This document shows, piece after piece, positions 1 to 64,000 of a stretch of 64,000 nucleotides of DNA. A model generated the notes under the pieces. The model searched no databases. It saw only the letters and a list, made by a program, of their open reading frames with translations, and was not told where the DNA came from. Source of the stretch: Naumannella halotolerans (lineage in GTDB: Bacteria > Actinomycetota > Actinomycetes > Propionibacteriales > Propionibacteriaceae); the NCBI RefSeq assembly GCF_004364645.1, contig NZ_SOAW01000001.1, forward strand, positions 310,001 to 374,000, read 5' to 3'. A program made the position numbers and the translations under genes. Numbering within the stretch: position 1 is the stretch's first letter; the number at the start of each line of letters is the position of its first letter.

Positions 1-708
1 GGCGACGAGACCTGGATGGCCGGTTGGACCATCTTCTACTGGGCGTGGTGGATCTCCTGGGCGCCGTTCGTCGGCATGTTCGTGGCCCGGATCTCCCGTG
101 GCCGCACGATCCGTGAGTTCATCATCGGCGTGGTTGCCGCGCCGACCGGCTTCGGATTCATCTGGTTCGCCGTCGTCGGCAGTGTCGGGATCAATCTGCA
201 GGTCACCGGGCGATCCGACATCCTGGGCGTCCTCGACGACCCGCAGGTGTCGTTGTTCCAGGCATTGGATGCGTTGCCGTTGCCCATGATCAGTACCGCG
301 GTCTGCATCGTTCTGATCGCTCTGTTCTTCATCAGTGGCGCCGATGCGGCATCGGTGGTGATGGCGACGATGGCTTCGAAGGGATCCATCGAACCCAGCC
401 GGGTGGTGACGGTCGTCCTCGGCCTGCTGATGGGTGGTATCGCCTGTGCCATGCTGCTGGTCGGTGGACTGGAGGCTTTGCAACAGGCGGCGATCCTTGG
501 TTCGGTCCCGTTCACCTTCGTGATGGTCGGTGTCGCCTGGTGCTGGGTGAAGGCATTGCGTGACGAGACCCGGGGTGGCGGTGGGCTCAATCGTGTCGAA
601 CCGGCCACGCAGGACAAGCGTGAGCCTGGCTCGGAGAAGTCTGCCGAGCCGGCGCGGACAGTCGGCAGGGCAGTCACCGATCCACCGGCGACGGCCGGCG
701 AAGCGTAG
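1..708 (+). CDS. BCCT-family osmolyte transporter, C-terminal part (5' end outside window)
   Basis: Secondary carrier of the betaine/carnitine/choline family, which imports compatible solutes across the plasma membrane with Na+ or H+. The frame is already open at base 1, so only the C-terminal half is present. The family signature is visible at once: the aromatic run WTIFYWAWWISWAPF followed by GMFVARISRGRTIREF, the conserved segment around the substrate helices. Further hydrophobic helices follow, including LFFISGADAASVVMATM. The protein ends in a hydrophilic tail of about 45 residues rich in E, R and P, as in osmoregulated BCCT carriers. A glycine betaine ABC importer lies at about 51-54 kb, so the organism has two osmolyte routes. 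The substrate cannot be decided from this fragment. Confidence 0.93.
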   Translation, partial: GDETWMAGWTIFYWAWWISWAPFVGMFVARISRGRTIREFIIGVVAAPTGFGFIWFAVVGSVGINLQVTGRSDILGVLDDPQVSLFQALDALPLPMISTAVCIVLIALFFISGADAASVVMATMASKGSIEPSRVVTVVLGLLMGGIACAMLLVGGLEALQQAAILGSVPFTFVMVGVAWCWVKALRDETRGGGGLNRVEPATQDKREPGSEKSAEPARTVGRAVTDPPATAGEA

Positions 709-738
709 TTCGCACCGCACGAGGAGAGGAAGATCAAC

Positions 739-1218
739 ATGGCGGATGGGCCCTTCGACGGAGTGCGAGACTTCGTCAGCGAGGTGAATCGGATGCGTAC
801 CTTCGGGGTGCATGGCCAGGAGTCGTATCCGGAGGTGGCCGAGCGGACCCACGCCTCGGCGTGGGTGCCGGTGACCGACATCCTGGCCAGCGGTGACGAC
901 CTGGTGATCCGGGTCGAGTTGCCCGGGGTCGAGCCCGACGATGTCGACCTGCGGTTGACCCGTGGCACGCTCACGGTCTCCGGCAAGCGGGAGTCCGCTC
1001 TGGCCGGTGAGACCTTCCTCGTCCGGGAGCGCTACTCCGGTGAGTTCCGCCGTACCGTCGAATTGCCCGAAGGGGTCGAACCGGAGGCGATCAGTGCCGA
1101 GTTCGTCAACGGGCTGGTGATCATCACGGTGACCGATGGGGCCAAGAACAGCACCGGTACGCAGATCGCGCTGGTCGACAAGTCCCCGCAGGTGAGGCGG
1201 CGCAGATTGCGCAAATGA
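739..1218 (+). CDS. Hsp20/alpha-crystallin small heat-shock protein
   Basis: ATP-independent holdase chaperone that binds unfolding proteins in the cytoplasm. The 159-residue length is normal. The alpha-crystallin domain spans roughly residues 45-145: it opens with WVPVTDILASGDDLVIRVELPGV, contains LTVSGKR and RYSGEFRRTVELPEGV, and closes with the FVNGLVIITV strand. An AGGAGAGGAAG ribosome site precedes ATG 739. The gene starts 30 bp after the BCCT stop and ends at a strong hairpin terminator, so it may be co-transcribed with the transporter. No HspR (HAIR) or CIRCE operator was seen in the short upstream gap. Confidence 0.93.
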   Translation: MADGPFDGVRDFVSEVNRMRTFGVHGQESYPEVAERTHASAWVPVTDILASGDDLVIRVELPGVEPDDVDLRLTRGTLTVSGKRESALAGETFLVRERYSGEFRRTVELPEGVEPEAISAEFVNGLVIITVTDGAKNSTGTQIALVDKSPQVRRRRLRK

Positions 1219-1229
1219 GATCGTCGGAT

Positions 1230-1262
1230 GCGGCGGCCGGTACGTACCCGGCCGCCGCTTTT
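1230..1262 (+). terminator. Rho-independent terminator after hsp20
   Basis: An 11-bp GC-only stem (GCGGCGGCCGG at 1230-1240 and its complement at 1248-1258) encloses a 7-nt loop and is followed by TTTT. It sits 12 bp after the hsp20 stop. Confidence 0.85.
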
Positions 1263-1434
1263 CGCGTTTCGTGGCGGTCGATACGAGCCGTGGTTCGCGG
1301 GTGATCACCACTCCGCGGCCGCTGCGGTCTGCCCATCGGGTGCGCCGAAAACTCGGATGCGCCGGGCAACTCCGCCTGTCACTCTTGAACGGTTGCCGCG
1401 GACCTCGCGGTGATCATGAAGACGGAGGTGAACA

Positions 1435-2604
1435 ATGCAGAGGTTGTCGGCCAAGTTGATCAATTGGGCGTCGGTACTGGAGGAGAAGACGCGACAGCAG
1501 GCTGAGCTGACTGCTGCCATGCCCTTCGTCTTCCCGCATCTGGCCCTGATGCCGGATGCGCACCTGGGTCGGGGAGCGACCGTCGGGTCGGTGATCCCGA
1601 CCGAACGGGCGGTGATGCCCGCGGCGGTCGGGGTCGACATCGGCTGCGGGATGATCGCCGTCGCCACGCAGTTTCGTGCCGAGGATCTCGCGGGTCGGGA
1701 TCTGTCCGAGCTGCGGCGGGCCATCGAGCGGTCGGTTCCGCTGTCAGCCGGTGCACGGAACAGGAAGATCGTCGCGACTGCCGAGCCACGGGTCGACGAA
1801 CTGGAGCGGGCTGCCGCCGAGGCCGGGATCGATCCTGATCGCCGCAAGCGGGGGTGGCAGCTGCAGTTGGGCACCCTCGGTTCGGGCAACCACTTCATCG
1901 AGATCAGTCTGGACGAGACCGACCGGGTGTGGGCATTCCTGCATTCGGGCTCGCGCGGGGTCGGGAACCGGGTGGCCCAGCACTGGATCGGTGTCGCCCA
2001 GCGGTTGATGGAACGGTGGTGGATCGAGCTCCCGGATCGGGATCTGGCCTATCTGGTGGAGGACTCCGAGGAGTTCTTGGGATACATCGCCGAGCTCGAC
2101 TGGGCACAGCGTTACGCGCTGCTGAACCGGGAGGAGATGATGGACCGGGTGTTGCGGCAGCTGGCCGAGTTCGTCGGGACCGGGGTGATCGAGACCGAGC
2201 GGGTGAACTGCCACCACAACTTCACCCAGCCCGAAACCCACTGGGGACGGCAGGTGTGGGTCTCCCGGAAGGGGGCGATCCAGGCCGATGTCGGGCGTCC
2301 GGGTCTGATTCCCGGGTCGATGGGCACCAGGTCCTATGTCGTCAGGGGCCTGGGCAATGCGGTGTCGTTGCATTCGGCACCCCATGGCGCGGGGCGGCAG
2401 TTCTCCCGGTCGGCTGCCCGCAAGCGGTTCACCCATGCCGAGCTGCAGGCGGCGATGACGGGAATCGAGTTCCGTGACACCGCGGCGTTCCTGGACGAGA
2501 TCCCGGCCGCGTACAAGGACATCGACCAGGTGATGGCCGATGCCGCCGACCTGGTCGAGGTGCGGCACACCCTTCGGCAGGTGGTGAACGTCAAGGGGGA
2601 GTAG
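1435..2604 (+). CDS. rtcB: RtcB-family RNA ligase
   Basis: RtcB joins RNA 2',3'-cyclic phosphate or 3'-phosphate ends to 5'-OH ends using GTP and Mn2+. In bacteria it is usually a repair or stress-related ligase rather than a tRNA-splicing enzyme. The motifs appear in order: MPDAHLGRGATVGSV, VGVDIGCGM (metal site), LGSGNHF, FLHSGSRGVGN, VNCHHNF, PGSMGT, and near the end SLHSAPHGAGR, which carries the histidine that is guanylylated in RtcB. At 389 residues it is on the short side for the family but complete. An AGACGGAGGTG site precedes ATG 1435. No archease or RtcA/RtcR partner lies nearby; it stands alone behind the hsp20 terminator. Confidence 0.94.
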   Translation: MQRLSAKLINWASVLEEKTRQQAELTAAMPFVFPHLALMPDAHLGRGATVGSVIPTERAVMPAAVGVDIGCGMIAVATQFRAEDLAGRDLSELRRAIERSVPLSAGARNRKIVATAEPRVDELERAAAEAGIDPDRRKRGWQLQLGTLGSGNHFIEISLDETDRVWAFLHSGSRGVGNRVAQHWIGVAQRLMERWWIELPDRDLAYLVEDSEEFLGYIAELDWAQRYALLNREEMMDRVLRQLAEFVGTGVIETERVNCHHNFTQPETHWGRQVWVSRKGAIQADVGRPGLIPGSMGTRSYVVRGLGNAVSLHSAPHGAGRQFSRSAARKRFTHAELQAAMTGIEFRDTAAFLDEIPAAYKDIDQVMADAADLVEVRHTLRQVVNVKGE

Positions 2605-2652
2605 GTCGGGTTCGGCCGATCGGGGGTCGGTGCCGGCTCGGCTCCGAGCCGG

Positions 2653-2658
2653 TAGCGT
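2653..2658 (+). promoter_or_regulatory. Probable -10 element of a leaderless promoter
   Basis: TAGCGT lies 7 nt before the GTG at 2666, so transcription should start at or next to the start codon. There is no ribosome-binding site, and this spacing is what decides the choice of GTG 2666 over the ATG at 2630. Confidence 0.55.
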
Positions 2659-2665
2659 TGGCGCG

Positions 2666-3610
2666 GTGACCCGACTGCTGATCGACTGTGACACCGGGAT
2701 CGACGACACCTTGGCGATCCTCACCGCGGTGTTCGACGACAACACCGAACTGGTCGGAGTGGGGGCGGTCTGGGGCAACATCGATGTCCGACAGGCGGCT
2801 CGCAACAGCGACTACGTGTTGCAGTTGGCCGGTGCCGATGAGGTCCCGGTCGCCCTCGGTGCGGCCGGTCCGCTGAACGGTGACGATGCGGTCTTCGCCG
2901 CCCATGTCCACGGGGCCGATGGACTGGGCGGCGCAGCCGTGCTCGATCACCGTCCGGCACTGTCGGGGGAGACGGCGGTGCAGCAGATGATCCGCCTGTC
3001 CCACGAGTTCGCCGGTGAGCTGGAGATCGCAGCGATCGGCCCACTGACCAACCTGGCCGAGGCGTTGAGCGTCGACCCGAGCATCGTCGAGCGGATCCGG
3101 CGGGTGACCGTGATGGGCGGCGCGGCACTCGTACCGGGCAACATCACCGCCGCCGCGGAGGCGAACATCTGGCACGACCCGGAGGCCGCAGCACTGGTCT
3201 TCGACGCATCCTGGCCGGTGACCATGGTCGGATTGGATGTGACGATGCGGACGGCGATCACCGAAGATCATCACCGGCGGTTGTCCGAGGGCGGTCCGGT
3301 CGGACGCTACTGTGCGTCGATCCTCGGCCACTACTTCGACTTCTACACCGGGGTACGCGGACGGCGGGCTGCGGCGAACCACGATGCTCTCGCTGTCGGA
3401 ATCGCCATCGGGCAGGTCGAGGTCATGCAGAGTGCGACCGTACCGGTGGTGATCGACACGACCGTCGGTCCGGACCGGGGCCGGACGGTGGCCGACCTGC
3501 GCGGGATGTGGGCCGATCGGTGGGATGTCGACGGCGCGCGGCACACCGTGGTGCTGGCGACGGAACCGGGATTCGATGATCGGATGATCGAACGCCTGGC
3601 CTCGGCGTGA
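2666..3610 (+). CDS. Inosine/uridine-preferring nucleoside hydrolase family protein
   Basis: Cytoplasmic N-glycosidase that splits ribonucleosides into base and ribose for salvage. The N-terminus LLIDCDTGIDDTLAIL carries the Ca2+-binding DxDxxxDD signature. Further family blocks are IAAIGPLTNLAEAL, VTVMGGAALVPGNIT, AEANIWHDPEAAALVF (with the asparagine that contacts ribose) and NHDALAVGIAI near the C-terminus. The 314-residue length is normal. I chose GTG 2666, because an upstream in-frame ATG at 2630 adds only low-complexity residues and the GTG sits 7 nt behind a -10 element. The stop codon is part of a 17-bp tandem duplication. Substrate preference is not evident. Confidence 0.9.
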   Translation: MTRLLIDCDTGIDDTLAILTAVFDDNTELVGVGAVWGNIDVRQAARNSDYVLQLAGADEVPVALGAAGPLNGDDAVFAAHVHGADGLGGAAVLDHRPALSGETAVQQMIRLSHEFAGELEIAAIGPLTNLAEALSVDPSIVERIRRVTVMGGAALVPGNITAAAEANIWHDPEAAALVFDASWPVTMVGLDVTMRTAITEDHHRRLSEGGPVGRYCASILGHYFDFYTGVRGRRAAANHDALAVGIAIGQVEVMQSATVPVVIDTTVGPDRGRTVADLRGMWADRWDVDGARHTVVLATEPGFDDRMIERLASA

Positions 3611-3644
3611 TCGTGGACCTGTTCTGATCGTGGATCTGTCCTGA
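3608..3644. repeat. 17-bp tandem duplication carrying the stop codon
   Basis: The nucleoside hydrolase stop TGA (3608-3610) starts a 17-bp unit, TGATCGTGGACCTGTTC, repeated at 3625-3641 with two changes. A third TGA follows at 3642, so TGA occurs every 17 bases and in all three frames. Confidence 0.8.
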
Positions 3645-3650
3645 ATGCTG

Positions 3651-3680
3651 GGCGGTCTGATCAGCAGTGATCAGACCGCC
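3651..3680. terminator. Bidirectional hairpin terminator
   Basis: A perfect 13-bp stem (GGCGGTCTGATCA, loop GCAG, then its complement) sits between two converging genes, the nucleoside hydrolase (+) and the DUF4352-type protein (-). Confidence 0.85.
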
Positions 3681-3686
3681 GAGCAC

Positions 3687-4469
3687 CTACTTCAGGGAGA
3701 CCCGCGCGTCACCACCGAGCAGGCCGCCGCCGAGAGATGCCTCGGTGGGTGTCGTGCCCTCGGGGACGTCGAAGATGATGGCACCGTCGACGGTGTTTCC
3801 CGGGTTGATCTCCTCCAGCAGGATCTCGCCATCCTCGTAGTACATACCGGCTTCGGTCGACGCCGAGTACTCTTTTCCGTCCGCGTCGTAGAGGTACTGG
3901 GTTCCGGTACTCACGTATGCGGCGGTATCGCCTGTGTTGGTGATGGACACGTCGAGGATGCAGAACTCACCCTGTGCTTCGGTGCTCAGGTACTCGCTGC
4001 CCAGAGTGGTCTCACCGCATTCGATGCCGTTCACGGTGAAGTCCATTCCGCCACCGGACACCGTGTCACCGATGCCGGCCAGACTCTCCTCCTGGGTGGG
4101 AGCCTCGGCCTCGGCATCCGTGCCCTCGGTGTCGGCGTCCACGGCAGCCTCGGCCTCACCGCTGTCGGCATCGGCGAGGCCCGAGGTGTCCGCCGGCGGG
4201 GATGCCGTGGGCGAGTCCTCACCGCCGCCGGCGACCGCAGTCAGTCCGACGACCGCGATCACACCGATACCGAGACCGGTGAGGACCTTGTGCCGGCCGA
4301 ACCAGGACTTCTTGGCGGCAGGTTGGGGGGAGGCTGCCGGCTGGTCGTCATTGACCCAGAGCTGCCACCCTTCCGGTGCCGGTCCCCACGCCGGGTCCGG
4401 TTTCCATCCCTGCGGCGGCTGCCATCCGGCAGGTGGTTGTGGCCAGTTCGGCGGTGGATTGAAGCGCAT
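3687..4469 (-). CDS. Membrane-anchored DUF4352-type protein
   Basis: Predicted surface-exposed protein of unknown function. The 260 residues divide into a Pro/Trp/Gly-rich cytoplasmic head (about 1-45, repeated PPxGW-type units), one transmembrane helix near residues 60-80 (VLTGLGIGVIAVVGLTAVAG), an acidic Ala/Glu/Asp linker (about 82-130) and a C-terminal beta-rich domain. That domain has features of DUF4352: GDTVSGGGMDFTVNGIEC, then CILDVSITNTGDTAAYV, and the late FDVPEGTTPTEASL. Such domains have an immunoglobulin-like fold and often follow a membrane anchor in Gram-positive bacteria. Two cysteines (GIECGE and EFCIL) could form a disulfide outside the cell. It is monocistronic. Confidence 0.82.
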   Translation of the reverse strand: MRFNPPPNWPQPPAGWQPPQGWKPDPAWGPAPEGWQLWVNDDQPAASPQPAAKKSWFGRHKVLTGLGIGVIAVVGLTAVAGGGEDSPTASPPADTSGLADADSGEAEAAVDADTEGTDAEAEAPTQEESLAGIGDTVSGGGMDFTVNGIECGETTLGSEYLSTEAQGEFCILDVSITNTGDTAAYVSTGTQYLYDADGKEYSASTEAGMYYEDGEILLEEINPGNTVDGAIIFDVPEGTTPTEASLGGGLLGGDARVSLK

Positions 4470-4690
4470 GTTTCCCCCTGTTGTTCACCCGGTTCCATGA
4501 CCGGCAGACGAAAGCTACACCGCGCGGCGACCCGTAAGCTGATCTTGGAGGGGCAGTTATCCGGCAATTTGGATCGGCGGTGTCAGCCAGCGGAGAGTTC
4601 AGTTCTGGTGATCAACCGCCGGCGCGTCGTCGTGGCGGGTTTCGGTGTCGATCAGCAAGGCGTCAGGGGTGGATGGGAGGCGCATCGATC

Positions 4691-4696
4691 TATCCT
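4691..4696 (+). promoter_or_regulatory. Probable -10 element of a leaderless promoter
   Basis: TATCCT lies 6 nt before ATG 4703. There is no Shine-Dalgarno sequence. Confidence 0.5.
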
Positions 4697-4702
4697 TGAG
4701 CC

Positions 4703-4969
4703 ATGGCCAAAACAGCTGTTCCCGGGGGAGTGGTCCACGAACTGCCCGATGATCTGCGTACCGCACTCACCGCGGACACGTCGGCCCTCGAGGCGTGGCT
4801 GGACATCACCGAACTGGCTCGCAACGAGTTCATCTGCTGGGTCGAGTCGGCCAAGCAGGACAAGACCCGGCAGCGGCGGATTCGACGTACCGTCGAAGAA
4901 CTCAATGATGGCATGCGTCGCCCGTGTTGTTGGCCGGGCTGCAGCCACCGCGAGCGCACCGGTCGCTGA
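4703..4969 (+). CDS. Small YdeI/OmpD-associated-type protein
   Basis: An 88-residue protein resembling the C-terminal domain of the YdeI/OmpD-associated (bacteriocin-protection) family. The visible pattern is ELPDDLRTALTADTSALEAW, a block LARNEFICWVESAKQDKTRQRRIRRTVEEL, and a short basic, cysteine-containing tail (RRPCCWPGCSHR). Stand-alone copies of this domain are common in actinomycetes and their biochemical role is unsettled. The gene is transcribed alone and ends ahead of a strong hairpin. Confidence 0.8.
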   Translation: MAKTAVPGGVVHELPDDLRTALTADTSALEAWLDITELARNEFICWVESAKQDKTRQRRIRRTVEELNDGMRRPCCWPGCSHRERTGR

Positions 4970-5012
4970 CCTACCGAAGCATTCGCTCGGCAGACCAGTC
5001 TGCGGACGTGAC

Positions 5013-5048
5013 AGCGGCCGTACCCCGATGTTCCGGGGTACGGCCGCT
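5013..5048. terminator. Strong bidirectional terminator
   Basis: A perfect 15-bp stem (AGCGGCCGTACCCCG and its complement) with a 6-nt loop ATGTTC separates the converging YdeI-type gene (+) and flavin/PNPOx-like gene (-). Confidence 0.88.
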
Positions 5049-5078
5049 GCACAGCAGGTCGGTGGAAGTGCTGAGGAC

Positions 5079-5615
5079 TCAGAACTCCACGCGGGTCGAG
5101 TCGCCGATATCGGGCTTCTCGCCCTGCACGACATTCTTGACGTACTTCGCCAGGGCGATCAGAGCCGGCCCGTCTGCCGACTGCAGTTCGCCTGATTCGG
5201 CGCTTACCTGCAACACCCCGACGGCCGGGTCGGTACGTCCGCCCTCGAACCATGCCTCGGCGGCCTTGTTCCAGAGCTTGTCGATCAGCGCCTGATCGGT
5301 GCTGATCACTCCGGAGCCGGCGATCGACAGCCAGTTGCCGTCGGTGTCGATGGCGACGTTGACCGCCGCGTTGCGCCGTACCTGCTCGGCCAGGTCGGAG
5401 GTGGTGGGCACGATGAAGTAGAGATTTCCGTCGAACTCCGCATCACCGGCCAAGGCGAGCGGCCGGCTGACCAGCGCCTGCCCGTCGTCGATCGTGCTGG
5501 GGGTCTGTCGGATCGTGGTGACCGAGGCGAGCTCGGCCTTCTCGACGACCTCGGCGATGGCCTGTCGATCGGCGGCTTCCTTCTCGGCTGGTGTCAGCTG
5601 TGCTTCGTCGCTCAT
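5079..5615 (-). CDS. Pyridoxamine 5'-phosphate oxidase-fold (general stress-type) protein
   Basis: A 178-residue split-barrel protein of the PNPOx-like superfamily, which includes small FMN- or F420-binding oxidoreductases and general stress protein 26-type proteins. Residues 30-140 carry the barrel: ASVTTIRQTPS, LVSRPLALAGDAEFDGNLYFIV, AAVNVAIDTDGNWLSIAGSGVI and LWNKAAEAWFEGG, where the WF..G block is typical of the stress-protein subgroup. The start at 5615 is set by a GGAGGA site directly upstream; the longer open frame to 5804 is not supported. Which cofactor it binds cannot be read from the sequence. Confidence 0.85.
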   Translation of the reverse strand: MSDEAQLTPAEKEAADRQAIAEVVEKAELASVTTIRQTPSTIDDGQALVSRPLALAGDAEFDGNLYFIVPTTSDLAEQVRRNAAVNVAIDTDGNWLSIAGSGVISTDQALIDKLWNKAAEAWFEGGRTDPAVGVLQVSAESGELQSADGPALIALAKYVKNVVQGEKPDIGDSTRVEF

Positions 5616-5802
5616 TCCTCCACCGTAACCGCGCCGCCAAAGCGGCTTGAGGTCTGGGGGGTGACATCCGTCCGCTCGCGACGACACCCGGTCGGCACGG
5701 TGTCGGCGGTCTCCGGGTCTGTGCGGGCATCGAGTCGAGGGCACTTGCGAATTCAGTGAACTGCGGACGCGTGGTGTCCGCAACCGCTGGTGTGATCTCG
5801 GC

Positions 5803-6170
5803 ATGATCGATCATCTCGGAATCGGCTGCACCGATCTCGGTGCGGCAGCGAACTTCTACGACCGGGTGCTCGGTGCGCTCGGTCATCGGCGGCTGAGGGA
5901 CTTCGGTGTGGCCATCGGCTACGGGCCGGCAGGCGGGCAAGCGCAGTTCTGGATCAGTGGTTCGACCACGTCGGGCAACGAGAGCCACCTCGCGTTCGCC
6001 GCGCAGGACTCCTCGCAGGTACGCGCATTCCATGACGCTGCGATTGCACTGGGGCCGAGGAACTCCACGCTCCGAGGCTCTGGCCGGAGTATCACGATCG
6101 CTACTTCGCCGCCTTCGTCCGCGACCCCGAGGGGAACAACGTGGAGGTCGTCACGCATCGGGGCGAATGA
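5803..6170 (+). pseudogene. VOC (glyoxalase-fold) family gene with a single-base frameshift
   Basis: The first 84 codons encode a typical vicinal-oxygen-chelate protein (MIDHLGIGCTDLGAAANFYD, GNESHLAFAA, VRAFHDAAIALG). From base 6057 the family C-terminus continues in another frame: EELHAPRLWPEYHDRYFAAF, then FVRDPEGNNVEVVTHRGE and stop TGA at 6168-6170. One extra G in the GGGG run at 6051-6054 would join the two parts into a normal protein of about 122 residues. As written, the original frame runs into nonsense to 6252 and loses the metal-ligand Glu of EGNNVEVV. It is either a decaying gene or a homopolymer base-call error. Confidence 0.85.
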
Positions 6171-6357
6171 CCGGAGCGGGCATCGCCGTCTTCGGCGGGC
6201 ACGATCCCCTTCGTCTCGGCGGAGCAGGGAGAGTGTCAGACCTGCTGGATAGCCTTGTCCTGACAGTGATCACGGGCATTGCGAGCTGACTCGAAGGCCG
6301 TCGATCCGTCTCCCCACCCATACCTGCGGGCCGAGCGCGGCCCGGAGAGGAGACGCC

Positions 6358-7305
6358 ATGAGTGCCAACGAGAACGATCGACCCGCGGTCGGCAACAGTG
6401 ACGAACGGCCGGCTGCCGACCAGTGGGCGAGTTTCCGCCGCGAACTCGGGTGCCACCTGATGATCATGCAGGAGCTCGGCGATCGACTCCGCCTGGACCT
6501 CGGTTCGCCGCTCAGCCCGATGGTCGAGGTGGAGGTGGTCGACTGCGAACAACAGCTGATGATCACCGTACGCGGACTGCCCGCCACCTGCACCACGTCG
6601 GCACTGGCTGATCTGCGTACCCGCGGCTGGGGACATCAGGTGAATGGCAGCGACTGGGTGCTGCGGGCCGGACCGGACAGCGATCGCGAGTCGGTGGCCG
6701 CCGAGATCGTCGCCGTGCTGACCTGGCAGCTGAGCGTGCCCGTGCCCGGGTTGCTCACCTGCCGCGGGTCGGGTGACTCGGCCCGAGCACTGCCGATCGG
6801 CGATCTGCGGATGACCGAGTCCGGCGATGACGGCGAGGTCTCGATCAGTTGCCCACCGATGCTGGGAATCGACGGACCGATCTCCGGGCTGCCCGCGCTG
6901 CAACCCGCCGATCGTGACGAACTGTTCTGGATGGTCCACCTGTTGTTGGAGGAGATGCTCGGCCGAGTGCCTGACCTCAACGGCGAGCACGACTTCGTCC
7001 TGCACCACCTGGGCCAGCGGGTGTCCATCCAGGTGGATCGGGAGACCTTCGGCGTCTGCGTCCAGGCTCGGGTGGCCCACGAGATCCCTGCCCCACGACG
7101 GGCTGCGCTGGAACTGTCCGTGCTCAACCGGGACCACCGGTGGATCCGCTGGATCCTGCGGGACGACACCGTCTGGCAGGAGTTCAACCTGCTCGCCCAG
7201 CCTTTCGTGCCGAAACATCTCGGGGTGCTGCTGGACCTCTTCCTGCAGACGATGACCAGCACCCGGGATGATCTGGTCTACCGGATCGGCGCTCGCGTCG
7301 GCTGA
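6358..7305 (+). CDS. Two-domain YbjN/T3SS-chaperone-like protein, function unknown
   Basis: A 315-residue soluble protein without signal peptide or membrane helices. Two halves of similar style are visible. Residues about 20-135 have a helix followed by strands (LGDRLRLDLG, VEVEVVDCEQQLMITVRGL). Residues about 200-310 hold LFWMVHLLLEEMLG, FVLHHLGQRVSIQVD, CVQARVAHEIP and WIRWILRDDTVWQEFNLLAQPF. The second half looks like the YbjN / type III secretion chaperone-like fold, which in actinomycetes occurs in proteins of unknown function. ATG 6358 is preceded by GGAGAGGAG. No secretion genes are nearby, so a chaperone role is not implied. The assignment is tentative. Confidence 0.7.
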   Translation: MSANENDRPAVGNSDERPAADQWASFRRELGCHLMIMQELGDRLRLDLGSPLSPMVEVEVVDCEQQLMITVRGLPATCTTSALADLRTRGWGHQVNGSDWVLRAGPDSDRESVAAEIVAVLTWQLSVPVPGLLTCRGSGDSARALPIGDLRMTESGDDGEVSISCPPMLGIDGPISGLPALQPADRDELFWMVHLLLEEMLGRVPDLNGEHDFVLHHLGQRVSIQVDRETFGVCVQARVAHEIPAPRRAALELSVLNRDHRWIRWILRDDTVWQEFNLLAQPFVPKHLGVLLDLFLQTMTSTRDDLVYRIGARVG

Positions 7306-7371
7306 CGGGGCCTGCAGGGCGAGTTGCGGTGAGACCGGCTGGATCTTCGGTTGGCCGTCGGGGGCCGACTT

Positions 7372-7677
7372 TCAGTTCGCCACCAGCGTGGTCACCTTGG
7401 CCAGTTCGGCACCGTGCAGGTCGCGCTCGACCTCGAGGTCATAGTCGGTCTGGATGTTGATCCAGAATCGGTCGTCAACTCCGAGAGCCTTGGACAACCG
7501 CAGGGCTGTGTCGGTGGTGATGGCTCGCTTGCCGCGGACAATCTCGCTTATCCGGGTCTGGGGGAGTCCAGTGGCTTGGGCGAGGCGGTACTGAGTGATG
7601 CCCAGCGGCTCCAGGAACTCGGTCAGCAGGATCTCGCCAGGAGTGATCGGGTCGTGTGCCTTCGATGCCGTCGTCAT
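7372..7677 (-). CDS. higA: HigA-type antitoxin (HTH)
   Basis: Antitoxin of a type II toxin-antitoxin pair. It neutralises HigB by direct binding and represses its own operon through an XRE helix-turn-helix. The 101-residue protein carries the HigA-family opening PGEILLTEFLEPLGITQYRLAQATGLPQTRISEIVRGKRAIT (DNA-binding region, about residues 13-55) followed by DTALRLSKALG and WINIQTDYDLE. It lies 24 bp downstream of the toxin gene, with a GGAGAGGAGACC site before the ATG. The toxin-first order is diagnostic of higBA. Confidence 0.93.
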   Translation of the reverse strand: MTTASKAHDPITPGEILLTEFLEPLGITQYRLAQATGLPQTRISEIVRGKRAITTDTALRLSKALGVDDRFWINIQTDYDLEVERDLHGAELAKVTTLVAN

Positions 7678-7701
7678 GATCGGTCTCCTCTCCTTGGGTG
7701 G

Positions 7702-7983
7702 TCAGTGGTAGTCGGTGATTTCGACGTCGTCGGCGCCGTTGTCGGTCCAGACGAAGCAGATCCGGTACTGGTCGTTGATGCGGATGGAGTGCTGTCCGGC
7801 TCGCTCACCGACCAGCTTCTCCAGGCGGTTGCCGGGCGGTGCTCGCAGGCTGTTCAGTTCTGAGGCCGCGTTGAGGAGGCGGAGCTTCTTCTGGGCGGCG
7901 CGTTGCAGTTGCGGTCCGAGGGCTCGGACGTGTTCGCGGTTCCAGACCTTCTCGGTGTCGGTGTTCTTGAAGGACCGGATCAC
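7702..7983 (-). CDS. higB: HigB-type RelE/ParE-family mRNA interferase toxin
   Basis: Ribosome-dependent mRNA endonuclease toxin that blocks translation when free of HigA. The 93 residues show the compact RelE fold of the HigB group: IRSFKNTDTEKVW, LQRAAQKKLRLLNAA, LNSLRAPPGNRLEKLVGERAGQHSIRIND and QYRICFVW, ending DDVEITDYH. The basic R/K residues and the terminal histidine are the usual catalytic candidates. The GTG start at 7983 lies 6 nt behind a -10 element, so the message is probably leaderless. Confidence 0.93.
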   Translation of the reverse strand: MIRSFKNTDTEKVWNREHVRALGPQLQRAAQKKLRLLNAASELNSLRAPPGNRLEKLVGERAGQHSIRINDQYRICFVWTDNGADDVEITDYH

Positions 7984-7989
7984 ATCGCA

Positions 7990-8018
7990 ATACTAACGCT
8001 CGGCGATAGTATCGACAA
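7990..8018 (-). promoter_or_regulatory. higBA promoter with a palindromic operator candidate
   Basis: Read on the minus strand, -35 TTGTCG (8013-8018) and -10 TAGTAT (7990-7995) are separated by 17 bp, and the GTG start follows 6 nt after the -10. The perfect palindrome CGATAGTATCG (8004-8014) overlaps the -35 and spacer, a sensible site for HigA autorepression. HigA binding is inferred. Confidence 0.7.
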
Positions 8019-8070
8019 ACGCAAGTAGCGGGGGTGACGCACCTGTCGCCAGACACCGGTGAACGACACG

Positions 8071-8097
8071 GGCCGCCATCACTGTGATGGCGGCCCA
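8071..8097. terminator. Hairpin between higB and glnA
   Basis: A perfect inverted repeat, GGGCCGCCATCAC around a single T, makes a 12-bp stem with a 3-nt loop. It lies about 90 bp beyond the glnA stop and probably terminates glnA transcripts. Confidence 0.7.
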
Positions 8098-8186
8098 TGC
8101 GGCCGTGAAGCCTGAGGCTTCTGCGGCCAATTTGCGGCCAAACGGAGGAAAGGTCGTGCGTTTCCCCAGTCTGGCGCTGGCTGTTG

Positions 8187-9608
8187 TCAGATGTTGTAGT
8201 ACAGGTCGAACTCGTAAGGGGTCGGACGCAGACGCGCACCGTCGATCTCGCCGCGCTTGAGGTCGACCCACTGGGCGATCAGGTCCGGGGTGAACACGTC
8301 ACCGGCGGTCAGGAAGTCGTGGTCGGCCTCCAGGGAGTCGAGCACGGCCGGCAGCGACGCCGGAACCTCGGGCACCGAGATGCCCTCCTCGGCCTCCAGC
8401 TCGTACAGGTCGCGATCGGAGGGCTCGCCCGGATCGATCTTGTTGATGATGCCGTCGATGCCGGCCATCAACATGGCCGAGAAGGCCAGGTACGGGTTGG
8501 CCGACGGGTCGGGGCAACGGAACTCGATGCGCTTGGCCTTCGGGTTCGGGCCGGTCAGCGGGATCCGGATACAGGCCGAACGGTTCCGCTGGCTGTAGGC
8601 CAGCTTCACCGGAGCCTCGAAGCCCGGCACCAGACGGTGGTAGGAGTTCAAGCTCGGGTTGGTGAAGGCCAGCAGCGACGGAGCGTGCTTCAGGATGCCG
8701 CCGATGTAGTAGCGGGCGGTGTCGGACAGGTTGGCGTAACCGGACTCGTCGAAGAACAGCGGCTCACCGTTGTTCCAGATCGAGGAGTGGCAGTGCATAC
8801 CCGAACCGTTGTCACCGAAGATCGGCTTCGGCATGAAGGTGGCGGTCTTGCCGTTGGCGAAGGCGGTGTTCTTCACCAGGTACTTGAACTTCATGACGTT
8901 GTCGGCGCTGGTCAGCAGCTCGTCGAAGCGCCAGTTGATCTCCGCCTGACCGGCGGTGCCGACCTCGTGGTGGGCGCGCTCGACGACCAGGCCGGTAGCC
9001 TCCATGTGCTTCACGATCTCATCGCGCAGATCACCGAAGTGGTCGTAGGGCGCCACCGGGAAGTAGCCGCTCTTGTAGCCGACCTTGTAGCCCAGGTTGC
9101 GGCCGTCCTCGTCGGCACCGGTGTTCCAGGCGCCGGCCACGGAGTTGATCTTGTAGACCGCGGAGTTCGGGGTGGTGTCGTACTGCACGCTGTCGAAGAC
9201 GTAGAACTCGGCCTCGGGAGCGAAGAACGCGGTGTCACCGATGCCGGTGGTCGACAGGTACGCCTGAGCCTTCTTCGCGATGTTCCGCGGGTCCCGGCTG
9301 TAGGGCTCCTTGGTGATCGGATCGTGGACGAAGAAGTTCACCACCAGGGTCTTGGCGATCCGGAACGGGTCGAGGTAGGCGGTGGTCGGATCCGGGAACA
9401 GCGACATGTCCGACTCGTGGATCTTCTGGAAGCCGGTGATCGACGAACCGTCGAAGGCCAGGCCGTCCTCGAACACCTCCGGCCCGAACGAACCGGCCGG
9501 CACCGTGAAGTGCTGCATCACGCCCGGCAGGTCACAGAACCGGACATCGACAACCTCGATGCCCTCGTCCTTGATGTAGGCCAACAGGTCTTCCGAACTC
9601 GTGAACAT
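8187..9608 (-). CDS. glnA: Glutamine synthetase, type I
   Basis: Makes glutamine from glutamate, NH4+ and ATP; a dodecameric cytoplasmic enzyme. The 473 residues match the GSI-beta length. Motifs in order: [17 protein letters not shown] (latch region), [12 protein letters not shown] with metal-binding Glu, [14 protein letters not shown], the ATP loop [25 protein letters not shown] and the Glu-containing [14 protein letters not shown]. The adenylylation-type tyrosine sits in [11 protein letters not shown], so the enzyme should be controlled by GlnE. GGAGGGCAG precedes the ATG. A GlnR box 67 bp upstream gives transcriptional nitrogen control. Next to an RDD-family gene, as in other actinomycetes. 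Confidence 0.98.
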
Positions 9609-9674
9609 CTGCCCTCCACAGCAACTTGGTCATACCGGATGAACCGGCGGTCAGGGCAAGGCTAGGCAGAGGCG

Positions 9675-9712
9675 GTTTCCCTGCCGTTGCGCCCATGTTT
9701 CAGCGACGTTAC
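9675..9712 (-). promoter_or_regulatory. GlnR box upstream of glnA
   Basis: On the minus strand the sequence reads GTAAC-n6-GAAAC-n6-GCAAC-n6-GAAAC (GTAAC 9708-9712, GAAAC 9697-9701, GCAAC 9686-9690, GAAAC 9675-9679). This is the known actinobacterial GlnR a1-b1-a2-b2 arrangement with exact 6-nt spacers and one deviation from consensus (C in the third block). It ends 66 bp before the glnA start codon. Confidence 0.88.
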
Positions 9713-9805
9713 ACGGCCGCGCAGAGCCTGTGGTGGCGCGGTTCTGCGTCGTGGAAACCGGTTGCCCGATCCGTGGGACGGCGGCCCGATCGGGTGGATT
9801 CTGCT

Positions 9806-9835
9806 TTGGCCGGGCCTCGGTCGCCGAACTACTGT
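9806..9835 (+). promoter_or_regulatory. Promoter for the RDD-family gene
   Basis: TTGGCC (9806-9811) and TACTGT (9830-9835) are separated by 18 bp, and ATG 9843 follows 7 nt later, which predicts a leaderless mRNA. It diverges from the glnA promoter and GlnR box. Confidence 0.55.
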
Positions 9836-9842
9836 GGAGCCG

Positions 9843-10274
9843 ATGAACGCGCAGGCTACCCCGAAACCGGAGCAATGGCCCGGCCAGCAACTGGGACTAC
9901 CCGAGTCGGGAACCGGCGCATTGGCCAGCTGGGGACAGCGGATCGCCGCCCTGATCATGGACTGGGCGACCTGCACCCTGCTCGCCTTCGCCGTCCTCGG
10001 TTCGGAGGTGATCTACGGCCAGGGGTGGGAACGGTTCGCGGTACTGATCACCTTCTTCCTCGAGTCCGCCGTCCTGTCCGCACTCGCCGGTGGATCCTTC
10101 GGGCAGTTGCTGGCCCGGATCGCCGTGATCCGCCTGGATGGGGAGCAGCTCGGATGGCGGGCCGTACCCCGCGCACTGCTGGTCAGCCTCGCGCTGCCCG
10201 CATTGATCATCGGCCCTCACCGTCGTGGCCTGCAGGACCTCCTCTGCGACACGGTGGTCGTCCGTCGCCGATGA
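9843..10274 (+). CDS. RDD-family membrane protein
   Basis: A 143-residue integral membrane protein of the RDD family, whose members have about three helices and mostly unknown (some transport-related) roles. The family block is GALASWGQRIAALIMDWATC (residues about 24-43), with the Arg and Asp of the RDD signature, followed by hydrophobic segments LLAFAVLGSEVIY and FAVLITFFLESAVLSALAGGS, then FGQLLARIAVIRLDG and GLQDLLCDTVVVRR. Its stop overlaps the next ATG (ATGA), so translation is coupled with the DUF2797 gene. The neighbourhood glnA-RDD is conserved in actinomycetes. Confidence 0.88.
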   Translation: MNAQATPKPEQWPGQQLGLPESGTGALASWGQRIAALIMDWATCTLLAFAVLGSEVIYGQGWERFAVLITFFLESAVLSALAGGSFGQLLARIAVIRLDGEQLGWRAVPRALLVSLALPALIIGPHRRGLQDLLCDTVVVRRR

Positions 10275-11182
10275 AGCCTGCCCAGCTGCCGGCACCGGGG
10301 GAGTGGCTGGTCCACGGGGTTCGGCTCGACGCAACCCGCCGTCCGGTGCTGCTGGCCGAGAGTCGGGGTCACTTCGTCGAATGGCCGCTGACCGGACGCC
10401 AGCTGGGTTTCCGGGTGAGTTCACCCGAGCGCTGGTGCCTCGGTCACCGGGACACCGACGGCAACCGGATCGCCTGCCCCGACACGGCGACCGTGATCAC
10501 CGGTCAACGCTGCGCGCGGTGCGAGGCGGCGGATCCGTACCGCTGGATGCATATCGTGCATCGCAGTGCCTTCCTGGGCCCGCACTTGCGCGCGCAGGTG
10601 ATGCAACCGCACTGGCTGTACGTGGCAAGTTTCGGCCCGCGCCTGCACAAGGTGGGCACCGCCGTACAGGGACGACAGTGGACCAGGGTCGCCGAACAGG
10701 GAGCCTTGCTCGCCGGTTACCTCGCCGTGGCCGACGACGGGATCGAGGTCAGACGGCTGGAGGATCTGGTGAGCGCCCGCACCGCCCTCGGCCAGGTGGT
10801 ACGGCCGGCGGCCAAGTCGGCGGCACTTGTGGCAGGCGCCACCCCGGAGTCGACCAGGGCCGGACACGATCGGTTGATCACCGAGGCCCGTGCCCTGCTC
10901 AGGGCGGAGACGACTGCTGCGGTGATCGACGAGCAATGGATCGCCGACCCGGATCCGGCTCCGATGCTCGCCGGTCACATCCTTCACGCCTATCCGTACT
11001 CATTGGCTGAGGGGGCACATGGATTCGAGATCATCTGTGTGCTCGGAAGCTCTGCACTGGTTCGGCTGCAGGGCGACGAGGACGACACCTTCGTCGTCGA
11101 CCTCACCCACCTGACGGGACGCCGGATCGTCACCGCCTCGATCGCCACCACGGCACCGGCGGTGCAGAACGGATTGTTCTGA
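10271..11182 (+). CDS. DUF2797 domain-containing protein
   Basis: A 303-residue soluble protein of the actinobacterial DUF2797 family, function unknown. A cluster of possible zinc ligands lies at about residues 55-100: RWCLGHRDTDGNRIACPD, then GQRCARCEAADPYRWMHIVHRS, with paired CxxC and nearby His. This suggests a zinc-stabilised, possibly nucleic-acid-interacting module. Downstream is a conserved GPRLHKVGTAVQGRQWTRVAEQGALLAGYLA block, GIY-YIG-like in its rhythm. It is co-transcribed with the RDD gene by ATGA overlap and ends at a hairpin. The ATG at 10271 is chosen over a much longer open frame beginning at 9626. Confidence 0.8.
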   Translation: MKPAQLPAPGEWLVHGVRLDATRRPVLLAESRGHFVEWPLTGRQLGFRVSSPERWCLGHRDTDGNRIACPDTATVITGQRCARCEAADPYRWMHIVHRSAFLGPHLRAQVMQPHWLYVASFGPRLHKVGTAVQGRQWTRVAEQGALLAGYLAVADDGIEVRRLEDLVSARTALGQVVRPAAKSAALVAGATPESTRAGHDRLITEARALLRAETTAAVIDEQWIADPDPAPMLAGHILHAYPYSLAEGAHGFEIICVLGSSALVRLQGDEDDTFVVDLTHLTGRRIVTASIATTAPAVQNGLF

Positions 11183-11189
11183 GACCGCG

Positions 11190-11235
11190 AACCGGCCCCG
11201 GTGTGCGAGGGATCTCGACACTGCCGGGGCCGGTT
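11190..11235. terminator. Bidirectional terminator hairpin
   Basis: AACCGGCCCCGG (11190-11201) and its exact complement (11224-11235) flank a 22-nt loop between two converging genes. Confidence 0.65.
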
Positions 11236-11261
11236 GCGTGATCGTCACCGGACCATGCGGG

Positions 11262-12251
11262 TCACTGTGCCGGTACGGCCTCCTCCAGCTTCGGTACCAA
11301 CTGCTCCAGGGCGTACCGCTGCGAGACCGGTGTGCCGAGTGAGTAGGCCTGGGAAAGGTCGTCATCGAGGACGATCGCCCGGCCGTCCTCGACGGCGGGG
11401 ATGGCCTGCCAACTCGGGTCGTCGGTGATCTCGGTCGCCTCCACCCAGATCGGAAAGGCGACGATCACATCGGCGTCGAGCAGGTTGAGCTGCTCCTCGG
11501 ACACGTCGACACTGAAGCCGGTGTCGCTCGGCGGCAGCGCCTCTACCTGCGGGTTCTGCACGAACCCGAGCTTCTTCATGAAGGCCACCCGGCTGTCCTC
11601 CAGATAGGCTCCCCAGCCGTCGGCGGTACGGGCGACCGCGCTGACGGTCTTGCCCTCCCACTCCGGATGGGCGGCCGCGGCATCGGCGAACGCCTGCTCG
11701 GTCTCGGCCAGCATCCGCTCTCCGGCCTCGGCCTCACCCAGGGCGGTGGCGATCATGGTCACCTGCTGTTCGGCATCGGTCAGGTAGTTGTCACCACCCT
11801 CGGGTACGCCGATGGTGGGTGCGATTGAGGAGAGCCGGTCATAGCCTTCCTGATCACCGGAGCTGCGGACGTCCAAGATCAGATCCGGATCGAGTGCTGC
11901 CACGGCCTCGTAGGACAACTCCAAGGTGCCGAGGATCTCCGGTGGGGTGTCGTACAGTCCGGCCGACCAGGGGCCGACGCCCTCCCCGCCGAAGGACAAC
12001 CAGTCCGATGCCCCGACCGGCTGCACTCCCAGGTTGAGGGCGATCTCGGCATCACCCCAGCCCAGGGCGACCACTCGTTCGGGCTTGTCCTCGACGACCA
12101 CGTCGCCGAACTTCGTACCCACCGTGGCCGGGAATCCCGCAGCGACATCGCCGTCATCGCCACCGGTGTCGGTGTCACCTGAGGAGCAGCCGGTGAGAAG
12201 CATGGCTGCGGCAACGAGTGCCACCGAGGGCGTGGCAAGTCTGATCATCAT
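11262..12251 (-). CDS. Iron-siderophore ABC transporter substrate-binding lipoprotein
   Basis: Extracytoplasmic ferric-siderophore receptor of the FecB/FepB type. The 329 residues open with a lipoprotein signal peptide (ATPSVALVAAAMLLTGC, lipobox LTGC, Cys about 22) and a Ser/Gly/Asp linker. The binding domain has the family landmarks RVVALGWGDAEIALNLGVQPVGASDW, LDPDLILDVRSS, YDRLSSIAPTIGVPEG and LNLLDADVIVAFPIW. It diverges from the permease gene across an 81-bp gap with an IdeR/DtxR-like box. The rest of the transporter is broken, so this receptor may be orphaned or served by components elsewhere. Confidence 0.92.
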   Translation of the reverse strand: MMIRLATPSVALVAAAMLLTGCSSGDTDTGGDDGDVAAGFPATVGTKFGDVVVEDKPERVVALGWGDAEIALNLGVQPVGASDWLSFGGEGVGPWSAGLYDTPPEILGTLELSYEAVAALDPDLILDVRSSGDQEGYDRLSSIAPTIGVPEGGDNYLTDAEQQVTMIATALGEAEAGERMLAETEQAFADAAAAHPEWEGKTVSAVARTADGWGAYLEDSRVAFMKKLGFVQNPQVEALPPSDTGFSVDVSEEQLNLLDADVIVAFPIWVEATEITDDPSWQAIPAVEDGRAIVLDDDLSQAYSLGTPVSQRYALEQLVPKLEEAVPAQ

Positions 12252-12274
12252 TTCCCTCGTGTGCTGGCCGAAAA

Positions 12275-12293
12275 CTGTGTGAGCCTAAACTAA
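12275..12293. promoter_or_regulatory. IdeR/DtxR-like iron box
   Basis: The minus-strand sequence TTAGTTTAGGCTCACACAG matches 14 of 19 positions of the DtxR/IdeR consensus TTAGGTTAGGCTAACCTAA. It lies between the divergent iron-transport genes, so iron-dependent repression of both is likely. Confidence 0.6.
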
Positions 12294-12332
12294 GCCGGTG
12301 CCCGAGTCCACGACGCCCGCACGAGGCAGCGG

Positions 12333-13316
12333 TTGATCTTGTTGGTGGTCAGTGTGGCGGCACTCGTCGTCGCCATCGGGCTCAGCCTGGCCATCGGGAC
12401 GCGTCCGGTCCCACCGCACGTGGTGCTGGACGTGATCCTGGGACGGCCGGTCGACCCGCAGGACTACCACGCGGTTGCGGTGCTGCGGTTCCCGCGGACG
12501 GTCGTCGGTCTGCTCGCCGGAATCGGGCTCGGAGTCGCCGGCGCGGTGATGCAGGCGTTGACCCGCAACCCGTTGGCCGATCCCGGTCTGCTGGGGGTCA
12601 CCGCCGGTGCCTCCTTCTTCGTGGCGATCGCGGTCTCGGCTCTCGGTGTCGGCTCACCGGCCGCCTACACCTCGTTCGCGCTCGCCGGTGCGCTGGTCGC
12701 CGCGGTCGCCGTGGCGCTGATCGGCGGCTCGCGGGGGAAGGGCATCGACCCGATCCGGCTGACCCTGGCCGGTGTCGCGCTGACAGCGGTCCTGACCGGC
12801 ACCGTCTCGGCGATCCGGGCGGCGGCCCCGCGTACCTTCAATGCGATGCTGACCTGGGAGATCGGGTCCCTGGTCAACCGCGGCTGGGATGTGATCATCC
12901 CGATCGGCCCGGTGATCTTGGTCGGTACGCTGCTCGCCTTCTTCATCTCCGGCCGGTTGAACACGATGGCCATGGGTGATGATCTTGCCACCACGCTCGG
13001 TACCTCGGTCGCCGGTACGCGGGTGCTGGCGGTACTTGCGGTGGCCGCCCTGGCCGGCGGAGCGACAGCCATCGCCGGCCCCATCTCCTTCGTCGGCCTG
13101 ATGGTGCCCCACATCGTGCGCAGGTTCTCCGGGGGCGACCAACGCTGGATCATCGGTATCAGCGTGCTGCTCTCCCCGGTGCTGCTGCTGTTGTCCGATG
13201 TGCTCGGCAGACTCGTGCTCTGGCCCGGTGAGATGGCCGTCGGCGTGGTCACCGCGTTCCTCGGTGCACCGTTGCTGATCGCGATCATCCGGCAGAAGAA
13301 GGTGATCGCACTGTGA
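12333..13316 (+). CDS. FecCD-family iron-siderophore permease (start region possibly shifted)
   Basis: Polytopic ABC permease for ferric siderophores. The 327 residues contain the family blocks LRFPRTVVGLLAGIGLGVAGAVMQ, LTRNPLADPGLLGVTAGASF, LTLAGVALTAVL, WEIGSLVNRGW and the ATPase-coupling loop GPISFVGLMVPHIVRRF, ending GEMAVGVVTAFLGAPLLIAII. The TTG at 12333 follows GAGG and could be a real start. However, a GTG at 12298 begins VPESTTPARGS in another frame, and adding one base near 12330 would join it and give a more normal N-terminus. The stop overlaps the next GTG start (GTGA). The second permease and the ATPase are not intact. Confidence 0.8.
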   Translation: MILLVVSVAALVVAIGLSLAIGTRPVPPHVVLDVILGRPVDPQDYHAVAVLRFPRTVVGLLAGIGLGVAGAVMQALTRNPLADPGLLGVTAGASFFVAIAVSALGVGSPAAYTSFALAGALVAAVAVALIGGSRGKGIDPIRLTLAGVALTAVLTGTVSAIRAAAPRTFNAMLTWEIGSLVNRGWDVIIPIGPVILVGTLLAFFISGRLNTMAMGDDLATTLGTSVAGTRVLAVLAVAALAGGATAIAGPISFVGLMVPHIVRRFSGGDQRWIIGISVLLSPVLLLLSDVLGRLVLWPGEMAVGVVTAFLGAPLLIAIIRQKKVIAL

Positions 13317-13697
13317 GCTCCACCGCCGATGCCACCACGCCCACCGGACGGCCGGTGGAGAGTCTGCGCGAACGGCAGCTGCGGCGTCGCCGACTCGTGC
13401 TGCTGGGGCTGGTCATCGCCACCGCGGCGTTGATGATCTTCGCGTTGAGTCTGGGCGATTATCCGATGCCGCTGCTCGACGTCCTGCGTGCCCTGACCGG
13501 TACGTCCGGTTTCGACTGCGATGAAGGCGGGGCAGAAGATCGCCGAGGGCACCCCCGAGGAGATCGTCACCGCCGAGAACGTCGAGCGGGTCTTCGGACT
13601 GCGGTGTGTGGTGATCCCCGACCCGCTGACGGGCAGCCCGATGGTCGTACCGCACAGTGCTGCCACGGGCGGAGAACAGCGGCCCGATCTGCGCTGA
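13313..13697 (+). pseudogene. Deletion fusion: N-terminus of second FecCD permease joined to C-terminus of FecE-type ATPase
   Basis: The reading frame from GTG 13313 encodes about 65 residues of a second siderophore permease (RRRLVLLGLVIATAALMIFA, LGDYPMPLLDVLRALTGTSG) and then loses homology. From about 13512, in the next frame, the sequence encodes the end of a siderophore ATPase: AMKAGQKIAEGTPEEIVTAE, then NVERVFGLRCVVIPDPLTGSPMVVPH, stop TGA 13695-13697. The missing part, most of a permease and all Walker/ABC motifs of the ATPase, should be roughly 1.5-1.9 kb (estimated from usual family lengths). The breakpoint lies within 13505-13520. The product cannot be a working transporter part. 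Confidence 0.9.
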
Positions 13698-13725
13698 GCG
13701 TTGGCGTCGCTTCTTCTGCAGCAAT

Positions 13726-13752
13726 GGCCCCCCGCAGGCACGTCAGGGGGCC
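13726..13752. terminator. Terminator hairpin between fec remnant and CDF gene
   Basis: GGCCCCC (13726-13732) pairs with GGGGGCC (13746-13752) over a 13-nt loop, between converging genes. Confidence 0.55.
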
Positions 13753-13778
13753 GTTCCTGCGGGAGAGATCGCGGAGGG

Positions 13779-14723
13779 TCAGGCGTGGCGGGCCTCGGTC
13801 GGCTCGCGTTCGCTGAGGTGCTGGGTCTCGATCTGGAACGTCGAATGGGTGATGGAGACCTCGAAGTGTTCGGCCACACAGCGCTGGATCGACTCCAGGA
13901 TCTCCGGGGCGTGGCCGTCGCCGAAGCAGCGTTCCTCCACCACCACATGTGCGGTGATGGTCGGCAGTCCGGTCGCGACGGTGGAGGCGTGCAGGTCGTG
14001 CACCCCCTTCACGTGCGGCAGCGCTTCGATGTGGCTGCGTACCTGTTCGAGGTCCAGGCCGGCGGGGGTGAACTCCATCAGCACGCCCAAGGTCTCCTTC
14101 ATGATCACCAAGGCCCGGGGAACGATCAGCACGGCGATGAAGAGGCCGGCCAGTGCGTCGGCGCGCATGAAGCCGGTGGTCCAGATGACGATCGCGGCGA
14201 TGATCACGCCGATCGAGCCGAGCGCGTCATTCAACACCTCGAGGAAGGCGGCGCGCATGTTGAAGTTGTCCTTGCGGCCCGAGGCCAGCACGGCGACGGC
14301 GACCAGATTGGCCAGCAGACCGATCACGCCGAAGATCAACAACTCCGATCCCGGTATCTCCGGTGGGGCGAACAATCGGCGGACACCCTCGATCGCGGTG
14401 TACAGGCCGACCACGATCAGCAGGGTCGCCTGACCGAGCGCGGCGATCACCTCGATCCGGCGGAAACCCCAGGTACGCTTCGCAGTCGGCGGGCGGAGCA
14501 TCATGGTGGCGGCGATCAGCGCGACCAACAGCCCACTGGCATCGGCCAGCGCATGGGCGGTGTCGGTGAGCAGCGCCAAGCTACCGGTGATCACTGCACC
14601 GACCGCCTGGGCGAGGACGATCGTCGCGGTCAGGCCGAAGGCGATCGCCAGCTTCCGGCGAGCCCCCGGGGTCCGTGCCTCGGCCGATCCATGATCATGC
14701 CCGTGCGAATGTCCGGCGCCCAT
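13779..14723 (-). CDS. Cation diffusion facilitator (CzcD-like Zn/Co/Cd exporter)
   Basis: Proton-coupled divalent metal exporter of the plasma membrane. The 314 residues begin with a His-rich tail (GAGHSHGHDHG) and contain six helices and a cytoplasmic ferredoxin-like C-domain (about 215-305: LEQVRSHIEALPHVKGVHDLHAST, THSTFQIE). The transport site in helix 2 is DTAHALADASG (HxxxD). In helix 5 the partner motif reads LEVLNDALGSIGV, with Glu where Zn exporters usually have His. The start overlaps the stop of the ArsR gene (ATGA), so regulator and exporter form one operon induced by metal. Confidence 0.92.
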   Translation of the reverse strand: MGAGHSHGHDHGSAEARTPGARRKLAIAFGLTATIVLAQAVGAVITGSLALLTDTAHALADASGLLVALIAATMMLRPPTAKRTWGFRRIEVIAALGQATLLIVVGLYTAIEGVRRLFAPPEIPGSELLIFGVIGLLANLVAVAVLASGRKDNFNMRAAFLEVLNDALGSIGVIIAAIVIWTTGFMRADALAGLFIAVLIVPRALVIMKETLGVLMEFTPAGLDLEQVRSHIEALPHVKGVHDLHASTVATGLPTITAHVVVEERCFGDGHAPEILESIQRCVAEHFEVSITHSTFQIETQHLSEREPTEARHA

Positions 14724-15235
14724 CAGGCATTCTCCAAACTGCTGCCGAACCCCTCCGGGTTGCGCTCACCGGTGCCGAGGTCCGCGGCGTCGAGTAGGTC
14801 GCTGTCGAGCTGATCGGCGTGGCCCGACGCGGTGCGGCCCGATGCGGTGTGGCGGCCCGACGCCCGATTCTCGGCGACGTCGCTCGACTGCAGGTGGCTG
14901 CACAACTGCAGCCGGGCGCCGGTGGGGGACAGGATCCGCTCGGCGGAACCGAACAATGCCTGCAGATCCTCGCTGTTGCTCAGTCGGTACATGGTCGCCC
15001 GCCCGGCAGGTCGGCTGGTGACCAGGCCGCAGTCCTTCAGGAACGCCAGGTGGGCGCTGATGGTCGACTGGGCCAGGCCGAGGTGTTCGACCAGATCCCG
15101 TACGCGGTGCCCACCCAGGGTCAGGTGTTGCACGATGGTCAACCTGGTGGGGTCGGAGAGTGCGCCGAAGAGGTGGGCATACACCGCCGTCGCGGCAGGA
15201 TCAATGCGGAACACCGTCGGCTTATTCATCGTCAC
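14723..15235 (-). CDS. ArsR/SmtB-family metal-responsive repressor
   Basis: Winged-helix repressor expected to release DNA when it binds metal, derepressing itself and the CDF exporter it overlaps. The 170 residues carry the ArsR fold at about 15-100: AHLFGALSDPTRLTIVQHL, RVRDLVEHLGLAQSTISAHLAFLKDCGLV (recognition helix AQSTISAHLAFL), GRATMYRLS. A long C-terminal extension (about 110-170) holds CSHLQSSDVAENRASGRHTASG with one Cys and two His that could be sensor ligands, as in CmtR-like proteins. The start is GTG 15235; ATG 15229 two codons later is an alternative. Confidence 0.88.
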   Translation of the reverse strand: MTMNKPTVFRIDPAATAVYAHLFGALSDPTRLTIVQHLTLGGHRVRDLVEHLGLAQSTISAHLAFLKDCGLVTSRPAGRATMYRLSNSEDLQALFGSAERILSPTGARLQLCSHLQSSDVAENRASGRHTASGRTASGHADQLDSDLLDAADLGTGERNPEGFGSSLENA

Positions 15236-15238
15236 ATG

Positions 15239-15251
15239 GCGATGATATCGC
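15239..15251. promoter_or_regulatory. Possible ArsR operator
   Basis: GCGAT-GAT-ATCGC, a 5-3-5 inverted repeat, lies 4 bp upstream of the arsR-type start. Autoregulation by the encoded repressor is inferred from position only. Confidence 0.4.
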
Positions 15252-15292
15252 TGTTGAGCGAATCTTCAATGCCTGCGGGTCGAGCCCCGTTC

Positions 15293-15320
15293 CGCCCCGG
15301 CGTCCCAACGACCCGGGGCG
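15293..15320 (-). terminator. Hairpin downstream of aldehyde dehydrogenase
   Basis: CGCCCCGG (15293-15300) pairs with CCGGGGCG (15313-15320) over a 12-nt loop, just past the minus-strand stop at 15330. Confidence 0.5.
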
Positions 15321-15329
15321 ATGCACCGT

Positions 15330-16700
15330 TCAGGCAGGAACCACCCGGATCAACTTCCGGTTGACGAACTCCCCGATGCCGTAGCGACCCAGCTCCCGGC
15401 CGAAACCGGAACGCTTGATCCCGCCGAAGATCAACTCCGCACCCTCGGCGCCGACGGCATTGACGAAGACCATCCCGGCGGCCAGCGCATCGGCCACCCG
15501 CAGTGCCTGGGCATCGTCGGTGGTGAAGACATAGGAGCCCAGGCCATAGGGGGTGTCATTGGCCAGAGCAACCGCCTCCTCCTCCGACGACACCTTGAAC
15601 AGCATCGCCACCGGCCCGAAGAACTCCTCGGTGTAGGCATCCTGCTCCGGTGTCACGCCGGTCAGCACCGTCGGCGGGAAGAAGTTCCCCTGGGCCCTGC
15701 CGTCACCACTGATCTGTGCGCCCTGGTCGACCGCCCGGTCGACCTGCTCCTGCAGGCGCTGGGTCGCTGCGGCCGACGACAGCGGGCCGAGCTCGGTCTC
15801 CGGGGAGGTCGGATCGCCCGGGGTGACCGCGGTGAACTTCTCGGTGAACTTCGCGGCGAAGTCGTCGTAGAGGTCCTCGGCGACGATGAACCGCTTGGCG
15901 GCATTGCAGGCCTGGCCGCTGTTGTCCAGACGTGCGGCCATACCCGCCTCGACCGCGGCATCGAGATCGTCGGTCGAGAGCAGGATGAACGGATCCGAAC
16001 CGCCCAGTTCCAGCACCACCTTCTTCAGATTGCGGCCGGCGACCTCGGCCACGGCGGCTCCCGCCCGGGCCGATCCGGTCACCGAGACCGCCTCCACCCG
16101 AGGATCGGCGATCACCTCCGCGATCTGGTCATTGGTGGCGAAGATGTTGGTGTAGACCCCGGCGGGAAGGCCGGCGTCGTCGAAGATCTCCTGCAGCGCC
16201 GTCGCCGATTTCGGGCACTGCGGTGCGTGCTTGAGCAGGATCGCATTACCGGCCACCAGGTTGGGCCCGGCGAAACGGGCGACCTGGTAGTACGGGAAGT
16301 TCCACGGCATGATCCCCAGCAGGACGCCGAAAGGAGCTTGGCGGATGATGGCCGAACCCTCACCCTCCAGCAGCTTCACCGGCTCGTCGGCCAGGAACTC
16401 CGGTCCGTTCTCGGCGTAGTACTCATGGATCGCCACGCAGAAGTCGACCTCCCCGAGCGCCTGCTCGAGCGGTTTGCCCATCTCCTCGACGATGATCGCC
16501 GCCAGCTCGTCGCGTCGCTCGGTGTGCAACTCGGCGACCCGGGCGATCACCTTGGCGCGCTCGGCCACCGGCGTTCTCGCCCACTCCTTCTGCGCGGCGG
16601 CAGCGCCGGCAATGGCGTCGGCGAGCTCGCTGTCGGTGATGGTCGGATACTCGGCGACGGTCTCGCCGGTTGCCGGGTTGATCACTGCGTAGTCGGACAT
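15330..16700 (-). CDS. NAD(P)+ aldehyde dehydrogenase, succinate-semialdehyde type
   Basis: Oxidises an aldehyde to its acid, most likely succinate semialdehyde to succinate given its resemblance to GabD/Sad enzymes. The 456-residue length suits that subgroup. Key sites: GIMPWNFPYYQV (oxyanion Asn), VSVTGSARAGAAVA (cofactor loop), VVLELGGSDPFILL (general-base Glu), DNSGQACNAAKRF (nucleophilic Cys) and EEFFGPVAMLFKV. It starts at ATG 16700 behind a CAGGAGG site; the antisense-open frame that extends to 17525 is not coding. It is monocistronic, with no GABA aminotransferase nearby, so the substrate assignment is by similarity only. Confidence 0.9.
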   Translation of the reverse strand: MSDYAVINPATGETVAEYPTITDSELADAIAGAAAAQKEWARTPVAERAKVIARVAELHTERRDELAAIIVEEMGKPLEQALGEVDFCVAIHEYYAENGPEFLADEPVKLLEGEGSAIIRQAPFGVLLGIMPWNFPYYQVARFAGPNLVAGNAILLKHAPQCPKSATALQEIFDDAGLPAGVYTNIFATNDQIAEVIADPRVEAVSVTGSARAGAAVAEVAGRNLKKVVLELGGSDPFILLSTDDLDAAVEAGMAARLDNSGQACNAAKRFIVAEDLYDDFAAKFTEKFTAVTPGDPTSPETELGPLSSAAATQRLQEQVDRAVDQGAQISGDGRAQGNFFPPTVLTGVTPEQDAYTEEFFGPVAMLFKVSSEEEAVALANDTPYGLGSYVFTTDDAQALRVADALAAGMVFVNAVGAEGAELIFGGIKRSGFGRELGRYGIGEFVNRKLIRVVPA

Positions 16701-16844
16701 TTCCAGCCTCCTGATTGGGCCCCGATGACTCGGCAGTGCGGCGGACAGGGAGTGGCTCCGCGCCGTCGAGTCCATCGTTCCACATCGGGTCCGCCTGCGT
16801 CCGGTCGGCGGCGACCGTCCTCCCGGCAGGCGGCGCTCGGTGTC

Positions 16845-16850
16845 TAGGCT
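16845..16850 (+). promoter_or_regulatory. Probable -10 element of a leaderless promoter
   Basis: TAGGCT lies 6 nt before GTG 16857, with no ribosome-binding site. Confidence 0.55.
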
Positions 16851-16856
16851 GGAGCG

Positions 16857-17645
16857 GTGGATCGGGAGCAGGCTACGGACGAGGTCATTCGGTACGCCGC
16901 GATCGGCGACAGCTTCACCGAGGGGATCGGTGACGAGGGACCCGAGGGGCCGGTCGGCTGGGCCGACCGGGTGGCCGCCCGATTGGCCGATGACCATGAC
17001 CTGCTCTACGCCAACTTCGCGGTCCGGGGCCGCCGCCTGGATGCGGTGATCGATGAGCAGGTGCCGGCCGCGCTCTCCTTGGACCCGCCGCCGACCATGA
17101 TCACCTTCTGTGCCGGCGGCAATGACCTGCTGCGCCCACGGTTCACCCCTGAGCAGGCGGCAGCCCGGGTGGAGGAGGTCGTGGTGAGGTTCCGCCGAGC
17201 GGGTGTGCAGGTGGTCCTGGTGAGCAGCGCCGACCCCTCGGGCGGACTGCCGATGGGCCGCCTGGTACGGGCCCGCGGTGATCACTACGCGCGGCTGATC
17301 GGTGACCTCGCCGCCCGGCAGCGGGTGAAGTTCGTCGACATCTCCCACGACCTCGAGACCGCGCGGGCGCAGTACTGGTCGGCGGATCGGTTGCACCTGA
17401 ACAGCGACGGGCACCGGCGGGTTGCCGCACTCGTCCTGCGCGGACTCGGGATCGACCCCGATGTCGAGCCGTCGGTGGCAGCACCTCGGCGCCGCGGAAG
17501 CACCCTCAGTTTCACCCGCCGACACTTCGCGCCCTGGGTGTGGCGGCGGGTCCGGGGTCGGTCGTCCGGTGACGGCCGGCAGGGCAAGCGGGTGCAGTGG
17601 AGCCGTCCGGGCGCCGTCCTCGGGCCGAGGGAGTCCTCGGTCTGA
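16857..17645 (+). CDS. SGNH/GDSL-family hydrolase
   Basis: Serine esterase/lipase-like enzyme of the SGNH superfamily. The 262 residues show block I AAIGDSFTEGIGDEGP (nucleophile Ser), block II with ANFAVRGRRLDAVI (oxyanion Gly), block III FCAGGNDLL (oxyanion Asn) and block V WSADRLHLNSDGHRRVA with the catalytic Asp and His. No signal peptide is seen, so it should be cytoplasmic. A basic, Pro/Arg-rich tail follows the catalytic domain (about 200-262). Substrate unknown; related actinobacterial proteins are annotated only by superfamily. Confidence 0.92.
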   Translation: MDREQATDEVIRYAAIGDSFTEGIGDEGPEGPVGWADRVAARLADDHDLLYANFAVRGRRLDAVIDEQVPAALSLDPPPTMITFCAGGNDLLRPRFTPEQAAARVEEVVVRFRRAGVQVVLVSSADPSGGLPMGRLVRARGDHYARLIGDLAARQRVKFVDISHDLETARAQYWSADRLHLNSDGHRRVAALVLRGLGIDPDVEPSVAAPRRRGSTLSFTRRHFAPWVWRRVRGRSSGDGRQGKRVQWSRPGAVLGPRESSV

Positions 17646-17772
17646 GATCGGGCGGGTCGGTGGTGTCGTCGAGCGGCGTCACCGATCGCGTGATCCGCGC
17701 CCACTGATCCGGTCGTCCGGCTCACTGACAGGCCGCTGGCAACGGGACAGCCCCGACCCGCCCGGGAACGCC

Positions 17773-17802
17773 GAACGCCGCCCCGATCCCGGAGCGGCGT
17801 TC
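17773..17802. terminator. Bidirectional terminator
   Basis: GAACGCCGC (17773-17781) pairs with GCGGCGTTC (17794-17802) between the converging SGNH hydrolase and DUF4191 genes. Confidence 0.65.
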
Positions 17803-17809
17803 GCGGACC

Positions 17810-18631
17810 TCAGCGGCCGCGCATTCCCTGGCGCATACCCTTCATCGACGTGGGTACGGGACCCTTCGGCATCGGCAGCTTGGGTCGGATGCTGTCCAGG
17901 GCCTTCAACCGCGAGCGGACCTCGGCGACCTCGTGCGACTGCAGCTTCTTCGGCAGCTTCTTGATGTGATCGGCCAGCTTGTCCAGCGGCACCAGGCCTT
18001 CGCGCTCACCCATCACGACGGTGGTCACCGGCACCTCGTAGGCGATCTTCTGGTGCTTCTTCGCCTCGCTGGCCAGCAACTGCCGTACCCGTCCCGGTTC
18101 GCCCTCACCGATCAGCACGATTCCGGCCGGTCCGACGGTACGGTGCACCGCATCCATCTGCCTGTTGGCGGCGATCGCCGGGGTGGACAGCCACTTCTTC
18201 TTGGGCAGCATCGACAACGCGACCTCGGCCGAACCGGTCTGCCCGGCATAGCGCTTGAAGGTGGCCTTCTTGGTCTGGTTGACCAGGACGAACATCGCCA
18301 GCGGCAGACCGACGAACAGCCCGAGCAGGCCCAGCCACAGCATCTGGTCGACGAACCAGCCGATCAGCAGACCGATCACGATCGGCAGTACAAAGGCCCC
18401 GAGCAGCATCCAGGGCAGCGCCGGCTGGTACTCCTTGGTGACCTTGTAGGCCTCCTTGATCTGCCGGAACGTGCCCATGTCGGCAGGGTTGTTCGACTTC
18501 CGGCGGCGCTCCTTCGCGGCCTTGCGAGCCGCCTTCTGCTGGTTCTCCAGCTCTTTGGCGCGCTGCTTGGCCTCGTTCACGGCCTGCCGGACCTCGGCGC
18601 GGCTCTTCTTCTGCGGCTGGGTGCTGCTCAC
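17810..18631 (-). CDS. DUF4191 membrane protein
   Basis: A 273-residue actinobacterial protein of unknown function that is regularly found beside lipA and lipB. A strongly basic N-terminus (about 1-55, alternating K/R/A, probably coiled coil) is followed by FRQIKEAYKVTKEYQPALPW, two transmembrane helices (about 75-120: MLLGAFVLPIVIGLLIGWFV and LWLGLLGLFVGLPLAMFVLV) and a long cytoplasmic C-domain with YAGQTGSAEVALSML, PAGIVLIGEGEPGRVRQLLA and HEVAEVRSRLKALDS. It starts with GTG 18631, 34 bp after lipA, and probably shares its transcript. A role in lipoate metabolism is suggested only by synteny. Confidence 0.88.
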   Translation of the reverse strand: MSSTQPQKKSRAEVRQAVNEAKQRAKELENQQKAARKAAKERRRKSNNPADMGTFRQIKEAYKVTKEYQPALPWMLLGAFVLPIVIGLLIGWFVDQMLWLGLLGLFVGLPLAMFVLVNQTKKATFKRYAGQTGSAEVALSMLPKKKWLSTPAIAANRQMDAVHRTVGPAGIVLIGEGEPGRVRQLLASEAKKHQKIAYEVPVTTVVMGEREGLVPLDKLADHIKKLPKKLQSHEVAEVRSRLKALDSIRPKLPMPKGPVPTSMKGMRQGMRGR

Positions 18632-18665
18632 GGTCTCAGTCGATCTCTCGGTGTTTCAGGACTTC

Positions 18666-19592
18666 TCAGTCGGTGCGGGAATCCATCGCCTGACGGTACA
18701 GCCGACCGGCCCGGTACGACGAACGCACCAGCGGGCCGCTCATCACCCCGGAGTAGCCGATCTCGGTGGCCTCGGCAGCCATCTCGTCGAACTCCTGGGG
18801 CTCCACCCAACGCTCGATCGGGTGGTGGCGCGGGGAGGGGCGCAGGTACTGGGTGATGGTGATGATCTCGGCCCCGGCGGCGTGCAGATCCTGCAGTGCC
18901 TCGGTGACCTCCTGGCGGGTCTCACCCATGCCCAGGATCAGGTTGGTCTTGGTGACCAGGCCGAACTCGCGGCTCCAGCGCAGCACGTCCAGCGAACGCT
19001 CGTAGCGGAAACCGGGCCGGATCCGCTTGAAGATCCGGGGGACGGTCTCCACATTGTGGGCGAAGACCTCCGGCCGGGTCTCGAAGATCTGGGTCAGGTA
19101 GTCCCGGTTGCCGGAGAAGTCGGGGGCGAGCATCTCCACCCCCACACCGGGGTTGAGTTCGTGGATCTTCCGGATGGTCTCGGCGTAGAGCCATGCACCC
19201 TCGTCGGGCAGGTCGTCACGGCAGACGCCGGTCACCGTGGCGTAGCGCAGTCCCATCTTCTGCACCGACTCGGCCACCCGTACCGGTTCCCCGGAGTCGA
19301 AGTCGGCCGGTTTGCCGGTGTCGATCTGGCAGAAGTCGCAGCGCCGGGTGCACTGGTCCCCGCCGATCAGGAAGGTCGCCTCGCGATCCTCCCAACACTC
19401 GAAGATGTTCGGGCAACCGGCGGACTGGCAGACCGTGTGCAGGTCCTCGTCCTTCACCAGGTTGGTGAGCTCGCGGTACTCCGGACCCATCTTCGCGGTG
19501 GTCTTGATCCACGACGGTTTCTTCTCGATGGGGACCTGGGAGTTCCGCACTTCGAGGCGGAGCAGCTTGCGTCCTTGCGGGAGGGTCGTCAC
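18666..19592 (-). CDS. lipA: Lipoyl synthase (radical SAM)
   Basis: Inserts two sulfurs into protein-bound octanoyl groups to make lipoyl cofactors. The 308 residues (from GTG 19592) carry the auxiliary cluster motif CxxxxxCxxxxxC as [12 protein letters not shown], the radical SAM motif CxxxCxxC as [11 protein letters not shown], then [34 protein letters not shown] and [16 protein letters not shown], and the C-terminal SYRAGR with the sulfur-cluster serine. A longer form starting at ATG 19637 is possible, since neither start has a clear ribosome site. It follows lipB by 133 bp on the same strand; substrates here include the E2 protein and GcvH. Confidence 0.97.
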
Positions 19593-19725
19593 CGAAGGAA
19601 GTCTACCGGGCTTGCCGAAGCGATGTGTCCGGCCCATGATCCGGGTGCGTGCAGGCTGCTGTGCCGCCGGCCGGTGAGCCCGGAATCGTGCGTTCGCGTG
19701 CAGCAGACGCGGGGGAGTGTCGTGC

Positions 19726-20421
19726 TCAGCCGACGGCGTGGGCGGTGTCGGTCCGGACGGCTCCGGCTGGGTCGTGTTCGGCGAAGGCGAGGGCGGTACG
19801 CAGGTGGGTGGTCAGCAACGGTGCCACCTCGGCCACCTCCACCGGGCGCCGCAGTTCCTGGCCGATCGAGGTCACCGCGGCGTCGGAGATGCCGCAGGGG
19901 ATCATGTTCGCGAACCATCGCATGTCCGGGTCGACGTTGATCGCCAACCCGTGCATGGTCGTGTTCGCGGCGACCCGGATGCCGACCTGGCCGAGCTTGC
20001 GGTCCGGGCCGATGCCGTCACCGAGGATCCAGACCCCCGATCGCCCCTCCACCCGGGTGGCGTCGAGGTCGAGGTCGGCGAGGGTGTCCAGCATCGCCTG
20101 CTCCAGCCGGCGGACGTAGTCGACGACCCGTACCGATTCGTTGAGCCGGACGATCGGGTACGCGACCAGCTGGCCCGGGCCGTGCCAGGTGATCTTGCCA
20201 CCGCGATCGACGTCGATCACCGGCGTACCGTCGAACGGCAGGTCCTGGGGCTGGGTGCGCTTGCCGGCGGTGTAGACCGAGGGATGCTGTACCAGCAGGA
20301 CCGTGGGGCCCCGCTCACCGGCGGCGACCTGGGCGTGGATCTCGCGTTGGAGTTGCCAGGCCGACTGGTAGTCGGTCAGTTCACCGCGCTCGATGCCCAG
20401 ATCGGGAAACTCCAGTGTCAT
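19726..20421 (-). CDS. lipB: Lipoyl(octanoyl) transferase
   Basis: Moves octanoyl groups from acyl carrier protein to the lysine of lipoyl domains, giving the substrate of LipA. The 231 residues contain the family signature [20 protein letters not shown], the catalytic-pocket [16 protein letters not shown], the RSGVW block and [32 protein letters not shown], where the Cys of PCGI and the Lys of GQVGI-type segments form the usual catalytic pair region. ATG 20421 starts the gene; the upstream gap to the TetR gene holds a 30-bp tandem duplication. Confidence 0.97.
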
Positions 20422-20453
20422 GGCCCTCAGCCTACGCCTTGGCTCCGACCGCC

Positions 20454-20513
20454 GGATCGGGGCTCAGTCGGTTGCCCGTGACCGGATCGGGGTTCAGTCG
20501 GTTGCCCGTGACC
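20454..20513. repeat. 30-bp tandem duplication carrying the TetR stop codon
   Basis: Two adjacent 30-bp units (20454-20483 and 20484-20513) differ at one base. Each contains TCAGTCGGTTGCCCGTGACC, that is, the last codons and stop of the minus-strand TetR gene, so an in-frame second copy of the tail and stop follows the true stop. Confidence 0.85.
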
Positions 20514-21108
20514 GGAGCAGGCGGTCGAGGGTGTCGCGGATCAGTTCCTGCCCGCCATCCTCGGCCAGATCGGGCAGGTTCCCACTCACCGCCAAGGTGG
20601 CCAGGCCGTGGGCCAGACTCCAGGCGGCGAGCAGCGCGGGTTCGGTGGTCGGGCGGGGGCGCGCGTCATCGGGAGGGGGCTGCCCGGCCCCGGGGGTACG
20701 GGGTGATGTCGGGCCGAACTCCGCGGACTCCTCGGCTGCCCGGATCAGGGCATCGGCCAGGGCGTTCTGGGCGGCCTGCAGGGCCGGGTCGTCGGCGTCG
20801 ACCAGCTGGGGCGCGAACATCACCTGGAAATGTGCCGGGTGGCTCAGGGCGAAATTGACGTAGGCGATACCGCTCTGCAGCAGGTCCGGCGCTTCGTCCA
20901 GTGCGGTGGTGAGCTCGTGGTGTCCCTGGACGGCGAGCGCTGTGAGCAGACCGCGGCGGCCTCCGAAATGATGCCTGGCGGCGGCGTGGGTGACGTCGAG
21001 ATCGCGTGCGAGTGCGCGCAGGTTGAGGCTGTCCATGCCATTGGCGGTGATCGCCGCGGCTGCGGCGCTCAGGAAGGCGCCGCGCAGATCCTCGTGGTGA
21101 TAGGGCAC
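20494..21108 (-). CDS. TetR-family transcriptional regulator
   Basis: A 204-residue repressor. The N-terminal HTH (about 8-55) reads LRGAFLSAAAAAITANGMDS, LNLRALARDLDVTHAAARHHFGGRRGLLTALA, and the C-terminal half is the helical ligand-binding and dimer domain, with LLAAWSLAHGLATLAV typical of the subgroup whose C-domain resembles the WHG type. It starts with GTG 21108 and diverges from a two-gene membrane operon. Three related palindromes in the 115-bp gap are likely its operators, so it should control itself and the two membrane genes. Confidence 0.9.
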   Translation of the reverse strand: MPYHHEDLRGAFLSAAAAAITANGMDSLNLRALARDLDVTHAAARHHFGGRRGLLTALAVQGHHELTTALDEAPDLLQSGIAYVNFALSHPAHFQVMFAPQLVDADDPALQAAQNALADALIRAAEESAEFGPTSPRTPGAGQPPPDDARPRPTTEPALLAAWSLAHGLATLAVSGNLPDLAEDGGQELIRDTLDRLLRSRATD

Positions 21109-21117
21109 GGCCGGAAC

Positions 21118-21131
21118 TTACCACCGGAAAG
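21118..21131. promoter_or_regulatory. Candidate TetR operator, site 1
   Basis: TTACCACCGGAAAG is the reverse complement of site 2 (21161-21174) with one mismatch. It lies 9 bp upstream of the TetR start codon. Confidence 0.6.
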
Positions 21132-21160
21132 TTCTTCGGGAAAGGCTCCTGCGGAACTGT

Positions 21161-21189
21161 CTTTCCAGTGGTAACTTTCCAATGGAAAG
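21161..21189. promoter_or_regulatory. Candidate tandem TetR operators, sites 2 and 3
   Basis: CTTTCCAGTGGTAA (21161-21174) abuts the perfect palindrome CTTTCCAATGGAAAG (21175-21189). Both fit TTTCCAnTGGAAA. They lie 35 bp upstream of the first membrane gene. Confidence 0.7.
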
Positions 21190-21223
21190 CGGCGTCTGTC
21201 GCACGAGACCCAAAGGAGTGACC

Positions 21224-21634
21224 ATGTCCTCAGCACTCGCCATCACCGCCGGAGCGGTCCTGCTGACCGTGATCGGAATCGCCTACGGCGGCACCTTCCT
21301 GCTGCAGGTCGGCGCAGGGAAGGTGGGCACCAACGATTTGCAGAAGAAGTTCTTCCGGGCCGGACATGCCCACGCCGGGGTGTTGGTGATCCTCGGTCTG
21401 GTGGTCGAGTTGTACCTCGACCTGGCCCGCGTGGCGCCCCTGTGGCGGGGGTTGGGGGCAGGGGTCCTGTACTCGGCGATCCTGATCCCGGCCGGCTTCT
21501 TCCTGTCCGTGCTCGGTCGTGATCCAGCCCGCCCGGGGCGGTTGATGATCCTGCTCTGGCTCGGTGTGGCCTCGCTGGTGATCGGCCTGGTGTCGGCAGC
21601 GATCGGACTGATCACCGTGGGGGTCTCGGCATGA
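21224..21634 (+). CDS. Four-helix integral membrane protein
   Basis: A 136-residue membrane protein of unknown function with helices at about 3-27 (ITAGAVLLTVIGIAYGGTFL), 45-65 (HAHAGVLVILGLVVELYL), 73-95 and 108-132. The short hydrophilic loop VGTNDLQKKFFRAGHAHAG contains two His. An AAAGGAG site precedes ATG 21224. Its stop overlaps the next start (ATGA), so it forms a coupled pair with the DUF1772-like gene under the divergent TetR regulator. Nothing in it suggests a defined substrate. Confidence 0.85.
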   Translation: MSSALAITAGAVLLTVIGIAYGGTFLLQVGAGKVGTNDLQKKFFRAGHAHAGVLVILGLVVELYLDLARVAPLWRGLGAGVLYSAILIPAGFFLSVLGRDPARPGRLMILLWLGVASLVIGLVSAAIGLITVGVSA

Positions 21635-22104
21635 TCGGGGTGTTCGCGACCGGTCTGCTCGGGGCCATGGCGATCGTGATCACCGGATTCGTGGCCTGCA
21701 CCGAGTTCGGTTCCTACGCCTTCGTCCACCCGGTGCTTCGTCGGCTGCCGGAGAAGCAGTGGCTGCAGGTGGAGCAGGGTTTGCTCGGTACCTTCGGCAA
21801 GGTGATGCCGATCGGGATGATCATCTCGGTGATCCTGGCGATCGTGCTGCTGGTCGACGCCTGGGGCGGTCCGGTGCTGGGGGTGGTGATGACCGGTCTG
21901 GCCACCATCTGCTTCGTGGTCACGGTGCTCTGCACCGTACGGGTGAACGTACCGATCAATCTGGCCACCGCGCGGATCCCGATGGACCGTCCGCCGGCCG
22001 ACTGGCGGGCAATGCGCGCCAGATGGGAAGTCTTCCAAGCGCTTCGTTCCTGGTTGATGCTCGGCGGCTTCGCCGCCATCACGGTGGCCGTGGTATCTGC
22101 CTGA
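21631..22104 (+). CDS. DUF1772-like integral membrane protein
   Basis: A 157-residue membrane protein with about four helices. The C-terminal block NVPINLATARIPMDRPPADWRAMRARWEVFQALRSW has the Asn, Asp-Trp, Arg-Trp and His/Gln-xx-Arg spacing of the DUF1772 family, which includes fungal anthrone oxygenases as well as many uncharacterised bacterial members. The early segment FVACTEFGSYAFVHPVLRRLP is also typical. It is co-expressed with the preceding membrane gene by overlap. An oxygenase role is possible but not shown. Confidence 0.8.
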   Translation: MIGVFATGLLGAMAIVITGFVACTEFGSYAFVHPVLRRLPEKQWLQVEQGLLGTFGKVMPIGMIISVILAIVLLVDAWGGPVLGVVMTGLATICFVVTVLCTVRVNVPINLATARIPMDRPPADWRAMRARWEVFQALRSWLMLGGFAAITVAVVSA

Positions 22105-22196
22105 GGAACCGGGGAGCCCGGCCACGACCGGGACCGGGGGAGTCGCGGCGTCGGCTCGCAGCGCCTCTCACAAGGGACCCGGCTGGCAATCGCGTC

Positions 22197-22202
22197 TATA
22201 GT
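22197..22202 (+). promoter_or_regulatory. Probable -10 element of a leaderless promoter
   Basis: TATAGT lies 8 nt before ATG 22211. No ribosome-binding site is present. Confidence 0.5.
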
Positions 22203-22210
22203 GGTCTGCG

Positions 22211-23137
22211 ATGTCCAGCCCTTCCTCGCGCCGCCGTGGTGGCACCGTCGTACTGCTCCTCGGACTGGCGCTGGCTGCGCTGTTGCTCGGACACGAGTTC
22301 CTGCCCGAGGAGGCCGGGATCGCCCTGGCCGTGGAGAGCGCATTGCCTTGGGTGTGGGTACTGATCGCGATCCTGCTGCTGGTGGCTCTGGTCCGCCGCT
22401 CGGTGCTGAGCGTGATCGGCTTCGTCGTCCCGGCTCTGGTCTGGGGCCTGATGTTCGGTCCGAGCCTGCGTCCCCAGGCGGGCGGGGAGCCGGATCTGCT
22501 GGTGGCCACCCAGAATGTCGGTGCCCGACTGCCGCAGCCGACGGCCACGGCCGAGGAACTGATCGCCACCGGTGCCGATCTGATCGCGGTGCAGGAGATC
22601 GATTCCCTGTCCGGGGAGATCATCGTCGAGCGCCTGGATCAGGAGTACGCCTACTCCTCGACAGTCGGCACCGTCGGTCTCTGGTCCGACCTGCCGTTCG
22701 AGGTGGATCGAGACGCCGGCCTGGAAAGCCCCAATTCACGTTCCCTGGTCGCCGATGTGCAGACCGACCTGGGTCCGGTACGGGTGCACGTGGTGCACCT
22801 GCCCTCGGTCCGCCCCGGTGCCGAGGAGCGGCGCAACACCGCACTGTCCGAGCTCGCCGACGACATCGAGTCCGAGGATGCCGAGCGGGTCATCGTGGTG
22901 GGTGACCTGAACACCGCGACCACCGATCGCCGCTTCGACCTGCTGTCCGATCAGCTCACCGACACCCGGGTCGCCGTCGGCGGCGGCTTCGGATTCACCT
23001 GGCCGGCGATCTTCCCCCTCACCCGGCCCGATCACGTGCTGGTGAAGGGTCTCGAACCGGTCAGCGACCAGGTTCTCGATCGCGGGACCAGTGACCACCG
23101 CGCGGTGGTCGCAGGGCTCAGCTCCGACGAGGGCTGA
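22211..23137 (+). CDS. Membrane-anchored endonuclease/exonuclease/phosphatase (EEP) family protein
   Basis: A 308-residue protein with three N-terminal helices (about 13-31, 38-60, 64-84) that place a C-terminal EEP domain outside the membrane. The metal phosphoesterase motifs are all present: LLVATQNVGARL (Asn), LIAVQEID (Glu), VRVHVVHLPS (His), VIVVGDLNTATTDRRF (Asp, Asn), ARPDHVL-like TRPDHVLV and TSDHRAVVA (Asp-His). Such proteins cleave phosphodiesters in nucleic acids, lipids or inositol phosphates; the substrate here is unknown. It ends at a convergent hairpin. Confidence 0.9.
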   Translation: MSSPSSRRRGGTVVLLLGLALAALLLGHEFLPEEAGIALAVESALPWVWVLIAILLLVALVRRSVLSVIGFVVPALVWGLMFGPSLRPQAGGEPDLLVATQNVGARLPQPTATAEELIATGADLIAVQEIDSLSGEIIVERLDQEYAYSSTVGTVGLWSDLPFEVDRDAGLESPNSRSLVADVQTDLGPVRVHVVHLPSVRPGAEERRNTALSELADDIESEDAERVIVVGDLNTATTDRRFDLLSDQLTDTRVAVGGGFGFTWPAIFPLTRPDHVLVKGLEPVSDQVLDRGTSDHRAVVAGLSSDEG

Positions 23138-23156
23138 GGGCGCCGACACGCAGGAC

Positions 23157-23187
23157 GCCGCCGTACCCCAGACACAGGTACGGCGGC
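23157..23187. terminator. Bidirectional terminator
   Basis: A perfect 11-bp stem, GCCGCCGTACC (23157-23167) and its complement (23177-23187), with a 9-nt loop between converging genes. Confidence 0.8.
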
Positions 23188-23202
23188 GCAGCGACTCGCC
23201 GA

Positions 23203-23655
23203 TCAGACCGCGGCGGCCAGCTTGTTCAGTGAGTCGTCGAGCTGCTCGGCACTGACCAAGGGAAACAGTGGGGTCAGCTTCGGATCGGTCACCGCCGACC
23301 AGTCGTAGGTCAGTCGCACGGTGGTCGCATCCGGGCCGTCGGCCTCCAGCTCCCACAGCCACTCCCAGCCGGGCGGTTCGGTACCGGCAGGTGCGGTCTT
23401 CCAGGCCAGCAGCTTGTTCTTCGCGTACCCGGACACGTGGTTGTCGGTCTTGTAGTCACCGCCCATGTGATCACCGCTCATGTTGAAGGTGAACACCTGC
23501 CCGACCTCGCTGATCCGGTCACCGTGTTCGAGGCTGACGATGAAACCCGATCCGTCGAGCTCGAGATGCCTCTCGGGGTTGCTCAGGATGTCGAAGAGGG
23601 CATCGGTGGGGGCATCGATGGACCGTTCGACAGTGATCTTCTTGTCATCGCTCAT
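23203..23655 (-). CDS. SRPBCC (START-like) family protein
   Basis: A 150-residue helix-grip protein with a hydrophobic cavity, of the polyketide cyclase/dehydrase-like group. It opens with ITVERSIDAPTDALFDILSNPERHLELDGSG, the usual start of SRPBCC domains, and continues to TVRLTYDWSAV and SAEQLDDSLNKLAAAV, the C-terminal helix. It fills the whole protein without added domains. Ligand unknown; many actinomycete paralogues exist. It ends ahead of the shared hairpin. Confidence 0.9.
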   Translation of the reverse strand: MSDDKKITVERSIDAPTDALFDILSNPERHLELDGSGFIVSLEHGDRISEVGQVFTFNMSGDHMGGDYKTDNHVSGYAKNKLLAWKTAPAGTEPPGWEWLWELEADGPDATTVRLTYDWSAVTDPKLTPLFPLVSAEQLDDSLNKLAAAV

Positions 23656-23713
23656 CCCCCCAGTCTGCCAACTCCGGCTCGGGCGGTAACCGGTGGGGAG
23701 GGGGTACGACGAA

Positions 23714-23743
23714 GGGCCGGTCCCGGAAAACCGGAACCGGCCC
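23714..23743 (-). terminator. Terminator after the E2 gene
   Basis: GGGCCGGTCCCGG, loop AAAA, then CCGGAACCGGCCC: a 13-bp stem with one mismatch, 20 bp past the minus-strand stop at 23763. Confidence 0.8.
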
Positions 23744-23762
23744 CTCCTCGGGTGAAGCTCGA

Positions 23763-25652
23763 TCAGCGTCCGAACTCGGAGCCGAAGTCACCCTCCTCCA
23801 GCCGTGCCTTCAACAGGGTCAGGAACCGAGCGGCATCGGCACCGTCGACCACCCGGTGGTCGTAGGTCAGGTTCAGGTACATCATGTCCCGGACCGCGAT
23901 GGTCTCACCCAGGTTCGGGTCGCTGATCACCACCGGGCGCTTCACCAGCGCACCGGTGCCGAGGATGGCGACCTGCGGCTGGTTGATGATCGGGGTGTCC
24001 ATCAAGGTCCCGGCCGAACCGTAGTTGGTGATGGTGAAGGTGCCACCGGTCAGATCGTCCGGCCCGATCTTGCTGTTGCGGGTCTTCGAGGCCAGATCGC
24101 TGATGCCGCGGGCGATACCCGCGATCGACAGGTCGCCGGCGTTCTTGATCACCGGCACCATCAGGCCGCGCTCGGTGTCGACCGCGATACCCAGGTTCTC
24201 GGACTCGGAGAAGGTGATCTCGCCCGCCTCGGTGTCCACCGTCGCGTTCAGGTTCGGGTAGGTCTTCAACGCCTCGACAGCAGCCTTTGCGATGAAGGCG
24301 AGGTGGGAGATCTTGACCCCTTCGCGGGCGACGAAGTCGTCCTTGATCCGTGCCCGCAGTCGGCTGACATTGGTCAGGTCGACCTCGACGGTGGCGGTGA
24401 GCTGGGCCGAGACCTGCAGCGATTCCACCATCCGGCTGGCGATGGTCTTCCGCAGGCGCGACATCTTCTCGGTGGTCCCACGCTTCGGGCTGACCGGTGC
24501 CTCGGCCGCGGGCGCTTTGGTCTGCGGTGCCTGCTGGGGAGCAGGGGCTTCCTCGGCTGCCGGGGCCTGCTTGGCCGACTCGGCAGCAGCCAACACGTCC
24601 TGTTTGCGGATCCGGCCACCCACACCGGTGCCGGTGAGGCTGTCGAGGTCGACACCGTGCTGCTGGGCCAGCTTGCGGACCAGCGGGGTGACATAGGCGC
24701 TCGAATCGCCGCTGCTGGCACGTGGTGCCACCGCCGGCTGCTTCTCGGCCTTGGACTCGTCCTGCTTCTCGGCCTTGGGCTCGGGCTTCTCCGGCTCCGA
24801 CTCCTCCGCCTTCGGCTCGACGGTCTCACCCTCACCGTCGGTCGGGGCCGAGATCGGCTCCTGGCCGCCCTCGTCACCGGCGCCGGGATCCTCTGCGTCG
24901 TCGGCCTGCTCCTCGGTCGGCTCGTCCTTCTCCGCGGCGGGCGCGGGCTCCGGCTCGGGCGCGGACTCGGCGGCATCGGCGTCACCGATCAATCCGAGCA
25001 CACCGCCGACCTCGACCACGTCATCGGTGTCGGCCTTGATCTCCAGCAGGGTGCCGGCGACCGGGGAGGGGATCTCGGTGTCGACCTTGTCGGTGGAGAT
25101 CTCCAGCAGTGGCTCGTCGACCTCGACGGTGTCGCCGACCTCCTTCAACCACCGGGAGACGGTGCCTTCGGTGACCGACTCGCCCAGCTCGGGCAGGGTC
25201 ACCTCGGTGCCGGACTTGCCGCCGGACTTGCCCGACTTGGCGGGCTTCTCGCCGGAGTCGTCGCTGCCGGCCTCCTCGGCGGCCTCGGCCCGGTTCGGGT
25301 CGTCGGTCTGCTGGTTGGTCCGGCCCTCCTCGTCGTCGGCGACCGGCTCCTCGCCGGAGTCCTCGGACTCGTCGTCGGCGGCCGGCGCGTCGTCGTCGGA
25401 GGAGCCGCCCTCGTCGGCGTCGCCGATGATCGCCAGGACGGCACCGACCTCGACGGTGTCATCCTCATTGGCCTTGATCTCCAGCAGGGTGCCGGCGACC
25501 GGGGACGGGATCTCGGTGTCGACCTTGTCGGTCGACACCTCCACCAGTGGCTCGTCGACCTCCACGGTGTCACCGACCTGCTTCAGCCAGCGAGAAATGG
25601 TTCCTTCAGTGACGCTCTCGCCCAGTGCAGGCAACTCAACAGAGGTCGACAT
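23763..25652 (-). CDS. sucB: 2-oxoacid dehydrogenase E2 with two lipoyl domains (dihydrolipoyl succinyl/acetyltransferase)
   Basis: Core acyltransferase of the 2-oxoglutarate and/or pyruvate dehydrogenase complex. The 629 residues comprise lipoyl domain 1 (about 1-80, lipoyl Lys43 in STDKVD), an acidic linker, lipoyl domain 2 (about 149-225, Lys189), a long Glu/Pro/Ala/Lys linker, a peripheral subunit-binding domain (YVTPLVRKLAQQHGVDLDSL...GRIRKQDVL, about 325-362) and the catalytic domain ending with LTYDHRVVDGADAARFL (catalytic His599 and Asp603). The two lipoyl domains are near-duplicates. Lpd is encoded just upstream on the same strand and LipA/LipB nearby. Whether it serves pyruvate, oxoglutarate or both cannot be read from sequence. 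Confidence 0.95.
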   Translation of the reverse strand: MSTSVELPALGESVTEGTISRWLKQVGDTVEVDEPLVEVSTDKVDTEIPSPVAGTLLEIKANEDDTVEVGAVLAIIGDADEGGSSDDDAPAADDESEDSGEEPVADDEEGRTNQQTDDPNRAEAAEEAGSDDSGEKPAKSGKSGGKSGTEVTLPELGESVTEGTVSRWLKEVGDTVEVDEPLLEISTDKVDTEIPSPVAGTLLEIKADTDDVVEVGGVLGLIGDADAAESAPEPEPAPAAEKDEPTEEQADDAEDPGAGDEGGQEPISAPTDGEGETVEPKAEESEPEKPEPKAEKQDESKAEKQPAVAPRASSGDSSAYVTPLVRKLAQQHGVDLDSLTGTGVGGRIRKQDVLAAAESAKQAPAAEEAPAPQQAPQTKAPAAEAPVSPKRGTTEKMSRLRKTIASRMVESLQVSAQLTATVEVDLTNVSRLRARIKDDFVAREGVKISHLAFIAKAAVEALKTYPNLNATVDTEAGEITFSESENLGIAVDTERGLMVPVIKNAGDLSIAGIARGISDLASKTRNSKIGPDDLTGGTFTITNYGSAGTLMDTPIINQPQVAILGTGALVKRPVVISDPNLGETIAVRDMMYLNLTYDHRVVDGADAARFLTLLKARLEEGDFGSEFGR

Positions 25653-25785
25653 ATGCGCAGCAGCTCCTTCAATGGTTTAGCTCGGGGACCAGACTAGCCG
25701 TGGTTGATCGTCATCGGCACACCGCGTTGCCCGCGGTCGGCGTTCGGCGGCTCCACAGTGCTCATCGGGACAACTGCCGACGGAG

Positions 25786-27210
25786 TCAGCCATGGACGTG
25801 CAGGGGTTTGCCGGCCAGCGCCAGGTGGGCCTCTCCGAGTGCCTCACCCTGGGTCGGGTGGGCGTGGATCAGCGGGGCGACGTCCTCGGGGCAGGCCTCC
25901 CAGCCGGTGATCAACTGCGCTTCGCCGATCAGCTCGCCGACCCGGTCGCCGACCAGATGGATGCCCACCACCGGCCCGTCCTTGCGCCGGACCAGCTTCA
26001 CCTGACCGCTGGTACGCAGGATCTGCGACTTGCCGTTGCCGGCCAGGTCGTAGGTGAAGGTCTCCACCTCCCCGGCGGCCCGGGCCGCCGCCTCGCCGAG
26101 CCCGACCGAGGCGACCTCCGGGCTGGCATAGGTGACCCGGGGGATCGAGGCGTCGACCACCACCGGGGGTGCCTCGGGCAACAAACCTCGGCGGTGGGCG
26201 ATCTCCTCGGCGACGAAGATGCCGTGGGCGAAGCCGCGATGCGCCAGTTGGGGGCCGCGCACGATGTCTCCGACCGCCCACACCCCGTCGACGGTGGTGC
26301 GCAACCGTTCATCGGTGCTCACGAACCCGCTGTCCAAGCCGATGCCCACCTCGGCGAACCCGAGATCCTCGGTGACCGGTCGGCGCCCGACCGCGACCAG
26401 CAGCCGATCGGCGACGACCTTCCGGCCGCCGGCGATCAGCACCTCGACCCGGTCGCTGTCGGCCCCGACCGATTCGACTCCGCGTCCGGTGAGGACCTCG
26501 ATCCTGCGGCGGCGGAACGCTCGCTCCAGGATCGCGGAGGACTCGGGCTCCTCGGCGGCGAGCAGTCGGTCGAGTGCCTCCACGATGGTCACCTTCACCC
26601 CGAGGGAGGCATAGGCGCTGGCGAACTCGGTGCCGATCACCCCGCCGCCGAGGACGATCAGGGATTCCGGCAGGTCGGTGGCGGCCAGCAGTCCGTCGCT
26701 GTCGACGACCGAAGGGGAGTCGGTCGGCACGATCGGCAGGCTGCGGGGCGCCGATCCGGTGGCCAGGACGATCGACGGGGCCTGCAGCACCCGGTCGCCC
26801 ACGCGTACCACCGGGGTGGTCTCGGGGCCGGCTTCGAGCACACCGTGACCGAGGACGTTCTCGATCCGCCGGCTGCCGATCAGCCCGGCCAGACCCTTGT
26901 ACAACCGGGAGACGACCTGGTCGGCGTACCTGCCGATCGCGGCGGCGTCGACGGCACCGAGTTCGGCGCCGATGCCGAACCGGTCCGCCTCGCGTACCGT
27001 GTCGGCGACCTCGGCCGCATGCAGCCAGGCCTTGGTCGGGATGCAACCGCGATGCAGACAGGTGCCGCCGACCTTGTCCTGCTCGACCAGGGCCACCGAC
27101 AGGCCCAGTTCGGCGGCCCGCAGGGCACAGGCGTACCCGCCGCTGCCTGCTCCCAGCACGATCAGGTCATGGCTGGACCGGCGGTCCTCGGAGGCGGCAT
27201 CGGTGCTCAT
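25786..27210 (-). CDS. lpd: Dihydrolipoyl dehydrogenase (E3)
   Basis: FAD enzyme that reoxidises dihydrolipoyl groups of 2-oxoacid dehydrogenases and the glycine cleavage system with NAD+. The 474 residues show the FAD motif DLIVLGAGSGGYACALRAAELG, redox disulfide GGTCLHRGCIPTKAW (CxxxxC), NAD-binding block SLIVLGGGVIGTEFASAYASLG, the second FAD site GVWAVGDIVRGPQLAHRGFAHG and the C-terminal catalytic dyad HAHPTQGEALGEAHLAL (His, Glu). ATG 27210 is chosen over a longer open frame to 27549. It is transcribed toward the E2 gene with a 133-bp gap. Confidence 0.97.
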   Translation of the reverse strand: MSTDAASEDRRSSHDLIVLGAGSGGYACALRAAELGLSVALVEQDKVGGTCLHRGCIPTKAWLHAAEVADTVREADRFGIGAELGAVDAAAIGRYADQVVSRLYKGLAGLIGSRRIENVLGHGVLEAGPETTPVVRVGDRVLQAPSIVLATGSAPRSLPIVPTDSPSVVDSDGLLAATDLPESLIVLGGGVIGTEFASAYASLGVKVTIVEALDRLLAAEEPESSAILERAFRRRRIEVLTGRGVESVGADSDRVEVLIAGGRKVVADRLLVAVGRRPVTEDLGFAEVGIGLDSGFVSTDERLRTTVDGVWAVGDIVRGPQLAHRGFAHGIFVAEEIAHRRGLLPEAPPVVVDASIPRVTYASPEVASVGLGEAAARAAGEVETFTYDLAGNGKSQILRTSGQVKLVRRKDGPVVGIHLVGDRVGELIGEAQLITGWEACPEDVAPLIHAHPTQGEALGEAHLALAGKPLHVHG

Positions 27211-27277
27211 GCAACGATCTTCGCAGCCCGTTCCGAGCAGGTCGATGCTGGGTCGTCCCGATCCCGCGGCGGCGGGC

Positions 27278-27283
27278 CATAAT
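27278..27283 (+). promoter_or_regulatory. Probable -10 element of a leaderless promoter
   Basis: CATAAT lies 6 nt before ATG 27290. No ribosome-binding site is present. Confidence 0.5.
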
Positions 27284-27289
27284 TGCGCC

Positions 27290-27622
27290 ATGGGTTTGTT
27301 CAGACGGCGCCGACCGGTCGACAACCGCAGCCGTGCCGAGCGTCGCGCCGAGACCGAGGCGGCGAAGGCGCACCTGCAGGCCTTCGCTGCCAGCCGGATC
27401 GGCGTGGAGGCCTTCCTCGAACCTGCCACGGTGCTGGACCGGTTGTCGCTGTTGCTGGTCGCCGGTGACGGGGAGTCGACCCGCCGGCCGGTGCCGGACG
27501 AGGCCTGGGCCCGAAAATGGGCGGCGAGCGCATCGGTGCCGTACTTCAATGCCGAAGTCAGCGGCTATCCGCAGCGGTTGCGCGAGTACAACCGCCGACA
27601 GAAGCTTCGGCCCGAGGGCTGA
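27290..27622 (+). CDS. Conserved hypothetical actinobacterial protein
   Basis: A 110-residue soluble protein of unknown function that diverges from lpd. The N-terminus is highly basic (MGLFRRRRPVDNRSRAERRAE), the middle is helical (AKAHLQAFAASRIGVEAFLEPATVLDRLSLLLVAGDGES) and the C-terminus has TRRPVPDEAWARKWAAS followed by VPYFNAEVSGYPQRLREYNRR. That composition fits a small nucleic-acid- or ribosome-associated protein but no named family is recognised. A leaderless promoter supports that it is expressed. Confidence 0.75.
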   Translation: MGLFRRRRPVDNRSRAERRAETEAAKAHLQAFAASRIGVEAFLEPATVLDRLSLLLVAGDGESTRRPVPDEAWARKWAASASVPYFNAEVSGYPQRLREYNRRQKLRPEG

Positions 27623-27832
27623 GGGCGCTCGCGCCGACCGAACACCGCTGGTGTGGCTCCAGATCGAGATTTCGACGCGTTCCCGGCAGATCGGAGCAAC
27701 TGGAGCCAGGTCAGCGGTGCCCCTGCACCACCCCGGCTTCGCCCAGCTCTGTACCGGCTCCGGCTACGCCCAGCCCTGTCCGCGCCCAACTCTGCCCTCG
27801 ACCAGCTCTCGCTTCGACCATCGGGTACGCGA

Positions 27833-27862
27833 ACGGGGCCGGTGCCGCAGCACCGACCCCGT
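27833..27862. terminator. Hairpin terminator
   Basis: ACGGGGCCGGTGC, loop CGCA, GCACCGACCCCGT: a 13-bp stem with one mismatch, between converging genes. Confidence 0.6.
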
Positions 27863-27915
27863 CACAGGTCAAGCGACCCCGTCGCGGGTCAAGCGACCCC
27901 GTCGCAGGGCAGGGG
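27856..27915. repeat. 20-bp tandem repeat, three copies
   Basis: The unit ACCCCGTCGCGGGTCAAGCG occurs at 27856, 27876 and 27896, with the outer copies diverged. Copy 2, together with its preceding G, contains GACCC-CGTCGC-GGGTC, a small inverted repeat. Confidence 0.75.
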
Positions 27916-27943
27916 AACGACCCTGCAGGCCAGATGATCCAGG

Positions 27944-29434
27944 TCAGTCGGCCATCGACCGCGCGAGCTCGACCAGGGTGGTCACACCGAACCCGGTCCC
28001 GCCGGTTCCGATGTGCGCCTTCGCCCCGCCGGTGACGAACGCGGGTCCGGCGATGTCCAGGTGGGCCCAGGGGGTCTCACCGACGAAGTGCTCCAGGAAC
28101 GCCGCGGCGGTCAGCGCCCCACCGGCCCGGTCGCCGGTCGACTTCACATCGGCGACCTGCGAGTCGGTCAACTTGCCGCGGGCCTCCTCGGTGATCGGCA
28201 GCGGCCAGAACAGCTCACCGGCCTCGTCGGCGGCATCCATCACGGCGTCCACCAGGTTCTCCTCCGGGGACAGTACCGCGGCCACGGTGTCGCCCAGTCC
28301 GACGACGGCCGCGCCGGTCAGGGTTGCGACGTCCACCAGTGCGGTCGGCTTGTCCTCGGTCGCCCGGGCGAGTGCATCGGCCATCACCAGCCGGCCCTCG
28401 GCATCGGTGTTGCCGTTCTCGACGGTCTTGCCGCCGTAGATCGTCAACACGTCACTGGGCCGGTACGACGATCCCGACGGCATGTTCTCCGCGCAGGCGG
28501 CGTAGGCGATCACATTCACTTTCAGGCCCAGGTCGGCGATCGTGCGTACCGCGGCCAGCACCGCTGCCGCGCCGGCCATGTCGCACTTCATGGTGTACAT
28601 CCCCTCCACCGGCTTCAGGTCCAGGCCGCCGGAGTCGAAGGTGATGCCCTTGCCGACCAGGGCCAGGGTCTGGGTGGCCCCCCGGGGTGAATAGGCGACC
28701 CGGATCAGCCGGGGGCCACGGGCCGAGCCGCCACCGACCGCGGTCAGCCCGCCGTACCCGCCGGCGGCGAGCTGCTTGTCGTCGAGGACGTCGACGGTGA
28801 GCTTGGCTCCCTTGGCCAGTTCCTTGGCCTCGGCGGCGAAGGTCTCGGGGTAGAGCAGGTTGGCCGGGGTGTTCACCCACTCGCGGGCGCGGGCGACGCC
28901 GGTGGCCAGGGTGGTCGCCTCGGTGACGGCCTCGGCCGCCCCTCGTCCGGAGCCGACCAGGGAGATGGAGGCAACCGCGGCAGGCTTCTCGTTCGCGCTG
29001 ATCGGCCGGAAGGTGTAGGCCCCGAGCAGAGCGCCCTCGGCGATCGCCCGGATGTCGGCCGGATCACTGCTCGGCAATGCCAGGACCAGGTCCAGTGGAT
29101 CGCTGCCGGCCAGTCCGGCGGCGGTACGCACCGCGACACCGGCCGCCCGTCGCAGGTCGTAGTCGTCGGAGTCCTCCTCGCCGAGACCGACCACCACCAC
29201 CCGTACCCCGTCACCGGGCAGCACCGTGGTCTGCTCGAGCTTGCCGGTGACGCCCAGCGCCGCGGCAAAGGCCTGCGGACCGCCGAAGCCCTTGCCGAAG
29301 GTCTTCGCCAGCGCATCGGGCAGACCGAGCAACGTCAGACCGTCCGGGCCGGTTCTGGCGCCGATGATCAACACGTCGAGCTGTTTGGGGGCAGCCTTCA
29401 CCAATTCGATCGAGGGCAGGGTGGGCACGGGCAT
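27944..29434 (-). CDS. pepA: Leucyl aminopeptidase (M17)
   Basis: Hexameric two-zinc (or Mn) aminopeptidase that trims N-terminal residues in the cytoplasm. The 496 residues hold an N-terminal macro-like domain and the catalytic domain with [17 protein letters not shown] (metal Lys, Asp), [15 protein letters not shown] (Asp), the signature [14 protein letters not shown] (Asp, Glu, Arg) and [14 protein letters not shown]. The start ATG 29434 follows AGGACC. It diverges from gcvT across 81 bp, an arrangement conserved with lpd and sucB in actinomycetes. Confidence 0.96.
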
Positions 29435-29501
29435 CGAGGTCCTTCCTCAGGGTTGTCGACGGCGCGGGATCACTTTTCGGCCCGCACCGTTGCTTTCAGG
29501 C

Positions 29502-29507
29502 TAACGT
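29502..29507 (+). promoter_or_regulatory. Probable -10 element for gcvT
   Basis: TAACGT lies 8 nt before ATG 29516. No glycine riboswitch-like structure fits in the 81-bp gap. Confidence 0.45.
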
Positions 29508-29515
29508 GTGGGCCC

Positions 29516-30634
29516 ATGAGCGCGCCCACCGATGCCGACCGTTCCGAGCCCGAACTGCTCACCTCCCCGCTGCATCAGCGACACGTCGAGGCCGGGGCGA
29601 AATTCGCCGAGTTCGGCGGTTGGAGCATGCCGCTGGAGTACAGCGGGGTCGTCGCCGAGCACAAGGCGGTCCGCGAGGTGGTGGGTGTCTTCGACGTCAG
29701 CCACCTCGGCAAGGCGACGGTGATCGGGCCCGGCGCGGTGGAGTTCGTGAACCGCTGCCTGACCAACGATCTGGGCAAGATCGGGCCGGGCCAGGCCCAG
29801 TACACGCTGCTGTGCACCCCTGACGGGGGAGTCGTCGACGACCTGATCGCCTACCTGCGCTCGCCCGAGGAGATCTTCCTGATCCCGAACGCGGCGAACA
29901 CCGCCGAGGTGGTCCGGGTGCTCAGTGAAGCCGCGCCGGCGGAGATCACGGTCACCGACCAGCACCGCAACTTCGCGGTGATCGCGGTTCAGGGCCCGAA
30001 GTCCGACGAGGTGCTGCAGGCGGTCGGCCTGCCGACCGGGCACGATTACATGTCCTGGGAGTCGGCTGATTTCGACGGCACCGAATTGACGGTCTGTCGG
30101 ACCGGTTACACCGGTGAGCGCGGGTACGAGCTGGTGGTCCCGGCCGCCGAGGCGGTCAAGGTCTGGGATGCGATCATCACCGCCGGAGAACCGTTCGGGC
30201 TGCTGCCTGCCGGCCTCGGCGCCCGGGACACCCTGCGGACCGAGATGGGATACCCGCTGCACGGTCAGGATCTCAGCCCCGAGATCTCACCGGTGCAGGC
30301 ACGGGTCGGCTGGGCGGTCGGCTGGAAGAAGCCGGAATTCATCGGCCATGCCGCGCTGCGGGCCGAGAAGGAGGCAGGACCGCAACGGGTGTTGCGCGGT
30401 CTGCGGGCGCTCGGACGGGGGATTCCCCGACCCGGTATGCACGTACTCGATGCCGATGCTCAGGTGATCGGTACGGTCACTTCCGGCACCTTCTCGCCGA
30501 CCCTGCGGACCGGCATCGGACTGGCCCTGATCGACGCCGCCGTGACCGAGGGGCAGGTCGGTGTCGACATCCGCGGACGGACCGCCGAGTTCGAGATCAC
30601 CAAACCGCCGTTCGTGGAGCCGTCGGTCCGCTGA
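29516..30634 (+). CDS. gcvT: Aminomethyltransferase, glycine cleavage T-protein
   Basis: Transfers the aminomethyl carbon of glycine from lipoyl-GcvH to tetrahydrofolate and releases NH3. The 372 residues show [38 protein letters not shown] (folate-binding start), [28 protein letters not shown] (catalytic Asp), [42 protein letters not shown] and the C-terminal [20 protein letters not shown]. GcvP and GcvH are not in the window; Lpd (L-protein) and lipoate synthesis are nearby. Apparently leaderless. Confidence 0.96.
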
Positions 30635-30739
30635 CCCGTCCGGCGAGGACTGGACGCGCGGCGCCGGGGAACGCGTCGGCCTGATCGGTGAGTCTGGGTA
30701 CGGGTCCAGCAACAACGGGCCGTCGACTGCGGTCTCGGC

Positions 30740-31456
30740 TCAGATCTTCTCGCCGCGCTTGACCTCCGGCGGCGGCATCCGCAGGCGGCGGATCTGCATC
30801 GCCCGGTTCACGCCGTAGAACAGCAGTCCCTTCGGGGTGCTGCGCGGCATCCGTACCGCCAGCAATGCCTTGAACCGGCGCCAGGCGAGCCAGAAGTCCA
30901 GCAGTGACAGACCGAGGAACGCATACATCACGATCAGGCTGATCGTGGAGGCCGCGGGCAGGGCGCTGGCCAGCATGGAACCGGCCAGCATCACCAGCAG
31001 CGCCGGCAGCAGGAACTCCATCAGGTTCCACCGGGAATCGAAGAAGTCGCGCAGCAGCTTTTTCTCCGGGGTGTTGTCGCGTTCGGCCATCTCCCGCATC
31101 CGGACCTCACGGCGCTCGGCGGTGACCTTGCGCCGGGCTTCCTTCTTGCTCAGGTTCGGTCGTGCCTTCGCGCGCCGCTCCGCCTCGGCCTCCTTCCGGG
31201 TGCGGGTGGGCCGGTTCTTCTCCCGGGTCGACCGCTCGATGCTGTCGGTCGACGATGCGGTCGTCGCTGCTGGGGTGGTCGCGCTCGTCGCGGCCGTAGC
31301 GGATTGCTTGGTCTTCGCCGCCCCGGACTCCGGCTCGGTGGAGGTGTCGACCTCGGCCCCGGTGGCCGGCGCATCGTCCCAGCGCGTTGCCCGGCGTACG
31401 TCGGCACCCGCGGCCTCGGTGCGGTCCTTGGGCTGGTAGGGGCGGAACAGTGGCAC
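30740..31456 (-). CDS. DUF3043 membrane protein
   Basis: A 238-residue actinobacterial protein with a disordered Thr/Ala/Ser-rich N-terminal third (about 1-75), a strongly basic charged segment (about 80-135: RPTRTRKEAEAERRAKARPN, RDNTPEKKLLRDFFDSRWN) that is the family hallmark, two membrane helices (about 140-185: MEFLLPALLVMLAGSMLASA, STISLIVMYAFLGLSLLDFW) and a basic cytoplasmic tail. The start GTG 31456 lies behind CAGGAGGACC; the longer open frame to 31969 is rejected. Function unknown. It is divergent from pspA and a conserved neighbour of gcvT/pepA. Confidence 0.88.
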   Translation of the reverse strand: MPLFRPYQPKDRTEAAGADVRRATRWDDAPATGAEVDTSTEPESGAAKTKQSATAATSATTPAATTASSTDSIERSTREKNRPTRTRKEAEAERRAKARPNLSKKEARRKVTAERREVRMREMAERDNTPEKKLLRDFFDSRWNLMEFLLPALLVMLAGSMLASALPAASTISLIVMYAFLGLSLLDFWLAWRRFKALLAVRMPRSTPKGLLFYGVNRAMQIRRLRMPPPEVKRGEKI

Positions 31457-31642
31457 CCGGGGTCCTCCTGATTGGGCGCGGCCGAGGGCCGCAACTCGGT
31501 GATTCACCTGATCTTCGCATCGGTGAAGCCCCCATTCTAGGACCGAGAACGGCGCCGGCCTACCCGATGCCCGGTGGTGCGCATAGGCTGGGTCCGGTAC
31601 GGGCCGTGCCCGCGGCCTGAAAACGGAAGGACCCTGCACGTA

Positions 31643-32470
31643 ATGAGCGGCGTATTCAAGCGCATGTCGATGATCTTCCGCGCCAAGGCCGACAAGGCGC
31701 TGGACAAGGCCGAGGATCCACGCGAGACCTTGGACTACTCCTACCAGCGGCAATTGGAACTGCTGCAGAAGGTGCGCCGCGGCGTTGCCGATGTGGCGAC
31801 CTCCCGGAAGCGGGTCGAACTGCAGGCCAACCAGCTGAACGGTCAGATCGACAAGCTCAACGGTCAGGCCAAGGCGGCGCTGGAGCAGGGCCGGGAGGAT
31901 CTGGCCCGCGAGGCACTCACCCGCAAGTCGGCCATCCAGCAGCAGCTGGGTGACCTGCAGACCCAGCACGCGCAGTTGCAGGGCGAGGAGGAGAAGCTGG
32001 TCGCGGCGAGTCGCCGGCTGCAGGCCAAGGTCGACGCCTTCCGTACCCGCAAGGAGACGATCAAGGCCACCTACTCCGCCGCCGAGGCTCAGACCCGGAT
32101 CAACGAGGCCTTCACCGGTATCGGCGAGGAGATGGGCGATGTCGGGCTGGCGATCCAGCGGGCCGAGGACAAGACCGCCCAGATGCAGGCCCGGGCCGGT
32201 GCGGTGGACGAGTTGATCGCCAGCGGTGCCCTGGAGGATCCCACCCAGACCGGGCAGGACGACATCTCCCGCGAGCTGGAGGCCTTGTCCTCCGGTTCCG
32301 ACGTGGAGAACCAGCTGGCCGCGATGAAGGCCGAACTCAGCGGAAGCAGCGCCAACCGCGAGGCCATCGAGGGATCGGCCCAGCAGGCGCCGCAGAGCAA
32401 CACCCAGGGGCAGCAGGTCTTCGAGGCCTACCCGACCGAGGGTGGGAGCACTCAGGAGGGTCAGCGATGA
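31643..32470 (+). CDS. pspA: PspA/IM30-family membrane-stress protein
   Basis: ESCRT-III-like coiled-coil protein that polymerises on the inner membrane surface and preserves it under envelope stress. The 275 residues begin with the amphipathic helix MSGVFKRMSMIFRAKADKAL and the EDPRETLDYSYQRQLELLQKVRRGVADVATSRKR block of the family, followed by continuous coiled coil (about 25-190) and a Ser/Gln/Gly-rich tail. ATG 31643 is used rather than upstream ATG 31574. The stop overlaps the start of a PspAA gene, the usual actinobacterial partner. Confidence 0.94.
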   Translation: MSGVFKRMSMIFRAKADKALDKAEDPRETLDYSYQRQLELLQKVRRGVADVATSRKRVELQANQLNGQIDKLNGQAKAALEQGREDLAREALTRKSAIQQQLGDLQTQHAQLQGEEEKLVAASRRLQAKVDAFRTRKETIKATYSAAEAQTRINEAFTGIGEEMGDVGLAIQRAEDKTAQMQARAGAVDELIASGALEDPTQTGQDDISRELEALSSGSDVENQLAAMKAELSGSSANREAIEGSAQQAPQSNTQGQQVFEAYPTEGGSTQEGQR

Positions 32471-32754
32471 TCGTCCGGATCGTGGGGGAGGGCCAGTTCC
32501 GTTTCCCCGACAGCACCTTCGCCCAGCTGGAACAGTTCGACGACGCGATCGAGAAGGCCGTCGCCTCGGCCGATCAGGCGGGTCTGGCCGATGCGCTGAA
32601 GTCCCTGCACGACGCGGTGATCGAAGCCTCCAGCCCGGTCGCCGACGATGAACTGGTCGAATCCGATCTGATCATCCCGGCCGCCGATGCCAGCCTCGAC
32701 GAGGTACGCGCCCTGCTCGACGAGAGCAATGACGGGCTGATCCCCAACGCCTGA
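32467..32754 (+). CDS. pspAA: PspA-associated protein PspAA
   Basis: A 95-residue protein with the PspAA signature MIVRIVGEGQFRF at the N-terminus and the C-terminal DLIIPAADASLDEVRALL. PspAA proteins accompany PspA in actinomycetes and archaea and are thought to help regulate or partner it. ATGA overlap with pspA means coupled translation. No PspC or ClgR-type regulator is adjacent, so this is a minimal PspA-PspAA unit. Confidence 0.92.
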   Translation: MIVRIVGEGQFRFPDSTFAQLEQFDDAIEKAVASADQAGLADALKSLHDAVIEASSPVADDELVESDLIIPAADASLDEVRALLDESNDGLIPNA

Positions 32755-32785
32755 GGCGCCGGACAGCGGGTGAGGCGGAAGTGCC

Positions 32786-33892
32786 GTGCGGGTACTCGTC
32801 GTCAGCGGGACCGTCGGCGCGCTGAGCGCCGACGACTCCGCCCAGGCGATCGCCGCCGGCTGGCGAGAAGCCGATCCCGCGGCACAACTGGCTGCCGTAC
32901 CGATGGCTGGCGCCGGACTCGGATTCGACCGTGCGCTGGCCGATCTGCTGGGTCCCGGGGTGGAGCTGTCGGTGGCTGCGGTCGCCGACGATTCGGCGGC
33001 CCCGGTGATCACGGTTCTGCGGACAGCGCAGACGGCGGTGGTCACTGCGACTCCAGCCTCGGGTGAGGAGGTCTGGTGCCCGGGTGCCAGTTCCGAACCG
33101 ATCGGTCGGGCGATCCGGGCCGTGATCGAGGACGACCGGCCGCAGCGGTTGATCCTGGCGATCACCCCGGGAGCGGCCCACGATGCCGGAGCCGGACTGT
33201 TGCGGGGCCTCGGGGCGCTGGCCGATGGCGAACTCGGCGCCGGTACGACAGCCCTCGCCGAGATCGATCGGATCGATCTTCGGCGGGTACGCCCACTGCT
33301 CGACGGTCTCGAGTTGATCCTCGTCGTTCCCACCGCCGAGCGGGACCCGCATCTGCTCGGGTTGCGCGGACTGAGTGCGCAGCGAGGCAGGGCGGCCGGA
33401 ATGGACCCGGCCGCGATCCTGGCCGCCGATGCCGCGATCGAGCGGTTCGCCGCGGCCCTCACCGCCGCCGGAGGCGTGCCCGAGGCGGCATCGGCCGCCG
33501 GTTCGGGGGCCTGTGGTTTCGCCTACTCACTGCTGGCGCTCGGTGCGGAGCCGACCACCGGTCCGGAGGCGATCCGACGACTCGCCGGTCTCGAGCAAAG
33601 CCTGCGGCAATCCGACCTGGTGGTGGTCGGCTGCGACAGCCTCGACTTCGCCTCCCGTGGTGGGGAGGTACTCGCCGCCGCGACCGCCTGGGCCGGTGAC
33701 CTGCTGATCCCGGTACTGGTGATCGCCGACACGGTGCAGATCGGGAACCGGGAGATGCGTGCCCTCGGTGTGGAGGCGGCCCACGCCGTTCGGCCGTCCG
33801 CGCCGGCGCTGGGGAACGCGCAACCGGGCGAGCTGGGTGCAGTCGACCTGCAGAGGCTGGCGCGGCGGGTGGCCCGCAGCTGGCGCGGGTGA
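32786..33892 (+). CDS. Glycerate kinase-like protein (divergent)
   Basis: A 368-residue protein of the glycerate kinase (GarK/GlxK) superfamily, which phosphorylates glycerate to 2- or 3-phosphoglycerate. Family traces are LSADDSAQAIAAGWREADP near the start, VWCPGASSEPIGRAIRA, LAITPGAAHDAGAGLLRGLGALAD, and a late ASAAGSGACGFAYSLLALGAEP, corresponding to the usual PGAGAAGG block. The typical N-terminal phosphate motif (DxFKGSL) is replaced by VSGTVGALS, so activity is uncertain. GTG 32786 starts 31 bp after pspAA and may be in the same transcript. Confidence 0.78.
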   Translation: MRVLVVSGTVGALSADDSAQAIAAGWREADPAAQLAAVPMAGAGLGFDRALADLLGPGVELSVAAVADDSAAPVITVLRTAQTAVVTATPASGEEVWCPGASSEPIGRAIRAVIEDDRPQRLILAITPGAAHDAGAGLLRGLGALADGELGAGTTALAEIDRIDLRRVRPLLDGLELILVVPTAERDPHLLGLRGLSAQRGRAAGMDPAAILAADAAIERFAAALTAAGGVPEAASAAGSGACGFAYSLLALGAEPTTGPEAIRRLAGLEQSLRQSDLVVVGCDSLDFASRGGEVLAAATAWAGDLLIPVLVIADTVQIGNREMRALGVEAAHAVRPSAPALGNAQPGELGAVDLQRLARRVARSWRG

Positions 33893-34057
33893 TCCCGGGC
33901 CGGGGGAGTCGATCCGCCGGAGGAGTCGGGATCCTGATACCTGATCGTTCGACGATCCGGGGCGAGATCGTTTGGGGGAGTGGCCGCGGCTGCTTAGACT
34001 GTGTGGACCGTGGTGCCCCGGAAGTGGGGTGCGGCATCGAAGTTCCTCGGAGGGAAT

Positions 34058-34420
34058 ATGACGGTTCAAGATCAGGCGACTGACGCGCCGGTATCGGACG
34101 GTGTGGTGCTGACCGAGGTTGCGGCGGGCAAGGTCAAGTCCCTGCTGGAGGCCGAGGGCCGTGACGATCTGGCGCTGCGGATCGCGGTGCAGCCCGGTGG
34201 CTGCTCCGGTCTGCGCTACCAGCTCTTCTTCGACGAGCGTCAGCTCGACGGTGACAGCGTCCGTGACTTCGACGGTGTGAATGTCGTCACCGACCGGATG
34301 TCACTGCCGTACCTGATGGGTGCGACGATCGATTTCGTCGACAGCATCGAGAAGCAGGGCTTCACCATCGACAACCCGAATGCGACCGGATCCTGCGCCT
34401 GTGGCGACAGCTTCCACTGA
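34058..34420 (+). CDS. erpA: Iron-sulfur cluster insertion protein (A-type carrier)
   Basis: A-type carrier that delivers Fe-S clusters to apoproteins such as LipA and respiratory enzymes. The 120 residues contain VVLTEVAAGKVKSLLEAEG, LRIAVQPGGCSGLRYQLFFD (first Cys) and the C-terminal PNATGSCACGDSFH with the CxC pair, giving the CxnCxC ligand set. ATG 34058 follows CGGAGGG. It stands just upstream of ctaC as in other actinomycetes and ends at a terminator. Confidence 0.95.
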   Translation: MTVQDQATDAPVSDGVVLTEVAAGKVKSLLEAEGRDDLALRIAVQPGGCSGLRYQLFFDERQLDGDSVRDFDGVNVVTDRMSLPYLMGATIDFVDSIEKQGFTIDNPNATGSCACGDSFH

Positions 34421-34468
34421 GGCTCGCACCGATACCCAATTGTGATCTGCGCATCGAGCGCGAACGAG

Positions 34469-34499
34469 TCCCCGGACAGCCCGTGCTGTCCGGGGATTT
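34469..34499 (+). terminator. Terminator after erpA
   Basis: TCCCCGGACAGC, loop CCGT, GCTGTCCGGGGA: a perfect 12-bp stem followed by TTTCTCGTT. Confidence 0.88.
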
Positions 34500-34560
34500 C
34501 TCGTTGTCGGACCCGCCGGACTGAGGTGCACCTGCGGCTGGCAGCAGCGTGGGAATGCGT

Positions 34561-34566
34561 TAATCT
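34561..34566 (+). promoter_or_regulatory. Probable -10 element for ctaC
   Basis: TAATCT lies 6 nt before GTG 34573, which predicts a leaderless ctaCDF mRNA. Confidence 0.55.
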
Positions 34567-34572
34567 ACGACC

Positions 34573-35448
34573 GTGAGTCATAGTTCCCCGCGCCGACTGC
34601 ACCCACGGGGTGTCCGGCTGGCCCTCGGTGGCACCGTGTCGCTGTTCCTGCTCGCACTCGCCGGTTGTGCCGGCGGGACCGGCGGACCGGGTCAGGGTCG
34701 CTACCTCGGCCTCCCCGAGCGTGCCAGCGATCGCGCCGAGTACATCGGTGACCTGTGGGTCGGAGCGTGGGTGGCCAGCCTGGCCATCGGCGTCCTCGTC
34801 TGGGGCCTGATGATCTGGGCCTTCACCGCCTACCGGCGCAAGTCCAAGAACGACGTCCCGCGGCAGACCACGTACAACCTCCCGCTGGAGATCATGTACA
34901 CCTTGGTGCCGTTCCTGATCATCGGCGTGCTCTTCTACTACACCCTCACCACCCAGAACCGGGTGCTGGCCGCCGACAACGACCAGGAGGTCACCGTCGA
35001 CGTGGTCGGTCAGAAGTGGTCGTGGACGTTCAACTACATCGACGAGAACGGTGAACCGGTCGCCTACGACTACGGAACCATCGAACAGACCCCGACCTTC
35101 AAGTTGCCGGTCGACCAGAAGGTCAAGTTCAACCTCAGCTCGCCCGACGTGATCCACTCCTTCTGGGTGCCGTCGTTCTACTTCAAGCTGGACGTGATCC
35201 CGGGCCGGCACAACAGCTTCGAGCTGACCCCGACCACCGAAGGCACCTTCGCCGGCAAGTGCGCCGAACTGTGCGGTACGTACCACTCGGCGATGCTGTT
35301 CAACATCGAGGTGGTCAGTGAGGCCGAGTACCAGGCCTACCTCGACGAACTGATCGAACGCGGCCAGTCCGGTCGGGCCATGGGCGGCACGGTCGGTGTG
35401 GCAACGCCCACCATCCCGGCAGAAGAGGAAGAGGGGGCCACCGAATGA
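34573..35448 (+). CDS. ctaC: Cytochrome c oxidase subunit II
   Basis: Subunit II of the aa3 oxidase; takes electrons from cytochrome c at its CuA centre on the outer face. The 291 residues begin with a lipoprotein signal ([16 protein letters not shown]), then two membrane helices (about 55-80 and 105-125) and the cupredoxin domain. CuA ligands lie in [15 protein letters not shown] (His) and [12 protein letters not shown] (two Cys, His, Met). The conserved aromatic entry patch reads [11 protein letters not shown]. Its stop overlaps ctaD (ATGA), so ctaC-ctaD-ctaF form a coupled operon. Confidence 0.97.
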
Positions 35449-37172
35449 GTGCGGCTGACAACATGACCACTGCCCGGGTCACCAACGACCTCGCCCCCGA
35501 TGCCCTGCGCGAACGCGGCCGTGGGTCGATGGCGATGAAGATCCTGACCACGACCGACCACAAGTTGCTCGGCAACATGTACTTCGTCACCTGTCTGTTC
35601 TTCTTCGCCATCGGTGGTCTGCTGGCGCTGGCCATCCGGGCCGAGCTGTTCAGCCCCGGACTGCAGTTCATGCAGTACGAGACGTTCAACCAGTTCTTCA
35701 CCATGCACGGCACGATCATGCTGCTGCTGTTCGCGACGCCCCTGTTCTCGGCCTTCGCGAACGCGATCATGCCGCTGCAGATCGGTGCACCCGACGTCGC
35801 CTTCCCGCGGCTGAACGCCTTCTCCTACTGGGTCTTCCTGGTCGGTGGCCTGATCACCATCTCCGGATTCCTCACCCCGGCAGGCGCGGCCAGCTTCGGC
35901 TGGTTCGCCTACCCGCCGCTGTCGGATGCGATCAACTCACCCGGTTACGGCGGCGACCTGTGGCTGGTCGGCCTCTACCTGGTGGGCCTGTCCTCGATCC
36001 TCGGCGCGGTGAACTTCATCGTCACCGTCGTCGCCATGCGGGCACCGGGAATGACGATGTTCCGGTTGCCGATCTTCACCTGGAACGTGCTCGTCACCTC
36101 GATCCTGGTCCTGATCGCCTTCCCGATCATCGCCGCGGCCTTCCTGATGCTGCTGGCCGACCGGGTGATGGGGGCGCAGGTGTTCAATGCCGGCAACGGC
36201 GGCCCGCTGCTGTGGCAGCACCTGTTCTGGTTCTTCGGTCACCCCGAGGTCTACATCATCGCGTTGCCGTTCTTCGGCATCATCACCGAGATCATCCCGG
36301 TGTTCAGCCGCAAGCCGGTCTTCGGTTACATCGGTCTGGTCGCTGCGACCATGTCGATCGCCGCGCTGTCGGTGGCGGTCTGGGCCCACCACATGTTCGT
36401 CACCGGAGCGGTGAACCTGCCGTTCTTCGCCTTCACCACCTTCCTGATCGCCGTACCCACCGGTGTGAAGTTCTTCAACTGGATCGGCACCATGTGGCGC
36501 GGCAGCGTCTCCTTCGACACCCCGATGCTGTGGGTGGCCGGCTTCTTGGTGACCTTCCTGTTCGGCGGTCTGACCGGCGTCATCCTGGCCACCCCGCCGC
36601 TGGACTTCGCCGTCTCCGACTCCTACTTCGTGGTCGCGCACTTCCACTACGTGGTCTTCGGCACCGTCGTCTTCGCGATGTTCGCCGGCTTCTACTACTG
36701 GTGGCCGAAGTTGACCGGTCGAATGCTCAACGAGCGCCTCGGGAAGCTGCACTTCTGGCTGATCTTCATCGGCTTCCACACCACCTTCCTGGTCCAGCAC
36801 TGGCTCGGTGCCGAGGGAATGCCGCGGCGTTATGCCGACTACCTGTCGACCGATGGCTTCACCTTGCTGAACCAGATCTCGACCGTCGGCTCCTTCCTGC
36901 TGGGTATCGGCATGCTGCCGTTCATCTGGAACGTCTGGATCACCCGCAATGCGCCGAAGGTGACCGTGGACGATCCCTGGGGCTGGGGACGCTCGCTGGA
37001 GTGGGCCACCTCCTGCCCGCCGCCGCGGCACAACTTCACCTCGCTGCCGCGGATCCGCTCGCGCTACCCCGCGTTCGACCTGCATCACCCGGAGGTGGAA
37101 TCCGTCGACGAACATGAGGATCCGGCACCGGAGACCCTCGCGAAGTCCGCTGTGAAAGGTGACAAAGAGTGA
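35445..37172 (+). CDS. ctaD: Cytochrome c oxidase subunit I
   Basis: Catalytic subunit of the aa3 oxidase, with heme a, heme a3 and CuB in 12 helices. The 575 residues show [26 protein letters not shown] (heme a His), the CuB/tyrosine site [30 protein letters not shown] (CuB His pair), [19 protein letters not shown] (heme a3 and a His) and the K- and D-channel residues in those helices. The C-terminal cytoplasmic tail is short. Overlaps both neighbours by 4 bp, implying balanced synthesis of the subunits. Confidence 0.98.
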
Positions 37173-37564
37173 AGAGTTCAGCCTGGTCCTTCGGCGGCGT
37201 GGCGATCTTCATCTTCGTCGCCACCATCGTCTACTGGTTCCTCTCCCACGAGATCGTCGGCACCGTGGCACTGATCATGGCGCTGCTGATGTGCGTGATG
37301 ATCTGGGGTTACCTGCTGATCACCCTGAAGTCGATCGGCACACCGCTGGAGGATGACGTCGACGCCACCATCGAGGACGGCGCCGGTGTGATCGGCTTCT
37401 TCCCCCCGAGCAGCATCTGGCCGTTCTGGTGCTCGCTGGCAGCCGGTGTCTTCGTGCTCGGCCCGGTCTACGGCTGGTGGTTGAGCATCCTGGGTGCGGC
37501 CGTCGGCCTGTGGGCACTGTTCGGCTGGATCTACCAGTACTACGTGGGCGACTACAAGCACTGA
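37169..37564 (+). CDS. ctaF: Cytochrome c oxidase subunit IV (actinobacterial type)
   Basis: Small oxidase subunit found in actinomycetes, needed for stability of the bc1-aa3 supercomplex. The 131 residues have four helices: about 6-24, 30-52, 79-95 and 98-117 ([27 protein letters not shown]), with the family motif [19 protein letters not shown] in the connecting segment and [10 protein letters not shown] at the end. Translationally coupled to ctaD; a perfect hairpin closes the operon. Confidence 0.95.
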
Positions 37565-37591
37565 CCGGTACGGGCCCAGTCCTGCCGCACT

Positions 37592-37623
37592 CGGCGCACC
37601 GAAACTCCGGTTTCGGTGCGCCG
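37592..37623. terminator. Terminator of the ctaCDF operon
   Basis: CGGCGCACCGAAAC, loop TCCG, then the exact complement: a perfect 14-bp stem, 28 bp past the ctaF stop. Confidence 0.9.
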
Positions 37624-37651
37624 ATCCGGTTGTGGGTACGGCGTCTCGGAG

Positions 37652-37960
37652 CTACGCCGCAGGAGCCGGGGCGGTGCTGGCCCGGACGACCAGGCTGGTC
37701 GGGACCAGGTGTCGAGCAGCGGAATGCGCAGTGGGGTGGTCGACCTGCTGGAGGAGCAGGTCGACACACAACCGGCCCACCGTGGTGAAGTCCTGATGCA
37801 CCGTGGTCAACGGGGGGCCGAGGCGAGGGCTGGGCACTCGGGGATGTCGTCGAAGCCGACGACACTGACGTCCTCCGGGATCGACCGGCCCGCCTCCTGC
37901 AGCGCCCGATAGAGGCCGAGCGCCATCTGGTGAGTCCCGTTTGGGTGCAGGTGCTGCGGA
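37652..37960 (-). pseudogene. LacI-family regulator remnant (C-terminal fragment, frameshifted)
   Basis: Only the end of the sugar-binding domain of a LacI-type repressor remains. On the minus strand from about 37960 it reads PNGTHQMALGLYRALQEAGR, SIPEDVSVVGFDDIPE in one frame, then switches frame at the six-base G run 37812-37817 (plus strand) and continues PPLTTVHQDFTTVGRLCVDL to TAG at 37652-37654. One extra base in the run would restore the frame. The DNA-binding domain and about two thirds of the protein are missing; the break lies about 25 bp from the guaB1 stop. It has no function as written. Confidence 0.88.
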
Positions 37961-37984
37961 ACGGACGAGAGTCGGGCCCTGGGA

Positions 37985-39490
<1,506 letters not shown>

Positions 39491-39534
39491 TCACGAGGAC
39501 CCCCGAACACACCCCGGCATCGGCACCGAGGTGT

Positions 39535-39540
39535 CATCCT
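39535..39540 (+). promoter_or_regulatory. Probable -10 element of a leaderless promoter
   Basis: CATCCT lies 7 nt before GTG 39548; no ribosome-binding site is present, which supports that start. Confidence 0.4.
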
Positions 39541-39547
39541 GTCGTGT

Positions 39548-40816
39548 GTGGAACCCGCGCGTGACCTGACCGACTCCGCACAGAACCGAGCGGTGCTGAG
39601 CGCGGCCGATGCCCTGTTGGCGGGCCGGACCCCGGTCGAGGAGAACCCGTCGGTGCTGGCCGAGGCCCGGGCTGGGGCACGGTCCCGGCGGCTGCTCACC
39701 GCCGCACTCGGGGAGGAACCGGTACGCCTGAGCGTGGTGTTCGCGATGTACGGCGAGACCGGCCGGATGGTGCCGCGCAGCGAACATCCGCACGGGGAGG
39801 ACTTCTGCCGGGAGAAGGTACGCCAACTCGACTGGCTGACCGCCGACCTACCGACAGTCACCTGGAACCTGATCGCCTGCGACGACGGCTGCCCCGACCG
39901 GCCCTCCAGCGCCGAGAAGCTGCGGCAGATCATCGCCACCGAGGGATACCCCGAACGCGGCCATCGCAGCGTCGCGGTGATCGAACTCGCCGCGGTGATC
40001 GCCGGCGAGAACCCGCTGCAGACACCGCTCAGCCCCGCCTTCGATGCCCTCAGCTCGACCGCACAGTCCCGCAAGGGAGGTTCGGTCCTGGCCGCCATGG
40101 CCACCGCGATCGACCAGGGCCCGACCTCCGGACGGCACATCGTGGCCTACACCGACGCGGATCTGTCGGCCAACCTGGCCCAGCTGGGATCCCTCGCCGC
40201 GCCGATCCTGGAAGGCGCCGCGGCCGGACTCGGCCAGCGCTACGGCATGGACGACGCGGTGCTGGTCAACCAGCACGGCCCCAGCACCGAACCGCGGAGC
40301 ACCGGTGGCAAACCGGACAAGCTGATCATCCTGTTCCGCCATTTCGTCCGGGCACTGCTGATCCCGGACCTGGCCCATGTCCTGGACACCCAGGCCGGGT
40401 TCAAGGCCTTCGACGCCGCCGCGCTGGTCCCGGTGCTGCCGGAGCTGTCGTCGTTCAACGAGACCTTCGACGTCGAACTGCTGATCCAGTTGGCCAAACG
40501 CACCGGCGCCGCGGGGCTGGCGACCGTACCGATGGTGTTCACCGAGGACTTCGCCGCCACCAACTTCCCCTCCGTCGACCCCGGCCGGCGGCATCTGGCG
40601 ATGATCGAGCAGGTGGTCGAACTGCACGACCGGCTGGTTGCACCGGTACGGCCGGCGACCGGCGAGGCAGCCGCACTCCTGGCGCTCCTGCGGGAGCTCT
40701 CGCTGGCCGACTACGTGAGATTGATCGAGCTACTGCAGGAACGCGACGAGGGCGACCCGACGCTCTTCGACCGGCGATGGGCCGTGGCCGACCTGCGGGC
40801 GGCGATCGGCCGCTGA
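39548..40816 (+). CDS. GT2-like glycosyltransferase family protein
   Basis: A 422-residue cytoplasmic GT-A fold protein. Sugar-nucleotide features are PVRLSVVFAMYGETGRM (first strand), WNLIACDDGCPDRPS (Asp pair at the end of strand 2), SRKGGSVLAAMATAI and the metal-binding DxD-type AYTDADLSANLAQLGSL. FETFDVELLIQLAKRTG corresponds to the acceptor-side FDVE block. No membrane helices are visible. It resembles dolichyl-phosphate or phosphoglycerate-type transferases only in outline; donor and acceptor are unknown. Start GTG 39548 is chosen from the -10 spacing; the open frame upstream overlaps guaB1 antisense. Confidence 0.8.
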   Translation: MEPARDLTDSAQNRAVLSAADALLAGRTPVEENPSVLAEARAGARSRRLLTAALGEEPVRLSVVFAMYGETGRMVPRSEHPHGEDFCREKVRQLDWLTADLPTVTWNLIACDDGCPDRPSSAEKLRQIIATEGYPERGHRSVAVIELAAVIAGENPLQTPLSPAFDALSSTAQSRKGGSVLAAMATAIDQGPTSGRHIVAYTDADLSANLAQLGSLAAPILEGAAAGLGQRYGMDDAVLVNQHGPSTEPRSTGGKPDKLIILFRHFVRALLIPDLAHVLDTQAGFKAFDAAALVPVLPELSSFNETFDVELLIQLAKRTGAAGLATVPMVFTEDFAATNFPSVDPGRRHLAMIEQVVELHDRLVAPVRPATGEAAALLALLRELSLADYVRLIELLQERDEGDPTLFDRRWAVADLRAAIGR

Positions 40817-40874
40817 GCAGGGCGCGCGGCGTCGACCACTTCCCGCTCCGGACCCGACAGGGGAGGATGGGGCC

Positions 40875-41288
40875 ATGGTGACTCGACTCAACCCGTACCT
40901 GAACTTCCGCGACGAAGCCCGCCAGGCGCTGGAGTTCTACCACGAGGGCCTCGGTGGGACCTTGGACATACTGTCCTTCGGTGCCAGCGGTATGGCCGAC
41001 GACCCGGCCGTCGCGGAGCTGGTCATGCACGGGGCAGTGGTCTCAGAGATCGGCTTGACCCTCTACGCAGCCGACACCCCGCCGGGGATGGCCTCCTCGC
41101 GGATGGGCAACGCGATCTCGGTCGCGCTGACCAGCGATCAGGAGGATCTGCGTCCCTACTGGGACCGGTTGACCCAGGGTGCCGAGATCCAGATGCCGTT
41201 CGAGATCGCTCCCTGGGGCGATCGGTACGGTGCCTTCGTCGACCGCTTCGGCGTGCCGTGGATGTTCGACCAACCGGGTGATGCCTGA
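40875..41288 (+). CDS. VOC/PhnB-like glyoxalase-fold protein
   Basis: A 137-residue member of the PhnB (3-demethylubiquinone-9 methyltransferase-like) branch of the VOC superfamily. It has LNPYLNFRDEARQALEFYHE at the start, the mid-block LTLYAADTPPG, IQMPFEIAPWGDRYGAFVDRFGVPWMFD and the W-GD-YG-x-DRFG signature. Such proteins usually bind a metal or small molecule; function unknown. GGGGAGGA precedes the ATG. It is intact, unlike the VOC gene at 5.8 kb. Confidence 0.9.
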   Translation: MVTRLNPYLNFRDEARQALEFYHEGLGGTLDILSFGASGMADDPAVAELVMHGAVVSEIGLTLYAADTPPGMASSRMGNAISVALTSDQEDLRPYWDRLTQGAEIQMPFEIAPWGDRYGAFVDRFGVPWMFDQPGDA

Positions 41289-41323
41289 GCCGAGGCCGCG
41301 CCGATCACCCGGTCGGTCGGGGA

Positions 41324-41938
41324 TCAGCCGATGCTGGCCTTCTCCGCCCCGATCGTGGTGTCCGGGCCGTGGCCGGTGTGCACCACGGTGTCGTCGGGCA
41401 GGGCGAACAACTTCGCCCTGATCGAGTCCACGATCAGATCGGCATCGGAGAACGAGCGGCCGGTTGCACCCGGGCCGCCGTTGAACAAGGTGTCACCGGA
41501 GAACAGTTCACCGCTGGACTCCAGCAGCAGGCAGACCGCGCCCGGAGCATGACCCGGTGTGTGGATCACCCGCAGGGCCGTGTCGCCGATCTCGATCCGG
41601 TCGCCGTCGGCCAGGTCGACATCCCAGGTGACACCGGGATGGGTCAGCTCCCACACCGGTGCATCGTCGGGATGCAGGTACAACGGGGCGCCGGTCCGTT
41701 GCCGCAGTTCGGGGGCGTGGCGGACGTGGTCGTCGTGGGCGTGGGTGCAGATGATCGCCTTCACCGTACGGTCCCCGACCAGTTCGAGGATCGCGTCGAC
41801 GTCATGCGGGGCGTCCAGCACGATCACCTCGGAGTCGTTGCCGATCACCCAGACGTTGTTGTCCACCTGGTGGGTCTCCCCGTCCAGGCTGAACGTACCC
41901 GAGGTCTCGGTCCGGTCCACCCGGACATCGGAGCTCAC
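41324..41938 (-). CDS. MBL-fold hydrolase paired with mycothiol-dependent formaldehyde dehydrogenase
   Basis: Metallo-beta-lactamase fold hydrolase of the glyoxalase II type. The 204 residues contain [19 protein letters not shown] (HxHxDH), [17 protein letters not shown] (His), [16 protein letters not shown] (Asp) and [13 protein letters not shown] (His). Its GTG start overlaps the stop of the mscR-type gene (GTGA), a pairing conserved in mycothiol-producing actinomycetes. The likely role is hydrolysis of the S-formylmycothiol made by the dehydrogenase, completing formaldehyde oxidation to formate. Confidence 0.9.
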
Positions 41939-43020
41939 AGGACCACCACCGAACGCAGCACCTTGCCGCTGTGCATCCTGTCGAAGGCGGCCTCGATCTC
42001 GTCGAGCCCGATCTCCTCGGTGACGAAGGCATCGAGATCGAGTCGTCCCTGCTGGTACAGATCGACCAGCATTGGGAAGTCCCGGCTCGGCAGGCAGTCG
42101 CCGTACCAACTCGACTTCAGGGCGCCACCGCGGCTGAAGAAGTCCAGCAGCGGCATCTCCGGCGCCTTCATCTCGGGGGTGGGTACGCCGACGAGCACCA
42201 CGGTGCCGGCCAGGTCACGAGCGTAGAACGCCTGCTTCCAGGTCTCCGGACGGCCGACGGCGTCGATCACCACATCGGCGCCGTTGCCCTCGGTGAGCGC
42301 CTGGATGGCCTCCACCGCGTCCTCCTTCTTGGAGTTCACGGTGTGGGTGGCGCCGAGATTCTTGGCCCAGCCGAGTTTCTCGTCGTCGATGTCGACGGCG
42401 ATGATCCTGGACGCCCCAGCGAGTGCGGAACCGGCCACCGCGGCCATGCCCACGCCACCGACGCCGATCACCGCGACGCTCTTGCCCCGGCCGACGTTGC
42501 CGGTGTTGATCGCCGCCCCGAGTCCGGCCGTGATGCCGCAGCCCAACAGCCCCACCGCAGCCGGCCGGGCGCTCGGATCGACCTTGGTGCACTGTCCGGC
42601 GGCCACCAGGGTCTTGTCGGCGAAGGCGCCGATCCCCAGCGCCGCCTCCAACTCGGTGCCGTCCTCCAGGGTCATCTTCTGCTGCGCGTTGTGGGTGTTG
42701 AAGCAGTACCACGGCTCACCGCGCTCACAGGCCCGGCACTCCCCGCAGACGGCTCGCCAGTTGAGGATCACGAAGTCGCCGGGGGCGACCGAGGTGACGC
42801 CCTCGCCGACCGATTCGACGACGCCGGCGGCCTCATGGCCGAGCAGGAACGGGAAGTCGTCGCTGATCCCGCCCTGACGGTAGTGGAGATCGGTGTGGCA
42901 GACGCCGCATGCCTGGATGTCGACGACGGCCTCACCCGGGCCCGGATCGGGAATGTTGATGGTTTCGATCGTGACCGGTTCGCCCTTGGCGCGGGTCACT
43001 ACTCCCTTGACCTGTTGCAT
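41935..43020 (-). CDS. mscR: S-(hydroxymethyl)mycothiol dehydrogenase
   Basis: Zinc- and NAD-dependent class III-like alcohol dehydrogenase that oxidises the adduct of formaldehyde and mycothiol (also reduces S-nitrosomycothiol). The 361 residues carry the catalytic zinc block [14 protein letters not shown] and [12 protein letters not shown], structural zinc cysteines [15 protein letters not shown], and the NAD motif [22 protein letters not shown] with the acidic VDIDDEKL. The segment [14 protein letters not shown] is characteristic of the mycothiol subgroup. Upstream of the MBL hydrolase and overlapping it. Its presence shows the organism makes mycothiol. Confidence 0.95.
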
Positions 43021-43201
43021 GGTCCATGTCTACCGAATCATTTTCGCGGCCGGAAGAACCCCGCTGTGACCCCACTCCGCCGGGTTGCCCGTCGCCCACC
43101 CGAAAGGGTCGGTCAACCGCAGCGGACGGCTGGTTTCGGCCGAGCTGGTCTGCCGTGTCTCGACGCGGGATCCGAGGTGGGGACGGCGGGTGACAGCTGG
43201 G

Positions 43202-44251
43202 TCAGGCCGGCGACGACTCCTGCGACAACCTCGCCCAGTCGACCAGGCGCCGGCTGGCGGCACTGGACTCCATCACCTCGACGGCTCGCGCCAGGTGCGG
43301 GCGGAACTGCTCGGCCAGCGGAGAACGCGGATCCGGCCCGGCGAAGGCCAGCAGCGCAGCGGCTGCATTGAGGGCGACGATGTCGCGCACGGGACCCGGC
43401 TCGCCGGCCAGGGTACGGCGGGCGATCTCGGCGTTCAGCGCCGGTTCGCCGCCGACCAGGTCGTCGGGACTCGCGCGGGGGAGTCCCAGGTCGAGCGGGT
43501 CGAGGGTGGTCTCGGTGACCTGCCCGTCGGCGATCACCCAGACGGTCGAACTGGTGGTGGTGGTGAGTTCGTCCAGACCGTCCCCGCCGTGGAACACCAA
43601 TCCGCGGTGTCCGCGCTCGGCGATCACCCCGGCCACCAGGGGAGCGAAGCGTCGATCGGCGATGCCGACGGCCTGGGCGCTCGGACGGGCGGGATTGGTC
43701 AACGGGCCGAGCAGGTTGAACGAGGTGGCCACCCCCAGTTCCCGGCGCGCCTGGGCGGCATGGCGGAATGCCGGGTGGTAGCCGGCGGCGAAGAAGAAGG
43801 TGATGCCGACCTGTTCGAGCAACCCGGCATGGGCCTGCGGGCCGGGATCCAGGTTCACGCCCAGCGCTTCCAGCACATCGGCCGTACCGCAGGCCGAGGA
43901 CGCGGCCCGGTTGCCGTGCTTGGCCACCCGGGCACCGGCCGCCGCGGCGACCACCGCGGCCATGGTGGAGATGTTCACCGTGTTCGCCCGGTCACCACCG
44001 GAGCCGACCACGTCGACGGCCTCCCCGACCGGTGGTACGGGAGTCGCTCGGGACAGCATCGTGTCGGCCAGTCCGCGCAGTTCGGCCACGGTCTCACCCT
44101 TGGCCCGCAGGGCCACGGCGAACCCGGCAACCTGCACCGGGGTGGCGGCGCCGTCGAGGATCTCCGACATCGCCCACTCGACGTCGCTGGGCGACAGATC
44201 CGTACCCCGGACCAGTTGGGTCAGCAGGTCCGGCCAGTTCTGCCCGGCCAT
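43202..44251 (-). CDS. trpD: Anthranilate phosphoribosyltransferase
   Basis: Second step of tryptophan synthesis: joins anthranilate to PRPP. The 349 residues have the PRPP loop DVVGSGGDRANTVNIST, the anthranilate-binding KHGNRAASSACGTADVLEALGV, FFFAAGYHPAF (the FAPxxHPA equivalent), FNLLGPLTNPA and VFHGGDGLDELT. No other trp genes are present; a stand-alone trpD near the cytochrome oxidase genes is usual in actinomycetes. It starts 1 bp after the stop of the receiver-like gene, so the two are co-transcribed. Confidence 0.96.
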   Translation of the reverse strand: MAGQNWPDLLTQLVRGTDLSPSDVEWAMSEILDGAATPVQVAGFAVALRAKGETVAELRGLADTMLSRATPVPPVGEAVDVVGSGGDRANTVNISTMAAVVAAAAGARVAKHGNRAASSACGTADVLEALGVNLDPGPQAHAGLLEQVGITFFFAAGYHPAFRHAAQARRELGVATSFNLLGPLTNPARPSAQAVGIADRRFAPLVAGVIAERGHRGLVFHGGDGLDELTTTTSSTVWVIADGQVTETTLDPLDLGLPRASPDDLVGGEPALNAEIARRTLAGEPGPVRDIVALNAAAALLAFAGPDPRSPLAEQFRPHLARAVEVMESSAASRRLVDWARLSQESSPA

Positions 44252-44252
44252 C

Positions 44253-44672
44253 TCAGGCGGGGGTCCGGTCGAGGTGCGCCCGCAACTGCCGGGCGACCAA
44301 TTCGGGAAAGCTCACCGGATCGATCGGGTGGGCGGCGACCTCGTCGGCACGCGACCAGGAGGCGAGCCAGGCGTCCTGCCGCCGGCCGACGACCACCAGC
44401 ACCGGTGGACAGTCGGCCACTTCGTCCTTCACCTGGCGGCACAGCCCGAGACCGCCGGCCGGGCTGGCCTCGCCGTCGAAGATCGCCAGGTCGATGCCCC
44501 CGGCGTCCAGGGCGCTCAGCACAGCCGGCTGGGTGGCGGTGTCGATCACGGTGATCTCGGGCAGATCGGAGGCCACCCGGCGACCCATCGCCAACCGGAG
44601 CCGGTCACGGACGGAGCGGTCATCGGAGTAGACCAGGACGACCGCGGGGCCGACCGATGCCGACTCGCTCAT
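44253..44672 (-). CDS. Atypical response-regulator receiver-like protein
   Basis: A 139-residue stand-alone CheY-like domain with no output domain. The acidic pair is present (VVLVYSDDRSVRDRL) and an Asp lies at the phosphorylation position (IDLAIFDGEASPAGGLGLCR). However, the conserved Lys of the C-terminal loop is replaced: the segment reads VAAHPIDPVSFPELV instead of a KP motif. That makes normal phosphoryl switching doubtful. The DGEA-P-GG-GLCRQ-KDE stretch is typical of a small actinobacterial family encoded beside trpD and ctaE. No kinase is nearby. Confidence 0.82.
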   Translation of the reverse strand: MSESASVGPAVVLVYSDDRSVRDRLRLAMGRRVASDLPEITVIDTATQPAVLSALDAGGIDLAIFDGEASPAGGLGLCRQVKDEVADCPPVLVVVGRRQDAWLASWSRADEVAAHPIDPVSFPELVARQLRAHLDRTPA

Positions 44673-45087
44673 GTCATCTCCTTCTGTGCCACCCGGAACT
44701 CGGTACGGGCGGCCGTCGTTGTGCTGAGTGTGCAGACCGCGATGTCACGATCTGCCCGCAGGGCCGGTCCCGGTCGCGTCAGGACGCGGATTCGGGTGCG
44801 GCGCTGAGACGAACTCTACCGCGACCGGCCGTCGCGGCGATCGGCCCGGTGGAGGCGTCCGAGGCCCGCTCCGATCGGTTCGACAGCCGGTGACCGACCT
44901 GCTGCCGGCGGCGCTCGGAGGAGTGCCGGCGGACCGATCCGAAGGCCCCGGCGCAGGACACTCCGACAAGCCGTAGGACACGGTTCGGTAACGGTGGCCG
45001 CGCCATTGCGGGCTGTGGTGGCGATGGGTACGCAGACATCGGCCACCCGAAGATGCCAGCGGTGCGATCTATGGCAATAATGTCCCC
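44673..45087. other. 415-bp intergenic region upstream of ctaE
   Basis: Divergent gap between the receiver-like gene (-) and ctaE (+). No open frame here has a start signal or family resemblance. The only recognisable element is the ctaE -10 sequence at its right end; repeated GGCC/CGGC-rich patches do not form one clear structure. Confidence 0.6.
45076..45081 (+). promoter_or_regulatory. Probable -10 element for ctaE-qcrCAB
   Basis: AATAAT lies 6 nt before GTG 45088, and there is no ribosome-binding site, so the operon mRNA is probably leaderless. Confidence 0.55.
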
Positions 45088-45807
45088 GTGGCGACTTCAG
45101 TTGAGGCGACAGCAGGGGGCGGGCTGCCCTCAGGTGCACTGCATCGGATCAACCCGGCCCGGTTGAACGGGGTGAAGGGGCGACCCGACATGGCCCCGAT
45201 CGGCGTCATGGTCTGGCTCGCATCCGACCTGATGTTCTTCGCCGGGCTCTTCGCGGCCTACTTCACGATCCAGAACGTCACCGACGCGCAGGCTGCCGCA
45301 ACCGGTGCCATGCCGCTGTTCGAGTGGGGTCACTCACTGCAGAACCTGCCGTTCTCGGTGGTGAACACGACGATCCTGGTGGCCAGCTCCTTCACCTGCC
45401 AGATGGCGGTCTTCGCCGCCCACCGGCGACAGGTCTCGCGGGTCGGCAGCCTGGTCAACATCGGCTCCTGGGGGATGCGCGAGTGGTGGGTGCTGACCAT
45501 CGTCATGGGGTCGGTCTTCATCGGCGGCCAGGTCTATGAGTACGCGACCTTGTTCTCCGAGGGGTTGGCGATCTACACCAACGCCTACGGTTCGGTCTTC
45601 TACCTGGCCACCGGCTTCCACGGCATTCACGTGCTCGGCGGGATCATCGCCATGATGTTCGTCCTCGGCCGGACCTACATGGCGCAGACCTTCACCCATG
45701 AGCAGTACGTCTCCACCGAGTGCGTGTCCTACTACTGGCACTTCGTCGACGTCGTCTGGGTGGCGCTGTTCTCGGTCATCTACATCCTGCCCCTGTTCAT
45801 CTACTGA
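45088..45807 (+). CDS. ctaE: Cytochrome c oxidase subunit III
   Basis: Five-helix core subunit of the aa3 oxidase. The 239 residues contain IGVMVWLASDLMFFAGLFAAYFTI (helix 1 with the conserved Glu replaced by Asp/Ser context typical of actinomycetes), NTTILVASSFTCQMAVFAA, VYEYATLFSEGLAI, FYLATGFHGIHVLGGIIAMM and the terminal YYWHFVDVVWVALFSVIYI. Unlike its partners ctaCDF, it heads the qcrCAB operon, the standard actinobacterial arrangement. GTG start right behind the -10 box. Confidence 0.96.
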   Translation: MATSVEATAGGGLPSGALHRINPARLNGVKGRPDMAPIGVMVWLASDLMFFAGLFAAYFTIQNVTDAQAAATGAMPLFEWGHSLQNLPFSVVNTTILVASSFTCQMAVFAAHRRQVSRVGSLVNIGSWGMREWWVLTIVMGSVFIGGQVYEYATLFSEGLAIYTNAYGSVFYLATGFHGIHVLGGIIAMMFVLGRTYMAQTFTHEQYVSTECVSYYWHFVDVVWVALFSVIYILPLFIY

Positions 45808-45829
45808 GCGCCTGATCGAAGGGATTCTC

Positions 45830-46630
45830 GTGAAGTTCTTGTCCTCTCGCCGACGGCATCCGGCAGCGAAGCCGCTGCTGCTGTTGGTAGCGCTCTTCCT
45901 GGTCGGTGGGCTTTACGCCGTGGTGGCGCCGAGCACCCAGAGCTCGGCCGACACCGGCAACTCGCAGATGATCGAGGAAGGCAAGAACCTGTACGCGGTC
46001 GGCTGCTCGTCCTGTCACGGGATGAACGGTGAGGGCGGTACGCAGGGCCCGTCGCTGGTGGGTGTCGGTGGCGCCGCGGTCGACTTCCAGGTCGGCACTG
46101 GCCGGATGCCGATGGCGCAGCAGGGCATCCAGGCCCCGCGCAAGCAGGTCCAGTACACCCAGGAGCAGATCGACCAGCTGGCCGCCTACGTGGACAGCCT
46201 CGGTCCCGGCCCGGCGATCCCGGAGGAGGAGCAGTACACCACCGAGGGCTTGAGCGAGGAACAGATCGCTCGCGGCGGTGAGCTCTTCCGTACCAACTGC
46301 TCGGCCTGTCACAACTTCGAGGGCTCCGGCGGCGCCATGCCGAACGGCAAGGAAGCTCCGACGCTGAAGGATGTCGACCCCAAGCACATCTACGAGGCCA
46401 TGCGTACCGGTCCGCAGGAGATGCCGGTCTTCTCCAAGGAAGTGATCAGCGATGAGGACGCACGCTCGGTCATCGCCTATCTGGAGGAGTTGCACCAACA
46501 GCCGGGTGGCGGCCTGACCCTTGGCGGTCTCGGCCCGGTCACCGAAGGATTCTGGGCCTGGGTCGTCGGCATCGGCGGTCTCTGCCTGTTCGCGGTGTGG
46601 ATCACATCGAAGGGGGCGCGCGCCAAGTGA
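45830..46630 (+). CDS. qcrC: Cytochrome bc1 complex diheme cytochrome c subunit
   Basis: Carries electrons directly from the Rieske protein to CtaC in the bc1-aa3 supercomplex. The 266 residues have an N-terminal membrane anchor (about 14-32), two cytochrome c domains with heme sites CSSCHGMNGEGG and CSACHNFEGSGG (CxxCH each), axial Met regions GRMPMAQQG and QEMPVFS, and a C-terminal helix (FWAWVVGIGGLCLFAVWIT). The start is GTG 45830, 22 bp after ctaE; the stop overlaps qcrA (GTGA). Confidence 0.96.
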   Translation: MKFLSSRRRHPAAKPLLLLVALFLVGGLYAVVAPSTQSSADTGNSQMIEEGKNLYAVGCSSCHGMNGEGGTQGPSLVGVGGAAVDFQVGTGRMPMAQQGIQAPRKQVQYTQEQIDQLAAYVDSLGPGPAIPEEEQYTTEGLSEEQIARGGELFRTNCSACHNFEGSGGAMPNGKEAPTLKDVDPKHIYEAMRTGPQEMPVFSKEVISDEDARSVIAYLEELHQQPGGGLTLGGLGPVTEGFWAWVVGIGGLCLFAVWITSKGARAK

Positions 46631-47778
46631 GCGAGCACAACGATCACGACGAGCCCGTCGTCGAGGGCCGGGTCGAGGAGGGCTCGACGGCCGTCGTCAG
46701 CAAGCCGATCCCGGATCCGGGTCTGGAGGCCGAGGCTCCTCGCTACAGCGATGTCAACGAGGCGGCGGCCAAGCGGTACACCCGCATGGTGGCCGGGCTG
46801 TTCCTGCTGGCCCCGCTGTTCGCCATCGCCTACGTGGTGGTCTACTTCGCCATCCCGGTGGACTACCAGATCGTCGTCTCCGACACCCAGAAGTACCCGG
46901 CGCAGAACGTCTTCCTCGGACTGACCCTGGGCCTGGCGCTGCTGGCCATCGGCGTCGGAGCGGTCCAGTGGGGTCGCGAGATCATGGGCGATCACGAGGA
47001 GGCCGAGGAACGGCATGCGGCCGCGTCGTCGGAGGACGAGCGCGCCGAGTTCATGGCCAAGGTCGACAAGGGCATCGAGCAGGCCAATGTCGGACGCCGG
47101 AAGGTGATCCTGGGCAGTATGGGCGTCGGTGTCGGTGCCCTCGGCCTGCCGCTGATCATCTCCCTCGGTGACCTCGGTCCCTGGCCGACCGGCAAGTGGC
47201 TCGACGAGCACTACATGAAGACCATCTGGGCTCCCGGAGTGCGGTTGGTCAACGATGTGACCTTCACCCCGATCCGTGCCGCCGACCTGACCATCGGTCA
47301 GTTGGTGAACGCCGAGCCGGAGACGCTGCAAGAGCTCGACGGTCACGACACGCTGGTCGAGAAGTCGAAGTCGGCGATCATCATCGTCCGGATGAACCCG
47401 AACCAGATCACCATTCCGGCGACCCGTCAGGACTGGCACGTCAACGGCATCCTCTGCTACTCCAAGATCTGCACCCATGTGGGTTGCCCGATCAGCCTGT
47501 GGGAGCAGCAGACCCACCATCTGCTGTGCCCCTGCCACCAGTCGACCTTCGACCTGGGCAACTCGGGTGTGGTCGTCTTCGGCCCGGCCTCCCGGGCACT
47601 GCCGCAGCTGCCGATCACCGTCGACGCCGAGGGTTACCTGGTCGCCCGATCCGGGTTCGTCGACGACCTCGGCAACCCGCTGGCCCCCGGCCCGAGCTAC
47701 TTCGAGCGCGACTCGAGCACTGACCTGACCCGTCCCCGGTCGGTGGAAGAACTGAGCGAACAGGTGGGTGAGAACTGA
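46627..47778 (+). CDS. qcrA: Cytochrome bc1 complex Rieske iron-sulfur subunit
   Basis: High-potential 2Fe-2S protein of the bc1 complex. The 383 residues include three N-terminal helices (about 55-80, 95-115, 160-180), longer than the single anchor of proteobacterial Rieske proteins and typical of actinomycetes. The cluster is bound by CTHVGCPIS and CPCHQSTFD (two Cys, two His), followed by GPASRALPQLPI. GTG 46627 overlaps the qcrC stop, and its own stop shares a base with qcrB. Confidence 0.96.
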   Translation: MSEHNDHDEPVVEGRVEEGSTAVVSKPIPDPGLEAEAPRYSDVNEAAAKRYTRMVAGLFLLAPLFAIAYVVVYFAIPVDYQIVVSDTQKYPAQNVFLGLTLGLALLAIGVGAVQWGREIMGDHEEAEERHAAASSEDERAEFMAKVDKGIEQANVGRRKVILGSMGVGVGALGLPLIISLGDLGPWPTGKWLDEHYMKTIWAPGVRLVNDVTFTPIRAADLTIGQLVNAEPETLQELDGHDTLVEKSKSAIIIVRMNPNQITIPATRQDWHVNGILCYSKICTHVGCPISLWEQQTHHLLCPCHQSTFDLGNSGVVVFGPASRALPQLPITVDAEGYLVARSGFVDDLGNPLAPGPSYFERDSSTDLTRPRSVEELSEQVGEN

Positions 47779-49523
47779 TGGCCGAGCCGACCACCACCAC
47801 CGGCACTGCCACCGACGCGGCTCCGGCCGCGACTGCCGGCAAGCCGCACCCGCTGGCCCCGGCCGCCGGGATCGCGAACTGGGTCGATCAGCGTCTGGGA
47901 GCGGCGAAACTGGGCAAGAGCTTCGTCCGCAAGATCTTCCCCGACCACTGGTCGTTCCTGCTGGGCGAGATCGCCTTGTACAGCTTCATCATCCTGCTGC
48001 TGACCGGTGTCTTCCTCACCTTGTGGTTCAAACCGACCATGGGTGAGGTCATCTACGACGGTTCCTACCAGTTCTACCGCGGGCTGCACATGTCCGAGGC
48101 CTATGCCTCCACCCTGGACATCAGCTTCGACATCCGCGGTGGCCTGCTGATGCGGCAGATGCACCACTGGGCAGCGATGCTGTTCATCGGCGCGATGACC
48201 GCGCACATGCTGCGGATCTTCTTCACCGGCGCCTTCCGCAAGCCGCGTGAGGTGAACTGGCTGATCGGCCTGGCGCTGCTGATGCTGGGCATCGTCGAAG
48301 GCTTCGCCGGTTACTCGCTGCCCGACGACCTGCTCTCGGGTACCGGCCTGCGGATCGCCGACGGCCTGATGCGCTCGGTACCGATCGTCGGTACCTGGGT
48401 CGAGGTGCTGATCTTCGGCGGGGAGTATCCCGGTGACATCATCATCACCCGCTTCTACATGGCCCACATCCTGCTGGTGCCGGGAATCATCCTCGGTCTG
48501 ATCGCGGCCCACCTGGCGCTGGTCGTGTACCACAAGCACACCCAGTTCCCCGGTCCGGGACGGACCGAGCGCAACGTCGTCGGCTACCCGGTCTTCCCGG
48601 TCTACGCCGCCAAGGCCGGTGGCTTCTTCTTCATCGTCTTCGGCGTCACCGCGCTGATGGGTGCGTTCCTGCAGATCAACCCGCTGTGGACCTACGGCCC
48701 GTACAACCCGGCCGAGGTGACCGCCGGTTCGCAGCCGGACTGGTACATGGGCTTCGCCGAGGGTGCCTTGCGGATCATGCCCGGCTGGGAGACGCACTTC
48801 GCCGGTTGGGGCTTCCTGCCCCCTGCCACCTGGTCGTGGAATGTGCTGATCCCCGGTGTCGGCGGGTTGGGCATCCTCTTCGTCGTGCTGGGTGTGTACC
48901 CGTTCGTCGAGCAGTGGGTGACCGGCGACAAGCGCGACCACAACGTCCTGCAGTACCCGTGGCAGGCGCCCAACCGGACCGCCTTCGGCGTCGCCGGGAT
49001 GACCGCCTACGGCATCCTCTGGATGGCCGGCGGCAACGACATCCTGGCGATCATGTTCAACCTGAGCCTGAACTTCCTCACCGAGCTGTTCCGGGTGTTG
49101 ATCTTCGTCGGCCCGGTCGTGGCCTTCATCGTCACCAAGCGGATCTGCCTGGGCATCCAGCGGCGCAATGTCGAGCGGGTGCTGCACGGCAGTGAGTCGG
49201 GCTTGATGGAGCGTTCGCCCTCGGGTGAGTACCACGAGGCCCATGTGCCGATCAGTGAGGACGAGGCGTACCTGCTCACCGGTTCCGACGAGGAGCACCC
49301 GGTGGCTGCCACCAACGGTGATGCACGCGAACTCAAGGGCAAGAAGGGGGTCGTCTCCAAGCGCCGCGCCCTGGTCAGCCGCTGGTACTACGCCGACAAC
49401 GTGCCGAAGCCGACCGCGGAGGAGATCGAGGAAGCCCATCACCACGGTGATCACGGCGACCATGATGATCATGGCGTCGAGGGTGGGGACCACAACGAGC
49501 TGGAGTCCAGCGACCGCCACTGA
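47778..49523 (+). CDS. qcrB: Cytochrome bc1 complex cytochrome b subunit
   Basis: Quinol-oxidising subunit with two b hemes. The 581 residues include the long N-terminal helix pair, heme-binding HHWAAMLFIGAMTAHMLRIFF and HILLVPGIILGLIAAHLALVV, the Qo signature-like GLRIADGLMRSVPIVG and PDWYMGFAEGALRI, and a His/Asp/Glu-rich cytoplasmic C-terminus (HHHGDHGDHDDHG region) of possible metal-binding character. Last gene of ctaE-qcrCAB; the operon ends at a hairpin. Inhibitor Q203-type drugs target this subunit in mycobacteria. Confidence 0.97.
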   Translation: MAEPTTTTGTATDAAPAATAGKPHPLAPAAGIANWVDQRLGAAKLGKSFVRKIFPDHWSFLLGEIALYSFIILLLTGVFLTLWFKPTMGEVIYDGSYQFYRGLHMSEAYASTLDISFDIRGGLLMRQMHHWAAMLFIGAMTAHMLRIFFTGAFRKPREVNWLIGLALLMLGIVEGFAGYSLPDDLLSGTGLRIADGLMRSVPIVGTWVEVLIFGGEYPGDIIITRFYMAHILLVPGIILGLIAAHLALVVYHKHTQFPGPGRTERNVVGYPVFPVYAAKAGGFFFIVFGVTALMGAFLQINPLWTYGPYNPAEVTAGSQPDWYMGFAEGALRIMPGWETHFAGWGFLPPATWSWNVLIPGVGGLGILFVVLGVYPFVEQWVTGDKRDHNVLQYPWQAPNRTAFGVAGMTAYGILWMAGGNDILAIMFNLSLNFLTELFRVLIFVGPVVAFIVTKRICLGIQRRNVERVLHGSESGLMERSPSGEYHEAHVPISEDEAYLLTGSDEEHPVAATNGDARELKGKKGVVSKRRALVSRWYYADNVPKPTAEEIEEAHHHGDHGDHDDHGVEGGDHNELESSDRH

Positions 49524-49561
49524 TGATCGCCGTCCGAGCCTTGGGACAAGGCCTGATCCGC

Positions 49562-49595
49562 CGAGCCGTCCGATCCATTGGGGTCGGGCGGCTCG
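49562..49595. terminator. Terminator of the ctaE-qcrCAB operon
   Basis: CGAGCCGTCCGA (49562-49573) pairs with TCGGGCGGCTCG (49584-49595), one mismatch, 10-nt loop. Confidence 0.75.
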
Positions 49596-49600
49596 GTCGT

Positions 49601-49676
49601 TCAGCCGAGCAGCGGGAACTCAGCCGAGCAGCGGGAACTCAGCCGAACAGCGGGAACTCAGCCGAACAGTGGGAAC
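49601..49676. repeat. 19-bp tandem repeat, four copies, overlapping a stop codon
   Basis: Units of TCAGCCGAGCAGCGGGAAC start at 49601, 49620, 49639 and 49658 with one or two changes. The last unit is the 3' end of the minus-strand prepilin peptidase gene, TCA at 49658-49660 being its stop. Each unit therefore copies the stop, and the 19-bp period puts TGA into all three frames. Confidence 0.9.
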
Positions 49677-50323
49677 AAGGGGATCAGCGCCACCGAACCC
49701 GCCCACAGGACCGGCCCGTAGGCAAACTCTCCTCGTCGATGCAACAGGTGCCGGCCGAGGCCGAAGACGGCCCCGAGTCCGGTGCCGATCAGCAACCCGG
49801 TGAAGACCGCGGTGACCGAGATCGTCCCGCAGACCGCACCGAGTACCGGCGCCAGCCGGACGTCACCGAACCCGAGTGCTGCGGGGCGCAGCCACCAGAA
49901 AAGGCCGAAGAACGCCCCGACCGCCAGTGCAGCCAGCAGCATCCGGACAGCGGTCTGCCAGCCGTCGAGCACACCGACCAGGGGTACCGACGCGGCAGTG
50001 AGCGCCCACAGCACCCGGGTGAGGCTCAGCGGTAGCCAGGTGGTGCGGGCGTCGATCGCCACGAGCAACAGCCCCAGGCTCAACCAGGCCATCCACGCCG
50101 GCCACAGTGCCGGCGGCAGGAAGTGACCGAGCGCGTAACCGCCGAGTGCGCCGAGCACGGTGCAGACGATCACCATCGGCGGATCGGCAAGCTGCGCATA
50201 GGGTGCCTTCGCCGGTGCGTCCGGGCCGGTGACGGCGGGCTCGGCCAGCCGCGGCAGGATCAGCCGGACACCGAGTCCGCAGACCACGGCCAGACCGGCC
50301 GCCAGGATCGCCGCGCTCGACAT
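49658..50323 (-). CDS. Prepilin peptidase-like A24 aspartic protease
   Basis: A 221-residue polytopic membrane protease of the type IV prepilin leader peptidase family (A24, short form without the N-methyltransferase domain). Two catalytic aspartates are visible: LLLVAIDARTTWLPLSLT (first Asp) and AALGFGDVRLAPVLGA (GxGD). About seven helices alternate through the chain. It would process pseudopilins of a Tad/Flp or type II system, but no pilin genes are in the window. The 3' end lies within a 19-bp tandem repeat. Confidence 0.9.
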   Translation of the reverse strand: MSSAAILAAGLAVVCGLGVRLILPRLAEPAVTGPDAPAKAPYAQLADPPMVIVCTVLGALGGYALGHFLPPALWPAWMAWLSLGLLLVAIDARTTWLPLSLTRVLWALTAASVPLVGVLDGWQTAVRMLLAALAVGAFFGLFWWLRPAALGFGDVRLAPVLGAVCGTISVTAVFTGLLIGTGLGAVFGLGRHLLHRRGEFAYGPVLWAGSVALIPLFPLFG

Positions 50324-50345
50324 GAGCTGATCGTATGCGGCGGGC

Positions 50346-50885
50346 TCAGGCGGCCCGCAGCTCCAGGTCGGTCTCCGGGCGCCAGGGATCGACCGGTTCG
50401 GCCCACCGCTCACCGCGCTGGGCACAGGCGGCGCGCAGCAGCAGTTCGGTACGGGCGTCGAACCAGCCGATGGCCGCCCCCTGCAGCAGGTCCTGGATCG
50501 TCGCCCGGTCCGACCGCGAGAGCAAGGCGATCTCGGCCACCGACATCCCCCGGCGGTGCAGGACGGCCGCCGCCTGGGCGGCGAGTTCGGGGTTGCCCGG
50601 GCGGCGATCGAGACTGCGCAGGTCGCGGGGGGAGACCCGAAGCAACTGCCGGGCGATCCGCGGTGGCAGCTTCGGCAGGGTTCGTCCGTGGCGTCCGAAC
50701 AGCAAGGTGTGGGTCATCCGCAGCGGAATCCCGCAGGCGACGGCCACCGCCTGCCACGGCAGTCCGCCGTCGTCGATCAGCTCCCGCAGGTGGGCGCGGA
50801 ACGGCGCGGCGAGCACCCACTCGTACTCATGTTGCTCGGCATACTGCTCCCCGGCGTGGTCGGTGGCGGTCGTCGTACGGGTCAT
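50346..50885 (-). CDS. Hypothetical actinobacterial protein, HTH-like
   Basis: A 179-residue soluble protein of unknown function. It holds two helical segments resembling helix-turn-helix units: LPWQAVAVACGIPLRMTHTLLFGRHGRTL (about 45-75) and GMSVAEIALLSRSDRATIQDLLQGAAIGW (about 112-142). Arginine-rich stretches (PKLPPRIARQLLRVSPRDLRSLDRR) lie between them, consistent with DNA binding. ATG 50885 is used; the frame is open further upstream without support. It lies 22 bp upstream of the prepilin peptidase gene on the same strand and may be co-transcribed with it. Confidence 0.72.
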   Translation of the reverse strand: MTRTTTATDHAGEQYAEQHEYEWVLAAPFRAHLRELIDDGGLPWQAVAVACGIPLRMTHTLLFGRHGRTLPKLPPRIARQLLRVSPRDLRSLDRRPGNPELAAQAAAVLHRRGMSVAEIALLSRSDRATIQDLLQGAAIGWFDARTELLLRAACAQRGERWAEPVDPWRPETDLELRAA

Positions 50886-51056
50886 GGTCACTCCTCGGTG
50901 TCGGTGCGAGAAGTGCACCCCGATGCAGGCGCCCGGTCGGCTCCCGGAGGCAGCCGGGCGACACCATCGCCACAGCGGACAACAAGTGGTGGCTGCCGGA
51001 GACACCGCAGGCCACCCGGACAACACCTGGGGGCCACGCGACCGGGCCCGGACGCA

Positions 51057-51095
51057 GAACGGCCCGGTGGAGCAGCAGGCTCCACCGGGCCGTTC
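51057..51095 (-). terminator. Terminator of the opuA operon
   Basis: A perfect 17-bp stem (GAACGGCCCGGTGGAGC and its complement) with a 5-nt loop, 15 bp past the minus-strand stop at 51111. Confidence 0.9.
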
Positions 51096-51110
51096 GGCGA
51101 TCAGCTCGGG

Positions 51111-52118
51111 TCAGCCGGCCAGCTGACCGGTCTGCCACTCCTCGACGAAGTCGGGGTTGTCGGCCAGCCACTCGGCAACCGCACCGTCGGGATCCTCGCC
51201 GTTGTACTGATCCTCGGCGAACATGACGCTCTCCAGGTCCGACAGCCGCTCGTCGTCCAGCACCAGGTTCTTCATCAGCTGGGCGGCCTTCGGGTGGGCC
51301 TCGCCGAAGCCGGAGGTGCCGAAGTTGTAGATCAGCTCGGCATCGCCCATCGCACCCTCGGGATCCTCCAGGTCACGGATCGGGAAGCTGCCGTAGGCCC
51401 AGTGCGGACGCCACAGGGTGACCGCGATGTTCTCACCGGAGTCGGTGGCGCTCTTCAGCTCCGCCAGCATCGCCGGGGTCGAGGACTCGATGAACTCATA
51501 ACCCTCCAGGCCGTAGGTCGGGATGGCCTCCTCCTTGGTGATCCGGGTCAGGCCGGCACCGGGCTCGATGCCGACCAGCCGGTTGCCGTACTCATCGCCC
51601 ATCTCGGCCAGATCGGCGATCGACTGGGCGGGGGAGTCATCGTTGACCGCGATGGTCAGTTTGGCGTTGTCGTACCAGCAGCCCATGGCCTCCAGGTTGT
51701 CGCCGTACTGCTCCAGGTAGTCCTCGTGGGTGAGCGGCAGCCACGAATCGACCAGCAGGTCGATGTCGCCGGCGTCCAGCGCCACGTAACCGGGCCCGGC
51801 GTCGAAGGCCTCGATGTTGACGGTGTAGCCGTCCTCCTCGAGCACTGCCTTCGCCAGGTGGGCCACGGCCACCGACTCGTCCCAGCCGTTGAAGGTGCCG
51901 ATGGTGATTTCGCTGTCGGCATCGGGCGCCGTGCTGGTGATGTCGGCGGACTCCGCACCCGGGGTGCAGTTCGCCCACGGCGACTCGGCGGCCTCCTCGG
52001 TGGCCCCGCCGCCGACCGGTTCACCACCGGTGTTGGAGGCGCCACACCCTGCCACCGTCAACAACAGGGCGGAGGCTCCCAGCGCCCCGGCCAGTTTGGA
52101 GATCTCGATCTTCGTCAC
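51111..52118 (-). CDS. opuAC: Glycine betaine ABC transporter substrate-binding lipoprotein
   Basis: Extracellular binding protein for glycine betaine or related quaternary amines. The 335 residues start with a lipoprotein signal (ALGASALLLTVAGC) and an acidic Gly/Glu linker, then the OpuAC-type domain with ITIGTFNGWDESVAVAHLAK, DLLVDSWLPLTHEDYLEQYG, GIEPGAGLTRITKEEAIPTY, VTLWRPHWAYGSFPIRDLED and the late AEWLADNPDFVEEW. Trp residues at SWLP, WYDN and WRPHW are suited to the aromatic cage for trimethylammonium. Third gene of opuAA-AB-AC; start GTG 52118. Confidence 0.95.
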   Translation of the reverse strand: MTKIEISKLAGALGASALLLTVAGCGASNTGGEPVGGGATEEAAESPWANCTPGAESADITSTAPDADSEITIGTFNGWDESVAVAHLAKAVLEEDGYTVNIEAFDAGPGYVALDAGDIDLLVDSWLPLTHEDYLEQYGDNLEAMGCWYDNAKLTIAVNDDSPAQSIADLAEMGDEYGNRLVGIEPGAGLTRITKEEAIPTYGLEGYEFIESSTPAMLAELKSATDSGENIAVTLWRPHWAYGSFPIRDLEDPEGAMGDAELIYNFGTSGFGEAHPKAAQLMKNLVLDDERLSDLESVMFAEDQYNGEDPDGAVAEWLADNPDFVEEWQTGQLAG

Positions 52119-52177
52119 TTCGCTCTCACTTTCACTTCGGTGTCCACTGTCCTTGCGGGGGGAGTTCTCGGGGGATC

Positions 52178-53041
52178 TCACCGGCTTGCGCGTTGGGCGC
52201 GGGCGGTCGGGGTGCGGTTGCCCAGGCCCCCGGTGATCCGGTCCAGGAAGACGGCGATGATCACCACGGCCAGCCCGGCTTCCACGCCGAGTCCGACGTT
52301 GACCCGGGAGATCGCACCGGTGACCTGACCACCCAGCCCGCCGGCGCCGGCCATACCGGCCAGCACCACCATGGACAGGGCGAGCATGATCACCTGGTTG
52401 ATGCCGGCCATGATCGTCGGCATCGCCAGCGGCAACTGGATCCGGGTGAGGATCCGCCCGGGAGTGGCGCCGAAGGCCTGTCCGGCCTCGACCACCTCGC
52501 CGTCGACCTGGCGGATCGCGAGTTCGGTCAGCCGGACACCGGGGGGCAGGGCGAAGATGATGGTGGCGATCGCGCCCGGGGTGGTACCGACGCCGAACAT
52601 GACGATCGCCGGGACCAGATAGGCCAGGGCCGGCATCGACTGCATGAAGTCGAGGACCGGGCGGACGATCGCCGAGACCGGTCGTACCTTGGCTGCCAGG
52701 ATGCCCAGCGGGACCGCGATCGCGATCGCCACCACGCAGGCGACGAGCACCAGGGCCAGGGTGGACATCGCGTTGTTCCACTGGTCCAGCGCGCGGATCA
52801 GGTAGAAACCGAGCACGGTGAACAGCGCCACCCGCCAGCCGGCCGCGAGCCAGGCCAGCGCGGCGAAGATCACGATCATGATCAGGTAGAGCGGGCTGGA
52901 CAGGAGCAGGTAGAGCAGATCGTAGAAACCGCTGAAGAAGGCGTCGATCCCGTCCAGCAGTGGTGCGGCGATCCGGTTGAACCAGTCGATGAAGTCGCTG
53001 ACCCAATCGCCCAGGGGGATCCGGGGATTCATGAAGTCCAT
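52178..53041 (-). CDS. opuAB: Glycine betaine ABC transporter permease
   Basis: Membrane subunit of the OpuA importer. The 287 residues have about seven helices and the ProW-type features IPLGDWVSDFIDWFNRIAAPLLDGID at the N-terminus, DFMQSMPALAYLVPAIVMFGVG, the ATPase-coupling EAA-type loop VVEAGQAFGATPGRILTRIQLPLAMPTIMAGI, and QVTGAISRVNVGLGVEAGL near the end. It starts 3 bp after the opuAA stop, so the genes are coupled. Confidence 0.96.
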   Translation of the reverse strand: MDFMNPRIPLGDWVSDFIDWFNRIAAPLLDGIDAFFSGFYDLLYLLLSSPLYLIMIVIFAALAWLAAGWRVALFTVLGFYLIRALDQWNNAMSTLALVLVACVVAIAIAVPLGILAAKVRPVSAIVRPVLDFMQSMPALAYLVPAIVMFGVGTTPGAIATIIFALPPGVRLTELAIRQVDGEVVEAGQAFGATPGRILTRIQLPLAMPTIMAGINQVIMLALSMVVLAGMAGAGGLGGQVTGAISRVNVGLGVEAGLAVVIIAVFLDRITGGLGNRTPTARAQRASR

Positions 53042-53044
53042 GGC

Positions 53045-54364
53045 TCAGACCCCCTTCTCTTCGGTGTCGGCCTCTTCGGTGTCAGCCGGCGCGGTCGGTG
53101 GTGGATCGACCGGTCCGTGGCTGCCGGGGGCAGCGTCGGCGCTCGGCCACGCGTCGGCGTCGGGTCGGGGTTCGGCCGAAGTGTCGGTGTTCTGGTGCAC
53201 CATCGAGGCCAGCAACGCCATCCGCGGTACCACTCCCAGCAGCTCACCGTCGTCTCCGACCACACACAACGGGGTGACCGACTCGGTCGCGGGACCGAAG
53301 AGCTCCGACAACGGGGTGTACGGGGCGACGGTCGGAACATCGACGGCGGTCAGGTGTGCACGCAGGTCGGTCTGTCCTTCTTTGGCGGCCTGCACCATGG
53401 CGGCATCGCTCACCTGCCCGACCAGTCGGCGCCGGTCATCGACCACCAGTGCAGTGGAGGCATTGGTGTCCTTGATCGCCTTCACCGCCACCCGCGGTCC
53501 GTCCTTCAGGCTGACGATCGTCCGCGGCTTCTCCATGATCGAGGAGGCCGTGAACACCCGGGTACGGTCCACATCAGCGATGAACCGCGCCACGTAGTCG
53601 TTGGCCGGATCGGTCATGATCTCCTCGGCCGAGCCGATCTGGACGATCCGTCCATCGCGCATCACCGCGATCCGATCGCCCAGGTACATCGCCTCGTTGA
53701 GGTCGTGGGTGATGAAGACAATCGTCTTGTTCAGGTCGCGCTGCAGCTCCAGCAACTGGTCCTGCATGTCCCGGCGGATCAGCGGGTCGAGGGCGGAGAA
53801 GGCCTCGTCCATCAACATGATGTCGGTCTCCGCGGCCAGCGCCCGGGCGAGGCCGACCCGCTGCTGCATACCGCCGGAGAGCTGCCGGGGATACTTGTCG
53901 CCCCATCCGCCCAGACCGACGACCTGCAACCAGTGATCGGCACGTTCGTTGCGTTCGGCGGTCGGTACGTTACGGATGGCCAGGGCCTCCGCGGCGTTCT
54001 CGCGTACCGTCCGGTGGGGGAGCAGGGCGAAATGCTGGAAGACCATCGAGATCTTGTCCCGGCGGACCTCCCGCAGTTGCGCCGGGCTGATCGCCGAGAT
54101 GTCGGTGCCGTCGATCTCCACCGTGCCGGCGCTGGGCTTCCACAAGCCGTTCAGCATCCGGATCAGGGTCGACTTGCCCGAACCGGACAGACCCATCACG
54201 ACGAAGATCTCGCCGGCTGCGACCTCGAAGGTCGCATCGATCACCGCGGCCGTGCCCAGGCCGGCGATCTCGTCCCTGGTCGCTCCGGCGCGCAGACGGC
54301 GTACCGCCTCGGCCTCCTTGCGTCCGAATACCTTGTAGACGGAGTCTGCTCGGACCTTGGCCAC
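53045..54364 (-). CDS. opuAA: Glycine betaine ABC transporter ATP-binding protein with CBS domains
   Basis: ATPase of the OpuA osmoprotectant importer. The 439 residues show Walker A VMGLSGSGKSTLIRML, Q-loop SMVFQHFALLPHRTV, ABC signature QLSGGMQQRVGLARALA, Walker B DIMLMDEAFSALDP and switch His VFITHDLNEAMYLG. A tandem CBS region follows (about 290-400: VSLKDGPRVAVKAIKDTNAS, TPLCVVGDDGELLGVV), which in OpuA senses ionic strength or c-di-AMP. The extreme C-terminus is acidic and Pro-rich. Start GTG 54364; first gene of the operon. Confidence 0.96.
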   Translation of the reverse strand: MAKVRADSVYKVFGRKEAEAVRRLRAGATRDEIAGLGTAAVIDATFEVAAGEIFVVMGLSGSGKSTLIRMLNGLWKPSAGTVEIDGTDISAISPAQLREVRRDKISMVFQHFALLPHRTVRENAAEALAIRNVPTAERNERADHWLQVVGLGGWGDKYPRQLSGGMQQRVGLARALAAETDIMLMDEAFSALDPLIRRDMQDQLLELQRDLNKTIVFITHDLNEAMYLGDRIAVMRDGRIVQIGSAEEIMTDPANDYVARFIADVDRTRVFTASSIMEKPRTIVSLKDGPRVAVKAIKDTNASTALVVDDRRRLVGQVSDAAMVQAAKEGQTDLRAHLTAVDVPTVAPYTPLSELFGPATESVTPLCVVGDDGELLGVVPRMALLASMVHQNTDTSAEPRPDADAWPSADAAPGSHGPVDPPPTAPADTEEADTEEKGV

Positions 54365-54509
54365 TGTGTTCCCCCATCGTCCGGCCGTCGGGGCCGGGCG
54401 CCGCACCGGGCAGGGGGTTGCGATGGTTTTCGGACGATGGTCTGTCCGGTGCCACGTAACTCTATCCGGCGCGTCCATGTCGACGTTCCGGTTGACACTA
54501 GTGGGACCG

Positions 54510-54524
54510 GTTGGCGCCGCCAAC
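54510..54524. promoter_or_regulatory. Inverted repeat in the opuA upstream region
   Basis: GTTGGC-GCC-GCCAAC is a perfect 6-3-6 inverted repeat about 145 bp upstream of opuAA. Binding factor unknown. Confidence 0.35.
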
Positions 54525-54655
54525 TTTTGATAACGCTGTGGTCACGACCAGAGCTAGGGTCCCACTGCGCCCCGCGGCATTCGGGGAGAGGGCAGCCGGA
54601 AGCAGGGCACCGGGACTGAAGAGCCGACGCGCGCATCGGGGGAGGGAGCAGAAAA

Positions 54656-54690
54656 GACCCGGGCCGAGCCGCGTGGGCTCGACCCGGGTC
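54656..54690 (-). terminator. Terminator after the sunset-domain gene
   Basis: GACCCGGGCCGAGCC (54656-54670) pairs with GGCTCGACCCGGGTC (54676-54690), one mismatch, 5-nt loop; 15 bp past the stop at 54706. Confidence 0.85.
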
Positions 54691-54705
54691 CGGGTTCGGG
54701 GATTC

Positions 54706-55488
54706 TCAGCGCTGGGCGCGGGTGAATCCGGCGGCCTCGGCGGAGGCCTCGTCGGCGAACCAGACATCGGCGATGGTCCGCTCGTACCCATTGGAGCTGG
54801 TGGTGTGGTACTTCATCGAGCGGGCATTGCCCTTGATCGTGTAACCCACCGGCGGCTCGTCGCCGACATAGCTGCCGGGACCGTAGTTGGCGGCCTCACC
54901 CTCGGCGACCGGCTGGTCGACCGCGGGAGCGTCCACATCGGTGGTCTCGGCGGCACTGGCGGACTCGCCGGCCTCGGGGACGTCGACCGGCTCAGAGAAG
55001 CTCTGCGAGGTGCTCTCCTCCTTGACGGTGAAGTCATTGCTCGGATTCCACGAGGTGGTGCCGTAGGTCTCCCACTCGTCGGAGTCACCGGCCAGGCGCT
55101 TCCACAGCAGGTAGCCGATACCGGCGGTCAGTCCGATCAGCAGCAACGGGAGGAAGATCTTGCGCTTCTTCTTGGTCGGCTCCGGCACCGAGAGCTCACC
55201 GCGCAGGGCCGCGGCAGCGGCCAGGCCGCGCTTGCGCGCCTCCTCGGCGGCCGGGTGCTCGGCGGCCTCCTTGAGTGCCTCGTTGATCCGCGGCAGCACA
55301 TCCTTCTCGAAACGGTCGCGGGCCGCCTCCACGGCCGGCGTGATCCGCTCGATCGCCTCATCGAGCTTCGGCGCGATCGCATCCCGAGCGGACTCGACGT
55401 ACGGGCTGATCTTGTTCAGCGCGTCCTCGCCCGCCTTGGCGGCCGTGTGAGTGATCTCTGCGGCGGCTTTTTTCTTGCTCTTGCTCAT
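54706..55488 (-). CDS. Sunset-domain membrane protein (ArfC-like channel accessory type)
   Basis: A 260-residue protein with a Lys/Ala-rich helical N-terminus (about 1-105, amphipathic, apolipoprotein-like: LNKISPYVESARDAIAPKLD and similar repeats), one membrane helix (about 112-128, IFLPLLLIGLTAGIGYLLW), a Ser/Glu/Asp-rich spacer and a C-terminal domain (about 208-255). That domain, GYTIKGNARSMKYHTTSS with IADVWFADEASAEAAGFTRA, is the sunset domain known from mycobacterial channel accessory protein ArfC. Role unknown here; the domain probably faces outward. ATG 55488 follows a GAGGAATCG site. Confidence 0.85.
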   Translation of the reverse strand: MSKSKKKAAAEITHTAAKAGEDALNKISPYVESARDAIAPKLDEAIERITPAVEAARDRFEKDVLPRINEALKEAAEHPAAEEARKRGLAAAAALRGELSVPEPTKKKRKIFLPLLLIGLTAGIGYLLWKRLAGDSDEWETYGTTSWNPSNDFTVKEESTSQSFSEPVDVPEAGESASAAETTDVDAPAVDQPVAEGEAANYGPGSYVGDEPPVGYTIKGNARSMKYHTTSSNGYERTIADVWFADEASAEAAGFTRAQR

Positions 55489-55699
55489 CGATTCCTCCGA
55501 TGGGTTCGGTCGGCCTCGGTTGAGGCGGACCACTTCAACCGTATCGTGCCCACCGCGGGATCGAAGCGCTCGGGGCGATGACTGCCGGTCGGCGCAGGTC
55601 GTGGCGCTCGGGGCGGCGTGACAAGATGGTGGGCGATCCGGCTGACCGACCAGGGCCGAGCCCAGCGGGCGGGAAGCCACCGAACAACGAAGGGGAAGT

Positions 55700-56212
55700 G
55701 TGTCCACAGCGACTCTGCACACCAATCACGGCGACATCGTCATCGACCTGTTCGACAACCTGGCGCCGAAGACGGTGAAGAACTTCACCGAGCTCGCCAC
55801 CGGGTTGAAGGAGTTCAGCCACCCTGACACCGGGGTACTGACCAAGGAGAACTTCTACGACGGGACGGTGTTCCACCGGATCATCAGCGGTTTCATGATC
55901 CAGGGCGGTGACCCGCTGGGCAACGGCACCGGTGGACCGGGATACGAGTTCGCCGACGAGTTCCATCCCGATCTGTCCTTCGACCGGCCGTACCTGCTGG
56001 CGATGGCCAACCGCGGTCCGAACACCAACGGCTCGCAGTTCTTCATCACCGTCGGCCCGACCCCGCACCTGAACCGTCGCCACACCATCTTCGGTGAGGT
56101 CACCGACCCTGCCTCGCAGGAGGTCGTGGACAAGATCGCCGCAGTGCCGACCGGTGCCATGGACCGCCCGAAGGACCCGGTGGTCATCGAGTCGGTCGAG
56201 ATCAACGACTGA
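55700..56212 (+). CDS. ppiB: Cyclophilin-type peptidyl-prolyl cis-trans isomerase
   Basis: Cytoplasmic proline isomerase that assists folding. The 170 residues are a single cyclophilin domain: TNHGDIVIDLFDNLAPKTVKNF, FYDGTVFHRIISGFMIQGGDPLGNGTGGPGYEFADEF (catalytic Arg, Phe-Met), LLAMANRGPNTNGSQFFITVGPTPHLNRRHTIFGEV and VVIESVEIND. GTG 55700 follows GAAGGGGAAG. Its 3' end is copied in a 14-bp tandem duplication. 23 bp ahead of the rhomboid-like gene. Confidence 0.97.
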   Translation: MSTATLHTNHGDIVIDLFDNLAPKTVKNFTELATGLKEFSHPDTGVLTKENFYDGTVFHRIISGFMIQGGDPLGNGTGGPGYEFADEFHPDLSFDRPYLLAMANRGPNTNGSQFFITVGPTPHLNRRHTIFGEVTDPASQEVVDKIAAVPTGAMDRPKDPVVIESVEIND

Positions 56213-56228
56213 TCATCAACAACTGATC
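56201..56228. repeat. 14-bp tandem duplication carrying the ppiB stop codon
   Basis: ATCAACGACTGATC (56201-56214) is followed by ATCAACAACTGATC (56215-56228), one change. The first copy holds the stop TGA 56210-56212; the second repeats it in another frame. Confidence 0.8.
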
Positions 56229-56235
56229 GGATCCC

Positions 56236-57144
56236 ATGTCGTACCCCGGCCCCAGCCCTGTGCCCGATCCTGACCACGGGCCCTCCGACGATGCCCGGTT
56301 CGTCCCGTGCTACCGCCACTCCGACCGGACGACCGGTATCACCTGCCAGCGTTGCCGCCGTCCCATCTGCGGGGAGTGCATGCGCCCGGCCTCGGTCGGG
56401 TTCCAGTGCCCGGACTGCATCGGTGCGGCCGAGGCCGGGGTACGCCAGCCGAAACGGCCCCGCGGCCGCAGCGTCGGCCCGAGCGCGGGCGGGTTCGGCA
56501 TCCGGCTGGGGCTGGGGGCGCCGACCATCTTGTCGGCGCTGGTGGTCGTGGTCGGGATCCTCGACCTGTTGACCGGCGGCATGCTGACCCAACTGTTGGC
56601 CTGGTCCAACGGTCTGGCCGCGCAGGGACAACTCTGGCGCGCCCTCACCTGGGTGCTGGTCCCGGGCTCGGTGCTGTCGATGCTGATCAACGTGCTGATG
56701 ATCCTGTTGATCGGCGGCACGCTGGAGGACATCGTCGGCAATCTGCGCACCGCCGTCCTCTACTTCCTGTCCGCGCTCGGTGGCGCGGCGGCGATCGCCG
56801 TCCTCGGTGGTGCCGGAGCCGCCAGCATCGGCGCGACCGCGGCCATCTTCGGCCTGCTGGCCGCGAATGCCACCTTGAAGTACCGCCAGGGCATGGATGT
56901 CCGACCGGATCTGATCCTGTTCGCGTTGTTCGCGGTGATGAACCTGGTCTTCGGTGGTCTGGCCGGATCGTTCGTCCAGCTCTTCGGGCTGTTGGGCGGG
57001 GTGATCGGTGGTTTCCTCGGCGGTATCGCGCTCGGCTGGGCCAAGGGTGCCGGTGCGGCCCGGGACCGCAACCAGTGGTTGTTGCTGGCAGGGGTGACGG
57101 TCGGGCTGGCCGCGGTGACGGCGGCCGGGGTGCTGCTGCCCTGA
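56236..57144 (+). CDS. Rhomboid-family homologue lacking catalytic residues (pseudoprotease)
   Basis: A 302-residue protein with an N-terminal B-box-like zinc finger (about 24-62: CYRHSDRTTGITCQRC, CGECMRP, FQCPDC) and a six-helix rhomboid domain. In active rhomboids the Ser lies in GxSG and the His in a helix-6 HxGG block. Here the first reads SIGATAAIFGLLAAN (Thr-Ala in place of Ser-Gly) and the second FGLLGGVIGG (Leu instead of His); the oxyanion-side His of helix 2 (HxxxN) is also absent (SMLIN), though Asn remains. It should bind but not cut membrane proteins. Co-transcribed with ppiB by spacing. Confidence 0.87.
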   Translation: MSYPGPSPVPDPDHGPSDDARFVPCYRHSDRTTGITCQRCRRPICGECMRPASVGFQCPDCIGAAEAGVRQPKRPRGRSVGPSAGGFGIRLGLGAPTILSALVVVVGILDLLTGGMLTQLLAWSNGLAAQGQLWRALTWVLVPGSVLSMLINVLMILLIGGTLEDIVGNLRTAVLYFLSALGGAAAIAVLGGAGAASIGATAAIFGLLAANATLKYRQGMDVRPDLILFALFAVMNLVFGGLAGSFVQLFGLLGGVIGGFLGGIALGWAKGAGAARDRNQWLLLAGVTVGLAAVTAAGVLLP

Positions 57145-57153
57145 AGCGAGCAG

Positions 57154-57183
57154 GTACCTGTCAGCGAGCCCGCGGACAGGTAC
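57154..57183. terminator. Hairpin after the rhomboid-like gene
   Basis: GTACCTGTC (57154-57162) and its complement GACAGGTAC (57175-57183) flank a 12-nt loop. Confidence 0.5.
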
Positions 57184-57267
57184 GCAGATGGTCACCGGTC
57201 GCGGCTCGATGCACGTTTCCCCGCAGTCGCGACGCCCGCACGCGAGTGATGCGCAGGGATTGGCCGG

Positions 57268-57402
57268 TCAGCCCGAAATCACGCTGACATAGCTCATCGG
57301 CTGGTCCTGGCTGAACAGCCACAGCACGACACAGGTCAGCAGGGCCAGCCCGAGGCAGATGCCGGTGAGGACCATCAGTGCCCGGGTGGAGATCCGGCTC
57401 AT
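57268..57402 (-). CDS. 44-residue single-pass membrane protein
   Basis: A small open frame: a short N-terminus with two Arg (MSRISTRALM), one strong membrane helix (VLTGICLGLALLTCVVLWLF, about 11-30) and a short polar end SQDQPMSYVSVISG. ATG 57402 overlaps the stop of the Lrp/AsnC-domain gene (ATGA), so it is translated with it, which is the main support for it being real. The helix carries two Cys. Function unknown; small membrane proteins of this size often tune larger complexes. Confidence 0.72.
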   Translation of the reverse strand: MSRISTRALMVLTGICLGLALLTCVVLWLFSQDQPMSYVSVISG

Positions 57403-57677
57403 CAGTCGCCGATCGAGAAGGCCGACTCCAGGTCGTGACTGGAGTAGGCCCGGAAGGCGATGTGGGTCTCGGTGTCGAGCACCCCGTCGACCTTGTTCAG
57501 CCTGTCCGCGACGACGGCCGAGATCTCCTCGTGGCGGCGTACCCGGATCATCGCGATCAGGTCGATCCGACCGGTCACCGAATAGACCTCGCTGACCCCG
57601 TCGAGGGCAGCGATCTCCTGGGCAACCTCGGGAATCCTCGCGACATCGGCGTGGACGAAGACGATCGCAGTGATCAT
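57402..57677 (-). CDS. Stand-alone Lrp/AsnC effector (RAM) domain protein
   Basis: A 91-residue ligand-binding domain of Lrp/AsnC regulators without the DNA-binding half. The fold markers are ITAIVFVHADVARIPEVAQE, GVSEVYSVTGRIDLIAMIRV, and GVLDTETHIAFRAYS. Such proteins assemble into decamer-like rings that bind amino acids; actinomycete copies are of unknown role and occur near trpD and the cytochrome bc1/aa3 genes, as here at a distance of about 8-13 kb. Co-translated with the small membrane protein downstream. Confidence 0.92.
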   Translation of the reverse strand: MITAIVFVHADVARIPEVAQEIAALDGVSEVYSVTGRIDLIAMIRVRRHEEISAVVADRLNKVDGVLDTETHIAFRAYSSHDLESAFSIGD

Positions 57678-57729
57678 GGCCTCACCCTAGAGCACCGATG
57701 GTCTGCCCGATCGCCCGGCCGCTGCCGGA

Positions 57730-59502
57730 TCAAGGCGCCGGATCACCGGACTGCGATTCCTCGTCGCCCCCGCCCGATCCCGGGTCCGAGCTCGGCAGCG
57801 CGACGGCCAGCCGGCGATTGATCCCGGCCGGCAGGCACCAGTCATCGCTCAGTTCGATCAGCCGTACCCCGGGCTGCTCCAGCCAGTCCGAGACCAGTTC
57901 GGACTCGGCCACCGCGCCACCGCTCAGCGGCAGCAGCGGTGGTGGCACCGTGGCAGCGCTCGCCTGCAGTGCCACGGCCGCGGTCAGTGGATCCTCGCCC
58001 CGCTCGGTACGTGCGGCGGCGGCCAGCCGGCCGTACCGGATCACATGCAACTGCCACCCCTGTTCCGAGGGCTGCGCGGCGACCACCTCGCGGCATCGCG
58101 CCAGGGCACTGCTGCGATGGACCCGCAGCAGCGCCCGGCGCAACGAGTCGTAACGATCCCGGACCGTCCGTGCCTCCTCGAACCGGGCCTCGGTGATCAG
58201 TCGGCGCAAGCGGACATTGGCCGCCTCCGTCACCGGCCCCAGGTCGTGACGCAGACAGTCACGGACCCGGTCGATGAGTCTGCGGTACTGCTCGACATCG
58301 ATCGTGTGGTCACACGGAGAACTGCACCGTCCCATCTCAGCCAGCGCACAGGGGGTCGAGGGCCGACGGGTCGACAACCGAGGAGTGCAGCGACGGATGC
58401 CGAAGGCGTCGTAGAGCGAGCAGGCGGCCTCCCGGGCGGCTTCCCGATTGCCGAACGGACCGACGTAGTCGGCGCCGTCCTCGCGTACCGCGGCGACCAC
58501 CGACAGCCGGGGGAAGGGCTCGACGGTGAGTTTCAGCCAGGTCTGTCGTCGGGGATGTTTGGACCGCCGGTTGTAGGCCGGGGCGTAGGCGTGGATCAGC
58601 CGGAGCTCGGTCACCGCGGCCTCCAGGGCACTGCAGCACACGGTGGTCCGGACCGCGGTCGACAGGCGCACCATCTCGTCGATCCGCCGGCGCTTCTCCG
58701 AGGCGGTGAAGTAGCTGCGCACACGTCGCCGAAGATTGACCGAGGTGCCGACGTAGAGCACCTCGTCGCTGCCGTCCTCGCGCTCGCGGACGAAACGGTA
58801 GACCCCGGGTGCCTCCGGTACGCCGTCGGCCAGCCGTCGCCGAGCGCGGCGCTGTGGGGTGACCTTGCGGCTGAACTCGAGCAGGTCCTCGACCGTGGAC
58901 ACACCCAGATTGCCGACCCGCTCGAACAGTCCGTGCAGGACGTCGACGGTCGCCCGGGCGTCGGTCAGCGCACGGTGGTCGGGGGTGATGGTGGAACCGA
59001 AGTGACGCGCCAGGGAGGACAGGCGGCAGTTGCCGACCTCCTCCCGGATCAGGATCTGGCGGGCCAGGGCTGCGGTGTCGAGCACCGTCCAGCCCGGCCA
59101 GGGATGGTCCAGGGCGGCACAGGCGCGGCGGAGGAAACCGGTGTCGAAGGGGGCGTTGTGGGCGACCAGGACGGTCCCGGCGGCGAACTGCAGGAAGGAA
59201 GGGAGCGCGCTGTCCAGCCCCGGGGCCTCGGCGGTCATCCGATTGGTGATCCCGGTCAGCACGGTGATCAGACCCGGGATCGGCGAGGTGGGCCGGACGA
59301 GGGTCTGGAACTCCCCGGTGACCTGCCCGGCACGGACCCGGACCGCGCCGATCTCGGTGATCTCGGCGTCGGCACCCGAACCGGTGGTCTCCAGGTCGAC
59401 GACACAGAAGGTCGCCTCCGACAGCGGGGTCCCGAGATCGTCGAAGCTGGGCTGGAGTGCCGAACTGCTCACGGGATGCACGCTAGGCATTGGGTCCGAC
59501 AT
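57730..59502 (-). CDS. DEDDh exonuclease fused to a UvrC-like GIY-YIG nuclease region
   Basis: A 590-residue two-part nuclease common in actinomycetes and thought to act in DNA repair. The N-terminal DnaQ-type 3'-5' exonuclease (about 28-195) has Exo I FCVVDLETTGSGADAEITEIG, Exo II VAHNAPFDTGFLRRA and Exo III DHRALTDARATVDVL (His, Asp). The GIY-YIG domain (about 228-310) has APGVYRFVRE and VLYVGTSVNLRRRVRSYF. The rest resembles the central part of UvrC (CALAEMGRCSSPCDHTID), but the UvrC RNase H-like and HhH domains are absent. Confidence 0.92.
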   Translation of the reverse strand: MSDPMPSVHPVSSSALQPSFDDLGTPLSEATFCVVDLETTGSGADAEITEIGAVRVRAGQVTGEFQTLVRPTSPIPGLITVLTGITNRMTAEAPGLDSALPSFLQFAAGTVLVAHNAPFDTGFLRRACAALDHPWPGWTVLDTAALARQILIREEVGNCRLSSLARHFGSTITPDHRALTDARATVDVLHGLFERVGNLGVSTVEDLLEFSRKVTPQRRARRRLADGVPEAPGVYRFVREREDGSDEVLYVGTSVNLRRRVRSYFTASEKRRRIDEMVRLSTAVRTTVCCSALEAAVTELRLIHAYAPAYNRRSKHPRRQTWLKLTVEPFPRLSVVAAVREDGADYVGPFGNREAAREAACSLYDAFGIRRCTPRLSTRRPSTPCALAEMGRCSSPCDHTIDVEQYRRLIDRVRDCLRHDLGPVTEAANVRLRRLITEARFEEARTVRDRYDSLRRALLRVHRSSALARCREVVAAQPSEQGWQLHVIRYGRLAAAARTERGEDPLTAAVALQASAATVPPPLLPLSGGAVAESELVSDWLEQPGVRLIELSDDWCLPAGINRRLAVALPSSDPGSGGGDEESQSGDPAP

Positions 59503-59707
59503 CGCACTTCCTGAGCGAAACCTGAGATTCAGGGGACGTTTCTCTGGGGAAAAGCGCGGTTTCAGGTTTGCCAGGCTCGTTCTGGCAGCTATTGTTCATG
59601 CCGTACCGCGACCTTCGCCCCTCCTTCCCCGCGATCGGTTCGGTGAAAACTCAGCTTCACGGCGCCGATTCTCAGGAAGCCGGCCGGATCGATTGGAAGG
59701 ACTCCGC
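59503..59707. other. Upstream region of the NlpC/P60 gene
   Basis: Holds CCTGA-GAT-TCAGG (59521-59533), GCCAG...CTGGC (59571-59587) and a possible -10 TATTGT at 59591-59596, leaving a leader of about 110 nt. A c-di-AMP (ydaO) riboswitch is known upstream of some actinobacterial cell-wall hydrolases, but its conserved core could not be recognised here. Confidence 0.4.
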
Positions 59708-60853
59708 GTGGCATCACGCTCTGACCTGACGGCACGTCAGACCTTCGTTCAGCGTTCGCGGACCCTCGTCGGGACCTTTGCCGCCACGGTCGGGCTGGTC
59801 ATCGGCGGTGTCGTCGCCGCTCCCGGCGCATTGGCCGACCCCGACGAACTGGAGGCCGCCAAGGAGAAGGTCGACCAACTGCAGCAGGAGGCTGCGGCAC
59901 TCGATCAGGACGCGCTGGCCGCCGAGGAGGAGTTGGAGAAGGCCAAGCAGGCACTGGCCGCCCGCGAGGACGACGAGGCCGAGCAGCAGGAGAAGATCGA
60001 CGAGCTGACGGTCCAGCTCCGACAGGTCGCCCTGGCCCAGTACCAGGACCGGGTGATCGACCCGAGCACCCGGGTGGTCTTCAGCGCCGACAGCGACAAC
60101 TTCGTCAGCCGCTTCTCGACCATCCAGCACATCACGGACAGCCAGAACGGCGTGCTGCAGGACTTCCAGGCCTCCGAGGCCGATCTGGCCTCGATGCGCC
60201 GGGAGTCCGAAGCCGACGTCGCCACCATCGCCGAGCAGGAGAAGAAGGCGAAGGAGGCCCAGGAGGAGTCCAAGGCCAAGGTCGCCGAGGCCGAGGCCGT
60301 GCTGGAGCGACTCACCGAGGAGGAGCGTCAGCGGATCGCCGAGGAGGAGCGCCAGCAGGAGGAGGAGGCAGCCGCAGCCGCCGCCGTCAGTGACGACTCC
60401 TCCGACGCGGAGACCTCGGAGTCCGACTCCGACAGCGATGCGGACTCGGCGAGCTCCGGTTCCTCGGAGTCCGACAGTGACCCGGCAGCCGGTGTTCCGG
60501 ACAGCGACCGGGTGGGCAAGGTGCTGGCCACCGCCAAGGCGCAGCAGGGCAAGCCCTATGTCTACGCCGCCACCGGCCCGAATTCCTTCGACTGCTCCGG
60601 CCTGACCAGCTACGCCTACAAGGCCGCCGGCGTCAGCCTGCCGCGGGTGTCGCGGGATCAGGCCAATGTGGGTACGCGGGTGAGCCGCAGCGAGCTGCAG
60701 CCCGGTGACCTGGTCTTCTACTACTCGCCGATCAGCCACGTGGCGCTCTACGTCGGCAACGGGCAGATCATCCACGCCTCCCGCCCGGGCAAGCCGGTGG
60801 GTTACGCCTCGGTCGACTCCATGCCCTTCGCCGGGGCGACCCGGGTCCTCTGA
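59708..60853 (+). CDS. Secreted NlpC/P60 peptidoglycan hydrolase with coiled coil
   Basis: RipA-like D,L-endopeptidase that cuts stem peptides in the cell wall. The 381 residues consist of a signal peptide (about 15-45, TFAATVGLVIGGVVAAPGALA), a long coiled coil (about 47-225, heptads rich in E/A/Q/K), a Ser/Asp/Glu-repeat linker (about 228-262) and the NlpC/P60 domain (about 270-381). The catalytic Cys is in NSFDCSGLTSYAYKAAG, His in ISHVALYVGNGQIIHAS. The coiled coil probably keeps the enzyme autoinhibited or docks it to the divisome. Start GTG 59708 after GGAAGGA. Confidence 0.94.
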   Translation: MASRSDLTARQTFVQRSRTLVGTFAATVGLVIGGVVAAPGALADPDELEAAKEKVDQLQQEAAALDQDALAAEEELEKAKQALAAREDDEAEQQEKIDELTVQLRQVALAQYQDRVIDPSTRVVFSADSDNFVSRFSTIQHITDSQNGVLQDFQASEADLASMRRESEADVATIAEQEKKAKEAQEESKAKVAEAEAVLERLTEEERQRIAEEERQQEEEAAAAAAVSDDSSDAETSESDSDSDADSASSGSSESDSDPAAGVPDSDRVGKVLATAKAQQGKPYVYAATGPNSFDCSGLTSYAYKAAGVSLPRVSRDQANVGTRVSRSELQPGDLVFYYSPISHVALYVGNGQIIHASRPGKPVGYASVDSMPFAGATRVL

Positions 60854-60903
60854 CGGGCATCAGACCTGCGAAGGCGGGCATCGCGACGAGCGTCATCGTC
60901 GCG

Positions 60904-61974
60904 ATGCTCGCCTTTTCGTTGCTCGCTCTCGGCTGCACACCGCAGACGCCGGACCCGAGCCGGCTGCGGGTCGACCCGCAACCGCTGGCCGAGGGACTGC
61001 GGGAAGCGGTCCGGGCCGACGATCCGGCAGCCTGGCAACAGTGGCTGGATCCGCAGTCGGGACAGGCGGTCGACAACACCCGGTTGTTCGACAACCTGAC
61101 GATGCTGCAGGTCAGCGCGATCGAGCCCACCGGTCGTCAACGATCGGTTGCTGCCGGATCCGCAACGGTCGAGATGACCGTGACCTGGACCGTTCCCGGC
61201 TGGCAGGGCGAACGGACCACACCGCTGTGGTGGCTGGTGACCGGTGCCGGTAGCGAACTGCTGCTCCTCGGGCCCGCGCCCGACGACGGTGCCTGGACCG
61301 CTCCGCTGTGGGTGCGGCAACCGGTCGTCGCAGCCACCGACGGGCAGGTGGCGGTGCTGGCCGCCGACGATCCCGGCCCGTGGCTGGCCGCCGCAGCCGA
61401 GATCCCCGATACCGACGGTCCGATGTTGATCACGGTCGCCGCCAACAGCGACCTGTTCGCGCAGTTCACCGGCCGGGATCAGGTGGCGGCGGTGACCCTA
61501 CCGACCGACGACGGGCTGCAGATCGTGGTCAACCCCGGTCAGACCCGGCAACTGTCCGCGCTCGGCAGGGGTGTGTTGATCTCCCACGAAGCAGTCCATG
61601 TCGCCACCGACTCGCCACACACCGGGGCGCCGCTGTGGGCCGAGGAGGGTTACGCCGAATTCGTCGCCCAACTCCAGTGGCCACAGGCCCGTACCGAGAT
61701 GGACCGGTCGCTGGCACAGACCCTGCGCACCGCCGAGGCGTCCTCGCTGTCGGGTCTGCCGGGCGATGTCGACTTCTCCGGGGCCGCGGCCGGAGCCGCC
61801 TACGGCAGGGCGCTGCTGGCCTGGCGGGTGATCGGCGAGCCCGATGCCGAGCAGGTGTACCGACGGATCAGCCAGGGCGAACCGGGAGACACTGCGCTGT
61901 CCGCGGTCGGCCTGACCGAATCCGAACTGGCCGACCGGGTGGACACCGCCGCTGCGGAACTGGCCGATGACTGA
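60904..61974 (+). CDS. HExxH (gluzincin-like) lipoprotein of unknown function
   Basis: A 356-residue predicted lipoprotein metallopeptidase. The N-terminus MLAFSLLALGC carries a lipobox (LALGC); a more complete signal with positive charges would need an upstream start, for which only CTG 60850 exists in frame. Residues about 40-150 form a domain with TVEMTVTWTVPGWQ and TTPLWWLVTG. The catalytic motif is GRGVLISHEAVHVATD (HEAVH), followed by PLWAEEGYAEFVAQ, whose Glu is the third zinc ligand in gluzincins. The rest is helical. Overlaps the GT4 gene by 8 bp. Confidence 0.8.
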   Translation: MLAFSLLALGCTPQTPDPSRLRVDPQPLAEGLREAVRADDPAAWQQWLDPQSGQAVDNTRLFDNLTMLQVSAIEPTGRQRSVAAGSATVEMTVTWTVPGWQGERTTPLWWLVTGAGSELLLLGPAPDDGAWTAPLWVRQPVVAATDGQVAVLAADDPGPWLAAAAEIPDTDGPMLITVAANSDLFAQFTGRDQVAAVTLPTDDGLQIVVNPGQTRQLSALGRGVLISHEAVHVATDSPHTGAPLWAEEGYAEFVAQLQWPQARTEMDRSLAQTLRTAEASSLSGLPGDVDFSGAAAGAAYGRALLAWRVIGEPDAEQVYRRISQGEPGDTALSAVGLTESELADRVDTAAAELADD

Positions 61975-63103
61975 GCGGGCAACGGGCGGGGGCACCCTGC
62001 TGCTGACCAACGACTTCGGCCCCCGGGTGGGTGGGATCGAGACCTTCAACCGCGCCATCTGCGACTGGCTGGACGATCAGGTCGTGGTACTCACCGCGCC
62101 GCAGGCCGGTGACCGGGCCTTCGACGCGATCCTGCCGTTCCCGGTGGTCCGGGCGCCCGGGCTGCCGCGCCTGTCCGGCGGTGGCCGGCGTCGGCAACCG
62201 GCGCTGCTGCCGACCCGGGACGTCGCTCGGCAGGCGATCTGCCTGGTCCAGCGCCACGGCCTGCGTACCGCGGTGATCAGCGCCGCGGCGCCGTTGGGTC
62301 TGCTGGCCGGTCGCCTCCGCGCCGCCGGGGTGGAGCGGATCGTCGCGGTCAGCCACGGCCACGAGGCGACCTGGGCGCGGCTGCCGTTGCTGCGTACCGG
62401 CTTGCGCGTGATCGCCCGGCAGGTCGACGCCCTGACCTACATCAGCGAGGCCACCGGCCGGCTGCTGGCCGCAGCGATCGGTGATCGGGGCCGGGATCGC
62501 CTGCAGCGGCTGCCGCCTCCGGTCGCCCCCGGCTTCTTCGAGGTCCGGGCCGCACCGGAGCAGGCGCAGCGGCGCACCTTGGTCGTCGCCCGGCTGGTAC
62601 GGCAGAAGGGGGTGCACACGGTGATCGAGGCCTGGCGCGAGCTGGGACCCGCGGCCCCACCGTTGACCATCGCCGGGGACGGTCCGGAACGCCCGGCGCT
62701 GGAACGGGCCGCGGGCGGTCTGCCGATCACCTTCACCGGTACGGTCGCACCGGAGGCAATGCCGGGCCTGATGGCCGCGCACGCGTTGCTGATCGCCCCC
62801 TCGGTGCCCCGGCTGGCAGGACTGGTCAACGAGGGTTTCGGCCTGGTGGTGGCCGAGGCACAGGCCGTCGGCCTGCCGGTCGTGGTGACCGACTCCGGCG
62901 CCCCGACCGAGTTGCTCGGACCGCGCTCGGATCGTGGCTATCGGGTGCCAGCCGGGGACTGTGCGGCGATCGCCCGGGCCGTGCTGGGGCCCCGGGAGCG
63001 TGAACTGGCCGAGACGGGGGAGCGGGCGCGGCAGGCTGCTCGTGGCTTCGACGGCACGGCGCAGCGACGTACCCTGCGCCAGTTGCTCGGGCTGAGCCTG
63101 TGA
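61967..63103 (+). CDS. GT4-family glycosyltransferase (PimB-like)
   Basis: Retaining GT-B glycosyltransferase of family 4, related to the actinobacterial mannosyltransferase PimB. The 378 residues have the N-domain start LLLTNDFGPRVGGIETFNRA, VSHGHEATWARLPLL, and the C-domain TLVVARLVRQKGVHTVIEAW, ITFTGTVAPEAMPGLMAAHA and the catalytic signature GLVNEGFGLVVAEAQAVGLPVV with the EX7E glutamates. Donor is likely GDP-mannose, acceptor a lipid such as phosphatidylinositol mannoside, judged by similarity. Overlaps the HExxH lipoprotein gene. Confidence 0.9.
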   Translation: MTERATGGGTLLLTNDFGPRVGGIETFNRAICDWLDDQVVVLTAPQAGDRAFDAILPFPVVRAPGLPRLSGGGRRRQPALLPTRDVARQAICLVQRHGLRTAVISAAAPLGLLAGRLRAAGVERIVAVSHGHEATWARLPLLRTGLRVIARQVDALTYISEATGRLLAAAIGDRGRDRLQRLPPPVAPGFFEVRAAPEQAQRRTLVVARLVRQKGVHTVIEAWRELGPAAPPLTIAGDGPERPALERAAGGLPITFTGTVAPEAMPGLMAAHALLIAPSVPRLAGLVNEGFGLVVAEAQAVGLPVVVTDSGAPTELLGPRSDRGYRVPAGDCAAIARAVLGPRERELAETGERARQAARGFDGTAQRRTLRQLLGLSL

Positions 63104-63128
63104 CCGGTCGGCAGAGGCTCCTACCGGA

Positions 63129-63911
63129 TCAGCCGGCGTGTCGGCGGATGAAGTCGACCGACTCGGCGAAGATCGTCTCCGCGTCATGGTCCAGCGTGGC
63201 CACATGCCAACTGCGGTGCAGTACCCGTTCGGTGGCCTCCACCGAGGAGATCTTCTGCATGATCACCCGCGCCGAACTGGGGTCGACCACGTGATCGGTC
63301 CGGGAGCGGAACAACAGCACCGGCTGGGTGACCAGCGGCAGATCGGCCCGGACCAGTCGCCACATCCGGCGCATCGAGGCCAGGGCCCGCAAGGGCAGCC
63401 GGTTGTAGGCGCCCTCGTCCTGGCCGGGTTTGGCGATGTCGTTGCTGATCCCGGGCAGTGACGGCAGCAGCCGCTTCAGCACCGGCAGGGCCAGCAGTCG
63501 CAGATCCGAGGACCGTACCGCGGGGTTGACCAGCAGCACACCGCCGATCTCCGGTCCGCGCCGTTCGGCCAGCCGCAGGGCCAGCGCCCCGCCCATCGAG
63601 AGCCCGGCGACGAAGACCGTCGAGCATTCGCCGAGCAGCCGGGTCAGTTCTTCGTCCACCCGGGCGTACCAGCGTCGCCACGGGGTCTGGTTCAGCTCGG
63701 CCCAGTGCGTACCGTGCCCGGGCAACAACGGCACGGAGGTACGGAAACCCGCCGCCTGCAGATACGCCGCCCACGGCTGCATCGAGGTCGGCGACCCGGT
63801 GAAACCGTGGCACAACAGCACCCCGACGGGGCGCTCGTCCTCACCGGTGGGAGCCGCGGTCTCGGTGGACAGTGGCGACTCCGGCGACAACAGGGCATTC
63901 ACATCCCGCAT
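63129..63911 (-). CDS. Alpha/beta-hydrolase, carboxylesterase/monoacylglycerol lipase type
   Basis: A 260-residue serine hydrolase. The oxyanion block is GVLLCHGFTGSPTSMQPWA, the nucleophile elbow FVAGLSMGGALALRLAE (Ser), the acid in LFRSRTDHVVDPSSARVI (Asp) and the catalytic His in RVLHRSWHVATLDHDAETI. The cap region between resembles Est30-type carboxylesterases and monoglyceride lipases. Its neighbours, a PimB-like transferase and a PlsC-type acyltransferase, suggest lipid metabolism. Confidence 0.93.
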   Translation of the reverse strand: MRDVNALLSPESPLSTETAAPTGEDERPVGVLLCHGFTGSPTSMQPWAAYLQAAGFRTSVPLLPGHGTHWAELNQTPWRRWYARVDEELTRLLGECSTVFVAGLSMGGALALRLAERRGPEIGGVLLVNPAVRSSDLRLLALPVLKRLLPSLPGISNDIAKPGQDEGAYNRLPLRALASMRRMWRLVRADLPLVTQPVLLFRSRTDHVVDPSSARVIMQKISSVEATERVLHRSWHVATLDHDAETIFAESVDFIRRHAG

Positions 63912-63944
63912 GCTAGCCAGCCGGGTCGATGAGCTGCCGGTACC

Positions 63945-64000
63945 ATGCCGATCGTGGCCTACAAGCTCTTCAAGTACCTGCTCTTCGTCCCGGTGCTGCG
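63945..64000 (+). CDS. Start of a probable lysophospholipid acyltransferase (3' end outside window)
   Basis: Only 18 codons are visible: MPIVAYKLFKYLLFVPVLR, or from GTG 63954 VAYKLFKYLLF. This hydrophobic start matches the N-terminal anchor of actinobacterial 1-acyl-sn-glycerol-3-phosphate acyltransferases (PlsC), which are commonly neighbours of such hydrolase and PimB-type genes. The acyltransferase motifs would lie beyond the window, so the call rests on context. Confidence 0.5.
   Translation, partial: MPIVAYKLFKYLLFVPVL

Follow-up and report, generated by a model that had tools for sequence, protein, structure and literature searches.

Results

The window analysed here is a stretch of 64,000 nucleotides (C1:310001-374000) from the 3.47 Mb genome of Naumannella halotolerans, which is assembled in six contigs. 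Within it, an intact gene for a siderophore-binding lipoprotein of the FecB/Peripla_BP_2 type (11262..12251, minus strand; Pfam PF01497, E 2e-23; lipobox LTGC) supplies the binding-protein component of a FecBCDE importer. The lipoprotein is 54-67% identical to its homologues, the majority of which adjoin intact operons. Divergently oriented from this gene is an intact fecC permease gene (12333..13316, plus strand), encoding 327 amino acids from a TTG start and matching Pfam PF01032 with an E value of 1.3e-83 (profile positions 2-310 of 311). A cation-efflux gene converges on the locus from the opposite side.

Two FecCD permeases are expected in an importer of this type; here fecC is complete, and fecD is reduced to its first ~67 codons (13313..13514, plus strand), which align with FecD of L135, L025, L140, L143 and L146 before the coding frame breaks at 13516. 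The fecE gene is represented by its last 58 codons (13518..13697, plus strand), which were recognised by tblastn to the tails of intact FecE proteins and carry a coding signal across 13518-13646. This remnant holds no ATPase motif: as the initial annotation had noted, Walker A, signature and Walker B motifs are all missing from the locus, and no match to the ABC_tran domain (PF00005) was found there. A strong hairpin of 75 nt (z -3.1; 13705-13779) directly follows the fecE remnant. Its 40-nt core occurs in only three copies in the genome, with the other two (C2:588796 and C2:590735) lying ~1.9 kb apart in opposite orientation and flanking an oxygenase-like gene.

In the gap separating these two divergent genes, a DtxR/IdeR-type iron box, CTGTGTGAGCCTAAACTAA, is predicted at 12275..12293 on the minus strand; at 14 of 19 consensus matches the fit is good. 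This agrees with the earlier view that the two retained genes lie under a probable iron box. The site is the sole one with at least 14 matches in the 404 kb sampled from this genome, and candidate boxes were also seen at three further siderophore operons (L148, L149 and L161).

Closer inspection of the junction shows the start of fecD joined to the end of fecE. The frame opening at GTG 13313, previously read as a FecCD permease N-terminus, reads ...IFALSLGDYPMPLLDVLRALTGTSGF and is indeed the N-terminal part of FecD, with 58% identity over 42 residues to FecD of a genome of the same family (L135). Opposite LGLGDYPLGPGEVLQALFGDSGFAS in L135 FecD the window has LSLGDYPMPLLDVLRALTGTSGF, after which the alignment is lost. 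The frame of ATG 13521 reads MKAGQKIAEGTPEEIVTAENVERVFGLRCVVIPDPLTGSPMVVP, the C-terminus of FecE, and this tail, beginning at 13518-13521 and lying one frame over as first described, is 68% identical over 47 residues to that of Paraoerskovia L025 (tblastn E 9e-17). FecE of the relatives carries HLIAMK.G at this point; the GCG codon at 13518-13520 fits the A of HLIAMK, and the window joins the alignment at the A before MKAG. Because the FecD alignment ends and the FecE alignment starts here, we place the breakpoint at ~13514-13518. Trained on the codon usage of the genome itself and given no homology input, a Viterbi frame finder independently ended one coding frame at 13516 and began another at 13518.

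The fecD frame continues as nonsense to 13816, and the fecD and fecE parts are in different frames, so the 'fusion' of permease and ATPase proposed initially holds for the DNA and fails for the protein. We considered and rejected a functional chimeric gene, since no single frame spans both parts and the relatives, none of which shares the arrangement, carry separate full genes.

To size the deletion, we took 78 operons, almost all of them from other genomes, and measured how far the 'MK' of FecE lies from the end of the FecD motif. The median was 1511 nt; operons with the best-aligned FecD starts gave 1484-1639 nt, and a few weakly aligned operons spread the range to 1241 and 1899 nt. In the window the same distance is 7 nt (13514..13520), and therefore ~1.5 kb is missing, comprising most of fecD and the greater part of fecE with all of its catalytic motifs. 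The flanks are thus homologous to those of the relatives, while the middle is present in them and absent here, as in a pseudogene formed by internal deletion. The comparison supports the internal deletion proposed at the outset and its prediction of 1.5-1.9 kb of extra sequence in relatives, these being ~50-65% identical and so not close. The undeleted ancestral form, as reconstructed from these relatives, would have been a complete operon. The orthologous operon was not found in the sole other genome of the genus, and for this reason the earlier proposal that the loss was recent is only weakly supported.

A search of the genome for another FecD and FecE, which had been suggested with the initial annotation, gave four more operons, two of them complete and two broken. 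Including the one in the window, the genome has five FecBCDE-type operons, of which two are intact and three are broken, each differently. The complete operons, L148 (C1:874-881 kb) and L161 (C1:2090.5-2098.5 kb), are frame-clean. In L147 (C1:1356.5-1362.5 kb), where the broken operon lies at C1:1357-1360 kb, three quarters of fecC is gone, leaving the last 76 codons adjoining a cyclophilin-type gene; fecD is intact, fecE is frameshifted beside Walker B and is followed by a siderophore-interacting-protein (SIP) domain, and no binding-protein gene was found within the locus. A 439-amino acid open reading on the minus strand at L147 1-1317 combines siderophore-interacting-protein and O-methyltransferase dimerisation domains, and may be two genes sharing one frame. 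In L149 (C1:2073.5-2080.5 kb), where the other broken operon lies at C1:2074-2078 kb, the binding-protein gene and fecD have one frameshift each. In fecE of this operon, ALAQETPIL is followed at once by VFGLRC; ~70 codons, Walker B and the part after it among them, are lost without a change of frame. Across the three operons there are six separate lesions of differing kinds.

The two damaged fecE genes also stand out among the 79 strong ABC ATPase domains of the genome, where the earliest profile stops (127 and 131) are those of L147 and L149 FecE, and 75 others all extend to profile position 132 or further. Outside the Fec operons, a gene for an FTR1/EfeU-type permease was located at C3:24.1-25.0 kb; searches of the genome for FeoB and for an NIS siderophore synthetase (PF04183) found neither.

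We then compared the background of frame breaks in 404 kb of this genome, made up of the window and 17 further stretches of 20 kb each, with that in 936 kb around the operons of relatives. The frame finder used for this was calibrated on operons of this genome, two of them intact and two broken; it is blind to in-frame deletions. Broken ends numbered 11 per 500 coding segments in the 404 kb, one of them the 13516/13518 junction and several in transposase or phage genes, and 24 per 1205 segments in the relatives, at most two of which fell inside a Fec operon. The rates match, and we accordingly rejected a generally poor assembly or genome-wide decay. A VOC/glyoxalase-like gene at 5797-6152, also in the window, is divided over two frames, apparently by a frameshift, and likely frameshifted genes in other parts of the genome encode a sodium/solute symporter (L171 2752-4456), a rhodanese (L164 2038-2851) and a YafY-like regulator (L175 10074-11032).

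By comparison, four frame breaks fall in 20 genes of the Fec operons (binomial p ~9e-4), and three of five operons are broken as against at most two of 94 in relatives (Fisher p ~6e-4); both tests were chosen post hoc, and genes that share an operon do not count as independent. Given that the overall rate of frame breaks matches that of relatives and that the breaks cluster in Fec operons, we take the decay to be real and focused on siderophore importers.

An error of assembly, in which ~1.5 kb was collapsed or dropped and the operon of the strain is intact, had been raised as an alternative and is quite unlikely. The genome is a draft in six contigs, which leaves room for such an error, but the junction joins parts of different genes (the start of fecD and the tail of fecE), no repeat that could drive a collapse was seen, and the paralogous operons, ~40-59% identical in FecC, are too divergent to merge. 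The frame-break rate no higher than that of relatives, the estimated completeness of 100 and contamination of 0.48, and the breakage of two other siderophore operons by different lesions all argue in the same direction.

Discussion

The locus shares its content and order (a divergent binding protein, then fecC, fecD and fecE) and its predicted DtxR-type box with FecBCDE/FhuBCD-type importers of Actinobacteria, from which it differs in that fecD and fecE are mere remnants. Very probably, a single internal deletion of ~1.5 kb struck a FecB/FecCDE operon in a genome where redundant importers are decaying stepwise under relaxed selection. The ancestral state would have been a divergent FecB/FecCDE operon for a ferric-siderophore ABC importer under a DtxR-type iron box, and the deletion would have brought the final 58 codons of fecE, in another frame, up against codon ~67 of fecD.

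Lacking FecD and an ATPase, the operon could most likely no longer support import, which would make fecB and fecC leftovers. ATPases are shared among importers in other systems, for example FhuC of Staphylococcus aureus, and one could imagine that the binding protein still works with a FecC homodimer and an ATPase borrowed from an intact operon, in the manner of one-permease importers. Both fecB and fecC are intact with their coding signal kept, and a one-permease operon belonging to the wider family (L163) occurs in the sister genome G001. This FecC nevertheless belongs to a two-permease type, almost every relative examined has FecD next to it, and fecE is broken in two further operons too, so residual function of this kind appears highly improbable.

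Selection on the importers was presumably relaxed because two complete operons and the EfeU/FTR1-type permease remain, and stepwise decay through small and large deletions would have followed. The same survivors limit the earlier statement that a siderophore uptake system has been lost, which is borne out for this operon and does not extend to siderophore uptake as such. The loss might instead have been favoured, with importers shed serially for admitting siderophore-linked antibiotics or other harm. This competes solely with the relaxed-selection step, the deletion itself being real in both cases. Three independent breakages within one transporter class would fit it, but relaxed selection explains the same pattern, and we consider favoured loss unlikely; if true, the genome would record selection against a transporter class. 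The overall pattern looks like ordinary gene decay, unusually frequent in iron uptake.

Pseudogenised metallophore genes are already known. In staphylococci, an htsA remnant in Staphylococcus taiwanensis and truncated sfa loci are metallophore-system pseudogenes (PMC12709192), and the present locus is alike in that genes of uptake or synthesis are lost while their neighbours are kept. Among the 123 pseudogenes listed for Arthrobacter arilaitensis, 21 are putative transporters (PMC2991359). What is notable here, and sets this case apart from the staphylococcal ones, is that three of the five operons of one genome are affected.

On the best reading, there is no fusion protein and no new system at the locus, and the annotation is corrected accordingly: the locus holds no fusion gene and most likely no working importer. 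The genome offers a compact example of redundant siderophore importers lost repeatedly within one genome. It is relevant to the way in which the use of xenosiderophores becomes reduced.
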